From NCBI GenBank assembly GCA_026417135.1, contig JAOADV010000019.1, positions 1 to 37,129 on the forward strand: 37,129 bases of DNA, given 5' to 3'. Positions 1-37,129 of the stretch are shown here, piece after piece. The position numbers were made by a program, and so were the translations under genes. The notes beneath the pieces were generated by a model. That model did not search any database. It was given only the letters and a program-made list of their open reading frames with translations, and was not told the DNA's origin. Numbering within the stretch: position 1 is the first letter of the stretch; the number at the start of each line of letters is the position of its first letter. This DNA comes from Ignavibacteria bacterium (GTDB taxonomy: Bacteria; Bacteroidota; Ignavibacteria; Kapaibacteriales; UBA2268).

Positions 1-273
1 GGATTACAACTGCTCTGGGAGCTGGAGATGGTGTGATGTTGTTCTGTTTAAATCGAACTATGGTAGGATTACAACTGAGATATATTAGTTTTTTCCATAA
101 TTTGGTATTATATAGTTTAAATCGAACTATGGTAGGATTACAACCACGTCAGTCAAAAGACTGACGTGTTTTTCTTAAAGTTTAAATCGAACTATGGTAG
201 GATTACAACTAAATTTTGCCATTCGCTTCGTAAATGTCTGTTGGTTTAAATCGAACTATGGTAGGATTACAAT
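1..273 (+). CRISPR. CRISPR array, leader-distal end (partial)
   Basis: Direct repeats of 30 bp begin GTTTAAATCG and end GGATTACAAC. Copies lie at 46-75, 115-144, 180-209 and 244-273; the last 10 bases of another copy open the window at 1-10. Spacers are 11-45 (35 nt), 76-114 (39), 145-179 (35) and 210-243 (34). The internal copies are identical; the copy at 244-273 ends in T instead of C. A degenerate last repeat, and a 3' end (ATTACAAC) resembling the ATTGAAAC-type handle of type I and III repeats, suggest transcription on the plus strand with leader and cas genes left of the window. The type cannot be decided without cas genes. Confidence 0.97.
145..176 (+). terminator. Terminator-like hairpin inside CRISPR spacer 3
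   Basis: Spacer 3 contains a perfect 10-bp inverted repeat, CACGTCAGTC at 145-154 and GACTGACGTG at 159-168, with an AAAA loop. It is followed at once by TTTTTCTT (169-176). This is the layout of a Rho-independent terminator reading on the plus strand. Whether it works inside the array is unknown; the structure itself is read directly. Confidence 0.7.
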
Positions 274-350
274 GGTCCTATACTTTTGCCTTTGTTCCGA
301 TTCTATAAATTATTTCTTAAAATTGCACTTTGGTTTTTATATTGAATTCT

Positions 351-2594
351 ATGAAAGTTATCAAACTCGAAGAACTTTTCGAACGGGGTAGCAATACCCA
401 CGTTGCCGAAGTGCGTATTCCTATCCCGCTCGAAGCTTTTCTGGGACTCGTTTCGGAAAATCCTTCTTTCTATTTACGCGATATTTTTCAATTTTTCTAC
501 GATATGGTTTTCTTCTATGTGCGAAGCTTGCAAAAGCGTCCAAAATGGAAGGATTTTCAAATTTGGAACTACGATTTGAATCCTCTTTTAGCCGAAGGTT
601 GCGATAGCCCTTTTTTTGCCGATTCTATCTTTACAGAAAGGTTTTTGGATTTGGTAAGTTCTTTTAAAAAGCGACGAATTCAAAATTTTTTAATACTTTT
701 CGAAGGTCCACCGGGAAGCGGAAAGTCCACCTTTTTGAATAATCTCGTTCAAAAAATAGAAGTTTACGGGGCTCGCCCCGAAGGTGCTTTGTTCAAAACA
801 TATTGGAAAATCGATATCGATGCTATTCGCAAAGCAATGGGCGAAGAAGTAGCCGAAAGAGTCGGCGACGAGCTCGGCCAAGAACAGAAAAACGCTTCGA
901 GTAATTCAAAAACTCGTCGTTCATTGAATTTTTCTTGTCCACGACAAGACCACCCAATTATTCAAATTCCAAAGGATTTTCGCCACGATTTTCTGGATAA
1001 AATCATTGAAGACAAAGCTTTTAAAAAGAAATTGTTCGAAGAAAGGGAATACGAATGGGTCTTTAAGGAAAAGCCATGTAATATATGCCAATCGCTTTAT
1101 AACGTTCTTTTGGAGCGGTTAACGAAGCACACCGAAGTGTTGAGAATGGTCTATGCGCGACGCGCTGTTTTTCGTCGCTTGTTTGGCGTTGGAGTTAGCG
1201 TTTTTAACCCAAGCGACCCAATTCCTTCGGAGCCGTTTACGAATGAGTTTATCGAGAATAATCTTCGAAATCTTTTGCGAACCGATAATATCGACTTTAC
1301 GTATTCGGACCTTTCGTTTACAAGCAATGGGGTTTATGCATTAATGGATATCAAGGAAAATAATCTTGAACGACTCTTCCGATTGCATGGTATAATAAGC
1401 GATGGGATTCACAAGGTGAAACTTGTCGAAGAAAGGATAAAATCGTTGTTTTTGGGGTTAGTAAATCCAGAAGATAGGGAAAGTTTCGAAAATGTAAAGT
1501 CGTTTCGGGATAGAATAATTTATGTGAAAATCCCTTATGTGCTCGATTATAAAACGGAAATAGAAATTTACAAAGATAAATTCGGAGAAGAAATCGAAAA
1601 AAATTTTATGCCACATATATTGGAATTGTTTACGAAATGCATAGTTGCATCGCGTATCGAAAAAGGTGGCAATGCATTTAAGCAATGGATACCGGAGCCA
1701 ATGAAATACGAAAAATTGCTGGACAAAAACTATCGTCATTTAAAAATTATGGTTTTTGCGAGGGAAATTCCCAATTGGTTGGACGAAACCGACACAAAGA
1801 AATTCGATACGGACTTGATGAATTTAATTTTAAAAGAATCCGAAAGCGACGGCTTCCGAGGCATTTCTGGGCGACAGTCTCTTCAATTGTTTGGCGATTT
1901 TCTCGATAATGTCAAAGAAAGCGATGGGCTTATCACATTAGATAAAGTTATAAACTTCTTTTTGGATATTAACCTCTCGGAATTCAAAGAAGTTCCACAA
2001 GAATTGTTGATTATTTTAGCAAATGCATACGACTACGAAGTAACCCAAGAGGTTAAAGAATCGATGTATCATTTCAACAAGGAGGAAATCGAAAATCAAA
2101 TAGCCAATTACCTTTTTGCAATAAGTTTCGACGTTGGAGAAAAAGTTAAGTCACCATACACAAACGACGAACTCGAGATTACGGAGGAATTTTTTAGAAC
2201 TTTTGAAAAAGCTGTCCTTGGGGAAAATGTTTCACCTTTCGAAATGAAAAAATATCGCAAGGAAAACCAACATCTCTACGTAAACACTACCCTTGCCCAA
2301 GAAATAAATGTCGAAGGAAAAGATATTCGCCAGACAGAACAATTCATAAACATTTACAACCGATACATACAAAATTTGAAGGAAAACGCCTTGCTACCCT
2401 TTGTCGATAATATTAACTTTAAATCTGCACTTTTGGATTATGGTTCAGATGCATTCGAAAAATACGACGAAAAGATATGTAGCAAGATTAATCATTTAAT
2501 CACAACGCTTATCGAAAAATTTAAGTACACGCCTGAATCTGCCGTCAAAGTTGTTCAATACGTTTTCGAACAAAGACTCGACAAAAAATACTAG
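351..2594 (+). CDS. prkA: PrkA-family (YeaG-like) AAA+ serine protein kinase, divergent
   Basis: A 747-residue protein from ATG 351; an in-frame ATG at 330 would add seven residues with no better signal. The P-loop GPPGSGKST lies near residue 118. Landmarks follow in the order seen in PrkA: CPRQDHPIIQIP (PrkA CPxHExPLxLIP), an FGVGVSVFNPSDP segment, FRDRIIYVKIPYVL (PrkA FLDRIxxVKVPY), GISGRQSLQLF (GLSTRxAFK) and a C-terminal helical block like the PrkA tail. The family is normally about 640 residues, so this copy carries insertions. PrkA/YeaG is a cytoplasmic stress-linked kinase that in other bacteria is encoded next to YeaH (DUF444) and SpoVR. The YeaH homologue here is at 18828-20159, not adjacent, and SpoVR is not in the window. 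The gene starts 77 bases after the CRISPR array. Family assignment is firm; kinase substrates are unknown. Confidence 0.87.
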   Translation: MKVIKLEELFERGSNTHVAEVRIPIPLEAFLGLVSENPSFYLRDIFQFFYDMVFFYVRSLQKRPKWKDFQIWNYDLNPLLAEGCDSPFFADSIFTERFLDLVSSFKKRRIQNFLILFEGPPGSGKSTFLNNLVQKIEVYGARPEGALFKTYWKIDIDAIRKAMGEEVAERVGDELGQEQKNASSNSKTRRSLNFSCPRQDHPIIQIPKDFRHDFLDKIIEDKAFKKKLFEEREYEWVFKEKPCNICQSLYNVLLERLTKHTEVLRMVYARRAVFRRLFGVGVSVFNPSDPIPSEPFTNEFIENNLRNLLRTDNIDFTYSDLSFTSNGVYALMDIKENNLERLFRLHGIISDGIHKVKLVEERIKSLFLGLVNPEDRESFENVKSFRDRIIYVKIPYVLDYKTEIEIYKDKFGEEIEKNFMPHILELFTKCIVASRIEKGGNAFKQWIPEPMKYEKLLDKNYRHLKIMVFAREIPNWLDETDTKKFDTDLMNLILKESESDGFRGISGRQSLQLFGDFLDNVKESDGLITLDKVINFFLDINLSEFKEVPQELLIILANAYDYEVTQEVKESMYHFNKEEIENQIANYLFAISFDVGEKVKSPYTNDELEITEEFFRTFEKAVLGENVSPFEMKKYRKENQHLYVNTTLAQEINVEGKDIRQTEQFINIYNRYIQNLKENALLPFVDNINFKSALLDYGSDAFEKYDEKICSKINHLITTLIEKFKYTPESAVKVVQYVFEQRLDKKY

Positions 2595-3093
2595 ATGGAA
2601 AATCGACGAAATTCGTAGTTGAAGGAAAATTTCCTCAGACATAGCCGATAAGAAAATAAAAAGTTGCTGCAGAAAAGCGAAATTCCCAGATTTTCGGAAT
2701 AAATAAATTCCTTGCTAATTTTTTCGAGTAACTTTATGCCGCTTTCAAACAGTCTTCCCATTTTACTTGCAAAAGTTAATGATTAATTAATCGAAAATAA
2801 TCGAGATGCATTTGCTATTTCAATAAACTTTATCTACTTGGCATACGATAATTTTTTTCAAAACAAAGCACAATTTTTTTTGAAGATATTAAGAAGTTGT
2901 TAGTTTTACTGACTTTCATAATCGGTTTCAACAGTATGGTCTAAATTCAAAGATTAATATTTTTATTCTTTGCACTTGTATTTTTAGAATTTAAAAAAAT
3001 CAAAAAAGTAAGAAAAATTATAATAGATATTTAATAAATTTTTTAAATTAGAATACAAAAAAAGATAATAAATTTTTTAAAATAAATTTTCTT
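2595..3093. other. AT-rich intergenic region with a 16-bp direct repeat
   Basis: No coding frame is convincing here. The last 100 bases are almost pure A/T. TAATAAATTTTTTAAA occurs twice, at 3032-3047 and 3066-3081, 34 bases apart and ending 12 bases before the next start codon. This is probably the promoter region of the signalling cluster; the repeat could be an operator pair or simple AT-rich chance. Confidence 0.5.
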
Positions 3094-4020
3094 GTGGAAA
3101 GCGAAATTAATTTTGATATGCTTTTAATTCTTGACTTAATATTTGTGCTTCACTTATTTTTGTTAATTGTTGTTACAATTTTATATTCGATTCAACTACG
3201 TTTTATCAAAGCACTTGTCAGTGCTGGTAAAGGAATTATTTCTTTAGCTTTTTTTCTAGCTATAATCGGGCATGTTTTATTAGGACATTCATTTGAAATG
3301 CTTTTTAAACGATATGTAACGGAGGGTCTTCGAATTTTCCCAGAACTTTATAAAAGAATAATGCAGGAAACCAAAGAGGAAAAAGTTAAAATAGAGATTG
3401 ATGCGCCACCAGAGGTACAAGAAATAATTTCCATTGAAAATATTGGAATTCGTAAAATTCACAACAATCCAGATAGATATTCAGTTAATATTAAAGTAAG
3501 AAATAATAAAAAATGGTATTTTTATTTTGACTCTAAAAGTGCATTTATTGGGGAAATCCGACCTCTACAAACAAAAAGCTTTTCGAGAATAATTTTTGAA
3601 GTTGGTGAAGAAATTAAAATTACAATTACTGGGGGCGAAGGGCAGGTATATAGATACAACGTGTTAAATTCAATTTGGTTAGGAGCATTAAATGCCCCTA
3701 TTTTTGACCTTGATGGTGTCATTAAATTTTTAACAAAAGAGCTTGGTGAAAAAGCTATGGATTATGTCGAAGAAAGACCTGAAATTGTAGTAAAAGCATT
3801 AGTCAAAAAGAATTTCCTTCCAGCACAGACTAGACTAACAGATTTCGAAAAAGTATCTACGGCGGGTGCAACAGCTAAAAAAGTTTTAGTATTTCTCGAA
3901 CTTTCAACCGTTCCAGAAAGGCTTTCATACATAGATGAGTGGATAAGATTAGTAATGAAAAAGTTTACATTTACTATTAAATTAGTTGTTGGACAAGAAA
4001 ATCTACAAAATTTTAATTGA
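3094..4020 (+). CDS. Two-TM membrane protein of unknown function, first gene of the kinase/phosphatase cluster
   Basis: 308 residues from GTG 3094; an ATG at 3118 (residue 9) is an equally possible start. Two hydrophobic segments are visible, about residues 9-33 and 46-65, joined by a basic loop (QLRFIKALVSAGKG). By the positive-inside rule that loop would be cytoplasmic and the rest of the protein extracytoplasmic. Residues 95-200 are rich in beta-type stretches, and the last 100 residues look helical. No known domain is recognised. The stop is three bases before the PP2C gene, so the two are almost certainly co-transcribed. The A/T-heavy codon use matches the following genes and contrasts with prkA. 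An anchor or sensor for the kinase/phosphatase pair is an inference from position only. Confidence 0.72.
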   Translation: MESEINFDMLLILDLIFVLHLFLLIVVTILYSIQLRFIKALVSAGKGIISLAFFLAIIGHVLLGHSFEMLFKRYVTEGLRIFPELYKRIMQETKEEKVKIEIDAPPEVQEIISIENIGIRKIHNNPDRYSVNIKVRNNKKWYFYFDSKSAFIGEIRPLQTKSFSRIIFEVGEEIKITITGGEGQVYRYNVLNSIWLGALNAPIFDLDGVIKFLTKELGEKAMDYVEERPEIVVKALVKKNFLPAQTRLTDFEKVSTAGATAKKVLVFLELSTVPERLSYIDEWIRLVMKKFTFTIKLVVGQENLQNFN

Positions 4021-4023
4021 CAT

Positions 4024-4797
4024 ATGGATGATAATATTAAATTTTGGTATAAAATTTACACGGATAAAGGTAATAAAGAAAATAACGACGATGCATATTT
4101 GATGAAAAAGTTCACAGACATAGAGCCCAAGTTATTTTGTATGGTATGCGATGGTATGGGAGTAAATAAATTTGGTGGGGAAGCAGCTAAGATTGCAGTA
4201 AAATTTTTTGAAGACCATTTACAAGAAGACAATTTAAAAAATTTAACAAGGAAGGAAATTAAGGGATTTTTAAGAGAAATGATTTTCAAGGCACACAGAA
4301 AAATTCTAGAAAGCAAAGGAATTGATATAACCAATCGTTTCGTCGGAACAACTTTGAGTGCTCTGCTTTTTTTTAAGAAATATTATATGACCATACACAT
4401 TGGGGACAGCAGAATATATCTTTTTAGAAACGATAAACTCAAAAAACTTACCAAGGACCATACCATTCAGCCAAGAAAATTTGATATATCAAAAAAGTTT
4501 CATCCCTCTTACACAATCAGTAATGCATTAGGCATCGAAGGATTTGGCAATGCAGACATTTCAAATTTAAAAAACCTTGAAATAAACGACCTTTTCCTAC
4601 TTTGTACAGATGGACTTATTGATTTTCTCTGGGACTACGAAATATGTGAAATATTAAGAAATAATCCTGTCGAAAAAGTTATTGATAAACTTATCGAAAG
4701 ACAAAAGCAAAATTATGATATCTCTTTAATTTGCTCAAATTATAAAGACATAAAATTTGACGATACGACAATAATAATTGTGAAAATAGTTGAATAA
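4024..4797 (+). CDS. PP2C-family (PPM) serine/threonine phosphatase
   Basis: 257 residues, the size of a stand-alone bacterial PP2C catalytic domain, with no membrane segment. The metal-binding signature is complete: NNDDAY (residues 20-25), VCDGMG (Asp43), GTTLSALL (about 108), HIGDSRIY (Asp128), CTDGL (Asp196) and DDTT (Asp246-Asp247). Such enzymes remove phosphate from Ser/Thr residues with Mn or Mg and usually counteract a Hanks-type kinase. The kinase gene starts two bases after this stop, so the two very probably form a matched pair. The upstream membrane protein ends three bases before. The likely substrate is the kinase or a neighbouring cluster product; this is inferred. Confidence 0.93.
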   Translation: MDDNIKFWYKIYTDKGNKENNDDAYLMKKFTDIEPKLFCMVCDGMGVNKFGGEAAKIAVKFFEDHLQEDNLKNLTRKEIKGFLREMIFKAHRKILESKGIDITNRFVGTTLSALLFFKKYYMTIHIGDSRIYLFRNDKLKKLTKDHTIQPRKFDISKKFHPSYTISNALGIEGFGNADISNLKNLEINDLFLLCTDGLIDFLWDYEICEILRNNPVEKVIDKLIERQKQNYDISLICSNYKDIKFDDTTIIIVKIVE

Positions 4798-4799
4798 AT

Positions 4800-6521
4800 A
4801 TGGAAAAAGCTATAAAAATAATTAGGAAACCCAATTTAGCGAATTTGAAAAAACTGACCGAAGGAGGCTTTTGTTCTATTTATTCAATCAATGGAGAGAA
4901 TATCGACGAGCTGTTTGGGGTGAAGTTAAATCTCCCAAATGATAGAGACTATGTAATTAAAGTTCCTTCAAGAAACGAGGCAAGAATCAATTTTAAATAC
5001 TCATTAGGTATGGAGTATGAAAATTACAAGAGCATCTGTTCAAATAGAAAGTATTTTGCTAAATATTACAAATACTTATATTACGCCGAAGGAAATAAAT
5101 ATTTCGAATACTTAATAATGGAAAAAGCTGATAAGTCGTTAAGAATGTATTTACAAGATATATCCAAAATAAAAAAAACAAATCCACTTCAGGAACAAAA
5201 GATAAAATATGAGCTAATTAAAATTATTCTCAACATTTTCTTCGGATTGATTGATTGTCATAATTATCAAATAGTACACAGAGACATTAAACCAGAAAAC
5301 ATATTACTTTTTTTCAATGGAGAAAATTTGAATAAAGCGGTAATTAGTGATTTCGGGGTTTCTATACCAGAAATATATATCGACAATGCATATTTTCAAA
5401 GCTCATTTCTACCTTGTACAGCATTTTACGCCCCTTTAGAATACACAAGAGAAAACGAAATAACTATGCTTAATAATAAGTCCTTAAAAGAGATTTTCTC
5501 GCTTAGTGAAGGCAAACAGTACGGCATAAATTTCGACTTATGGTCCTTGGGTGTAATGATTTACGAAATGTTTTACCACAAGCACCCTTATTTAAATTTA
5601 GACTATGATAAGTTTCTTGAAATTTCCAAAAAGGTCGGGAATATGTATTTGGACTTTTTCGATTTTTTAAAACTAGCTGTTTACGGAGATAAAGAAATTT
5701 ACTTCAATAAAATTGACCACTATCTAAAAAACAAGGAATTAGGCTCATTTTTAAAAGAAATTTTTGTTGGAAATACTGAAATATCACCAGAAGAATTATC
5801 AGAAATACCATGCCCTCCATTAAGACAACTAACATCAGAAATGTTAAAAAAACATCCAAGAGAAAGAACTTATTGCTTAGATTCAAAAATCTTAATCGAC
5901 ATATTAGAGTGGTTCGTCAACGAAAAGCTATATGAAAATGAAAAAATTTTAACAATTGAATCTAGAATTAACACAGTTAAAAGATCTGCTCAAATTATGT
6001 TAAATCAAAAGAACGAAAAAATTAATTCTTATAAATCAATTATTGAAAATTTAAATGAAGATATAAACAATTTAAAAGAGGAAAATATAATTTTAAAACG
6101 GGAACTTTCCGAGAAAAACGAGAAACTAATGCAAATAGAAAAAGAATTTGAAAAAAATGAGAAAACAGATAATTCAAATTCCAATACATCACCTACAATA
6201 GAATTGACCACCGAAAGTTACGACATATTAAAAAATATTTCCGACAAGATAATCTCAATAGAAAAAAAGATTGAACTTTTAACAGAAACGATTACTACAA
6301 AACCCCAAATTGATATAACAGAATTTGAGGAAAATAATACAAATTCTAATGAAACAAAAATTCTAATAGAAAAAATATTCGAAAAAATGAACAATCAAGT
6401 TCTCTGCTTATATAATCTAATTCAGGAGGAAAATAAAAAATTAAAAACAAAGGTCGAAGAACTTCAAAGCAAGAACTCATACTTAATTCAAGTGTTAGGA
6501 AAAATACGTTTAAACTTGTAA
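4800..6521 (+). CDS. Hanks-type Ser/Thr protein kinase with C-terminal coiled coil
   Basis: 573 residues. The N-terminal kinase domain has a glycine loop (LTEGGFCSIYS, residues 19-29), VIK lysine at 54, catalytic HRDIKPEN starting at residue 160, DFG at 184-186 and an APE-like FYAPLEY. It therefore looks active. Residues about 385-573 are charged and heptad-like (NLNEDINNLKEENIILKREL and similar), giving a long coiled coil. There is no membrane segment, PASTA or other common sensor domain. It is coupled to the PP2C gene (two-base gap) and followed 15 bases later by a single-TM protein. Kinase plus phosphatase recalls TerY-P and other PP2C/kinase systems, but no TerY VWA gene or other hallmark is beside it. 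The coiled coil probably drives oligomerisation or partner binding; this is an inference. Confidence 0.92.
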   Translation: MEKAIKIIRKPNLANLKKLTEGGFCSIYSINGENIDELFGVKLNLPNDRDYVIKVPSRNEARINFKYSLGMEYENYKSICSNRKYFAKYYKYLYYAEGNKYFEYLIMEKADKSLRMYLQDISKIKKTNPLQEQKIKYELIKIILNIFFGLIDCHNYQIVHRDIKPENILLFFNGENLNKAVISDFGVSIPEIYIDNAYFQSSFLPCTAFYAPLEYTRENEITMLNNKSLKEIFSLSEGKQYGINFDLWSLGVMIYEMFYHKHPYLNLDYDKFLEISKKVGNMYLDFFDFLKLAVYGDKEIYFNKIDHYLKNKELGSFLKEIFVGNTEISPEELSEIPCPPLRQLTSEMLKKHPRERTYCLDSKILIDILEWFVNEKLYENEKILTIESRINTVKRSAQIMLNQKNEKINSYKSIIENLNEDINNLKEENIILKRELSEKNEKLMQIEKEFEKNEKTDNSNSNTSPTIELTTESYDILKNISDKIISIEKKIELLTETITTKPQIDITEFEENNTNSNETKILIEKIFEKMNNQVLCLYNLIQEENKKLKTKVEELQSKNSYLIQVLGKIRLNL

Positions 6522-6526
6522 TAAAC

Positions 6527-6531
6527 GGAGG
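6527..6531 (+). promoter_or_regulatory. Strong Shine-Dalgarno GGAGG
   Basis: GGAGG lies five bases before ATG 6537. A full Shine-Dalgarno of this strength is uncommon in this window, and it fixes the start of the following gene. Confidence 0.7.
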
Positions 6532-6536
6532 TTATT

Positions 6537-7307
6537 ATGAAAAAAACCTACATAAGTAACCAATCAAATTCCCCCCTTCCATATGAAGTTCTAAGAATAA
6601 GAATGATTAAAAGAAAACTTAAGCTTTACCAGATTGCCTTTTTTATAACTTTTACACTTCTGATACTTTCAATTATTTATTTTGTAATCTTTTCCAAAAG
6701 CACTCAAACGGATAATATTACTAAGCAATTAACATATAACTACAAAGCAATAGATACATTGTATTTTAAAGTTTTTGAAGAGATGTACAATTTCTATTTC
6801 ATTAACTTTAATGAAAAACTTCAACAAATAAATGACCCAATACAAAAGAAATTGTTACTAGTAATTTTCGCTCTCGACTATTACATAAGATTGACTGAGG
6901 ATTTTACTGAAATTATTGAAGCAGTTTCTAATTCAAGGGAATATGCCAGAGACCCTTTCCAATTAGAGAGAAGTAAACTGGCAGAATTATTTATTAATAT
7001 CATTCACGATACTTCAAATGATATCTTGTTTTCTAATTTCAAACCAATGTTAGTGCTTAAAGCTAAATTATTAACTTTAAACAAAAAATTCTCCAGCTCT
7101 GATTCTGTCCTAACCAACTTGACAACAAAATATAACGACCCATATCTAAAACTTTTAAAAGCAATAAATTACTACTATTGGTACCGCAATGAAAATGAAG
7201 CCCTATATTTAGAATATGCCAAGAATTTGCTAAAATCTATTAATTCGTTAAATAGTCAAAACTTTCATATTTATGGAAACTTTTCAAGAAGGTTAAACAT
7301 TCAATAG
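6537..7307 (+). CDS. Single-TM protein with helical C-terminal domain, unknown family
   Basis: 256 residues with a strong ribosome-binding site. A short basic N-terminus (RMIKRKLKLYQ) precedes one membrane helix at about residues 34-54 (IAFFITFTLLILSIIYFVIF). This predicts a cytoplasmic N-terminus and an extracytoplasmic remainder. The C-terminal 200 residues look almost all helical, with repeated Leu/Tyr/Lys patterns that could be TPR-like, but no repeat consensus is convincing. It lies 15 bases after the kinase gene and 32 bases before a secreted protein gene. I do not recognise the family. Position suggests a bridge between the cytoplasmic kinase/phosphatase and the envelope. Confidence 0.75.
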   Translation: MKKTYISNQSNSPLPYEVLRIRMIKRKLKLYQIAFFITFTLLILSIIYFVIFSKSTQTDNITKQLTYNYKAIDTLYFKVFEEMYNFYFINFNEKLQQINDPIQKKLLLVIFALDYYIRLTEDFTEIIEAVSNSREYARDPFQLERSKLAELFINIIHDTSNDILFSNFKPMLVLKAKLLTLNKKFSSSDSVLTNLTTKYNDPYLKLLKAINYYYWYRNENEALYLEYAKNLLKSINSLNSQNFHIYGNFSRRLNIQ

Positions 7308-7339
7308 TATAAATGGTGGTTTAAATCTAATGGTGGAAT

Positions 7340-8470
7340 ATGGAAAAAAGTTTTATACTTCTGCTAATTTTTACATTAACAACCATACATTTTTCCTTTG
7401 GTCAAAATCTCCGGAAACGTGAACTTTTAAAATATAATTCATACGCCCTAGTTTGTGAGAGTTTAGTTCTAAAATATAATGATTTAGTAAGAGATTATAA
7501 CAAATTACTTGAATTTTATAGAGAATCCAAAAGAGAAGTTTTTTGTTGGAAAAAGTTATGCGATTCACTAACAGGAGTAATTTCAAATCTGTTATCGAAT
7601 TCAGACAATTTTAATGGCACAATTAATCGAAGTGAAACAAATCTTAGCAACTCAATAAATGAGATTGAAAGGAACTTTCAATTCATAAAAAATGCTTCGA
7701 ATGTTTATGTTTATACCCCATTTAATTCTGAACGAGTAGGCTTAATAGCTTACATTTTGGAAAAACCACGCGAAGGAGATTTTTACCCAGAAGACTATGT
7801 TAACGATAATTTCATTTCGAAGCTCGAACTTTCTAAAAGCTGTAAAACCTTTAAAAATGAATACAAAAGTGAAAAAAATGCTATTCTAGTTGATAATTAT
7901 TATGTTAACGGTATAATTCAGGGGTCCGAGAATAATCCAAAATATTACATTGATAGAGAAAATATTATCCAAAAGAAAACTTCACCAGTTTTTCTTAATA
8001 TTTATTTTCCTTTTAGTATTTCAAAAGGGGATTTCGAAAATCTAAAAGAGCTTGGCTTTAAAACTTTAACTACTACAAGAGTTGGATGGGGTGCTAACTT
8101 AAACATTTTATTGACGAATGCCGATTGGCTTTACCTTTCCTTAGACTTTTCCAGTCTAAACCCAAACAATTGGTTTGGAATAATTAGTAATAAGAAATTT
8201 CCTTTATACTTTTCTGGAAGTCTTGGGCTTAAATTTGTCAAACCTTGGTTTGGCTTCGGAATTTCTCATTTTTGGGGTGGTTATGGAACAATTTACTATA
8301 AAGGTGGAAAAGGAGATATTGATATTTATATAAATGACATTTACTATATAAACTTAGCTAGCTTAATAAGCTATGACTTAAATAATAACCAAAAAGTTTT
8401 ACCGCTTTTTAGATTTGGGTTCGGCGTTAGATTAAACTTTGATAATTTGAAAAACGTTTATTTTTTCTAA
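7340..8470 (+). CDS. Secreted, probably outer-membrane beta-rich protein, unknown family
   Basis: 376 residues. A clear signal peptide (MEKSFILLLIFTLTTIHFSFG) ends before QNLRKR. Residues about 25-115 look helical (a possible coiled coil around LVRDYNKLLEFYRESKRE). The C-terminal 180 residues alternate aromatic and polar residues in strand-like stretches (YLSLDFSSL, YFSGSLGLKF, FGFGISHFWG, FRFGFGVRLNF) and the chain ends in YFF, as many outer-membrane beta-barrel proteins do. No named domain is recognised. As the only secreted product of the run 3094-9171 it is a plausible outer-membrane end of the module; that role is inferred. Confidence 0.72.
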   Translation: MEKSFILLLIFTLTTIHFSFGQNLRKRELLKYNSYALVCESLVLKYNDLVRDYNKLLEFYRESKREVFCWKKLCDSLTGVISNLLSNSDNFNGTINRSETNLSNSINEIERNFQFIKNASNVYVYTPFNSERVGLIAYILEKPREGDFYPEDYVNDNFISKLELSKSCKTFKNEYKSEKNAILVDNYYVNGIIQGSENNPKYYIDRENIIQKKTSPVFLNIYFPFSISKGDFENLKELGFKTLTTTRVGWGANLNILLTNADWLYLSLDFSSLNPNNWFGIISNKKFPLYFSGSLGLKFVKPWFGFGISHFWGGYGTIYYKGGKGDIDIYINDIYYINLASLISYDLNNNQKVLPLFRFGFGVRLNFDNLKNVYFF

Positions 8471-8520
8471 AATTTGTAATTTTAAAATGTTTCACTATTT
8501 CCAACAAATTGGAGGAAAAT

Positions 8521-9171
8521 ATGAGTTTATCAAATCCAACTGGAACTATGTTAACTGCTTATTCAACAAAAAAACCTGTCGAAAAAGCTTTTTTGGTTTC
8601 TTTTTGGAATCCCTTTTTAAGAAAACCAGAATTAAAAGGTTGGTTTTTAAAAGAGGGTTTCAACACGATAACCAGATCTTTAAAGCAATCAGATATCAAA
8701 TTAGTCAACGACATTTTTGTTCACAATTCTCACATTCATGCAGTTATTGAAGTTAAACCTTGCGAAGATAATCCTGGTTTTTTCAACTACTTTATATATA
8801 ACAACAAACCCCCAACATTTGGTGTTTGGTCCGAAGCATTTCATCGTACTACCAACGAAGAACTAGTTATTGTTGAAATTTACAACCAAAACAAGCTTAT
8901 CCAGTATTATTTTGAGTTCGATGGTATGAAGAATAGCCTTTTCCAAAAAAAAGGAAAGAGACAATACACCAAAAGAGAAATATTACACAATAATGTCTGG
9001 GTGAACAAATTAGAATTAAACGAGAATAACTTAGTTGTACAATTTGATGAAAATGATATTCTTTATATAGGTGCCCATCGATTTAAGTTAGTACCTTTAT
9101 CTCCTTTGCCGAGTGAATTATTGAACTTCGACCCGCCAGACGTCTACGTCTTTATGGTTGAAACTCGTTAA
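8521..9171 (+). CDS. Cytoplasmic protein of unknown function
   Basis: 216 residues from ATG 8521, preceded by GGAGG at 8511-8515. A TTG at 8509 in the same frame overlaps that ribosome-binding site and is not the start. There is no signal peptide or membrane helix. The sequence is mixed alpha/beta, with aromatic-rich stretches (FWNPFLRKPELKGWF, FFNYFIYNNKPPTFGVW). I recognise no family. It is the last gene of the AT-rich same-strand run, 50 bases after the secreted protein gene, and a 604-base gap follows, so it probably closes the transcription unit. It could be the effector or an accessory partner of the kinase module, but nothing in the sequence shows this. Confidence 0.68.
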   Translation: MSLSNPTGTMLTAYSTKKPVEKAFLVSFWNPFLRKPELKGWFLKEGFNTITRSLKQSDIKLVNDIFVHNSHIHAVIEVKPCEDNPGFFNYFIYNNKPPTFGVWSEAFHRTTNEELVIVEIYNQNKLIQYYFEFDGMKNSLFQKKGKRQYTKREILHNNVWVNKLELNENNLVVQFDENDILYIGAHRFKLVPLSPLPSELLNFDPPDVYVFMVETR

Positions 9172-9775
9172 TAATATTCATTTGTTTCTAAAACTTTTAT
9201 AGACATCGCCTTAGAAACTAAAAAAAGGTTTACTTAATTTAATTATGTCTAATTAATTTTTTTTGTTAATAATCTTATTTTTTGGTTGCCGGTATGTTTA
9301 CTTCTTAATCTATTACTACAAATATCTGAGAACTATATCGAGCCCAAATATTTACTAATAGCGTTGTGGACTATTTTTCGGGTACTTTTAATAACTCAAG
9401 GTCTTTTCACTTTTATGTTCACTTCTTTTTTACCATTTTCGCTATTCTCTTTACACTCTTAATCTATTTTCGAAAGCTACCAGATAATGGCCCACTTGAA
9501 AGATTCAAAAAGCTTCTTATTTAATATTCTGTCAATTCCATTTGTTTTATTACATTTCTTAGTTTCATTAATACATTTCTCAATTTAAATTAGAACAAAA
9601 TCAAAATATTTGTAAAATAAAGTTTTTAGAAATTAAAAAAAGGCTAATTACTTAGCATAAATTAATTGAAATGGATTTCCAAACATTTTGATGCGGGAAA
9701 AGTTCACAAACAATCAACTTTCATAATGATAATAAATTACTCTTTGATAAATTTGTTATTAAAAAAATATATAAT
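9172..9775. other. AT-rich intergenic region
   Basis: No credible gene is seen. GTTTCTAA (9184-9191) and TTAGAAAC (9211-9218) could form an 8-bp stem soon after the stop of the preceding gene, but it lacks a following T-tract. The remainder is low in G/C with no clear signal. Confidence 0.4.
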
Positions 9776-10171
9776 ATGTTAACTTACTTATTGGCAATTT
9801 GGTTTGTTGGTTGGTATTTATATTTAGTCTATTTTTATATACGATTTATTTTAATTCCAGAGAGGCATGCTTTCGAAAATTTTTTGCAAATGACCTGGAT
9901 TGAGACACAAAGGCAAGGTTCTATCCCCGAAAGGGTTTTGACAAAAATTTGCACCTTCTTCCTTAGGTTTCTAAAACCAAGTTATTTTGAGGCTTTCCTA
10001 CGAACCTTCATCGAAATGATACCAATAAATCCAATTAGACTAAAAGCCAAAAACCTTATTAAACTTGGGCTACCCAACGACGATCCTTTGGTAATTTGGG
10101 CAAAACGATTAATGGTTTTTAGAATAGGTTTTATTTTGATTTTACTATTGATGTTTTTCTTTTATATTTGA
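9776..10171 (+). CDS. Small membrane protein, unknown
   Basis: 131 residues. Hydrophobic helices lie at both ends, about residues 4-27 (LLAIWFVGWYLYLVYFYIRF) and 112-131 (FRIGFILILLLMFFFYI). Between them is a basic, amphipathic stretch (NPIRLKAKNLIKLGLPND). No Shine-Dalgarno is visible. It stands alone between two long non-coding stretches, so a functional link to either side is not evident. The regular hydrophobic pattern and AT-rich but protein-like composition favour a real gene; I do not recognise it. Confidence 0.5.
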   Translation: MLTYLLAIWFVGWYLYLVYFYIRFILIPERHAFENFLQMTWIETQRQGSIPERVLTKICTFFLRFLKPSYFEAFLRTFIEMIPINPIRLKAKNLIKLGLPNDDPLVIWAKRLMVFRIGFILILLLMFFFYI

Positions 10172-11079
10172 AAATCTCATTTACTATAAATAAAGTATTT
10201 GAAATCATTTAATTGGTCCCTCGTATGAAAACTTGTTAAAAGCCGTTAAATTTATTTCTCCAATTTGAAAGTTCAATTTGCCAAGACCAAATAGAAACAT
10301 TATTCGTTATTATTAAGTAGCATTAAAAAAGTGAAATGAAACCTTATTTTTTGTGCCCCTTCAAAAACTTCTTTTAATAAAAAATTGAAAAATTTCTGAA
10401 TAACCAGAATTTCCAAATTAGAAATCTTAATTAAGTTAAATTTTAACTTTGGAAGGAACCAAACTAATATTGAATCTTGTATATCCAATGTTCAGTAAGA
10501 TGCATTCTTTCAAGGCCAATGCGGTCAATAAAGTAAGATTTACATTTTTAAATAGTAAACATAAAAAATATTAATCCTATCAAAAAAGAAGCTAAAGTAT
10601 TTTTTTAAGTTTTTTTTTCAAAAGTTAAAGTAAATTCACTGGTAACTTTTTCAAATCTATATTAATTTATATTTAGTGAATCAGACACTTCAACTTACAA
10701 ACTAAATTTTGAACTTCAATTCATTGACAATCAACCAAAAGATACTGCCTCTCGTTGTATTGAGAAACTCCTAACAAAACAGTTATGACAAAATAGAATT
10801 TAAAACGATATTCAATTTATAGAGAACAAATAGAAAAAAAATACAAATGTATCCTTTAAAGTGAAAAAAACATTACTTTTAGTTCAGTGAACCTCCTATA
10901 CCTAATTTTAATATTCCTTTGTTATTACACTTAATCTTAAAATAAAAAGAATAACATTGTTTTTCGAATTATTAATGTTATCACACCTTCTAACTTATAC
11001 TAACCTATACACAACAGCATCACTCTATGAACTGTGCATTAGAACTACTATCTCATAATTCACAAAATTTGGGTAAATT
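10172..11079. other. Long AT-rich non-coding stretch
   Basis: About 900 bases without a convincing coding frame on either strand. A 17-base palindrome, AAGTTAAA/T/TTTAACTT, lies at 10433-10449. The right end is downstream of the minus-strand operon ending at 11080, but no T-rich terminator hairpin is obvious there. It could be decayed DNA at the edge of the AT-rich island. Confidence 0.4.
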
Positions 11080-12411
11080 TCACATTGACATCTTCGACAT
11101 AAAGCTTGAAAGAATATCACGTAGGTTGGGTTTACCAACTTCTGCTAATTCATAAAAAACTCGTGTGTATGGCTTGTTAATTTTGATGAATCGGGCAAGA
11201 TTTATTGGGGTCCCGATAACGACGCAGTCGCATTCGGTTCGGTTTATCGTTGCTTCGAGGTCTTTCATTTGCTGTTCTCCGTATCCCATCGCCGGAAGAA
11301 CATTTCCAATATCGGGATACTCTTCGAAAGTTTCGACAAGACTTCCAACAAGGTATGGGCGCGGGTCGACAAGTTCGGATGCACCAAATCGGCGCGCAGC
11401 GACAACAGCTGCTCCAATTGTCATTTCGCCATGCGTGAGCGTTGGTCCATCTTCGATTGCCAAAACTCTTTTGCCCTTTATTATTTCTAAATTTTCGACC
11501 ATAATCGCCGAAGCGGCAAGGACTATATCAGCTTTCGGATTATATTCCCGAACATTTTCAAGAACTATCTCGATATCTTCGGGATAAGCAGAATCGACTT
11601 TGTTCACAATTACCACATCTGCCATTCGCAAGTTAACTTCGCCCGGATAATACGAAATCTCGTGCCCGGGGCGTAATGGGTCCACAAGGACTATTGAAAG
11701 ATTAGGTTCAAAAAATGGAATATCGTTATTTCCACCATCCCAAACAATAATGTCGGCTTCCTTTTCTACTTCACGCAAAATTTCTTCGTAATCGACACCA
11801 GAATAAATTATGCTCCCCATAGCAATATGAGGTTCGTATTCTTCCATTTCTTCGATAGTGCAATTATGCTTGTGTAAATCATCGATTGAGGCGAAACGTT
11901 GTATTCGTTGCTTTTCGATATCGCCATATGGCATAGGATGGCGAACCGATACAACATTATAGTTCATTTCTCGAAGAATCTTGACAACCGCACGCGTGGT
12001 TTGGCTCTTCCCGCAACCAGTTCGCACAGCTGTAACGGAAATTACTGGTTTCGTCGACTTAAGCATCGTTTGTTTCGAACCGAGCATTGAAAATTTTGCT
12101 CCGTTTTTAAGAATTCTCGAACCTAAATGCATCACATAATCGTAGGATAGGTCGCTATAGGAAAGCACACATTCATCGATGCTATATTTTTCGATAAGCT
12201 CTTCCAACTCGGCTTCATCGAAAATCGGAATTCCGTTTGGATATAACTTCCCTGAAAGTGAAGGAGGATATATTCTACCTTCTATATTCGGTATTTGTGC
12301 AGCAGTAAATCCAACAACTTCATATTCGCTTTTGTTTCGGAAAAAAACATTGAAATTATGGAAATCGCGACCAGCTGCACCAAGAATTAAAACACGGGTT
12401 CTGTTATTCAT
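11080..12411 (-). CDS. Cyclic 2,3-diphosphoglycerate synthetase-like GTPase (COG2403 type)
   Basis: 443 residues. An N-terminal Rossmann-like part opens RVLILGAAGRDFHNFNVFF (residues 6-24). A P-loop domain follows, with TGCGKSQTTR (residues 131-140), IVWDGGNND and the nucleotide-specificity motif NKVD. The signatures YPPSLSGKLYP, VRHPMPYGD and LPAMGYGEQQ are those of the predicted-GTPase family often annotated as cyclic 2,3-diphosphoglycerate synthetase. Methanogens use the true enzyme to make a thermoprotectant; the bacterial relatives are uncharacterised as far as I know. The start overlaps the nagZ stop by four bases (ATGA), and it is the last gene of the carbamoyl-phosphate operon. That context argues for a role tied to carbamoyl phosphate or amino-acid fermentation and not to an osmolyte; this is inferred. 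Confidence 0.88.
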   Translation of the reverse strand: MNNRTRVLILGAAGRDFHNFNVFFRNKSEYEVVGFTAAQIPNIEGRIYPPSLSGKLYPNGIPIFDEAELEELIEKYSIDECVLSYSDLSYDYVMHLGSRILKNGAKFSMLGSKQTMLKSTKPVISVTAVRTGCGKSQTTRAVVKILREMNYNVVSVRHPMPYGDIEKQRIQRFASIDDLHKHNCTIEEMEEYEPHIAMGSIIYSGVDYEEILREVEKEADIIVWDGGNNDIPFFEPNLSIVLVDPLRPGHEISYYPGEVNLRMADVVIVNKVDSAYPEDIEIVLENVREYNPKADIVLAASAIMVENLEIIKGKRVLAIEDGPTLTHGEMTIGAAVVAARRFGASELVDPRPYLVGSLVETFEEYPDIGNVLPAMGYGEQQMKDLEATINRTECDCVVIGTPINLARFIKINKPYTRVFYELAEVGKPNLRDILSSFMSKMSM

Positions 12412-13469
12412 TGGACTTGCATTTTGTTAAACATAACCATATAATTTTGTTTGGTGGTCATAATCTTTTCGAAGGAATGATTTATTCTTTGAAGAGAAAT
12501 TTTTCCTTTAGAAATAAGCTCCAAGATAATCGACAAAACCTTGTCGGGCAACTTGGGGTCAAAATTAACTTGATTTGCGAAGAGAAGAACATTGGCTCCG
12601 GCATTTATGGAAAGTTCGATACTTTCCTCCAAGGTGAAATGTTCGGAAATTGCTTTCATCTGTAAATCGTCGGTGAAGATGAGCCCAGAAAAACCTATAC
12701 TTTTTCTTAATACTTCTTCGAGCCATATAAAAGAAAGGGAAGCTGGGAAATTTGGGTCGAAATTTTTATTAAACAAATGCCCAGCCATAACGCCAAAATG
12801 TAAATTCTTCTGCCGAGCTAAAATTTTATAAGGTTCAAGTTCACTTTCTTTCCAAGTCGTGGTTAAATCAACCCACGAAAGGTGAGAATCGGATTCCGAA
12901 CTACCGTGACCAGGAAAATGCTTTACAACTGGAAGAACATTAAATTCCTTCGAAGCATTGATAAATTCAGTTGCATAAGTCGAAACTTCTTTAAAATCGT
13001 CGCTAAAACACCTATCTTTTTGAACAACTACTTTATTGTTTGGGTTCAAACATAAGTCGACAACTGGGGCAAAATTTAAATTAAAGCCAACTGCTACGAG
13101 AAGTTTTGATAACCGGCGATAATTAGATTTGGCAAAATTTAGACCATTTCGAGCAACTTCTTTTGCAGAGGGGAAATCTTCGAACCCATTTGCAGAATTT
13201 AACCGTGCAACCGTCCCACCTTCTTGGTCAATTCCAACGAAAAGTGGAATCTGAGTAATCTGTTGCAAATATTCTATTAACTCAGAAACTTGTTCTGGAC
13301 CCAGAATATTTCTTTTTTCGTTCGTTTCGGAATCTTTGTCGAAAAAAATTACTCCACCCAAAACTCCCTTTTTTAGCGTTTCAGCTAAATCGCCTACTTC
13401 TTCACGCGACGTTCCGCGGAAGCCACAAAGAATCATTTGCCCAACTTTTTGTTCTAAGCTATAGTTCAT
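12408..13469 (-). CDS. nagZ: Glycoside hydrolase family 3 beta-N-acetylhexosaminidase (NagZ-like)
   Basis: 353 residues, the size of single-domain NagZ. GH3 signatures are FVGIDQEGGTVARL (substrate pocket), KHFPGHGSSESDSHLSW (the KHFPGHGxxxxDSH loop that carries the acid/base histidine in NagZ) and FTDDLQMKAIS (nucleophile Asp). No signal peptide is seen, so it is probably cytoplasmic, where NagZ frees N-acetylglucosamine from muropeptides during cell-wall recycling. It sits inside an amino-acid/carbamoyl-phosphate operon, seven bases after rocD and overlapping the GTPase gene by four. This is an odd place for cell-wall recycling; it may be simple co-transcription. Confidence 0.9.
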   Translation of the reverse strand: MNYSLEQKVGQMILCGFRGTSREEVGDLAETLKKGVLGGVIFFDKDSETNEKRNILGPEQVSELIEYLQQITQIPLFVGIDQEGGTVARLNSANGFEDFPSAKEVARNGLNFAKSNYRRLSKLLVAVGFNLNFAPVVDLCLNPNNKVVVQKDRCFSDDFKEVSTYATEFINASKEFNVLPVVKHFPGHGSSESDSHLSWVDLTTTWKESELEPYKILARQKNLHFGVMAGHLFNKNFDPNFPASLSFIWLEEVLRKSIGFSGLIFTDDLQMKAISEHFTLEESIELSINAGANVLLFANQVNFDPKLPDKVLSIILELISKGKISLQRINHSFEKIMTTKQNYMVMFNKMQVQ

Positions 13470-13476
13470 AGGAATC

Positions 13477-14673
13477 TTAATCGAAAGAATTAATTACCTT
13501 TTCAATTTTTTCGAGTGCCCAATCTATTTCTTCTTTCTTAATTATAAGTGGTGGTGCAAGTCGAATAACGTGTTCGTGAGTTTCTTTGCAAAGTAATCCT
13601 TCGTCTTTGAGCTTTTCGCAATAAGGTCTTGCTGCTGTGTCGAGTTCGATACCAATCCACAATCCTTTACCTCGAACTTCTTTAATGTGTCTATTTTGAA
13701 TCTTTTTTAATTGTTCGAGGAAGTATTTGCCAAGAGTATATGAATTTTCTATCATTCCTTCTTCTACAAGGACTTTCAAAGCTTCTTGTGCTACTGCAGC
13801 TGCAAGTGGGTTGCCACCAAAAGTTGACCCGTGGTCGCCCGGTTTGAACACTCCCAAAACTTCTTTTGTTCCAAGTACAGCAGAAACTGGATAGAAACCA
13901 CCAGATAGTGCTTTTCCAATGATAACCATATCGGGACGAACATTCTCGTATTGATATGCAAATAACTTTCCGCTCCGACCTAAACCGCTTTGGATTTCGT
14001 CCACAACAAATAAAATATTGTTCTCTTTGCATATTTTTTCAGCTTCGCTAAGGTAACCTTCCGGAGGTATTATAATTCCCGCTTCCCCTTGGATAGGTTC
14101 AACGAGAAAAGCAGCCGTATTTTCGTTAACTTTCGACCGAAGGTCGTCGATATCGCCATATTTAACAATTTGAAAACCGGGAGTATATGGAGCAAAGCCT
14201 TCGCGATACTGCTTTTCGGTCGAAAAACTAATTATTGTTGTAGTTCTGCCGTGAAAATTATTTTCGCAAGCAATAATTTCCGCTTTACCTTCGGGAATCT
14301 TTTTAATCAAATAACCCCATTTTCGAGCAGCTTTAATAGCTGTTTCGACTGCTTCTGCCCCAGAATTCATTGGCAAAGCCATATCGTAACCAGTGAGGTC
14401 GTGAAGTAACTTATAAAGCAAAGGCAATTGGTCGTTCCTAAAAGCTCGGCTTGTAAGTGTAACCTTAGTTGCTTGCTCAACAAATGCTTTTAAAATTCGT
14501 GGGTGACAATGCCCTTGATTTACGGCTGAATAAGCCGAAAGACAATCCAAGTATCTTTTCCCTTCGACATCGTAAACCCAGCATCCTTCGGCACGATTAA
14601 TTACAACATCAAGTGGGTGGTAGTTGTGTGCCCCATAAAGGTTTTCCAGTTCAATATAATCTTGAGCCTTCAT
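13477..14673 (-). CDS. rocD: Ornithine aminotransferase
   Basis: 398 residues, full length for a class-III PLP aminotransferase. It opens YGAHNYHPLDVVINRAEGCWV, as ornithine aminotransferases do. PLP-site motifs include MNSGAEAVETAIKAARKWGY, NNFHGRT, VDEIQSGLGRSGK and GKALSGGFYPVSA with the Schiff-base lysine. The enzyme moves the delta-amino group of ornithine to 2-oxoglutarate, giving glutamate semialdehyde, which leads to proline or glutamate. It lies seven bases after the ATCase-like gene and seven before nagZ. With the carbamoyltransferase and carbamate kinase it would drain ornithine made from citrulline. N-acetylornithine aminotransferase is the main alternative, but the N-terminus favours RocD. 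Confidence 0.93.
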   Translation of the reverse strand: MKAQDYIELENLYGAHNYHPLDVVINRAEGCWVYDVEGKRYLDCLSAYSAVNQGHCHPRILKAFVEQATKVTLTSRAFRNDQLPLLYKLLHDLTGYDMALPMNSGAEAVETAIKAARKWGYLIKKIPEGKAEIIACENNFHGRTTTIISFSTEKQYREGFAPYTPGFQIVKYGDIDDLRSKVNENTAAFLVEPIQGEAGIIIPPEGYLSEAEKICKENNILFVVDEIQSGLGRSGKLFAYQYENVRPDMVIIGKALSGGFYPVSAVLGTKEVLGVFKPGDHGSTFGGNPLAAAVAQEALKVLVEEGMIENSYTLGKYFLEQLKKIQNRHIKEVRGKGLWIGIELDTAARPYCEKLKDEGLLCKETHEHVIRLAPPLIIKKEEIDWALEKIEKVINSFD

Positions 14674-14680
14674 AATTCAC

Positions 14681-15598
14681 CTATTCAAAATCTAAAACCA
14701 TAGTAATTAATGCCATTCGAACAAAAAGCCCATTTTCAGCTTGGCGAAAATATGCAGCCCGAGGGTCAGAATCAACATCTCTACTAATTTCGACCGACCT
14801 TGGTAATGGATGCATAATTATCGAATTTTTCTTCATTTTCTTTAAAAAATCCTTGGTAATGTTGTAAATGCCCAAATCAATTTTTTTATCTATAAGCCTT
14901 TCTGCATCAATTCTTGTTTGATAAACAACGTCAACTTCGGATATAATTTTATCGGCAGAATCAAGTAGTTCGTAGTGTACGTTTTTTTCTTCAAGATGTT
15001 CAAGAATATCCTCTTTAATTTGAACTTCGGGTGGAGCGATAAAATAAAGCTTTGTCCTTTCAAATTTACTCAACAAATAGGCAAGAGAACGAGCAGTTCT
15101 CCCTTTGTCCAAAGCTCCAATTAATGCTACTTTTAAACCTTCGAGAGTACCAAGCTCGTTGTAAATAGTATACAAATCAAGAAGTGCTTGGGTTGGGTGT
15201 TGACCGCCCGAGCCATCGCCAGCATTTATTATGGGAACACGAGAAACCGAGGACGCACGAATTGCTCCGCCCTCTTCGTGGTGGCGAAGCACAATTAAAT
15301 CACAATAATTTCCAATGATTCGAATTGTATCTTCAAGGCGTTCGCCTTGAATTTCCGAAGAAAAGATACGAGCTTGCTCTGTCGAAATTACCTTACCACC
15401 AAGCCTATACATAGCGGACTCGAACGAAAAGCGTGTCCTTGTCGACGGTGCGTAAAAAAGCGAAGCCATAATAAATCTTTCGTAGTCTTTGGTACCGCCC
15501 CGACGGACAATTTTTTCCATTTCCTTTGTTCTTTCGAACAAATTCCATATCATCGGCACAGTAAATTGCTGAGACTGAACTATATGGTCAATTTTCAT
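14681..15598 (-). CDS. Aspartate-carbamoyltransferase-like enzyme with changed substrate-site residues
   Basis: 305 residues from ATG 15598, which has GGAG at 15604-15607; a GTG six bases upstream overlaps that site. The carbamoyl-phosphate site is that of ATCase: STRTR (52-56), Arg105, QHPTQ (His134, Gln137) and Arg167 all fall at the E. coli PyrB numbers. Two key residues differ. E. coli Lys84 (KKGE) is Gln84 here (EIQGE), and Gln231 (TRVQKER) is Asp231 (TRIDAER). The C-terminal PLPRVDEI is PLPRSVEI. It may still be ATCase for pyrimidine synthesis, or it may carbamoylate a different amino acid. Its place between carbamate kinase and ornithine aminotransferase supports a tie to carbamoyl-phosphate fermentation. 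Family assignment is firm; substrate is uncertain. Confidence 0.85.
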   Translation of the reverse strand: MKIDHIVQSQQFTVPMIWNLFERTKEMEKIVRRGGTKDYERFIMASLFYAPSTRTRFSFESAMYRLGGKVISTEQARIFSSEIQGERLEDTIRIIGNYCDLIVLRHHEEGGAIRASSVSRVPIINAGDGSGGQHPTQALLDLYTIYNELGTLEGLKVALIGALDKGRTARSLAYLLSKFERTKLYFIAPPEVQIKEDILEHLEEKNVHYELLDSADKIISEVDVVYQTRIDAERLIDKKIDLGIYNITKDFLKKMKKNSIIMHPLPRSVEISRDVDSDPRAAYFRQAENGLFVRMALITMVLDFE

Positions 15599-15611
15599 CT
15601 TCACTCCTCAT

Positions 15612-16559
15612 TTATGGTAATATAATTGTTCCAGCACGTCCTTCGAGAGCTTCTTCGATATATTCGTAAGAAGTAATAATAGCATACTTCCCACCATTCC
15701 GAAGATAGCGGATAACAGCTTCGATTTTTGGACCCATACTCCCTTCGGGGAAATGCCCTTCTTCGTGATACTTAATTGCTTCGGAAGCGGTAATCTGTTT
15801 AAGTGGTATTCTATTCTTCATCTTATAATTCAAATAAACATAATCTGTGGCAGTGCTGATGAGAAATAAATCTACTTTAAGCTTTTCGGCAAGCAAAGCC
15901 GAAGAGCGGTCCTTGTCAATTACCGCTTCGCAGCCGACGATTCTATCTTGCTCGAAATAAATTGGTATTCCACCGCCTCCAAGAGCTATTGTTATTACGC
16001 CTTCGGAAACAAGTTTTTCTATTATTTCAATTTCAATGATATTTAAAGGTTCGGGCGAAGGAACAACACGCCGCCAGCCTCGATTTGCATCCTCGACTAT
16101 TTCCCAACCCAAGTTTTTTCGCCTTTCTTCTGCAGTCTTCCTGTCGTAAAAAGGTCCAATAGGTTTGGTTGGATTTTGAAAAGCTGGGTCGTTTGGGTCT
16201 ACCACAACCATTGTAGGAACAACAGTTACGGCATTTTTAAGACCAGATTTATGTATCTCTTCGTAAAATGCTTTTTGAAGTAGATAACCAATTTCACTTT
16301 GAGTTGTTGCAACACAAACATCGAGCGAATGAGGATACACTTCCTTCGATGCTCGCTCCGAACGAATTAAAGCTGCCCCGACTTGTGGTCCATTTCCGTG
16401 AGTTATAACTACGTTCCACCCTTTTTTTACCATTTTGAGAATGTTCCGAGAAGTTTCGAGAGCATTACGAAATTGCTCGTCGATTGTACCGCGCTCCCCA
16501 GTCTTTATTAATGAATTTCCCCCAACCGCAACTAGAGCTGTTTTACCTTCGATTTTCAT
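15612..16559 (-). CDS. arcC: Carbamate kinase
   Basis: 315 residues, typical for ArcC. Landmarks are ALVAVGGNSLI at the N-terminus, VITHGNGPQVGAAL, ALGGGGIPI, AVIDKDRSSALLAEKL, LISTATDYVYLNY and GSMGPKIEAVIRYL. All belong to the amino-acid kinase fold of carbamate kinase. It catalyses carbamoyl phosphate plus ADP to ATP, CO2 and ammonia in fermentation of arginine, citrulline or purine-derived compounds. It begins one base after the ornithine carbamoyltransferase stop, so the two are translated together, which points to a catabolic direction for that enzyme. Arginine deiminase (arcA) is not in the window. Confidence 0.96.
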   Translation of the reverse strand: MKIEGKTALVAVGGNSLIKTGERGTIDEQFRNALETSRNILKMVKKGWNVVITHGNGPQVGAALIRSERASKEVYPHSLDVCVATTQSEIGYLLQKAFYEEIHKSGLKNAVTVVPTMVVVDPNDPAFQNPTKPIGPFYDRKTAEERRKNLGWEIVEDANRGWRRVVPSPEPLNIIEIEIIEKLVSEGVITIALGGGGIPIYFEQDRIVGCEAVIDKDRSSALLAEKLKVDLFLISTATDYVYLNYKMKNRIPLKQITASEAIKYHEEGHFPEGSMGPKIEAVIRYLRNGGKYAIITSYEYIEEALEGRAGTIILP

Positions 16560-16560
16560 T

Positions 16561-17481
16561 TTAACTCGTTTTCATTAATTTAAACATTATTGCCTTCTGA
16601 ATATGTAACCTATTTTCTGCTTCTTGAAAAACAACGGAATTAGGTGAATCAATGACATCGTCGGTAACTTCCTCCCCACGATGTGCTGGAAGGCAGTGCA
16701 TAAAAATTGCATCTGACTTCGCAAGCCCAAACAAACTCGAATTTACTTGGTACGGAGCAAATATCTTTTTTCGCTTTTCCGCCTCAGATTCTTGTCCCAT
16801 CGAAGCCCAAACATCAGTATAAACAACATCGGCATTGCGAACTGCTTCTTTGGGGTCGTTAGTAATCTCAATTACAGAGCCAGTCTCTTTAGCTATTTCA
16901 GTAGCCTTTAGATATGCTTTCAAGTTCGGCTCGTAACCTCTTGGTGTTGCAACCCACATATGAGCACCAAGAAGCGCAGCAGCCGAGAGTAAAGAATGAC
17001 AAACATTGTTGCCATCGCCGACATAAGTAATTTTCAAACCTTTCAAATTCCCCTTTATTTCTCTAATTGTAAAAAAATCGCCTAATGCTTGGCAAGGATG
17101 CTCATAATCTGTCAAACCATTTATTATAGGTATACGCGCAAAACGAGCCATATCTAAAACAATATCGTGCCCAAAAGTTCTTACCATTATTGCATCGACC
17201 ATTCTCTCCAAATTCTTTGCTACATCATACACCGATTCTCTTTTGCCAAGGTTTATTTCATTTGGAGAAAGATACAAAGAAAAGCCACCTAACTGTTGAA
17301 TTCCAACATCGAAAGTAGTTCTTGTTCGTAGCGAAGGCTTTTCAAAAATCATAGCAAGTGTTTTAAACCTAAGCGAAGAAGAATACTCCAAAGGATTTTT
17401 CTTCATTTTTTCCGTTAAATCGAAGACTTCGTTTATTTCCTCTGTTGAAAAATCAGAAACCTCTAAAAAATCTTTTTTCAT
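16561..17481 (-). CDS. argF: Ornithine carbamoyltransferase
   Basis: 306 residues from ATG 17481, which has GGAG at 17487-17490 five bases upstream; an in-frame GTG at 17487 overlaps that site. The carbamoyl-phosphate motif is SLRTR (residues 50-54; STRTR in most relatives, though SLRTR also occurs). Also present are HPCQALGDFFTI, VGDGNNVCHSLL, DVWASMGQE and the ornithine-site HCLPAHRGEEVTDDV. The enzyme interconverts ornithine plus carbamoyl phosphate with citrulline. It is the first gene of a six-gene minus-strand operon and is tied to arcC by a one-base gap, so the phosphorolytic (catabolic, ArcB-like) direction is likely. ArgF and ArcB cannot be told apart from sequence alone. Confidence 0.95.
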   Translation of the reverse strand: MKKDFLEVSDFSTEEINEVFDLTEKMKKNPLEYSSSLRFKTLAMIFEKPSLRTRTTFDVGIQQLGGFSLYLSPNEINLGKRESVYDVAKNLERMVDAIMVRTFGHDIVLDMARFARIPIINGLTDYEHPCQALGDFFTIREIKGNLKGLKITYVGDGNNVCHSLLSAAALLGAHMWVATPRGYEPNLKAYLKATEIAKETGSVIEITNDPKEAVRNADVVYTDVWASMGQESEAEKRKKIFAPYQVNSSLFGLAKSDAIFMHCLPAHRGEEVTDDVIDSPNSVVFQEAENRLHIQKAIMFKLMKTS

Positions 17482-17594
17482 AATCACTCCATAAGATTTT
17501 ACAAGATAAAAAAAGGAGGTAAAATTTAGAAAAGTTAAATTGGGGCGTCTGTTACATAATGTTTAAATAGGACGATTTTGAATGCGCGGGTTTT

Positions 17595-17668
17595 TGGAAG
17601 ACGCAAACGAGATATCATAACGATTTTTCTTAAAAGAGTAGTTACGATATCTTTTCTAATGTCTTCCA
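17595..17668. repeat. Two-armed imperfect inverted repeat (74 nt)
   Basis: Outer arms TGGAAGAC (17595-17602) and GTCTTCCA (17661-17668) are perfectly complementary. Inner arms GATATCATAAC (17611-17621) and GTTACGATATC (17641-17651) match at 10 of 11 positions. The internal loop is 8 and 9 bases, and the hairpin loop is 19. In addition GCGTCT (17545-17550) can pair with AGACGC (17599-17604), offering an alternative fold. It lies 110-190 bases upstream of the operon start on the opposite side, so it could be a 5' leader structure or the remnant of a small mobile element. Confidence 0.6.
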
Positions 17669-17846
17669 TAATCCAAAAAAACAAAATTAAAAAAATTACC
17701 CAAATTCATTACTTTGTTATTGCGAAAATTCAAATGGAAACGAAACAATTCGACCAAAAATCTTAATAACAACCACAAGCCTTATTTCCAATGAAATCCA
17801 CCATTTCTGGAAGAATATATCAAAAGAAATTTTGTTAAGCAATATC

Positions 17847-17927
17847 GGTAGCACAGTCTTCCCAGCCTGTGCACCTTAAGTAGCAACGGCATCCTTGCCG
17901 TCGTCCCAAAAGCAAGGATGCTTTTGG
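17847..17927 (+). repeat. Interspersed palindromic intergenic repeat, copy A
   Basis: The first part, 17847-17875, is an imperfect palindrome (GGTAGCACAG to CCTGTGCACC). It is followed by AGCAACGGCATCCTTGC at 17882-17898. ACGGCA/TGCCGT (17886-17891, 17896-17901) and CCAAAAGCA/TGCTTTTGG (17906-17914, 17919-17927) form two further hairpins. The first 52 bases recur inverted at 31258-31310. It looks like a REP-like element; no coding role is likely. Confidence 0.75.
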
Positions 17928-18071
17928 TACTTCGGGGGAGTAGTGTTGGGGGATGTAAACTTTTGTGTAAACAAATGATAATGACAAATGGTATTAGCAA
18001 AATTTTATTAAATAACCTTGGTTAAGCTTGTTAAAATTGAAACAAACTCAGTGATAAAATTCAGGGGTATC

Positions 18072-18779
18072 TTAGTTGTTGAAAAGCGGAGATTCTTGAA
18101 CTTGCCCGTAGCCGGGGATTACAAGCTCTTTCATATCTGGATGCGAAGTTTTCATCCTTACAAAGCAATTGAAATAGCCTTTCTTGTCTGGAACAATCTT
18201 CGCGGTAATTTGAAATGTTTCGCCCGCTTTCAAAGTCAAAGTTCGTGGTAGATTAATGCTGAGGTTTTCGGGCTCGAATTGAATATCGGAAAATGTTATG
18301 TTCTCGTTTGTGTTGTTTTTCAAAGTAACAGAGGCGACCGATTCTTTCCCAACGGTCATCTGTGTAAAGGTAAAATATGCAGTTGGTTGAACAAGAATTG
18401 GATGATAAATTTTAGTTTTCAAGAAAAGATATTTATTTGGATTGTCTGGGTCGTTCGAAGCAATACGAACGCTTTTGGTAACCTCGTTCGAAAAACCAGC
18501 AATACGAAGAGTAACATCGAGGGTTGCTTCTTCGCCGGGTTGCAATTCGGTTTTGTCGAGTGGCGCTGTCGTACAACCACATCCTGGCTTGACTTCTAAA
18601 ATCTTTAAGACTTCGTTTCCGACGTTCTTTATCTTAACTTTGGCTCTTAATGGGTCTTGGTTCGGTTTTACGGTTCCCCAATCGTAGGTATCGCCACCGA
18701 CAATTTCGATACGTGGCTGGGCAAACAAAAAGAAAGGAATAAGCGTAAAGAAACATAAGGCTAAATAATATTTTTTCAT
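18072..18779 (-). CDS. Exported DUF1573 protein
   Basis: 235 residues. The signal peptide MKKYYLALCFFTLIPFFLFA is followed by QPRIEIVGGDTYDWGTVKPN, the usual opening of DUF1573. The diagnostic VKPGCGCTTAPLDKTELQPGE follows near residue 63. The rest is Ig-like: a second beta domain begins near residue 130, with PRTLTLKAGETFQITAKIVP. The family is common in Bacteroidota and relatives, periplasmic or surface exposed, and lacks an assigned reaction. It lies 48 bases downstream of the YeaH-like gene on the same strand and could be read from the same promoter, but its content is unrelated. Confidence 0.9.
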   Translation of the reverse strand: MKKYYLALCFFTLIPFFLFAQPRIEIVGGDTYDWGTVKPNQDPLRAKVKIKNVGNEVLKILEVKPGCGCTTAPLDKTELQPGEEATLDVTLRIAGFSNEVTKSVRIASNDPDNPNKYLFLKTKIYHPILVQPTAYFTFTQMTVGKESVASVTLKNNTNENITFSDIQFEPENLSINLPRTLTLKAGETFQITAKIVPDKKGYFNCFVRMKTSHPDMKELVIPGYGQVQESPLFNN

Positions 18780-18827
18780 CGTAAACCCTCAATTATTGTC
18801 CAACAATAGGACGAAGTTAAATTTTCT

Positions 18828-20159
18828 TTATTTTTCTTTAACCAATATTTTTATTCCTTCTATTAATCGGTTTTCGTCGTAATTTTCTGCTTGGAATGTG
18901 TCGACTTTTATTAATTCTGGATACTTGGTTGGCAAGGAAGATGTTTCTAAGTATTTTTCGAATGTTGACTTACCAGAACCAGCCCACCCGCTCCGGGCTA
19001 TCGTAATTCCAATTCTGTTTACATACGGTATCATTTTTCTTATGGCTTCGATTGTCTCTTCTCCCCTTTCGTCCCAATCGTCGCCGTCGCCTCCGTAAAA
19101 AATATAAATGTTGTTTTCTATATGCAAACGCTCTTCTTCGATTATTTTGCTTACCATTTGAAAAGAAGGTGCAATACGTGTCCCGCCAGCAACTTGAAGT
19201 CGGAAATAAGTTAAGAAATCGGGAACTTCGCGAGCTGTTGTATCGTGTAAGATAAATCGCGCTATAACATTATTTTGGTATTGATATACTAACCAGCTAT
19301 AAATCAAAAGGTGAAGGCGAGTTATTGCTTCGGTGGGTTTCCCTTGCATCGACCCGGAATAATCGCGAACGAAAAACACAACAGCCGTTGCTTCGTAATC
19401 TTTTTCCTTGGAGACAATTCGGTAAATTTGGTCGGACGGAACGATAAGCAGCTCGGATGTATCGGTAGTTAAATCTTTATCGATTCTGCCAAGTAGAAGG
19501 TTTGTTTTAATAATAGATTTTAGTGTAGCTTTTTTATCCAAAATTTGCCCAAAACCCCGATGTATATCGGTCAAATCGTATTGAAACTTCGAAAAAGAAG
19601 GTTTTTTGCCCTTTGGTTTGATATTTGGCAATTCAAACTTTTCGGTTAGAACTTTTCCCAAGTCGAATGCTTCTTGGCTAATTTCGTGGCCAGTTTCGCC
19701 GCTTGCCCCTGCCCCATAACCTTCGCCTTCTTGTGGTTGTAAAGGTGCTTCGCCTATGATTTCGCCTTCGGCTTCGTCGCCAGTTCCGCCAGTTTGTGGT
19801 TCTTCTTCGCTAAATCTGTCGTCGTGGTAAAACTTCGGTTCGACTGTTGTGGGAACTATGACGATTTTAGGTTTCCCAGTTTCGTCCGGTCGCATTAATT
19901 TACCAATACGAATTCTTCTCGGAAAGCCATCTTCTTCCCTTTTTTTGTCACGTTCGAGCAATTCATCGAGTGTTTTCAAATTTGTCGTTGGCAAACTTGC
20001 TTTATCTTCTTTAAGAAATATATCTTTGTCGCTGGTTTTGTATAAATTTTGACTACTTGCACGAAAACCATCGAGAAATTTATCTATTTTCGTTCGGATA
20101 AAATCCAAACTTTCGGCTTCGAGTTTCGCTAAGCTATTTTTAGAATCCCAAAATTCCAT
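18828..20159 (-). CDS. yeaH: YeaH-like DUF444 von Willebrand factor A protein
   Basis: 443 residues, close to E. coli YeaH. A charged, low-complexity N-terminal half (GGTGDEAEGEIIGEAPLQPQ, then EGYGAGASGE) leads to a VWA domain. Its metal-ion-dependent adhesion site is RDYSGSMQGKP near residue 262, with FILHDTTAREVP, GGTRIAPSF and IFYGGDGDDWDE following; these are DUF444 hallmarks. YeaH works with the PrkA/YeaG kinase in stress and nitrogen-starvation responses in enterobacteria; SpoVR is the usual third partner. Here the PrkA homologue is at 351-2594 on the other strand, about 16 kb away. The gene is divergent from the ABC transporter at 20284. Confidence 0.92.
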   Translation of the reverse strand: MEFWDSKNSLAKLEAESLDFIRTKIDKFLDGFRASSQNLYKTSDKDIFLKEDKASLPTTNLKTLDELLERDKKREEDGFPRRIRIGKLMRPDETGKPKIVIVPTTVEPKFYHDDRFSEEEPQTGGTGDEAEGEIIGEAPLQPQEGEGYGAGASGETGHEISQEAFDLGKVLTEKFELPNIKPKGKKPSFSKFQYDLTDIHRGFGQILDKKATLKSIIKTNLLLGRIDKDLTTDTSELLIVPSDQIYRIVSKEKDYEATAVVFFVRDYSGSMQGKPTEAITRLHLLIYSWLVYQYQNNVIARFILHDTTAREVPDFLTYFRLQVAGGTRIAPSFQMVSKIIEEERLHIENNIYIFYGGDGDDWDERGEETIEAIRKMIPYVNRIGITIARSGWAGSGKSTFEKYLETSSLPTKYPELIKVDTFQAENYDENRLIEGIKILVKEK

Positions 20160-20283
20160 AGATTAACTTACAAGTATAACAAAATTAAAAAGATTGGATA
20201 AATTTCCGTGCTTTTTAATTCTCCTACATTTTGTTATCCCCTATAAAAAAATTAATTTAACAATTTAGTAAAGATTGTAAAAA

Positions 20284-21060
20284 GTGAATGTTATCTTAGA
20301 AATAAAAAATCTAACAAGAAGTATCGGAAGCACAAAGATACTCAAAAACATATCTTTGTCGGTTCAACAAGGGGAATTGATTTCAATAATTGGCCGTTCG
20401 GGCTGTGGAAAGACCTCGCTTCTCCGATGTATAAATTGTCTCGACGCTTTCGACGAAGGATATCTTCGAGTTGGCGAGATAGTAATCGAGCGAGGGCGAA
20501 ATTGTAACCACCGAAATAAGAACAACAACGAAAGTTACAATGTAAAAGCATACCACATACGGTTGAAAGTAGGTATGCTTTTCCAGACCTTGAACTTGTT
20601 TCCAAATCGGACTGTGTTGGAAAACATAACAATTGCACCTATAATTGTAAAAAAAGAACCCAAAGAGAAAGCAATTGCTACTGCTTTGGAATTATTATGT
20701 AAAGTTGGGTTGAAAGGCTTCGAGAACCGTTATCCATACCAACTTTCTGGTGGTCAATCCCAAAGGGTTGCAATTGCAAGGGCTTTGGCATTAAATCCAG
20801 ATATAATGCTATACGACGAACCTACTTCGGCATTAGACCCAGAACTTGTCGGCGAAGTCTTGAATGTTATGAAGGACCTCGACTGCGAAGGTATGACCCA
20901 GATAGTGGTAACACATGCAATGAATTTTGCTAAAACTGCCTCGGACTATGTAATATATATGGAACAAGGTGAAATAATCGAAATGGACACCCCAGAAAAA
21001 ATATTTTATAATCCCTCCGATAAACGGACCGAATCTTATGTCCGACTATTTAAGGAATAA
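20284..21060 (+). CDS. Polar amino-acid ABC transporter ATP-binding protein (GlnQ-like)
   Basis: 258 residues from GTG 20284; the next in-frame ATG lies deep in the domain. Walker [10 protein letters not shown] (residues 37-45), Q-loop [12 protein letters not shown], signature [17 protein letters not shown], Walker B IMLYDEP, D-loop SALDPE and switch VTHAM are all present. The FQxxNLFP and [10 protein letters not shown] wording is that of the polar amino-acid uptake family. A short Asn-rich insertion ([12 protein letters not shown]) lies before the Q-loop. It energises import by the fused binding-protein/permease that starts two bases after its stop. The substrate cannot be read; glutamine, arginine or another polar amino acid is plausible. 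Confidence 0.94.
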
Positions 21061-21062
21061 TT

Positions 21063-22568
21063 ATGAAAAATACAATTGTTCTTTTTATCTGCCTTCATCT
21101 AATTGTATGCCCAATTGCTTTTGGGCAAAACGAAAAAACACTTCGTTGGGCAGCCGACGCCGAAGGAAATGCTCCTTATATATTCCAAGACCCACGAATT
21201 CCCACTGAAATCATTGGTTTCGAAGTAGATATTGTAAGAGCATTATCTGAAATTATTGGTGCAAAGCCCGTTTTTGTCCAAAATCAATGGGATGGGCTAA
21301 TTCCCGGACTTTATCGAGGGGACTATGATATTGCCATAAATGGACTTGAAATTACCGAGGATAGGAAGAAGGAAGTAAATTTTAGCAATCCTTATTATAT
21401 TACATACCTTCAAATAGTTGTCCTACGCGGGGTTGATTATATCCAATCTCTATCCGACCTTAGTGGAAGAAAGGTAGGGGCGCTCAAAAACTCCTTGGCT
21501 GAACGGATTCTGCGTGCGAAAGAAGAAATAAATGTAGTAACATACGAAGGCGAAGTCAATGCCTTTGTCGATATGAAAAATGGTAGAATTGAAGCAGCAC
21601 TTGTCGACGCTCCAATAGCATTATATTACACAGCTACGAATCCAGAATTTACAATGGTCGGAGAGCCAATTGGGGAAATATCTTATGGAATTGCTTTACG
21701 CAAAGAGGACATTAGACTTTTGGAAAAGATAAACAGAGCTTTGGACGAGCTGAAAAGGTCGGGAAAGTTACGGCAAATTCTCGAAGAATGGAATCTTTGG
21801 AATAACAAAATGGAAGTTTACCTCGATGACTTTTCTGTATCGAAAAGTTCACCCGAAAAATACCGATACTTTATTCAATCTGTTAGCAAAAGGGAACACT
21901 TTGCCGAGCGAATCGAACTTTACTTCAAATTTATGCCTGTTTTTCTAAAAGCTGCGCTAATCACATTAGGACTTTCCCTACTTTCGATGTTATTAGCAAT
22001 TTTGGCTGGCTTGATTCTGGCTCTGATGAGACTTTATGGGGGCAAAGTTTTAGGCTTTCTTTCTGTTTTATACATCGAAATTATTCGCGGGACCCCACTG
22101 CTCATCCAACTTTATTTAATCTTTTATGCTCTTCCAGCAATAGGAGTAAAACTTTCTCCCTTCCTTGCTGCTATACTTGGATTAGGTTTCAACTATGCTG
22201 CCTACGAAGCAGAGGTTTATCGGTCGGGATTTTTAAGTATTCCTCGTGGGCAATTCGAAGCAGCAATCTCGTTAGGTATGACACCTTTTCAAGCAATTTG
22301 GCATATTATACTTCCGCAAACGTTCCGAGTCGTAATTCCTCCTATGACCAACGATTTTATTTCACTTATTAAGGATTCGAGCCTTGTTTCGGTTATTACG
22401 ATGATAGAATTGACCAAAGTATATAATCAAATTGCTTCTGCATATTACGATTATCTTGGGACTGGGTTGATTACTGCTGGCTTGTATTTACTTCTTGGCT
22501 TGCCATTTATTAGGTTGGCTCGTCATTTCGAAAAGCGATTGGCAATCGAAACTAAACCGAGCAAATAA
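21063..22568 (+). CDS. Amino-acid ABC transporter, substrate-binding domain fused to permease
   Basis: 501 residues. The signal peptide MKNTIVLFICLHLIVCPIAFG is followed by a family-3 solute-binding domain to about residue 250 (IIGFEVDIVRALSEIIG, DYDIAINGLEITEDRKKEVN, GRKVGALKNSLAERIL). A linker and a HisM/GlnP-type permease follow from about residue 295 with several membrane helices. The EAA loop is EAAISLGMTPFQAIWHIILP. Such fusions place the receptor directly on the channel, as in lactic-acid bacterial GlnP. The start is two bases after the ATPase stop, so the pair forms a complete importer, presumably a permease homodimer. Confidence 0.95.
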   Translation: MKNTIVLFICLHLIVCPIAFGQNEKTLRWAADAEGNAPYIFQDPRIPTEIIGFEVDIVRALSEIIGAKPVFVQNQWDGLIPGLYRGDYDIAINGLEITEDRKKEVNFSNPYYITYLQIVVLRGVDYIQSLSDLSGRKVGALKNSLAERILRAKEEINVVTYEGEVNAFVDMKNGRIEAALVDAPIALYYTATNPEFTMVGEPIGEISYGIALRKEDIRLLEKINRALDELKRSGKLRQILEEWNLWNNKMEVYLDDFSVSKSSPEKYRYFIQSVSKREHFAERIELYFKFMPVFLKAALITLGLSLLSMLLAILAGLILALMRLYGGKVLGFLSVLYIEIIRGTPLLIQLYLIFYALPAIGVKLSPFLAAILGLGFNYAAYEAEVYRSGFLSIPRGQFEAAISLGMTPFQAIWHIILPQTFRVVIPPMTNDFISLIKDSSLVSVITMIELTKVYNQIASAYYDYLGTGLITAGLYLLLGLPFIRLARHFEKRLAIETKPSK

Positions 22569-22602
22569 TTAAAACAAAAAAACGTTACTATTTCTTAAAT
22601 TT

Positions 22603-23964
22603 ATGGATGCAATGAAAAAGATTCTCATTTTAGTTCTTGCTACTTACTATCTTTTAAGTATTGCAACTTTCTCGCAAGAAGTTAATCCTAACAACGAAGA
22701 TACTTCTCGGATACAAAAGTTCCGTCCACTACAACAAAAAAGATTTAATTCGTTCGAAGAAGCACTTGCCGAAGCAAAAGAAATAAAGCAGCTCGTTCTT
22801 GTTAATAAAGAGATTCAAGAAATTCCCCCAACAATTGCAGAATTTCAAAATCTTGAAGTCTTGGACTTATCAAATAATCAAATAAGTTCGTTGCCAAAAG
22901 AAATCACAAAGTTGAAGAAGCTAAATTCCTTGAAATTGAATAAAAACAATTTTACAACTTTTCCAGAAATATTGAAAGAAATACCAACGCTCGAAATTAT
23001 AGAATTGACCGACAATAAAATTTCAACACTACCTACAAGCATAATTACTTTGCCTTCCTTGAAAGTTTTAAAACTTTCGAGGAACAAAATTTCTGTTTTT
23101 AAAAACATAATAGCCCCAGAGCTTACCACTTTGGATTTAAGTTTTAATAACTTAACTCAAATACCCGAAATTCAACAAAATAAGATTCACACCCTTGATT
23201 TATCTGGAAACCAAATACAGAAATTGGGCAAAGGGCTCGAGAATTTGCGGGAAGTCCGTCGCCTAATACTTTCGGGAAATCAAATCGACACATTGGGGAA
23301 GGAAATAGCGGCTTTGGAATTCCTTAACTTTTTGAAAATCGATAATAACCGAATAGTTTACATTGCACCTCAAATTTCGACTTTACGAGCTCTTGTAACA
23401 CTTGACATTAGCAAGAATTCCATTAGTTCATTTCCCGTTACGAACAACGGATTTCGTTCTTTGGCAACTCTCACATTGCTTGGAAATAGTGCTGAAAGAT
23501 TCCCCGTCGAAATCTTTAACATTCAAACACTTCGAATTTTAAACCTTGGTTTTTCGAAAAATATTAATCTCGAAGGAATTAGTAACTTGATAAATTTAGA
23601 GACATTAAAACTTATTGGTTGTGGTTTAGATGAGCTCCCAAAGGAACTTTTTCGATTGGAGAACTTGAAGGAGCTCGATATTTCATCAAACAATCTTAAA
23701 TCGTTACCAAAGGAAATAGGGAATTTGCGAAAACTTGTAAGGTTAAACATTAGCAATAATTCAATTGAACAATTGCCAAACGAAATTTTAAACCTCGGCG
23801 AACTACAAATGCTTACAGCGAACAACAATCGATTGACCTCTTTACCCGCCGAAATTAATCGTTTAATTAAGCTACGCCAACTACAACTTCGGGGTAACAA
23901 TTTCCCCGATACCGAAATGGAAAGGATAAAACAACTACTTCATAAAGTAACGATTATGTTTTAA
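22603..23964 (+). CDS. Exported leucine-rich-repeat protein
   Basis: 453 residues. A signal peptide (MKKILILVLATYYLLSIATFS, from the Met at residue 4) is followed by about 16 leucine-rich repeats of roughly 23 residues. The pattern is LxxLxLSxNxIxxLPxEI, for example LEVLDLSNNQISSLPKEITK and LKELDISSNNLKSLPKEIGN. The repeats fill residues 60-445. Bacterial LRR proteins of this kind bind other proteins at the cell surface or in the periplasm; the partner is unknown. It ends 14 bases before the Tricorn-like protease gene and is probably co-transcribed with it. ATG 22612 is an equally good start. Confidence 0.92.
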   Translation: MDAMKKILILVLATYYLLSIATFSQEVNPNNEDTSRIQKFRPLQQKRFNSFEEALAEAKEIKQLVLVNKEIQEIPPTIAEFQNLEVLDLSNNQISSLPKEITKLKKLNSLKLNKNNFTTFPEILKEIPTLEIIELTDNKISTLPTSIITLPSLKVLKLSRNKISVFKNIIAPELTTLDLSFNNLTQIPEIQQNKIHTLDLSGNQIQKLGKGLENLREVRRLILSGNQIDTLGKEIAALEFLNFLKIDNNRIVYIAPQISTLRALVTLDISKNSISSFPVTNNGFRSLATLTLLGNSAERFPVEIFNIQTLRILNLGFSKNINLEGISNLINLETLKLIGCGLDELPKELFRLENLKELDISSNNLKSLPKEIGNLRKLVRLNISNNSIEQLPNEILNLGELQMLTANNNRLTSLPAEINRLIKLRQLQLRGNNFPDTEMERIKQLLHKVTIMF

Positions 23965-23978
23965 AACTTGGGGATAAT

Positions 23979-26900
23979 ATGTTTTGGTATGTTCTTGCCA
24001 TAATTTTTATGTTTGTTTCAATTTCGGATAATATACTTGCCGAAGAAGCAAGATTATTACGTTTCCCAAATCCTTCGAAAGATTACATTACATTTGTATA
24101 TGCGGGCGATATTTATATTGTCCGAAAGGAAGGTGGAGTCGCTCGGCGTCTGACTACTTCCGAAGGTATTGAATTGTTCCCTCGATTTTCACCAGATGGT
24201 AAATGGATTGCCTTTTCTGCTGAATATGATGGTAACCGTGATGTTTATTTAATGCCTGCAACTGGAGGTGAACCCAAACGCTTAACTTACTCAATGGACT
24301 TACAGAATGTCCCCGAAAGGATGGGACCCGATAAAATCATTATGGGCTGGAGCAATGATGGAAAAAAAATTCTCTATCGGTCTCGTTCAAATTGGTGGCA
24401 CTCTTGGAGTGGAAAACTCTTTTATGTATCAGTCGAAGGCGGGTTGCCCGAAGAATTACCTCTTCCACGTGCTGGGTTTGCTTCTCTTTCCCCCGATGGG
24501 AAAAAATTAGCATACAACCGAGTTTTTCGTGAATTTCGCACTTGGAAAAGATATCGTGGTGGACAAGCCGACGATATTTGGATTTATGACTTCGAAACCA
24601 AGAAAATTGAAAATATCACAAATAATCCAGCCCAAGACATTATTCCGATGTGGTATAAAGATAAGATTTATTTTCTTTCCGACCGAGACCATACTATGAA
24701 TCTTTTTTGCTATGATTTAAGAACCAAACAAACTAAAAAGATTACCAATTTCGATAAATATGATGTAAAATTTCCCTCCATTGGTGGAGATTTTATTGCT
24801 TTCGAAAATGGTGGATATATATATCTTTTAGACCCCCAAACTGATAAGTATGAAAAAGTAAGGATTGAGATTTCCGAGGATTTTCCGTCGATTCGCCCTC
24901 GTTTTAAAAATGTTAAGGAGCAGATACAATCTTTCGATATTTCTCCCGATGGAGCAAAGGGTTTGTTCTCTTCCCGAGGCGAAGTATTCACCGTTCCAGC
25001 AGAAAAGGGCTTGATTAAGAATATAACAAATACTCCAGCAATACACGACCGTGCACCAGTTTGGAGCCCCGACGGTAAGTGGATTGCTTATATAAGCGAT
25101 AAATCTGGTGAAACCGAAGTTTATATTTCGAAACCAGATGGAACTGGTGAAATTCAACTTACTAATAATGCTAAAACATATCGATACTTTTTGAAATGGT
25201 CCCCCGATAGCAAAAAATTGCTTTGCACCGATAAATTAATGGAACTTTATGTAATTGATATCGAAACTCGCAAGATAACTCCAATTCGAAAGTCGAAAGT
25301 TTGGGAAATTACGGATTTCGCTTGGTCGCCCGATAGCCGATGGATTGCTTTTGTCGATTATCTCGAAACTCGTTTCTCTGTAATTTATATTTATTCCCTC
25401 GAAACTAAAGAAATCCGACAAGTTACAAGCGAATTTTTCTCTTCTTATGCCCCTGAATTTTCGTCCGATGGTAAGTACTTGTTTTTTGCTTCCGACCGAA
25501 CCTTTAAAGCAACAGTTGGAGCTTTCGAATGGAATTTCCAATATCGCGATGTAAGCAAGATATATGGAATCACTCTTCAAAAAGCCACAATGTCCCCATT
25601 CGCCTTAGATGAAGATGAAAAGAGCAAAAAAGAAGAAAAGCCAGTTGAAGAATCAAAAGATAAAATAGTAAAAAGTAAATCACAAACTACTGATGTCGTC
25701 GAAAAAGGTAAAGTTAATGTCGCAATCGACTTTGATGGTATTATCGACAGAATTTTCGACTTTCCTGTGCCTAATGGCGAATATAGAGAATTGCGCTCCG
25801 TCGGGAACAAGTTATATTATGTTCGTTCTTCAACCAGCCAATCGCCTAAACTTTACGTGTTCGATATCGAAACTAAGAAAGAAAGCGAGGTAGGCGACTT
25901 CCACCAATTTGAAATCTCTTTCGATGGAAAGAAAATAATTTTTAAGAAAGACAATGATTATTACATTACCGATTTGAAAGAAAAAGTTTCGACCGAAAAA
26001 GGCAAACTCGATTTGAAAGAAATGACTGTTTATGTCAATCCTACTGAGGAATGGAAACAAATATTCGAGGAAAGTTGGAGGCAGATGCGGGACTTCTTCT
26101 ACGACCCAAATCTACACGGAGTGGATTGGAAAGCAATGAAAGCTAAATACGAAGAGCTTCTGCCTTTTTGTCGTCATCGATTCGATTTGACATATATAAT
26201 TGGAGAAATGATTGGCGAGTTGAATGCTGGCCACGCTTACGTCGGTGGGGGTGATATGCCAAAGGTAGAGCCAGTCGCAATAGGGTTGCTTGGGGCTGAA
26301 TATGAGTTTGATGCGAAAACTGGATTTTACAAAATCAAGAAAATCTTCAAAGGGCGGAACTGGGAAGAAAAAACTCGTTCGCCTTTGCTCGAACCCGGCT
26401 TGAATATTAAGGAAGGCGACTACTTGATTGAAATCGATGGAGTTCGACTTTCCAAAGAAATTACCCCATATCGAGCTTTGCTAAATAAGAGTAACAAGTA
26501 TGTAACGATAAAAGTAAATTCTTTCCCCAGCCTGGAAGGAGCAAAGGAATATAAAGTCAAAACAATTGAAAGTGAAGCTGGATTGCGTTATCTCGATTGG
26601 GTAGAATACAATCGCAACTATGTCGAAAAAAAGACAAATGGGAAAATAGGATATATTCATATACCCGATATGGGAATTGATAATGGACTTAATGAATTTG
26701 TCAAATACTTCTATCCGCAAGTAAGGAAAGAAGGTCTGGTTATCGACGATAGATACAACGGTGGTGGGAATGTTTCCCCAATGATTATCGAAAGACTTAG
26801 GCGTATCTTACTTATCGCTCGAAACGCACGCAACCAAGAAGCGGTATTAACCAATCCCGATGCAGTTATGACTGGACCAATGGTTTGCTTAGTTAATGAA

Positions 26901-27251
26901 TTATCAGCATCCGATGGCGATTTGTTTCCTTATCAATTCAAAAAACTAGGCTTAGGTAAAGTTGTTGGAAAAAGAACTTGGGGTGGTGTAATTGGAATTC
27001 GAGGCTCATTGCCATTTCTCGATGGAGGCTACCTTATGAAGCCCGAATTTTCCAATTTTGCAGCCGAAGGGATACGAATACTCGAAGGCGAAGGCTTAAC
27101 GCCCGACATTGAAATCGATAACGACCCAGCTCTCGAATACGAAGGTATCGACCAGCAACTCGATAAAGCAATAGAAATAATTTTAGAAGAACTTAAAACT
27201 GATACAAAACCGAAAGTACCAAAAATACCACCATTTCCGATTAAACGTTAA
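23979..27251 (+). CDS. Tricorn-type S41 peptidase, exported
   Basis: 1090 residues. After an N-terminal signal sequence (FWYVLAIIFMFVSISDNILA) come two PD40/WD40-like beta-propeller regions (FSPDGKWIAFS, VWSPDGKWIAYIS, WSPDSRWIAFVD) to about residue 520. A Lys/Glu/Ser linker covers about 545-575. Then come a core domain, a PDZ-like region and the S41 peptidase core. Catalytic residues match Tricorn: His752 in NAGHAYV, Ser978-Asp979 in ELSASDGD and Glu1036 near LTPD. Archaeal Tricorn trims proteasome products in the cytoplasm, whereas bacterial homologues with signal peptides act in the envelope. Substrates are probably peptides. Length and catalytic set look intact. Confidence 0.94.
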   Translation: MFWYVLAIIFMFVSISDNILAEEARLLRFPNPSKDYITFVYAGDIYIVRKEGGVARRLTTSEGIELFPRFSPDGKWIAFSAEYDGNRDVYLMPATGGEPKRLTYSMDLQNVPERMGPDKIIMGWSNDGKKILYRSRSNWWHSWSGKLFYVSVEGGLPEELPLPRAGFASLSPDGKKLAYNRVFREFRTWKRYRGGQADDIWIYDFETKKIENITNNPAQDIIPMWYKDKIYFLSDRDHTMNLFCYDLRTKQTKKITNFDKYDVKFPSIGGDFIAFENGGYIYLLDPQTDKYEKVRIEISEDFPSIRPRFKNVKEQIQSFDISPDGAKGLFSSRGEVFTVPAEKGLIKNITNTPAIHDRAPVWSPDGKWIAYISDKSGETEVYISKPDGTGEIQLTNNAKTYRYFLKWSPDSKKLLCTDKLMELYVIDIETRKITPIRKSKVWEITDFAWSPDSRWIAFVDYLETRFSVIYIYSLETKEIRQVTSEFFSSYAPEFSSDGKYLFFASDRTFKATVGAFEWNFQYRDVSKIYGITLQKATMSPFALDEDEKSKKEEKPVEESKDKIVKSKSQTTDVVEKGKVNVAIDFDGIIDRIFDFPVPNGEYRELRSVGNKLYYVRSSTSQSPKLYVFDIETKKESEVGDFHQFEISFDGKKIIFKKDNDYYITDLKEKVSTEKGKLDLKEMTVYVNPTEEWKQIFEESWRQMRDFFYDPNLHGVDWKAMKAKYEELLPFCRHRFDLTYIIGEMIGELNAGHAYVGGGDMPKVEPVAIGLLGAEYEFDAKTGFYKIKKIFKGRNWEEKTRSPLLEPGLNIKEGDYLIEIDGVRLSKEITPYRALLNKSNKYVTIKVNSFPSLEGAKEYKVKTIESEAGLRYLDWVEYNRNYVEKKTNGKIGYIHIPDMGIDNGLNEFVKYFYPQVRKEGLVIDDRYNGGGNVSPMIIERLRRILLIARNARNQEAVLTNPDAVMTGPMVCLVNELSASDGDLFPYQFKKLGLGKVVGKRTWGGVIGIRGSLPFLDGGYLMKPEFSNFAAEGIRILEGEGLTPDIEIDNDPALEYEGIDQQLDKAIEIILEELKTDTKPKVPKIPPFPIKR

Positions 27252-27574
27252 GTTCAATTATCAAAAAGAAAATTACGTTTTATCGATGTCTTAGGTGGTT
27301 GTTGGTTACATAAGTTATACAAATTTTAATTTTAGGCTTTAACTTCGAAAAGGTTCGTAACTAAAAATCGCTCTGCTATTTCAAAAAATTAATATTTCTT
27401 CAGAATTTCTGCGTTTAAAACGTATTGTTAGTTAAAATTGCAAACTTTTACGAACAGCTTCGGCTGAAATTTTAGGAATCGAAATCATCAACACATTATA
27501 TTATTGATAATTAAAATTTGTCGAAAGTAAATTTTTTAGTAAATTTACAAATTCAAAATATAATTTTTGTTTTT
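27252..27574. other. Intergenic region, nothing recognised
   Basis: 323 bases between the Tricorn-like gene and the WG-repeat gene. No coding frame, terminator hairpin with T-tract or named regulatory site was recognised. It presumably contains the promoter of the next gene. Confidence 0.4.
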
Positions 27575-28729
27575 ATGAAACCTTTTCCTTCCCCAAATCA
27601 TTATTGCTTTAAAGAAATTTCTCGCAGTTCAATTGTCATTGTCGCATTGATATTAACCATCCTGTTCTCTTTCTCTGTGTGCGAAAAAGCCAAAGTATCG
27701 AAAGAAATCTATCCGTTTGTAAAAGAAGGTATGTGGGGCTTCGCCGATAAAGACAAAAATATTGTCATCTCTTGCAAATATTTCAGAACCTACCCTTTCG
27801 ACGAAACCACTGGACTGGCATTAGTCGTTCATTACGATAAACTTGGATTCATAAATAAGAAGGGCGAAGAAGTTGTACCATTAATATACGATGTTGAACC
27901 ACTTTACCAATTCGGTTTTTCGGAGGGCCTATCTGCAGTAAAAAAAGGGGATAAATGGGGCTTTATAGACACTCTTGGAAATGTGGTTATTCCATTTGAA
28001 TTTGATTTTGCCTGGAATTTTACAAATGGGTTCGCATCTGTTTTGCAAAAAGAAAAATGGGGGTTTATTAATAAAAAAGGAAAGTTTGTTGTTGAACCCA
28101 TTTATGATTCAGAAACACTAATCACATATTACACTTTCGAAGAAGGCTTATCAAGGGTCAGTAAGGACTTAAAGTATGGCTTCATCGATACAAATGGTAA
28201 TGTAGTTATTGACTTTATTTATGATTATGCTCTTGGTTTTTCCGAAGGGTTGTGTGCGGTTGAATTTGATGGAAAGTTTGGTTTTATTGATAAAACTGGA
28301 AAAATGGTTATAGAGCCCCAATTTGATGAAGCCTCTTACTTCAATGGTAACCGCGCCTATATTCGACAAGGCGAAAAGTTTGGATTTATCGACAATGCTG
28401 GGAAAATTGTCATTCCAATCGAGTTCGAAGATGTTAGGAATTTTTCCGAAGGCTTCGCAGCTGTTCGTAAAAATGGAAAATGGGGATTTATCGATGTATC
28501 TGGGCAATTTGTTATCGAACCAAAGTATGATTATGTTGAGAATTTTTCCGAAAATTTAGCTGTTGTGAAATTAAATGAGAAGTGGGGATTTATCGGTAAA
28601 AATGGAGAATTTCTAATCCCTTTAAAATATGACAATGCCTGGAGCTTTTCAAATGGACTTGCTTGGGTAAAAAGAGGCGACGATTGGTTCTATATTGATT
28701 ATAATGGACAAGAATTTATAGAAAAATAG
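27575..28729 (+). CDS. WG-repeat protein with N-terminal signal anchor
   Basis: 384 residues from ATG 27575; an upstream in-frame TTG at 27518 would put a hydrophobic stretch before the signal region and is less likely. A hydrophobic segment (IVIVALILTILFSFSV) is followed by Cys, but the residue before Cys is Val, so a lipoprotein site is weak. About ten WG units follow, spaced about 35-45 residues apart: MWGFADKD, LGFINKKG, KWGFIDTLG, KWGFINKKG, KYGFIDTNG, KFGFIDKTG, KFGFIDNAG, KWGFIDVSG, KWGFIGKNG and a variant WFYIDYNG. These build a beta-propeller-like fold of unknown binding role. The units are closely alike, suggesting recent internal duplication. Confidence 0.93.
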   Translation: MKPFPSPNHYCFKEISRSSIVIVALILTILFSFSVCEKAKVSKEIYPFVKEGMWGFADKDKNIVISCKYFRTYPFDETTGLALVVHYDKLGFINKKGEEVVPLIYDVEPLYQFGFSEGLSAVKKGDKWGFIDTLGNVVIPFEFDFAWNFTNGFASVLQKEKWGFINKKGKFVVEPIYDSETLITYYTFEEGLSRVSKDLKYGFIDTNGNVVIDFIYDYALGFSEGLCAVEFDGKFGFIDKTGKMVIEPQFDEASYFNGNRAYIRQGEKFGFIDNAGKIVIPIEFEDVRNFSEGFAAVRKNGKWGFIDVSGQFVIEPKYDYVENFSENLAVVKLNEKWGFIGKNGEFLIPLKYDNAWSFSNGLAWVKRGDDWFYIDYNGQEFIEK

Positions 28730-28739
28730 TTTAGCCCCT

Positions 28740-28755
28740 CTAAACTATAGTTTAG
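28740..28755. repeat. Perfect 16-bp palindrome after the WG-repeat gene
   Basis: CTAAACTATAGTTTAG is its own reverse complement and is flanked by AGCCCCT and GCTTA, which extend the symmetry weakly. It lies ten bases after a stop codon and 60 bases before the TonB-dependent receptor start. It may be an operator or part of a terminator, but no T-tract follows. Confidence 0.45.
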
Positions 28756-28815
28756 GCTTATCAAAATAGGATATTTTCCTAATCGTCATTTTGATTTAAT
28801 TAAAAATGATGAGAT

Positions 28816-31092
28816 ATGAGCTATATATTAGTTTTTCTTATACATATAATTTTTCCTTTGGTGATTTTTGGGGAAACAGAAACTCCATCGATAGTAGGGA
28901 AAGTTCTCGATGCAACCACAAAAAAACCAATAGCCGGAGCTACCGTCCTAGTCGAAGGCACAAATATAGGAGCTATTTCTCGTAGCGATGGTTCTTTTAC
29001 AATACGAAACCTTAGCCCGGGGATTTATTCTGTTCGCTTCTCTTCGGTTGGCTACGAAACTTTTGTAAAAGCAAACATTTACGTTACAAATGTAAAACCT
29101 GTTCAGTTAGACATCGAATTAGTCGAAAAGGTAATAAAAGTTACCGAAGTTGAGGTTCGAGGTAAATACTTTGAACGATTTGTTGAGACTACAACAAGCA
29201 CACAAACATTTGGAGCAGAAGATATCCGAAGAGCCCCTGGAGTCCAAGAGGATGTAGTTCGTGCGACCGCATTACTTCCCGGAGTAGCTGTAACTTCAGC
29301 TGGTCGAAATGACCTAATCGTCCGTGGTGGCGCCCCTTTCGAAAATCTTTTCCTTGTAGATAACATTGAAATTCCAAATATAAATCATTTTGGAAGTCAA
29401 GGAGCAACGGGTGGTCCTTTAGCTATTATAAACATAGATTTTGTGAAAAATGTACAATTTAGTGCTGGAGGTTTTGGAGCAAAATTCGGGGATAAGACTG
29501 CATCAATTACTCAGATTAGCTTGACGAATGGAAATTCAGCAAAATTTGGTGGAAAGGCAACAATTTCTGCAACTGGATTTGGGTTGAATCTCGAAGGACC
29601 TTTTAATTCAAAAGGTAGTTTCTTTCTATCGATAAGGCGTAGCTATTTAGATTTAGTCTTTAAAGCAGCCAGATTTGCTTTTATTCCAGAATATTGGGAC
29701 CTTCAGACGAAAGTAGCCTATGAAATCGACGAGAAAAATACTTTAAACTTCTTGTTTATTGGGGCTATCGATAATGTTGCGTTGAATAACGATACCGAAG
29801 ATAATAGATATAAAAACAGCCGTGTCGCAGTTCCAGAGCAAAAACAATATTTTACTGGACTGACTTGGCGCCATATACTTCGAAATGGATTTTTCGATGT
29901 TGTGCTTGGCAGAACTTATACAGATTTCTATACTGTCCAATCCGATTCGAATCTTGCTGAAATTCTAAAGAACGATTCGAAAGAAGGAGAAACTTCTTTA
30001 AAATTTGATTTAGAATATAAATTATCCGACATTTTTACTTTAAGTGCAGGAAACCAACTAAAAGTAGCAAGCCTTTTGGAATACGACATCTTTGTAAATG
30101 GTCTATTCCGTAGAGACAATTTTGGAGTACCAGTCGAACTTAATATCGATACAAATTTTGTTACCTTTAAAAATGGAACTTATGCAAATTTGGCAACTTC
30201 AATTGGCAGACATCGGGTCTCTTTTGGTCTACGCGGGGATTATTATAATTTTACACAATCTAAATTCTTACTTTCCCCCAGATTAGCAGTTTCCTATTTC
30301 ATTAATCCAGTCTCCACGATTATTTTTAGTTTGGGACGCTACTACCAATCTCCTTCCTATATATGGCTTGTTGGTGCCCCCAACCAAAAACTACAACCAA
30401 TCAAATCCGACCAAATAGTCCTTGGCTACGAACACACTCCTTTCGAGGACTTAAAAGTTCAAGTAGAAGTTTATTATAAAAAATATTCAAACTATCCTGC
30501 TCGTGTTTATAGACCACAGGCTGTTTTAGCTCCGAACGGCTTCGAAGATATTACTTCCGACATTCCCTTTGGGATTGAACCTCTGGTTTCGTCGGGTCGT
30601 GGATTTTCGCGAGGATTTGAACTTCTCATTCAAAAAAGATATAATCCCGAGTTCCCACTCTATGGCTTATTAAGTTTGACAATATCGGAATCGAAATTTA
30701 AGTCGCTCGATGGCGTCGAAAGAAAAAGTACTTACGATTCCCCTCTGATTTTTAATCTCTCGGCTGGCTACAGATTTAATCCCGAATGGGAAGTCAGTTT
30801 CAAATACAGAGCAGCTATAGGATTGCCAACCACACCGTTTCTCGATAATGGTCAACTCGATTACTCCCGATATAATGAAGGTGAACGCCTGCCAACTTTC
30901 CACCAAACCGATATTCGCATCGATAAAAGATGGTTCCTTAAAAACTTTAATATTGTAACATACATAGATGTTCAAAATGTTTTTTCGACTAAGAACTCTT
31001 CGGCAGTGCGTTGGAATTATCGTGAGAAACGCCCAGAATACCTTCGTTCCTTCGGAGTTCTCCCCAGCATAGGAATTTACTTTGAGTTTTAA
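28816..31092 (+). CDS. TonB-dependent outer-membrane receptor with carboxypeptidase-regulatory-like domain
   Basis: 758 residues. The signal peptide MSYILVFLIHIIFPLVIFG is followed by a carboxypeptidase-regulatory-like domain (residues 25-110: GKVLDATTKKPIAGATVLVE, SDGSFTIRNLSPGIYSVRFS). A plug domain follows (about 125-230: RRAPGVQEDVVRATALLPGV, IVRGGAPFENLFLVDNIEI), then a beta-barrel to the C-terminal Phe. The layout is typical of Bacteroidota-type TonB-dependent receptors that import siderophores, vitamins or glycans. There is no SusD partner next to it, so glycan use is not supported. The ligand is unknown. Confidence 0.94.
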   Translation: MSYILVFLIHIIFPLVIFGETETPSIVGKVLDATTKKPIAGATVLVEGTNIGAISRSDGSFTIRNLSPGIYSVRFSSVGYETFVKANIYVTNVKPVQLDIELVEKVIKVTEVEVRGKYFERFVETTTSTQTFGAEDIRRAPGVQEDVVRATALLPGVAVTSAGRNDLIVRGGAPFENLFLVDNIEIPNINHFGSQGATGGPLAIINIDFVKNVQFSAGGFGAKFGDKTASITQISLTNGNSAKFGGKATISATGFGLNLEGPFNSKGSFFLSIRRSYLDLVFKAARFAFIPEYWDLQTKVAYEIDEKNTLNFLFIGAIDNVALNNDTEDNRYKNSRVAVPEQKQYFTGLTWRHILRNGFFDVVLGRTYTDFYTVQSDSNLAEILKNDSKEGETSLKFDLEYKLSDIFTLSAGNQLKVASLLEYDIFVNGLFRRDNFGVPVELNIDTNFVTFKNGTYANLATSIGRHRVSFGLRGDYYNFTQSKFLLSPRLAVSYFINPVSTIIFSLGRYYQSPSYIWLVGAPNQKLQPIKSDQIVLGYEHTPFEDLKVQVEVYYKKYSNYPARVYRPQAVLAPNGFEDITSDIPFGIEPLVSSGRGFSRGFELLIQKRYNPEFPLYGLLSLTISESKFKSLDGVERKSTYDSPLIFNLSAGYRFNPEWEVSFKYRAAIGLPTTPFLDNGQLDYSRYNEGERLPTFHQTDIRIDKRWFLKNFNIVTYIDVQNVFSTKNSSAVRWNYREKRPEYLRSFGVLPSIGIYFEF

Positions 31093-31516
31093 TTGCTATT
31101 TCGGTAATCTTCTTGCCCGGAAAAGTTTAGTCAATGGAAAATTTAAATAATCGAGATTTAGAGAATAATTAGAAGTCAAAGTAATCTCCCTTAGTTTAAC
31201 CAATTCTTTAGACAAATTTATAGCAGTATCATCTCCAATTTAAAAAAATTATCAGAAGCAAGGATGCCGTTGCTTTTTCAATTTGAACAGGTTGGGGAGC
31301 CTGTGCTACCAGATGGGGGAATAGGTTATCTGGTCTATTTAATTGTCAATATGATATTTGGTATCTCGAAAAGTGTTAATAAAATAGTTTATTAAACTAT
31401 ATTTACTTATTTGCGGGCTGAGATAATTGCTGGGCTTATTTGGAATCAACTTTTGGTTTTGAATATGATTTATACTGAGTTCTTTATATTTAATCTAAAT
31501 TTGGGCTGAATTGCTT
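31093..31516. other. Intergenic region between convergent genes
   Basis: It lies between the plus-strand TonB-dependent receptor and minus-strand uvrA. Its one recognisable element is copy B of the palindromic repeat (31257-31310). Otherwise it is AT-rich with no credible gene. Confidence 0.5.
31257..31310 (-). repeat. Interspersed palindromic intergenic repeat, copy B
   Basis: On the minus strand it reads GGTAGCACAGGCTCCCCAAC, then CTGTTC, an AT-rich joint and AGCAACGGCATCCTTGCT. This matches copy A at 17847-17898 in the same order, with GGTAGCACAG and AGCAACGGCATCCTTGC identical. It lies between convergent genes, in the opposite orientation to copy A. Confidence 0.75.
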
Positions 31517-34327
31517 TCAAACTTTTAATTTTGCAGGAATTTTTTTTGCTCCGAATGTCTTGTAAAATTCGGCAAGTGCTTTTCCAGTATGCGAGTTTTT
31601 GTTTTTAGCTAATTCTTCTGGTGTTGTTGTAGCGATAACTTTTCCACCGTTTTCGCCACCTTCGGGACCTAAATCGATAACCCAATCGGCGGAAGCAATA
31701 AGATGCAAATTATGTTCTATAATAATAATCGTGTTACCGTGTTTCGATAACTTATCCAAGCACAAGAGTAGTTTCGAAATGTCGTCGAGATGCAGTCCTG
31801 TTGTAGGTTCATCGAAAAGAAGAACTAAATTTTCGGAGTCGGGTTGGTCCAAATAAGATGCAAGTTTGATCCTTTGAGATTCACCACCCGAAAGCATAGT
31901 CGAAGGTTGCCCAAGCCGAATGTAACCAAGCCCAATATCTTGATAAACTTTAAGTTTTTGGACAATTTTGGGTTCGTCCTCGAAGAATTCAATAGCTTCG
32001 TCCACGCTCATATTTAAAATGTCTACGATTGATTTATTTTTATAAAGTATGTTTCGAGCTTCTTTTTTAAATCGAGTTCCTTTACAAACTTCGCATTCCA
32101 GTTGGACGTCGGGGAGAAATTGCATATCGATAGTAACAAATCCTTCTCCTTGGCAAGTTTCGCATCGCCCTCCGGGAACATTAAACGAAAAATATCCGGG
32201 CTTTAACCCGAGTTGTCGGGCAAGTGGAGTTTGTGAATAAACTTCTCGTATCAAGTCGAAGACCTTCGAGTACGTCGCTAATGTCGAACGACTACTTTTT
32301 CCAATTGGATTTTGGTCAACAATTTCCACTTTCGAGAAAAAGCCGTCGACATCGACACGGTCGTAGGCTGGACTTGTCGCTTCGTTTCGAATTGTTATGT
32401 TATGTAATGCTTTGTAAATTACATCGTAGAGAAGGGTACTTTTGCCCGAACCAGAAACCCCAGTAATTACCGTCATCATTCCCAAAGGAATTTCGAGATA
32501 TTTTATTTTCAAATTATGCTGCTTGGCATTATATATTTTAATAAAGCCCATCGGTTCAGTTTCTTTTTCTCGGAGAAATTGAACTTTCTTTTTCCCCGAA
32601 AGGTATTGTGCTGTAATCGAAACTTTGTTCTTAAGAAGTTCTTCGAAAGTTCCTTCGAATACTATCTCGCCTCCGTTTTCTCCAGCTCCGGGACCTAAGT
32701 CGACAATGTAGTCCGAATTTTTTATTATATCTGGGTCGTGTTCAACAACAATTATTGTATTCCCAGCATCTCGCAATTTGAAAAGAATTTTGAGAAGTCT
32801 GTCGGTATCGCGAGGATGCAATCCGATACTTGGCTCGTCGAGAACAAAAAGTGTACTTGTGAGTGATGAACCAAGTGCGTTTGCAAGTTGTATTCTTTGC
32901 ATTTCACCACCAGAAAGGGTATGTGCCAATCGGTCGAGACTGAGATATTCCAAGCCAATATCAATAAGTAGTTCGAGTCGCCATTGAATGTGTTTAACAA
33001 CTTGACCGACAACTTTCCATTCGTAATCGCTTAATTTTATTTCATCAAAGAACTTCTGGAGCTCGGATAACGGCATTCGAACAAGTTCTGGAATATTTTT
33101 CCCAGCGACATATACTTGACGTGCCGAGGTTCTAAGTCGCGACCCTCCGCAAGCACGGCAATTTGTAAAACCACGATATCGAGCCAACATAATTCGGTTT
33201 TGGACCTTGTAACTTTTTTCTTGTAAATATCGAAAATATTCGTTCAAACCCCAGAAATTATCATTTCCATTCCAAAGGAAGTTCCATTCTTCTTCTGTGA
33301 ATTCGCTTAAAGGCTTGTCGATAGAAATTCCAGATTTTACTGCCGATTCCAGTATCTCGTTTTGTATGTTCGCAAACGAATTAGTACGAAAAGGATGCAG
33401 CGCACCTTGACGAAGACTTTTGCTTTTATCGGGAATAACTAAATTTTCATCAATGTCTACTGTTCGACCAAATCCTTGACAGACTGGGCAAGCACCGTAA
33501 GGATTGTTAAAAGAAAAAAGGCGAGGTTCTGGCTCTTTATAAATTATTTCACAGTCCGCACATTCGTAGTTATTACTAAAACGTTTGACTTTTTCTTTGT
33601 CGGGAAAAATAATTTGCAATCTACCTTCGCCCATTAAAAATGCAATTTCAAGTGAATCGATAATTCGCGACTTTGTTTCTTCGCCGCTCCCAAAAACTAC
33701 ACGGTCGACAACAATTACAAAGTCTTTTATTTTTTGAATTTGTATTGACTTTAATGATTCTATTTCGATGTATTCATTTGTTTTCGTATTATAAGCTCTC
33801 GAAAAACCTTTCTCTATAACATTTTTTAAAAAAGTATCGATTCGTTTTGTGTTTTCAATTGTTGGAAAAGCAACGATTAATCGCTCATTTTGTTCGACAT
33901 TTTTAGAAAGGTAATCGTAAACCGAATGAGGATTGTCGCGTCGGACAATTTGTTTGCAACTTTTGCAGATTGTTATTCCAATACGGCCAAATACGAGTCT
34001 TAGGTAATCGTAAATTTCTGTCAAAGTACCAACCGTCGACCTAGGATTTTTCGATTGGGTTCTTTGCTGAATAGCAACTGCTGGTGGGATTCCGCTGATA
34101 CTTTCGACATCTGGTCGCGGCATTTGTTCTAAAAATTGTCGAGTATAAGCAGAAAGGCTTTCGACAAAGCTCCTTTGACCTTCGGCATAAATTGTATCGA
34201 AAGCAAGCGAAGATTTCCCCGAACCGCTTACCCCAGTGAAAACAATTAATTTATTATGCGGTATATTTAAGTCTATTGCTTTTAGATTGTGTGTCGATGC
34301 TTTTCGTATTTCTATGAATTTTTTCAT
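31517..34327 (-). CDS. uvrA: UvrABC excinuclease subunit A
   Basis: 936 residues, full length for UvrA. Walker A GVSGSGKSSLAFDTIYAEGQ (about residue 32) and GVSGSGKSTLLYDV (about 625) mark the two ABC domains. Each has a signature (LSGGEMQRIQLANALGS and LSGGESQRIKLASYL) and Walker B (VLDEPSIGLHPRDTDRL and LFDEPTTGLHLDDI). Zinc-binding Cys pairs are CADC...CPVC and CETC...CEVC. UvrA dimer recognises bulky DNA lesions and loads UvrB for nucleotide excision repair. All catalytic motifs look intact. It follows the DUF58 gene on the same strand after about 40 bases. Confidence 0.98.
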   Translation of the reverse strand: MKKFIEIRKASTHNLKAIDLNIPHNKLIVFTGVSGSGKSSLAFDTIYAEGQRSFVESLSAYTRQFLEQMPRPDVESISGIPPAVAIQQRTQSKNPRSTVGTLTEIYDYLRLVFGRIGITICKSCKQIVRRDNPHSVYDYLSKNVEQNERLIVAFPTIENTKRIDTFLKNVIEKGFSRAYNTKTNEYIEIESLKSIQIQKIKDFVIVVDRVVFGSGEETKSRIIDSLEIAFLMGEGRLQIIFPDKEKVKRFSNNYECADCEIIYKEPEPRLFSFNNPYGACPVCQGFGRTVDIDENLVIPDKSKSLRQGALHPFRTNSFANIQNEILESAVKSGISIDKPLSEFTEEEWNFLWNGNDNFWGLNEYFRYLQEKSYKVQNRIMLARYRGFTNCRACGGSRLRTSARQVYVAGKNIPELVRMPLSELQKFFDEIKLSDYEWKVVGQVVKHIQWRLELLIDIGLEYLSLDRLAHTLSGGEMQRIQLANALGSSLTSTLFVLDEPSIGLHPRDTDRLLKILFKLRDAGNTIIVVEHDPDIIKNSDYIVDLGPGAGENGGEIVFEGTFEELLKNKVSITAQYLSGKKKVQFLREKETEPMGFIKIYNAKQHNLKIKYLEIPLGMMTVITGVSGSGKSTLLYDVIYKALHNITIRNEATSPAYDRVDVDGFFSKVEIVDQNPIGKSSRSTLATYSKVFDLIREVYSQTPLARQLGLKPGYFSFNVPGGRCETCQGEGFVTIDMQFLPDVQLECEVCKGTRFKKEARNILYKNKSIVDILNMSVDEAIEFFEDEPKIVQKLKVYQDIGLGYIRLGQPSTMLSGGESQRIKLASYLDQPDSENLVLLFDEPTTGLHLDDISKLLLCLDKLSKHGNTIIIIEHNLHLIASADWVIDLGPEGGENGGKVIATTTPEELAKNKNSHTGKALAEFYKTFGAKKIPAKLKV

Positions 34328-34367
34328 TTCTTGAATTCATAATTAGTTTTACATCGATAATTCGACT

Positions 34368-35261
34368 TTACATTGTCAATCGCTTAGTTAAATATTTCCT
34401 CAGAGCTTTATCGTAAGGTTCGTCGGTCCGAACGATGTTAAAATCAATATTACTTTCGAAGCATTCCTTTTTTATTTTAAATGTGAAATTATCCAAAGTT
34501 TGGCGATAAGCTCTACGAAGTTGATATGGTTGCGTTTGAATAGTTTCGGTGGTTTCCATATCTTTGAAAATAACTGAACCGCTAAACTTAAACTCTACTT
34601 CTTGGGGGTCGAGAATTTGAAAAGCAACAACTTCGTTTTTTTTGTGGCGGAAATGTTTAAGAGCATTTAAAACTGAGTCGGGTTCGTCGAAAAAATCGCT
34701 GAAAATAATAATTAGCCCTCGTCTGTTCAATTTTTCTGCCAACTCGTTTAAAGCCGAAGCTGTTCCAGTTTTTTCGGAAGGTTGGGTTTGGTCGATTGTC
34801 TTAAGTATTTCAGCGATGTACGAGCTCTTTGAACGTGGCGGCATATAAACTTTGAGACTTTCGTCGTAGAGTGCAAGACCAACAGCATCTCTTTGTTTCA
34901 TAAGAAGATATGCTAACGACGCAGCTAAATAAGCTGAATATTCAAACTTGGTTAAATTCTTACCCGATGTGTAGTTCATCGATGCACTTTTATCTATGGC
35001 AATAATAGAACGAAGGTTCGTTTCTTCTTGAAATCGTTTAACAAAAAATTTATCCGTTCGTGCATAAACTTTCCAATCCAAATGCTTGATTTCGTCGCCA
35101 GGATTATAAGGCCTATGCTCAGCAAATTCGACACTAAATCCGTGGTATGGAGAACGATGTAAGCCAGTAATAAATCCTTCGACTACCAACCGAGCAATAA
35201 GTTCGATGTTGTTCAATTGAGCAACAACATCGGGTTGAAGAAATCGCCTATAGTCCTTCAT
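34368..35261 (-). CDS. DUF58 domain protein (MoxR-associated VWA-like)
   Basis: 297 residues, soluble. The DUF58 signature is HRSPYHGFSVEFAEHRPYNPGDEIKHLDWKVYARTDKFFVKRF (seen at residues about 55-97), followed by a VWA-like region with AIDKSASMNYTSG (a DxSxS metal site) and IIIFSDFFDEP. DUF58 proteins are normally encoded beside a MoxR AAA+ ATPase and take part in chaperone-like or metal-insertion roles. No MoxR gene is in this window. It overlaps the serS stop by four bases (ATGA), so it is translationally coupled to serS. Confidence 0.92.
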   Translation of the reverse strand: MKDYRRFLQPDVVAQLNNIELIARLVVEGFITGLHRSPYHGFSVEFAEHRPYNPGDEIKHLDWKVYARTDKFFVKRFQEETNLRSIIAIDKSASMNYTSGKNLTKFEYSAYLAASLAYLLMKQRDAVGLALYDESLKVYMPPRSKSSYIAEILKTIDQTQPSEKTGTASALNELAEKLNRRGLIIIFSDFFDEPDSVLNALKHFRHKKNEVVAFQILDPQEVEFKFSGSVIFKDMETTETIQTQPYQLRRAYRQTLDNFTFKIKKECFESNIDFNIVRTDEPYDKALRKYLTKRLTM

Positions 35262-36529
35262 TGTTTAGTTATCTTATTAAACTTTGTGTATTGACGTAAA
35301 ACTTCTGGAATCGTTACGCTTGAGTCTTCGGGATTATAGTTGTTTTCGAGCAAAGCAACAATAAGCCGAGATGTTGCAACCCCACTACCATTAAGAGTAT
35401 GAACAAACTCAGGCTTGCTGTTAGGGGTTCGTTTAAATCTTATGTTGCTTCGCCTTGCTTGGAAATCGAGGAAATTGCTACAACTCGAAACCTCCAACCA
35501 TTTTTCTTCCGCTGGGGACCATACTTCAAGGTCGTATGTTTTTGCACTTGCAAAGCTTGTATCGCCACTGCAAAGCAATACAACACGGTATGGTATTTCC
35601 AAAGCTTGTAATATTGATTCAGCATCACGAGTAAGCGACTCCAATTCATCGAAGGATGTTTCTGGCGTTGTCAACTTCACCAATTCAACTTTGTTGAATT
35701 GATGTACACGCAAAAAACCGCGGGTCTCTTTACCGTAGCTTCCAGCCTCGCGTCGAAAGCAAGGTGAGTAGGCGCAAAATTTTACTGGCAAATTCTCGAT
35801 GTCCAAAGTTTCGTCGGAGAAGTAATTTGTTAATGGGACTTCCGATGTAGGAATTAGGTACAACCCATCGCGTTCAATGTGATACATATCATCGGTAAGT
35901 TTTGGGATTTGGGCTGTTCCAATCATCGAAGATTCGTTAACAAGGAAAGGCGGGAACAGCTCCAAATAATTATGTTCGTTTATATGCTTTTCGAGCATAA
36001 AAGTGATCAAAGCCCGTTCGAGAGCTGCACCTTTCCCAACATAAAATGCAAAGCCAGAACCAGTTACTTTTGCACCTCTTTCAAAATCCAAAATCTTTAG
36101 TTCCTTTGCAATTTCTATATGCGAAGGTGTCCTTGTCCTTTTGGGTTCACCCCAAGTTCTGATAACAAGGTTCTTCGACGAATCTTCGCCGACTGGCACA
36201 CTTTCGTGCAACATATTCGGGAGTGTTAAGAGAATTTGTTCAATTTCTTCTTCAATGCTCCGAAGTTCTTCGTCCCGTGCCTTAATTAAGTCCGAAACTT
36301 GTCGCATCTCTTCAATTAGGTTCGTAGCATCTTGCCTTTGCTTTTTCAACTTCGCTATTTCGTTTGAAACTACATTCCTTTTATGTTTCAAATTTTCGAC
36401 ATCTTGAATTATACTACGCCTTTTCCCATCCAAATCGAGCAATGCATCGAGATTTGCTTTTTCCCCTTTTAATTCGATATTTCTCCGAACTAAATCAACA
36501 TTTTCGCGAATAAACTTAATATCCAACAT
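35258..36529 (-). CDS. serS: Seryl-tRNA synthetase
   Basis: 423 residues from ATG 36529 (MLDIKFIREN, the usual SerRS opening); an in-frame ATG at 36559 would add ten hydrophobic residues and is unlikely. The N-terminal tRNA-binding arm is a two-helix coiled coil, about residues 30-105. The class-II catalytic core has motif 2 FRREAGSYGKETRGFLRVHQ and motif 3 NGSGVATSRLIVALLENN. It charges tRNA-Ser with serine. Coupled to the DUF58 gene by a four-base overlap. Confidence 0.98.
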   Translation of the reverse strand: MLDIKFIRENVDLVRRNIELKGEKANLDALLDLDGKRRSIIQDVENLKHKRNVVSNEIAKLKKQRQDATNLIEEMRQVSDLIKARDEELRSIEEEIEQILLTLPNMLHESVPVGEDSSKNLVIRTWGEPKRTRTPSHIEIAKELKILDFERGAKVTGSGFAFYVGKGAALERALITFMLEKHINEHNYLELFPPFLVNESSMIGTAQIPKLTDDMYHIERDGLYLIPTSEVPLTNYFSDETLDIENLPVKFCAYSPCFRREAGSYGKETRGFLRVHQFNKVELVKLTTPETSFDELESLTRDAESILQALEIPYRVVLLCSGDTSFASAKTYDLEVWSPAEEKWLEVSSCSNFLDFQARRSNIRFKRTPNSKPEFVHTLNGSGVATSRLIVALLENNYNPEDSSVTIPEVLRQYTKFNKITKQ

Positions 36530-37129
36530 TTTAATCAAAAAAAAGAATAAAATATACAAAATTAAGCAAAAAACAAATACCTTATTCGAGATAAATATAA
36601 CTTATTGAAAAATAATTAAGTTGAAACAAGAAAGGAATGATATTCTAATAAGCACTAAATCAAAACCGCAAAAGATAAAAATGGTAAAAAATTTTACTTA
36701 AAAGAAAGAAATAACTCAACTAAAAATTAAATAATTTTTCATAACCAACCCCGTGCAAACCAGATTTATTTTAAGGTAATTGCTTATAAATTCCCTTAGT
36801 TATTTGCTTCCGTTTATCTTTTGTTGAAATTGCTCTTTTCATCTTCATCTCCAAGCGTATTCTTGGTTGTAATACATAAAATCATCTGAGCTCAGACCAT
36901 AGCAGTTTATTAATCATTCCCTTGCATTTCACAATGTCTTTCTTTCAACTCTTATTAATCAATCAATGCCCAATCCCCACCGATTTTGTATATCTTGTGA
37001 AATGTGTTTTACGATTAGCCATTTTCATTGCTAAATCTTCCAGCTGAAATCCCAAAAGTTAAGAATGACATATCTATAAAAAGAAAACCTTATTTACTTC
37101 TCAATCAATCAAGAATAACATCTTTCTGC
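36530..37129. other. AT-rich region upstream of serS, nothing recognised
   Basis: 600 bases to the window edge with no convincing coding frame, tRNA or hairpin terminator. It holds the serS promoter region; no promoter was identified with confidence. Confidence 0.4.

Follow-up and report, generated by a model that had tools for sequence, protein, structure and literature searches.

The spacer at positions 145–179 of the window (the whole 37,129-nt stretch of DNA analysed here) has the shape of a transcription terminator, and is best explained as an ordinary type III-A CRISPR spacer carrying a captured terminator that faces the direction of array transcription. From the sequence evidence we give this reading a probability of roughly 0.6; such a spacer would cause a partial stop of transcription and yield a crRNA that is a poor guide, at a small cost. 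The spacer would have been captured from some element at a site bearing an intrinsic (Rho-independent) terminator, and inserted so that the terminator faces the direction in which the array is transcribed. Some RNA polymerases would then stop at about positions 169–177, lowering the amount of RNA made from the last repeat, spacer 210–243, and the terminal repeat, and fewer transcripts would run on into the prkA-like gene; an elongation complex loaded with Nus factors at boxA could let some share through. In the crRNA, the hairpin spacer probably pairs with itself, so that it would serve poorly as a guide. Because almost nothing lies downstream of the stop, the cost would be small, which could account for the persistence of the spacer.

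The window corresponds to contig C10 from its base 1, in a genome of 2.24 Mb and 63 contigs, and this base falls inside a CRISPR array with a 30-nt repeat of consensus GTTTAAATCGAACTATGGTAGGATTACAAC (Table 1). The sequence at 145–179 is a unique 35-nt segment flanked by two identical repeats, as befits a CRISPR spacer, with a presumed link to the cas genes on a second contig, C12. It is the third spacer within the window only, and the second as counted from the trailer; the leader end of the array presumably sits on C12. Two repeats and one spacer follow it, as had been predicted. Altered terminal repeats like the one seen here are reported for 11 of 14 Cas12a arrays in the available text of PMC6610086. 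Read-through from the array would enter the ORF beyond the last repeat, the product of which matches the PrkA C-terminal domain (E 3e-33) and, more weakly, AAA_PrkA. The adjoining plus-strand genes at 3094–6521 encode a protein that matches nothing in Pfam, a phosphatase of the PP2C type, and a Ser/Thr protein kinase extended by a long C-terminal region, and are possibly a signalling or defence module.

Table 1. Features of the array end on contig C10 and the reading frame that follows it (window positions).
Feature	Position	Strand
CRISPR repeat remnant, last 10 bases, cut by the contig start	1–10	+
Spacer	11–45	+
CRISPR repeat, 30 nt	46–75	+
Spacer, AT-rich	76–114	+
CRISPR repeat, 30 nt	115–144	+
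Hairpin spacer, terminator-shaped, penultimate from the trailer	145–179	+
Perfect 10-bp stem with AAAA loop (inverted repeat)	145–168	+
T-tract TTTTTCTT, adjoining the 3′ side of the stem (plus strand only)	169–176	+
CRISPR repeat, 3′ of the hairpin spacer	180–209	+
Last spacer, 3′ of the hairpin spacer	210–243	+
Terminal repeat, final base altered (ATTACAAT vs ATTACAAC), ends in T	244–273	+
PrkA-like ORF, same strand as the array, 77 nt past the last repeat	351–2594	+

The hairpin spacer reads CACGTCAGTC-AAAA-GACTGACGTG, followed by TTTTTCTTAAA. As RNA, it folds with −16.6 kcal/mol (z = −5.6), and none of 200 shuffles did equally well. With 10 bp, 6 GC pairs, and a loop of 4, the stem is of the kind found in Rho-independent terminators, and the U-tract follows directly on the strand on which the array appears to be read. 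There is no T-tract after the stem on the minus strand, and the terminator score (d'Aubenton-Carafa formula) is +27 for the plus strand and −25 for the minus strand. The original prediction of a CRISPR spacer with a perfect 10-bp stem, an AAAA loop, and a T-tract, shaped as a plus-strand terminator, is thus borne out, and its coordinates are correct. In a lax scan of positions 1–3000, the spacer hairpin was the only terminator-like site on the plus strand; because the count on both strands was 3 sites compared with 2.5 in shuffles, the count alone is uninformative. A strict scan (stem of at least 7, at least 4 GC pairs, at least 6 T in 8) of both strands of the 37-kb window returned the spacer hairpin as sole match, and since 10 window shuffles gave 0–2 matches each (mean 0.6), a single strict site in 37 kb is unsurprising. 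The hairpin was again the sole match when a stem of at least 10 was demanded, with 10 matches in 100 window shuffles. Such a structure within a spacer is hardly given by chance, and as a fold it lies beyond chance. The predicted fold of positions 46–273 retains the hairpin.

Whether the hairpin can act as a terminator depends on the strand that is transcribed. Within the whole genome, repeat copies outside C10 (at most 3 mismatches) are found only at the start of contig C12, where cas1, cas2, a leader of about 285 nt, a repeat, a spacer, and a second repeat follow one another toward the contig end. C12 also encodes Cas10/Csm1, Csm2, Csm3, Csm4, Csm5, and Cas6, together with a member of a ring-nuclease family and further CRISPR-associated proteins. 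The assignment to type III-A follows from Cas10/Csm1, Csm2–Csm5, and Cas6, each above its NCBIfam cut-off, on a contig whose end bears the same repeat. The repeats have the same orientation on C10 and C12, and because the truncated ends match and no third contig bears this repeat when 3 mismatches are allowed, we infer that the two contigs hold the two ends of one array, the middle of which is unassembled. In related loci, the array follows cas1 on the same strand and with the same repeat orientation in all 33 loci that have an array (of 40 loci), and the repeats in these loci have ATTGAAA(C/T) or a near form at the 3′ end. Exceptions among the 16 array-bearing named loci are L040 and L046, where the array lies on the opposite side of cas1, in L046 also with reversed orientation; the repeat orientation of L026, another of the 16, is ambiguous. 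The position of the leader side beyond cas1–cas2, the orientation of the repeats, and the altered terminal repeat together make it most likely that the array is read on the plus strand of the window, with the hairpin spacer as the penultimate one. A reading on the minus strand, named in the original prediction as the outcome that would speak against it, is argued against by the cas1–cas2–leader order on C12 and by the orientation in the relatives.

Three type III-A accessory proteins are encoded in the C12 locus (L007) at 2559–3611, 9608–10510, and 10518–11711. These are a ring-nuclease family protein, a protein in which a P-loop-like motif (GNPHTGKS, recognised by eye) comes after a Csx3 domain, and a TIGR02221/DxTHG protein.

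A host that does not use intrinsic terminators was suggested by the strict scan of 20 kb of C12, which gave no site, and of the window, which gave none besides that in the spacer. This possibility was dropped in view of longer stretches of sequence. The strict scan returned 8 terminators in 200 kb of host contig C22 (2 in one shuffle), and 11 in a 200-kb stretch of G001, a genome of the same genus (0 in one shuffle); in E. coli K-12, it returned 11 in 50 kb compared with 1.0. Three of the eight terminators on C22 are located 10–22 nt past a same-strand stop codon (ORFs of at least 100 aa), three others 51, 135, and 344 nt past a stop codon, and the remaining two inside ORFs. The lineage possesses canonical intrinsic terminators, though they are sparse.

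Terminators are also found, at a low rate, in the spacers of relatives. The oriented arrays of Cas1 relatives supplied 5525 distinct spacers, in which self-contained terminators (stem of at least 8, with the T-rich tail inside the spacer) number 4 in the sense and 2 in the antisense orientation, compared with 0.0 and 0.2 per pass in shuffles; one spacer scores in both counts. With looser tails, an earlier set of 2815 spacers gave 7 sense and 6 antisense cases (1.0 and 2.2 in shuffles). In a set of 5026 spacers, terminators with a perfect stem were found in 21 sense and 9 antisense cases, where the sense count is aided by the T's that open the next repeat; calls made for this set by fold energy were noisy and are left aside. 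L026 was omitted from the set of 2815 for its ambiguous repeat orientation, and L046 was reverse-complemented. In the later array build, 33 of 132 loci are without a usable array, mostly without any array, and the arrays of L026, L042, and L046 were dropped for orientation scores differing by less than 2 or a repeat that is too short. No depletion of sense relative to antisense terminators was seen in the sets of 2815, 5026, and 5525 spacers. Terminators are captured occasionally and in both orientations, and the array-stopping orientation is not visibly avoided. A literature search covering titles and abstract openings, with most subscription papers outside its range, found no spacer described as an intrinsic terminator.

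With respect to the crRNA, the expectation that it would fold on itself agrees with the predicted structure. An RNA of the 8-nt handle and the hairpin spacer is predicted to form the same hairpin with −17.0 kcal/mol at 37 °C, the stem-loop taking up spacer positions 1–24, and in this model the guide would pair with its target only with difficulty. A point against the preferred reading is that the stem, with 6 GC pairs of 10, is predicted to lose stability with heat, the values being −9.3 kcal/mol (60 °C) and −6.5 kcal/mol (70 °C). Structured regions lower crRNA abundance in Cas12a arrays, according to the available text of PMC6610086, and by analogy the same may hold for Csm systems.

The suggestion that the spacer attenuates its own array, and is of regulatory interest for that reason, fares less evenly. 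The orientation of the terminator agrees with attenuation, but a regulatory role loses weight because no more than one spacer and the terminal repeat follow the hairpin, and because relatives, too, have spacers with terminators, at a low and ordinary rate. Attenuation could also be lessened, since the leader carries a putative boxA. This leads to the foremost rival explanation, in which the leader boxA recruits a Nus antitermination complex and polymerase passes the hairpin, so that the spacer affects its own crRNA only. We regard this as conceivable but unlikely. It draws its strength from rRNA-type sense-strand motifs in all eight array-bearing CRISPR leaders found in the family and from the presence of a nusB gene in the host genome.

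At the rRNA loci of the family, GTTCTTTGAAAA or a near form lies at most 160 nt upstream of 16S in 19 of 21 cases; one locus has it at −201, and one is without it. A weight matrix built from 19 rRNA leaders of other genera, with the own genus not represented, assigns 11.6 bits to a sense-strand motif of rRNA type at −87 in the own CRISPR leader (TTGCTCTTTGAAAAGAGGAGAATT; L007 180–193, minus strand). This score was reached by 6 of 2000 shuffles, by none of 400 in a second run, and by 6 of 399,540 background positions (the two strands of a 200-kb stretch of the own genome). A boxA-like motif is found in each of the eight family leaders with an array (L007, L108, L109, L110, L111, L113, L116, and L147). 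Seven of them score at least 11.5 bits (0/400 shuffles each) and the eighth 8.1 bits (3/400), with all antisense scores below 0. Outside the family, a score of 11.5 bits is reached by 1 of 104 array starts from 98 loci, a set that includes second arrays of a locus and possibly some leaders mis-cut inside arrays. The position of the motif relative to the first repeat is largely conserved in the family. It stands at −87 in the own array and at −88 in the counterpart from the same genus, and five leaders from other genera have it between −147 and −151; the second array of G001, with −48, departs from this. The leader region gave no match to Rfam. Judged from these motifs, transcription of the arrays in this family may run with Nus antitermination factors, and the putative boxA in eight of eight family CRISPR leaders, new here, is the firmest by-product of the analysis.

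Two further observations were made on leaders and rRNA loci. Many of the related leaders outside the family that are without boxA (e.g., L112, L115, and L128–L131) have a GTCGTCG...CGACGAC-like inverted repeat about 50–100 nt before the first repeat, as seen by eye. For 16S in genus g1 (G000–G004), there was no match in the five genomes, although G001 is a single 2.66-Mb contig; 5 candidates were scored in each, and the shallow depth of this search may account for the absence.

Several points speak against free passage of the polymerase through the hairpin. The resistance that boxA confers is weaker for intrinsic than for Rho-dependent terminators. The core of the own boxA is a short palindrome (CTCTT-TGAA-AAGAG) that might have another role, and the top background match, which is located inside an ORF, scores 23.9 bits and thus exceeds the own leader. 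The plain 14-base motif of the leader has no second exact copy in the own genome, but when one mismatch is allowed there are 8 matches compared with 6 for a reversed control. The own rRNA leader is unassembled, and the match is therefore to the rRNA leaders of other genera. That boxA can precede CRISPR arrays is already known (PMC7862264 and PMC10883916, citing Stringer et al. 2020, eLife), and the array effects described in the available text of the first two sources have to do with Rho-dependent termination.

Another explanation, which we consider improbable, is that a terminator spacer at the far end is kept as the array's own terminator, curbing extraneous crRNA from the terminal repeat as well as read-through to the next gene. 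The lax scan of positions 1–3000 found no further plus-strand terminator-like site between the array and the PrkA-like ORF, and hairpins seem to accumulate in terminal spacers. In 61 arrays of relatives with complete trailer ends, a perfect stem of 8 bp or more occurs in 7 of 122 spacers at the last two positions compared with 32 of 2932 elsewhere (Fisher p 7e-4). With the two arrays that prompted the idea removed, the numbers are 4/118 and 44/4805 (p 0.027), where the latter count includes arrays without a complete end. The first two spacers of relatives' arrays have stems in 3 of 184 cases. In G001, of the same genus, both of the last two spacers contain 11-bp stems, and the last spacer of L118 is a classic sense terminator. 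For type II-C systems, suppression of extraneous crRNA by terminators and hairpins is described in the available text of PMC12080349. However, the idea of terminal hairpins arose post hoc from the same data, and the test set beforehand was meant for arrays of other phyla, with a signal that fails to replicate to be taken as chance. The small set added, from the same phylum, had stems in 0 of 16 terminal and 0 of 511 other spacers (527 in total), which is too small to decide; by that rule, the excess of hairpins in terminal spacers is unproven. The mean fold energy of last spacers shows no difference from that of other spacers (p 0.8), one of the four strict sense terminators falls in the last two spacers, and several terminal hairpins have no T-tract, lie in the opposite orientation, or are REP-like repeats. 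A terminator is present in 5 of 61 trailers, and arrays are thus commonly without one. A combined version holds that family leaders load a Nus complex via boxA and that terminator spacers persist mainly on the trailer side, where they would cut the pre-crRNA off ahead of the terminal repeat and limit both extraneous crRNA and read-through into the neighbour gene; this we find equally doubtful.

In the same-genus locus L108 (about 4300–4500 in array orientation), the palindrome of the last spacer resembles tandem palindromes of the GTAGGGGCGAATGATTATTCGCCCCTAC type in its own trailer. This spacer may derive from interspersed repeats of the host itself.

Returning to the captured terminator, the original prediction that it was acquired from the 3′ end of a gene on a mobile element agrees with its shape, but a protospacer was found neither among viral and genome contigs nor among phages, plasmids, and the 54 genomes of the family. 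The full stem pattern of the hairpin spacer had no exact match in the viral contigs, and the exact pattern none in the genome contigs. A blastn comparison gave weak partial matches to three phage records only (E 4) and none to plasmids, and at up to 2 mismatches the own copy was the only one in the 54 family genomes. As no protospacer was found, we infer from the shape that the spacer derives from the terminator of a mobile element. Two viral contigs share its inner 18 bases in the same sequence; without the outer stem and the T-tract, they are judged to be chance matches and rejected as the source. An origin from the host's own terminators was likewise rejected, since there is no second copy in its own genome or in the family. 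As for the other spacers, a 20-base piece of spacer 11–45 had no match in viral contigs, and the spacer had none in phages. A 20-base piece of spacer 76–114 occurs in three viral contigs, where 25–28 of 39 bases of the full spacer agree, and was set aside as chance. The last spacer (210–243) had no viral-contig match for its 20-base piece, and its phage matches were two partial ones of 22 bases to Listeria phages (E 0.4). The viral contigs were also scanned with a 20-base piece of the first C12 spacer, and the phage comparison beyond the hairpin spacer covered the two spacers 11–45 and 210–243.

That the palindrome comes from another kind of source element (an operator or a REP-like repeat), with T's following by chance, is an idea to which the REP-like palindrome in the last spacer of a same-genus array and the T-tract-free viral matches to the inner 18 bases lend some colour, but it is improbable given that a stem with a 4-nt loop, adjoined at once by 8 bases of which 7 are T, has the layout of a terminator, that the two viral matches are without the outer stem as well, and that neither the rest of the own genome nor the other 53 genomes of the family hold a further copy; such a palindrome could in any case still act as a terminator if transcribed.

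CRISPR arrays need transcription through whatever their spacers contain. A terminator spacer behind a leader with a putative boxA would therefore be a natural test of whether antitermination acts not only over Rho-dependent stops but also over intrinsic ones. The array also lets one ask about the fate of spacers behind a stop signal. The hairpin spacer itself, though of a rare kind, probably arose by chance in the normal course of spacer capture.

Compared with known Rho-independent terminators, the hairpin spacer has the same stable stem, small loop, immediate U-tract, and correct strand, but it lies within a CRISPR spacer instead of after a gene, and its termination is a prediction. The Cas12a arrays in the available text of PMC6610086, including a novicida spacer, offer a likeness in that a spacer with structure should yield crRNA that is scarce or badly processed. 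There, the cause is mainly misfolding of Cas12a repeats, whereas the structure described here is a closed hairpin inside the spacer of a Cas6/Csm system. In type II-C, as far as the text of PMC12080349 was available, a terminator or hairpin is likewise placed so that the extra repeat yields little RNA, but it is found upstream of the array and outside the spacers, and not, as here, inside one of the spacers on the trailer side of a type III-A array. Finally, the boxA-mediated antitermination of arrays (Stringer et al. 2020, as represented in the available text of PMC7862264 and PMC10883916) shares with this locus a boxA in the leader before the array. In the present case, the boxA is a candidate, the locus is of type III-A and belongs to another bacterial family, and the terminator is an intrinsic one that lies within the array itself.
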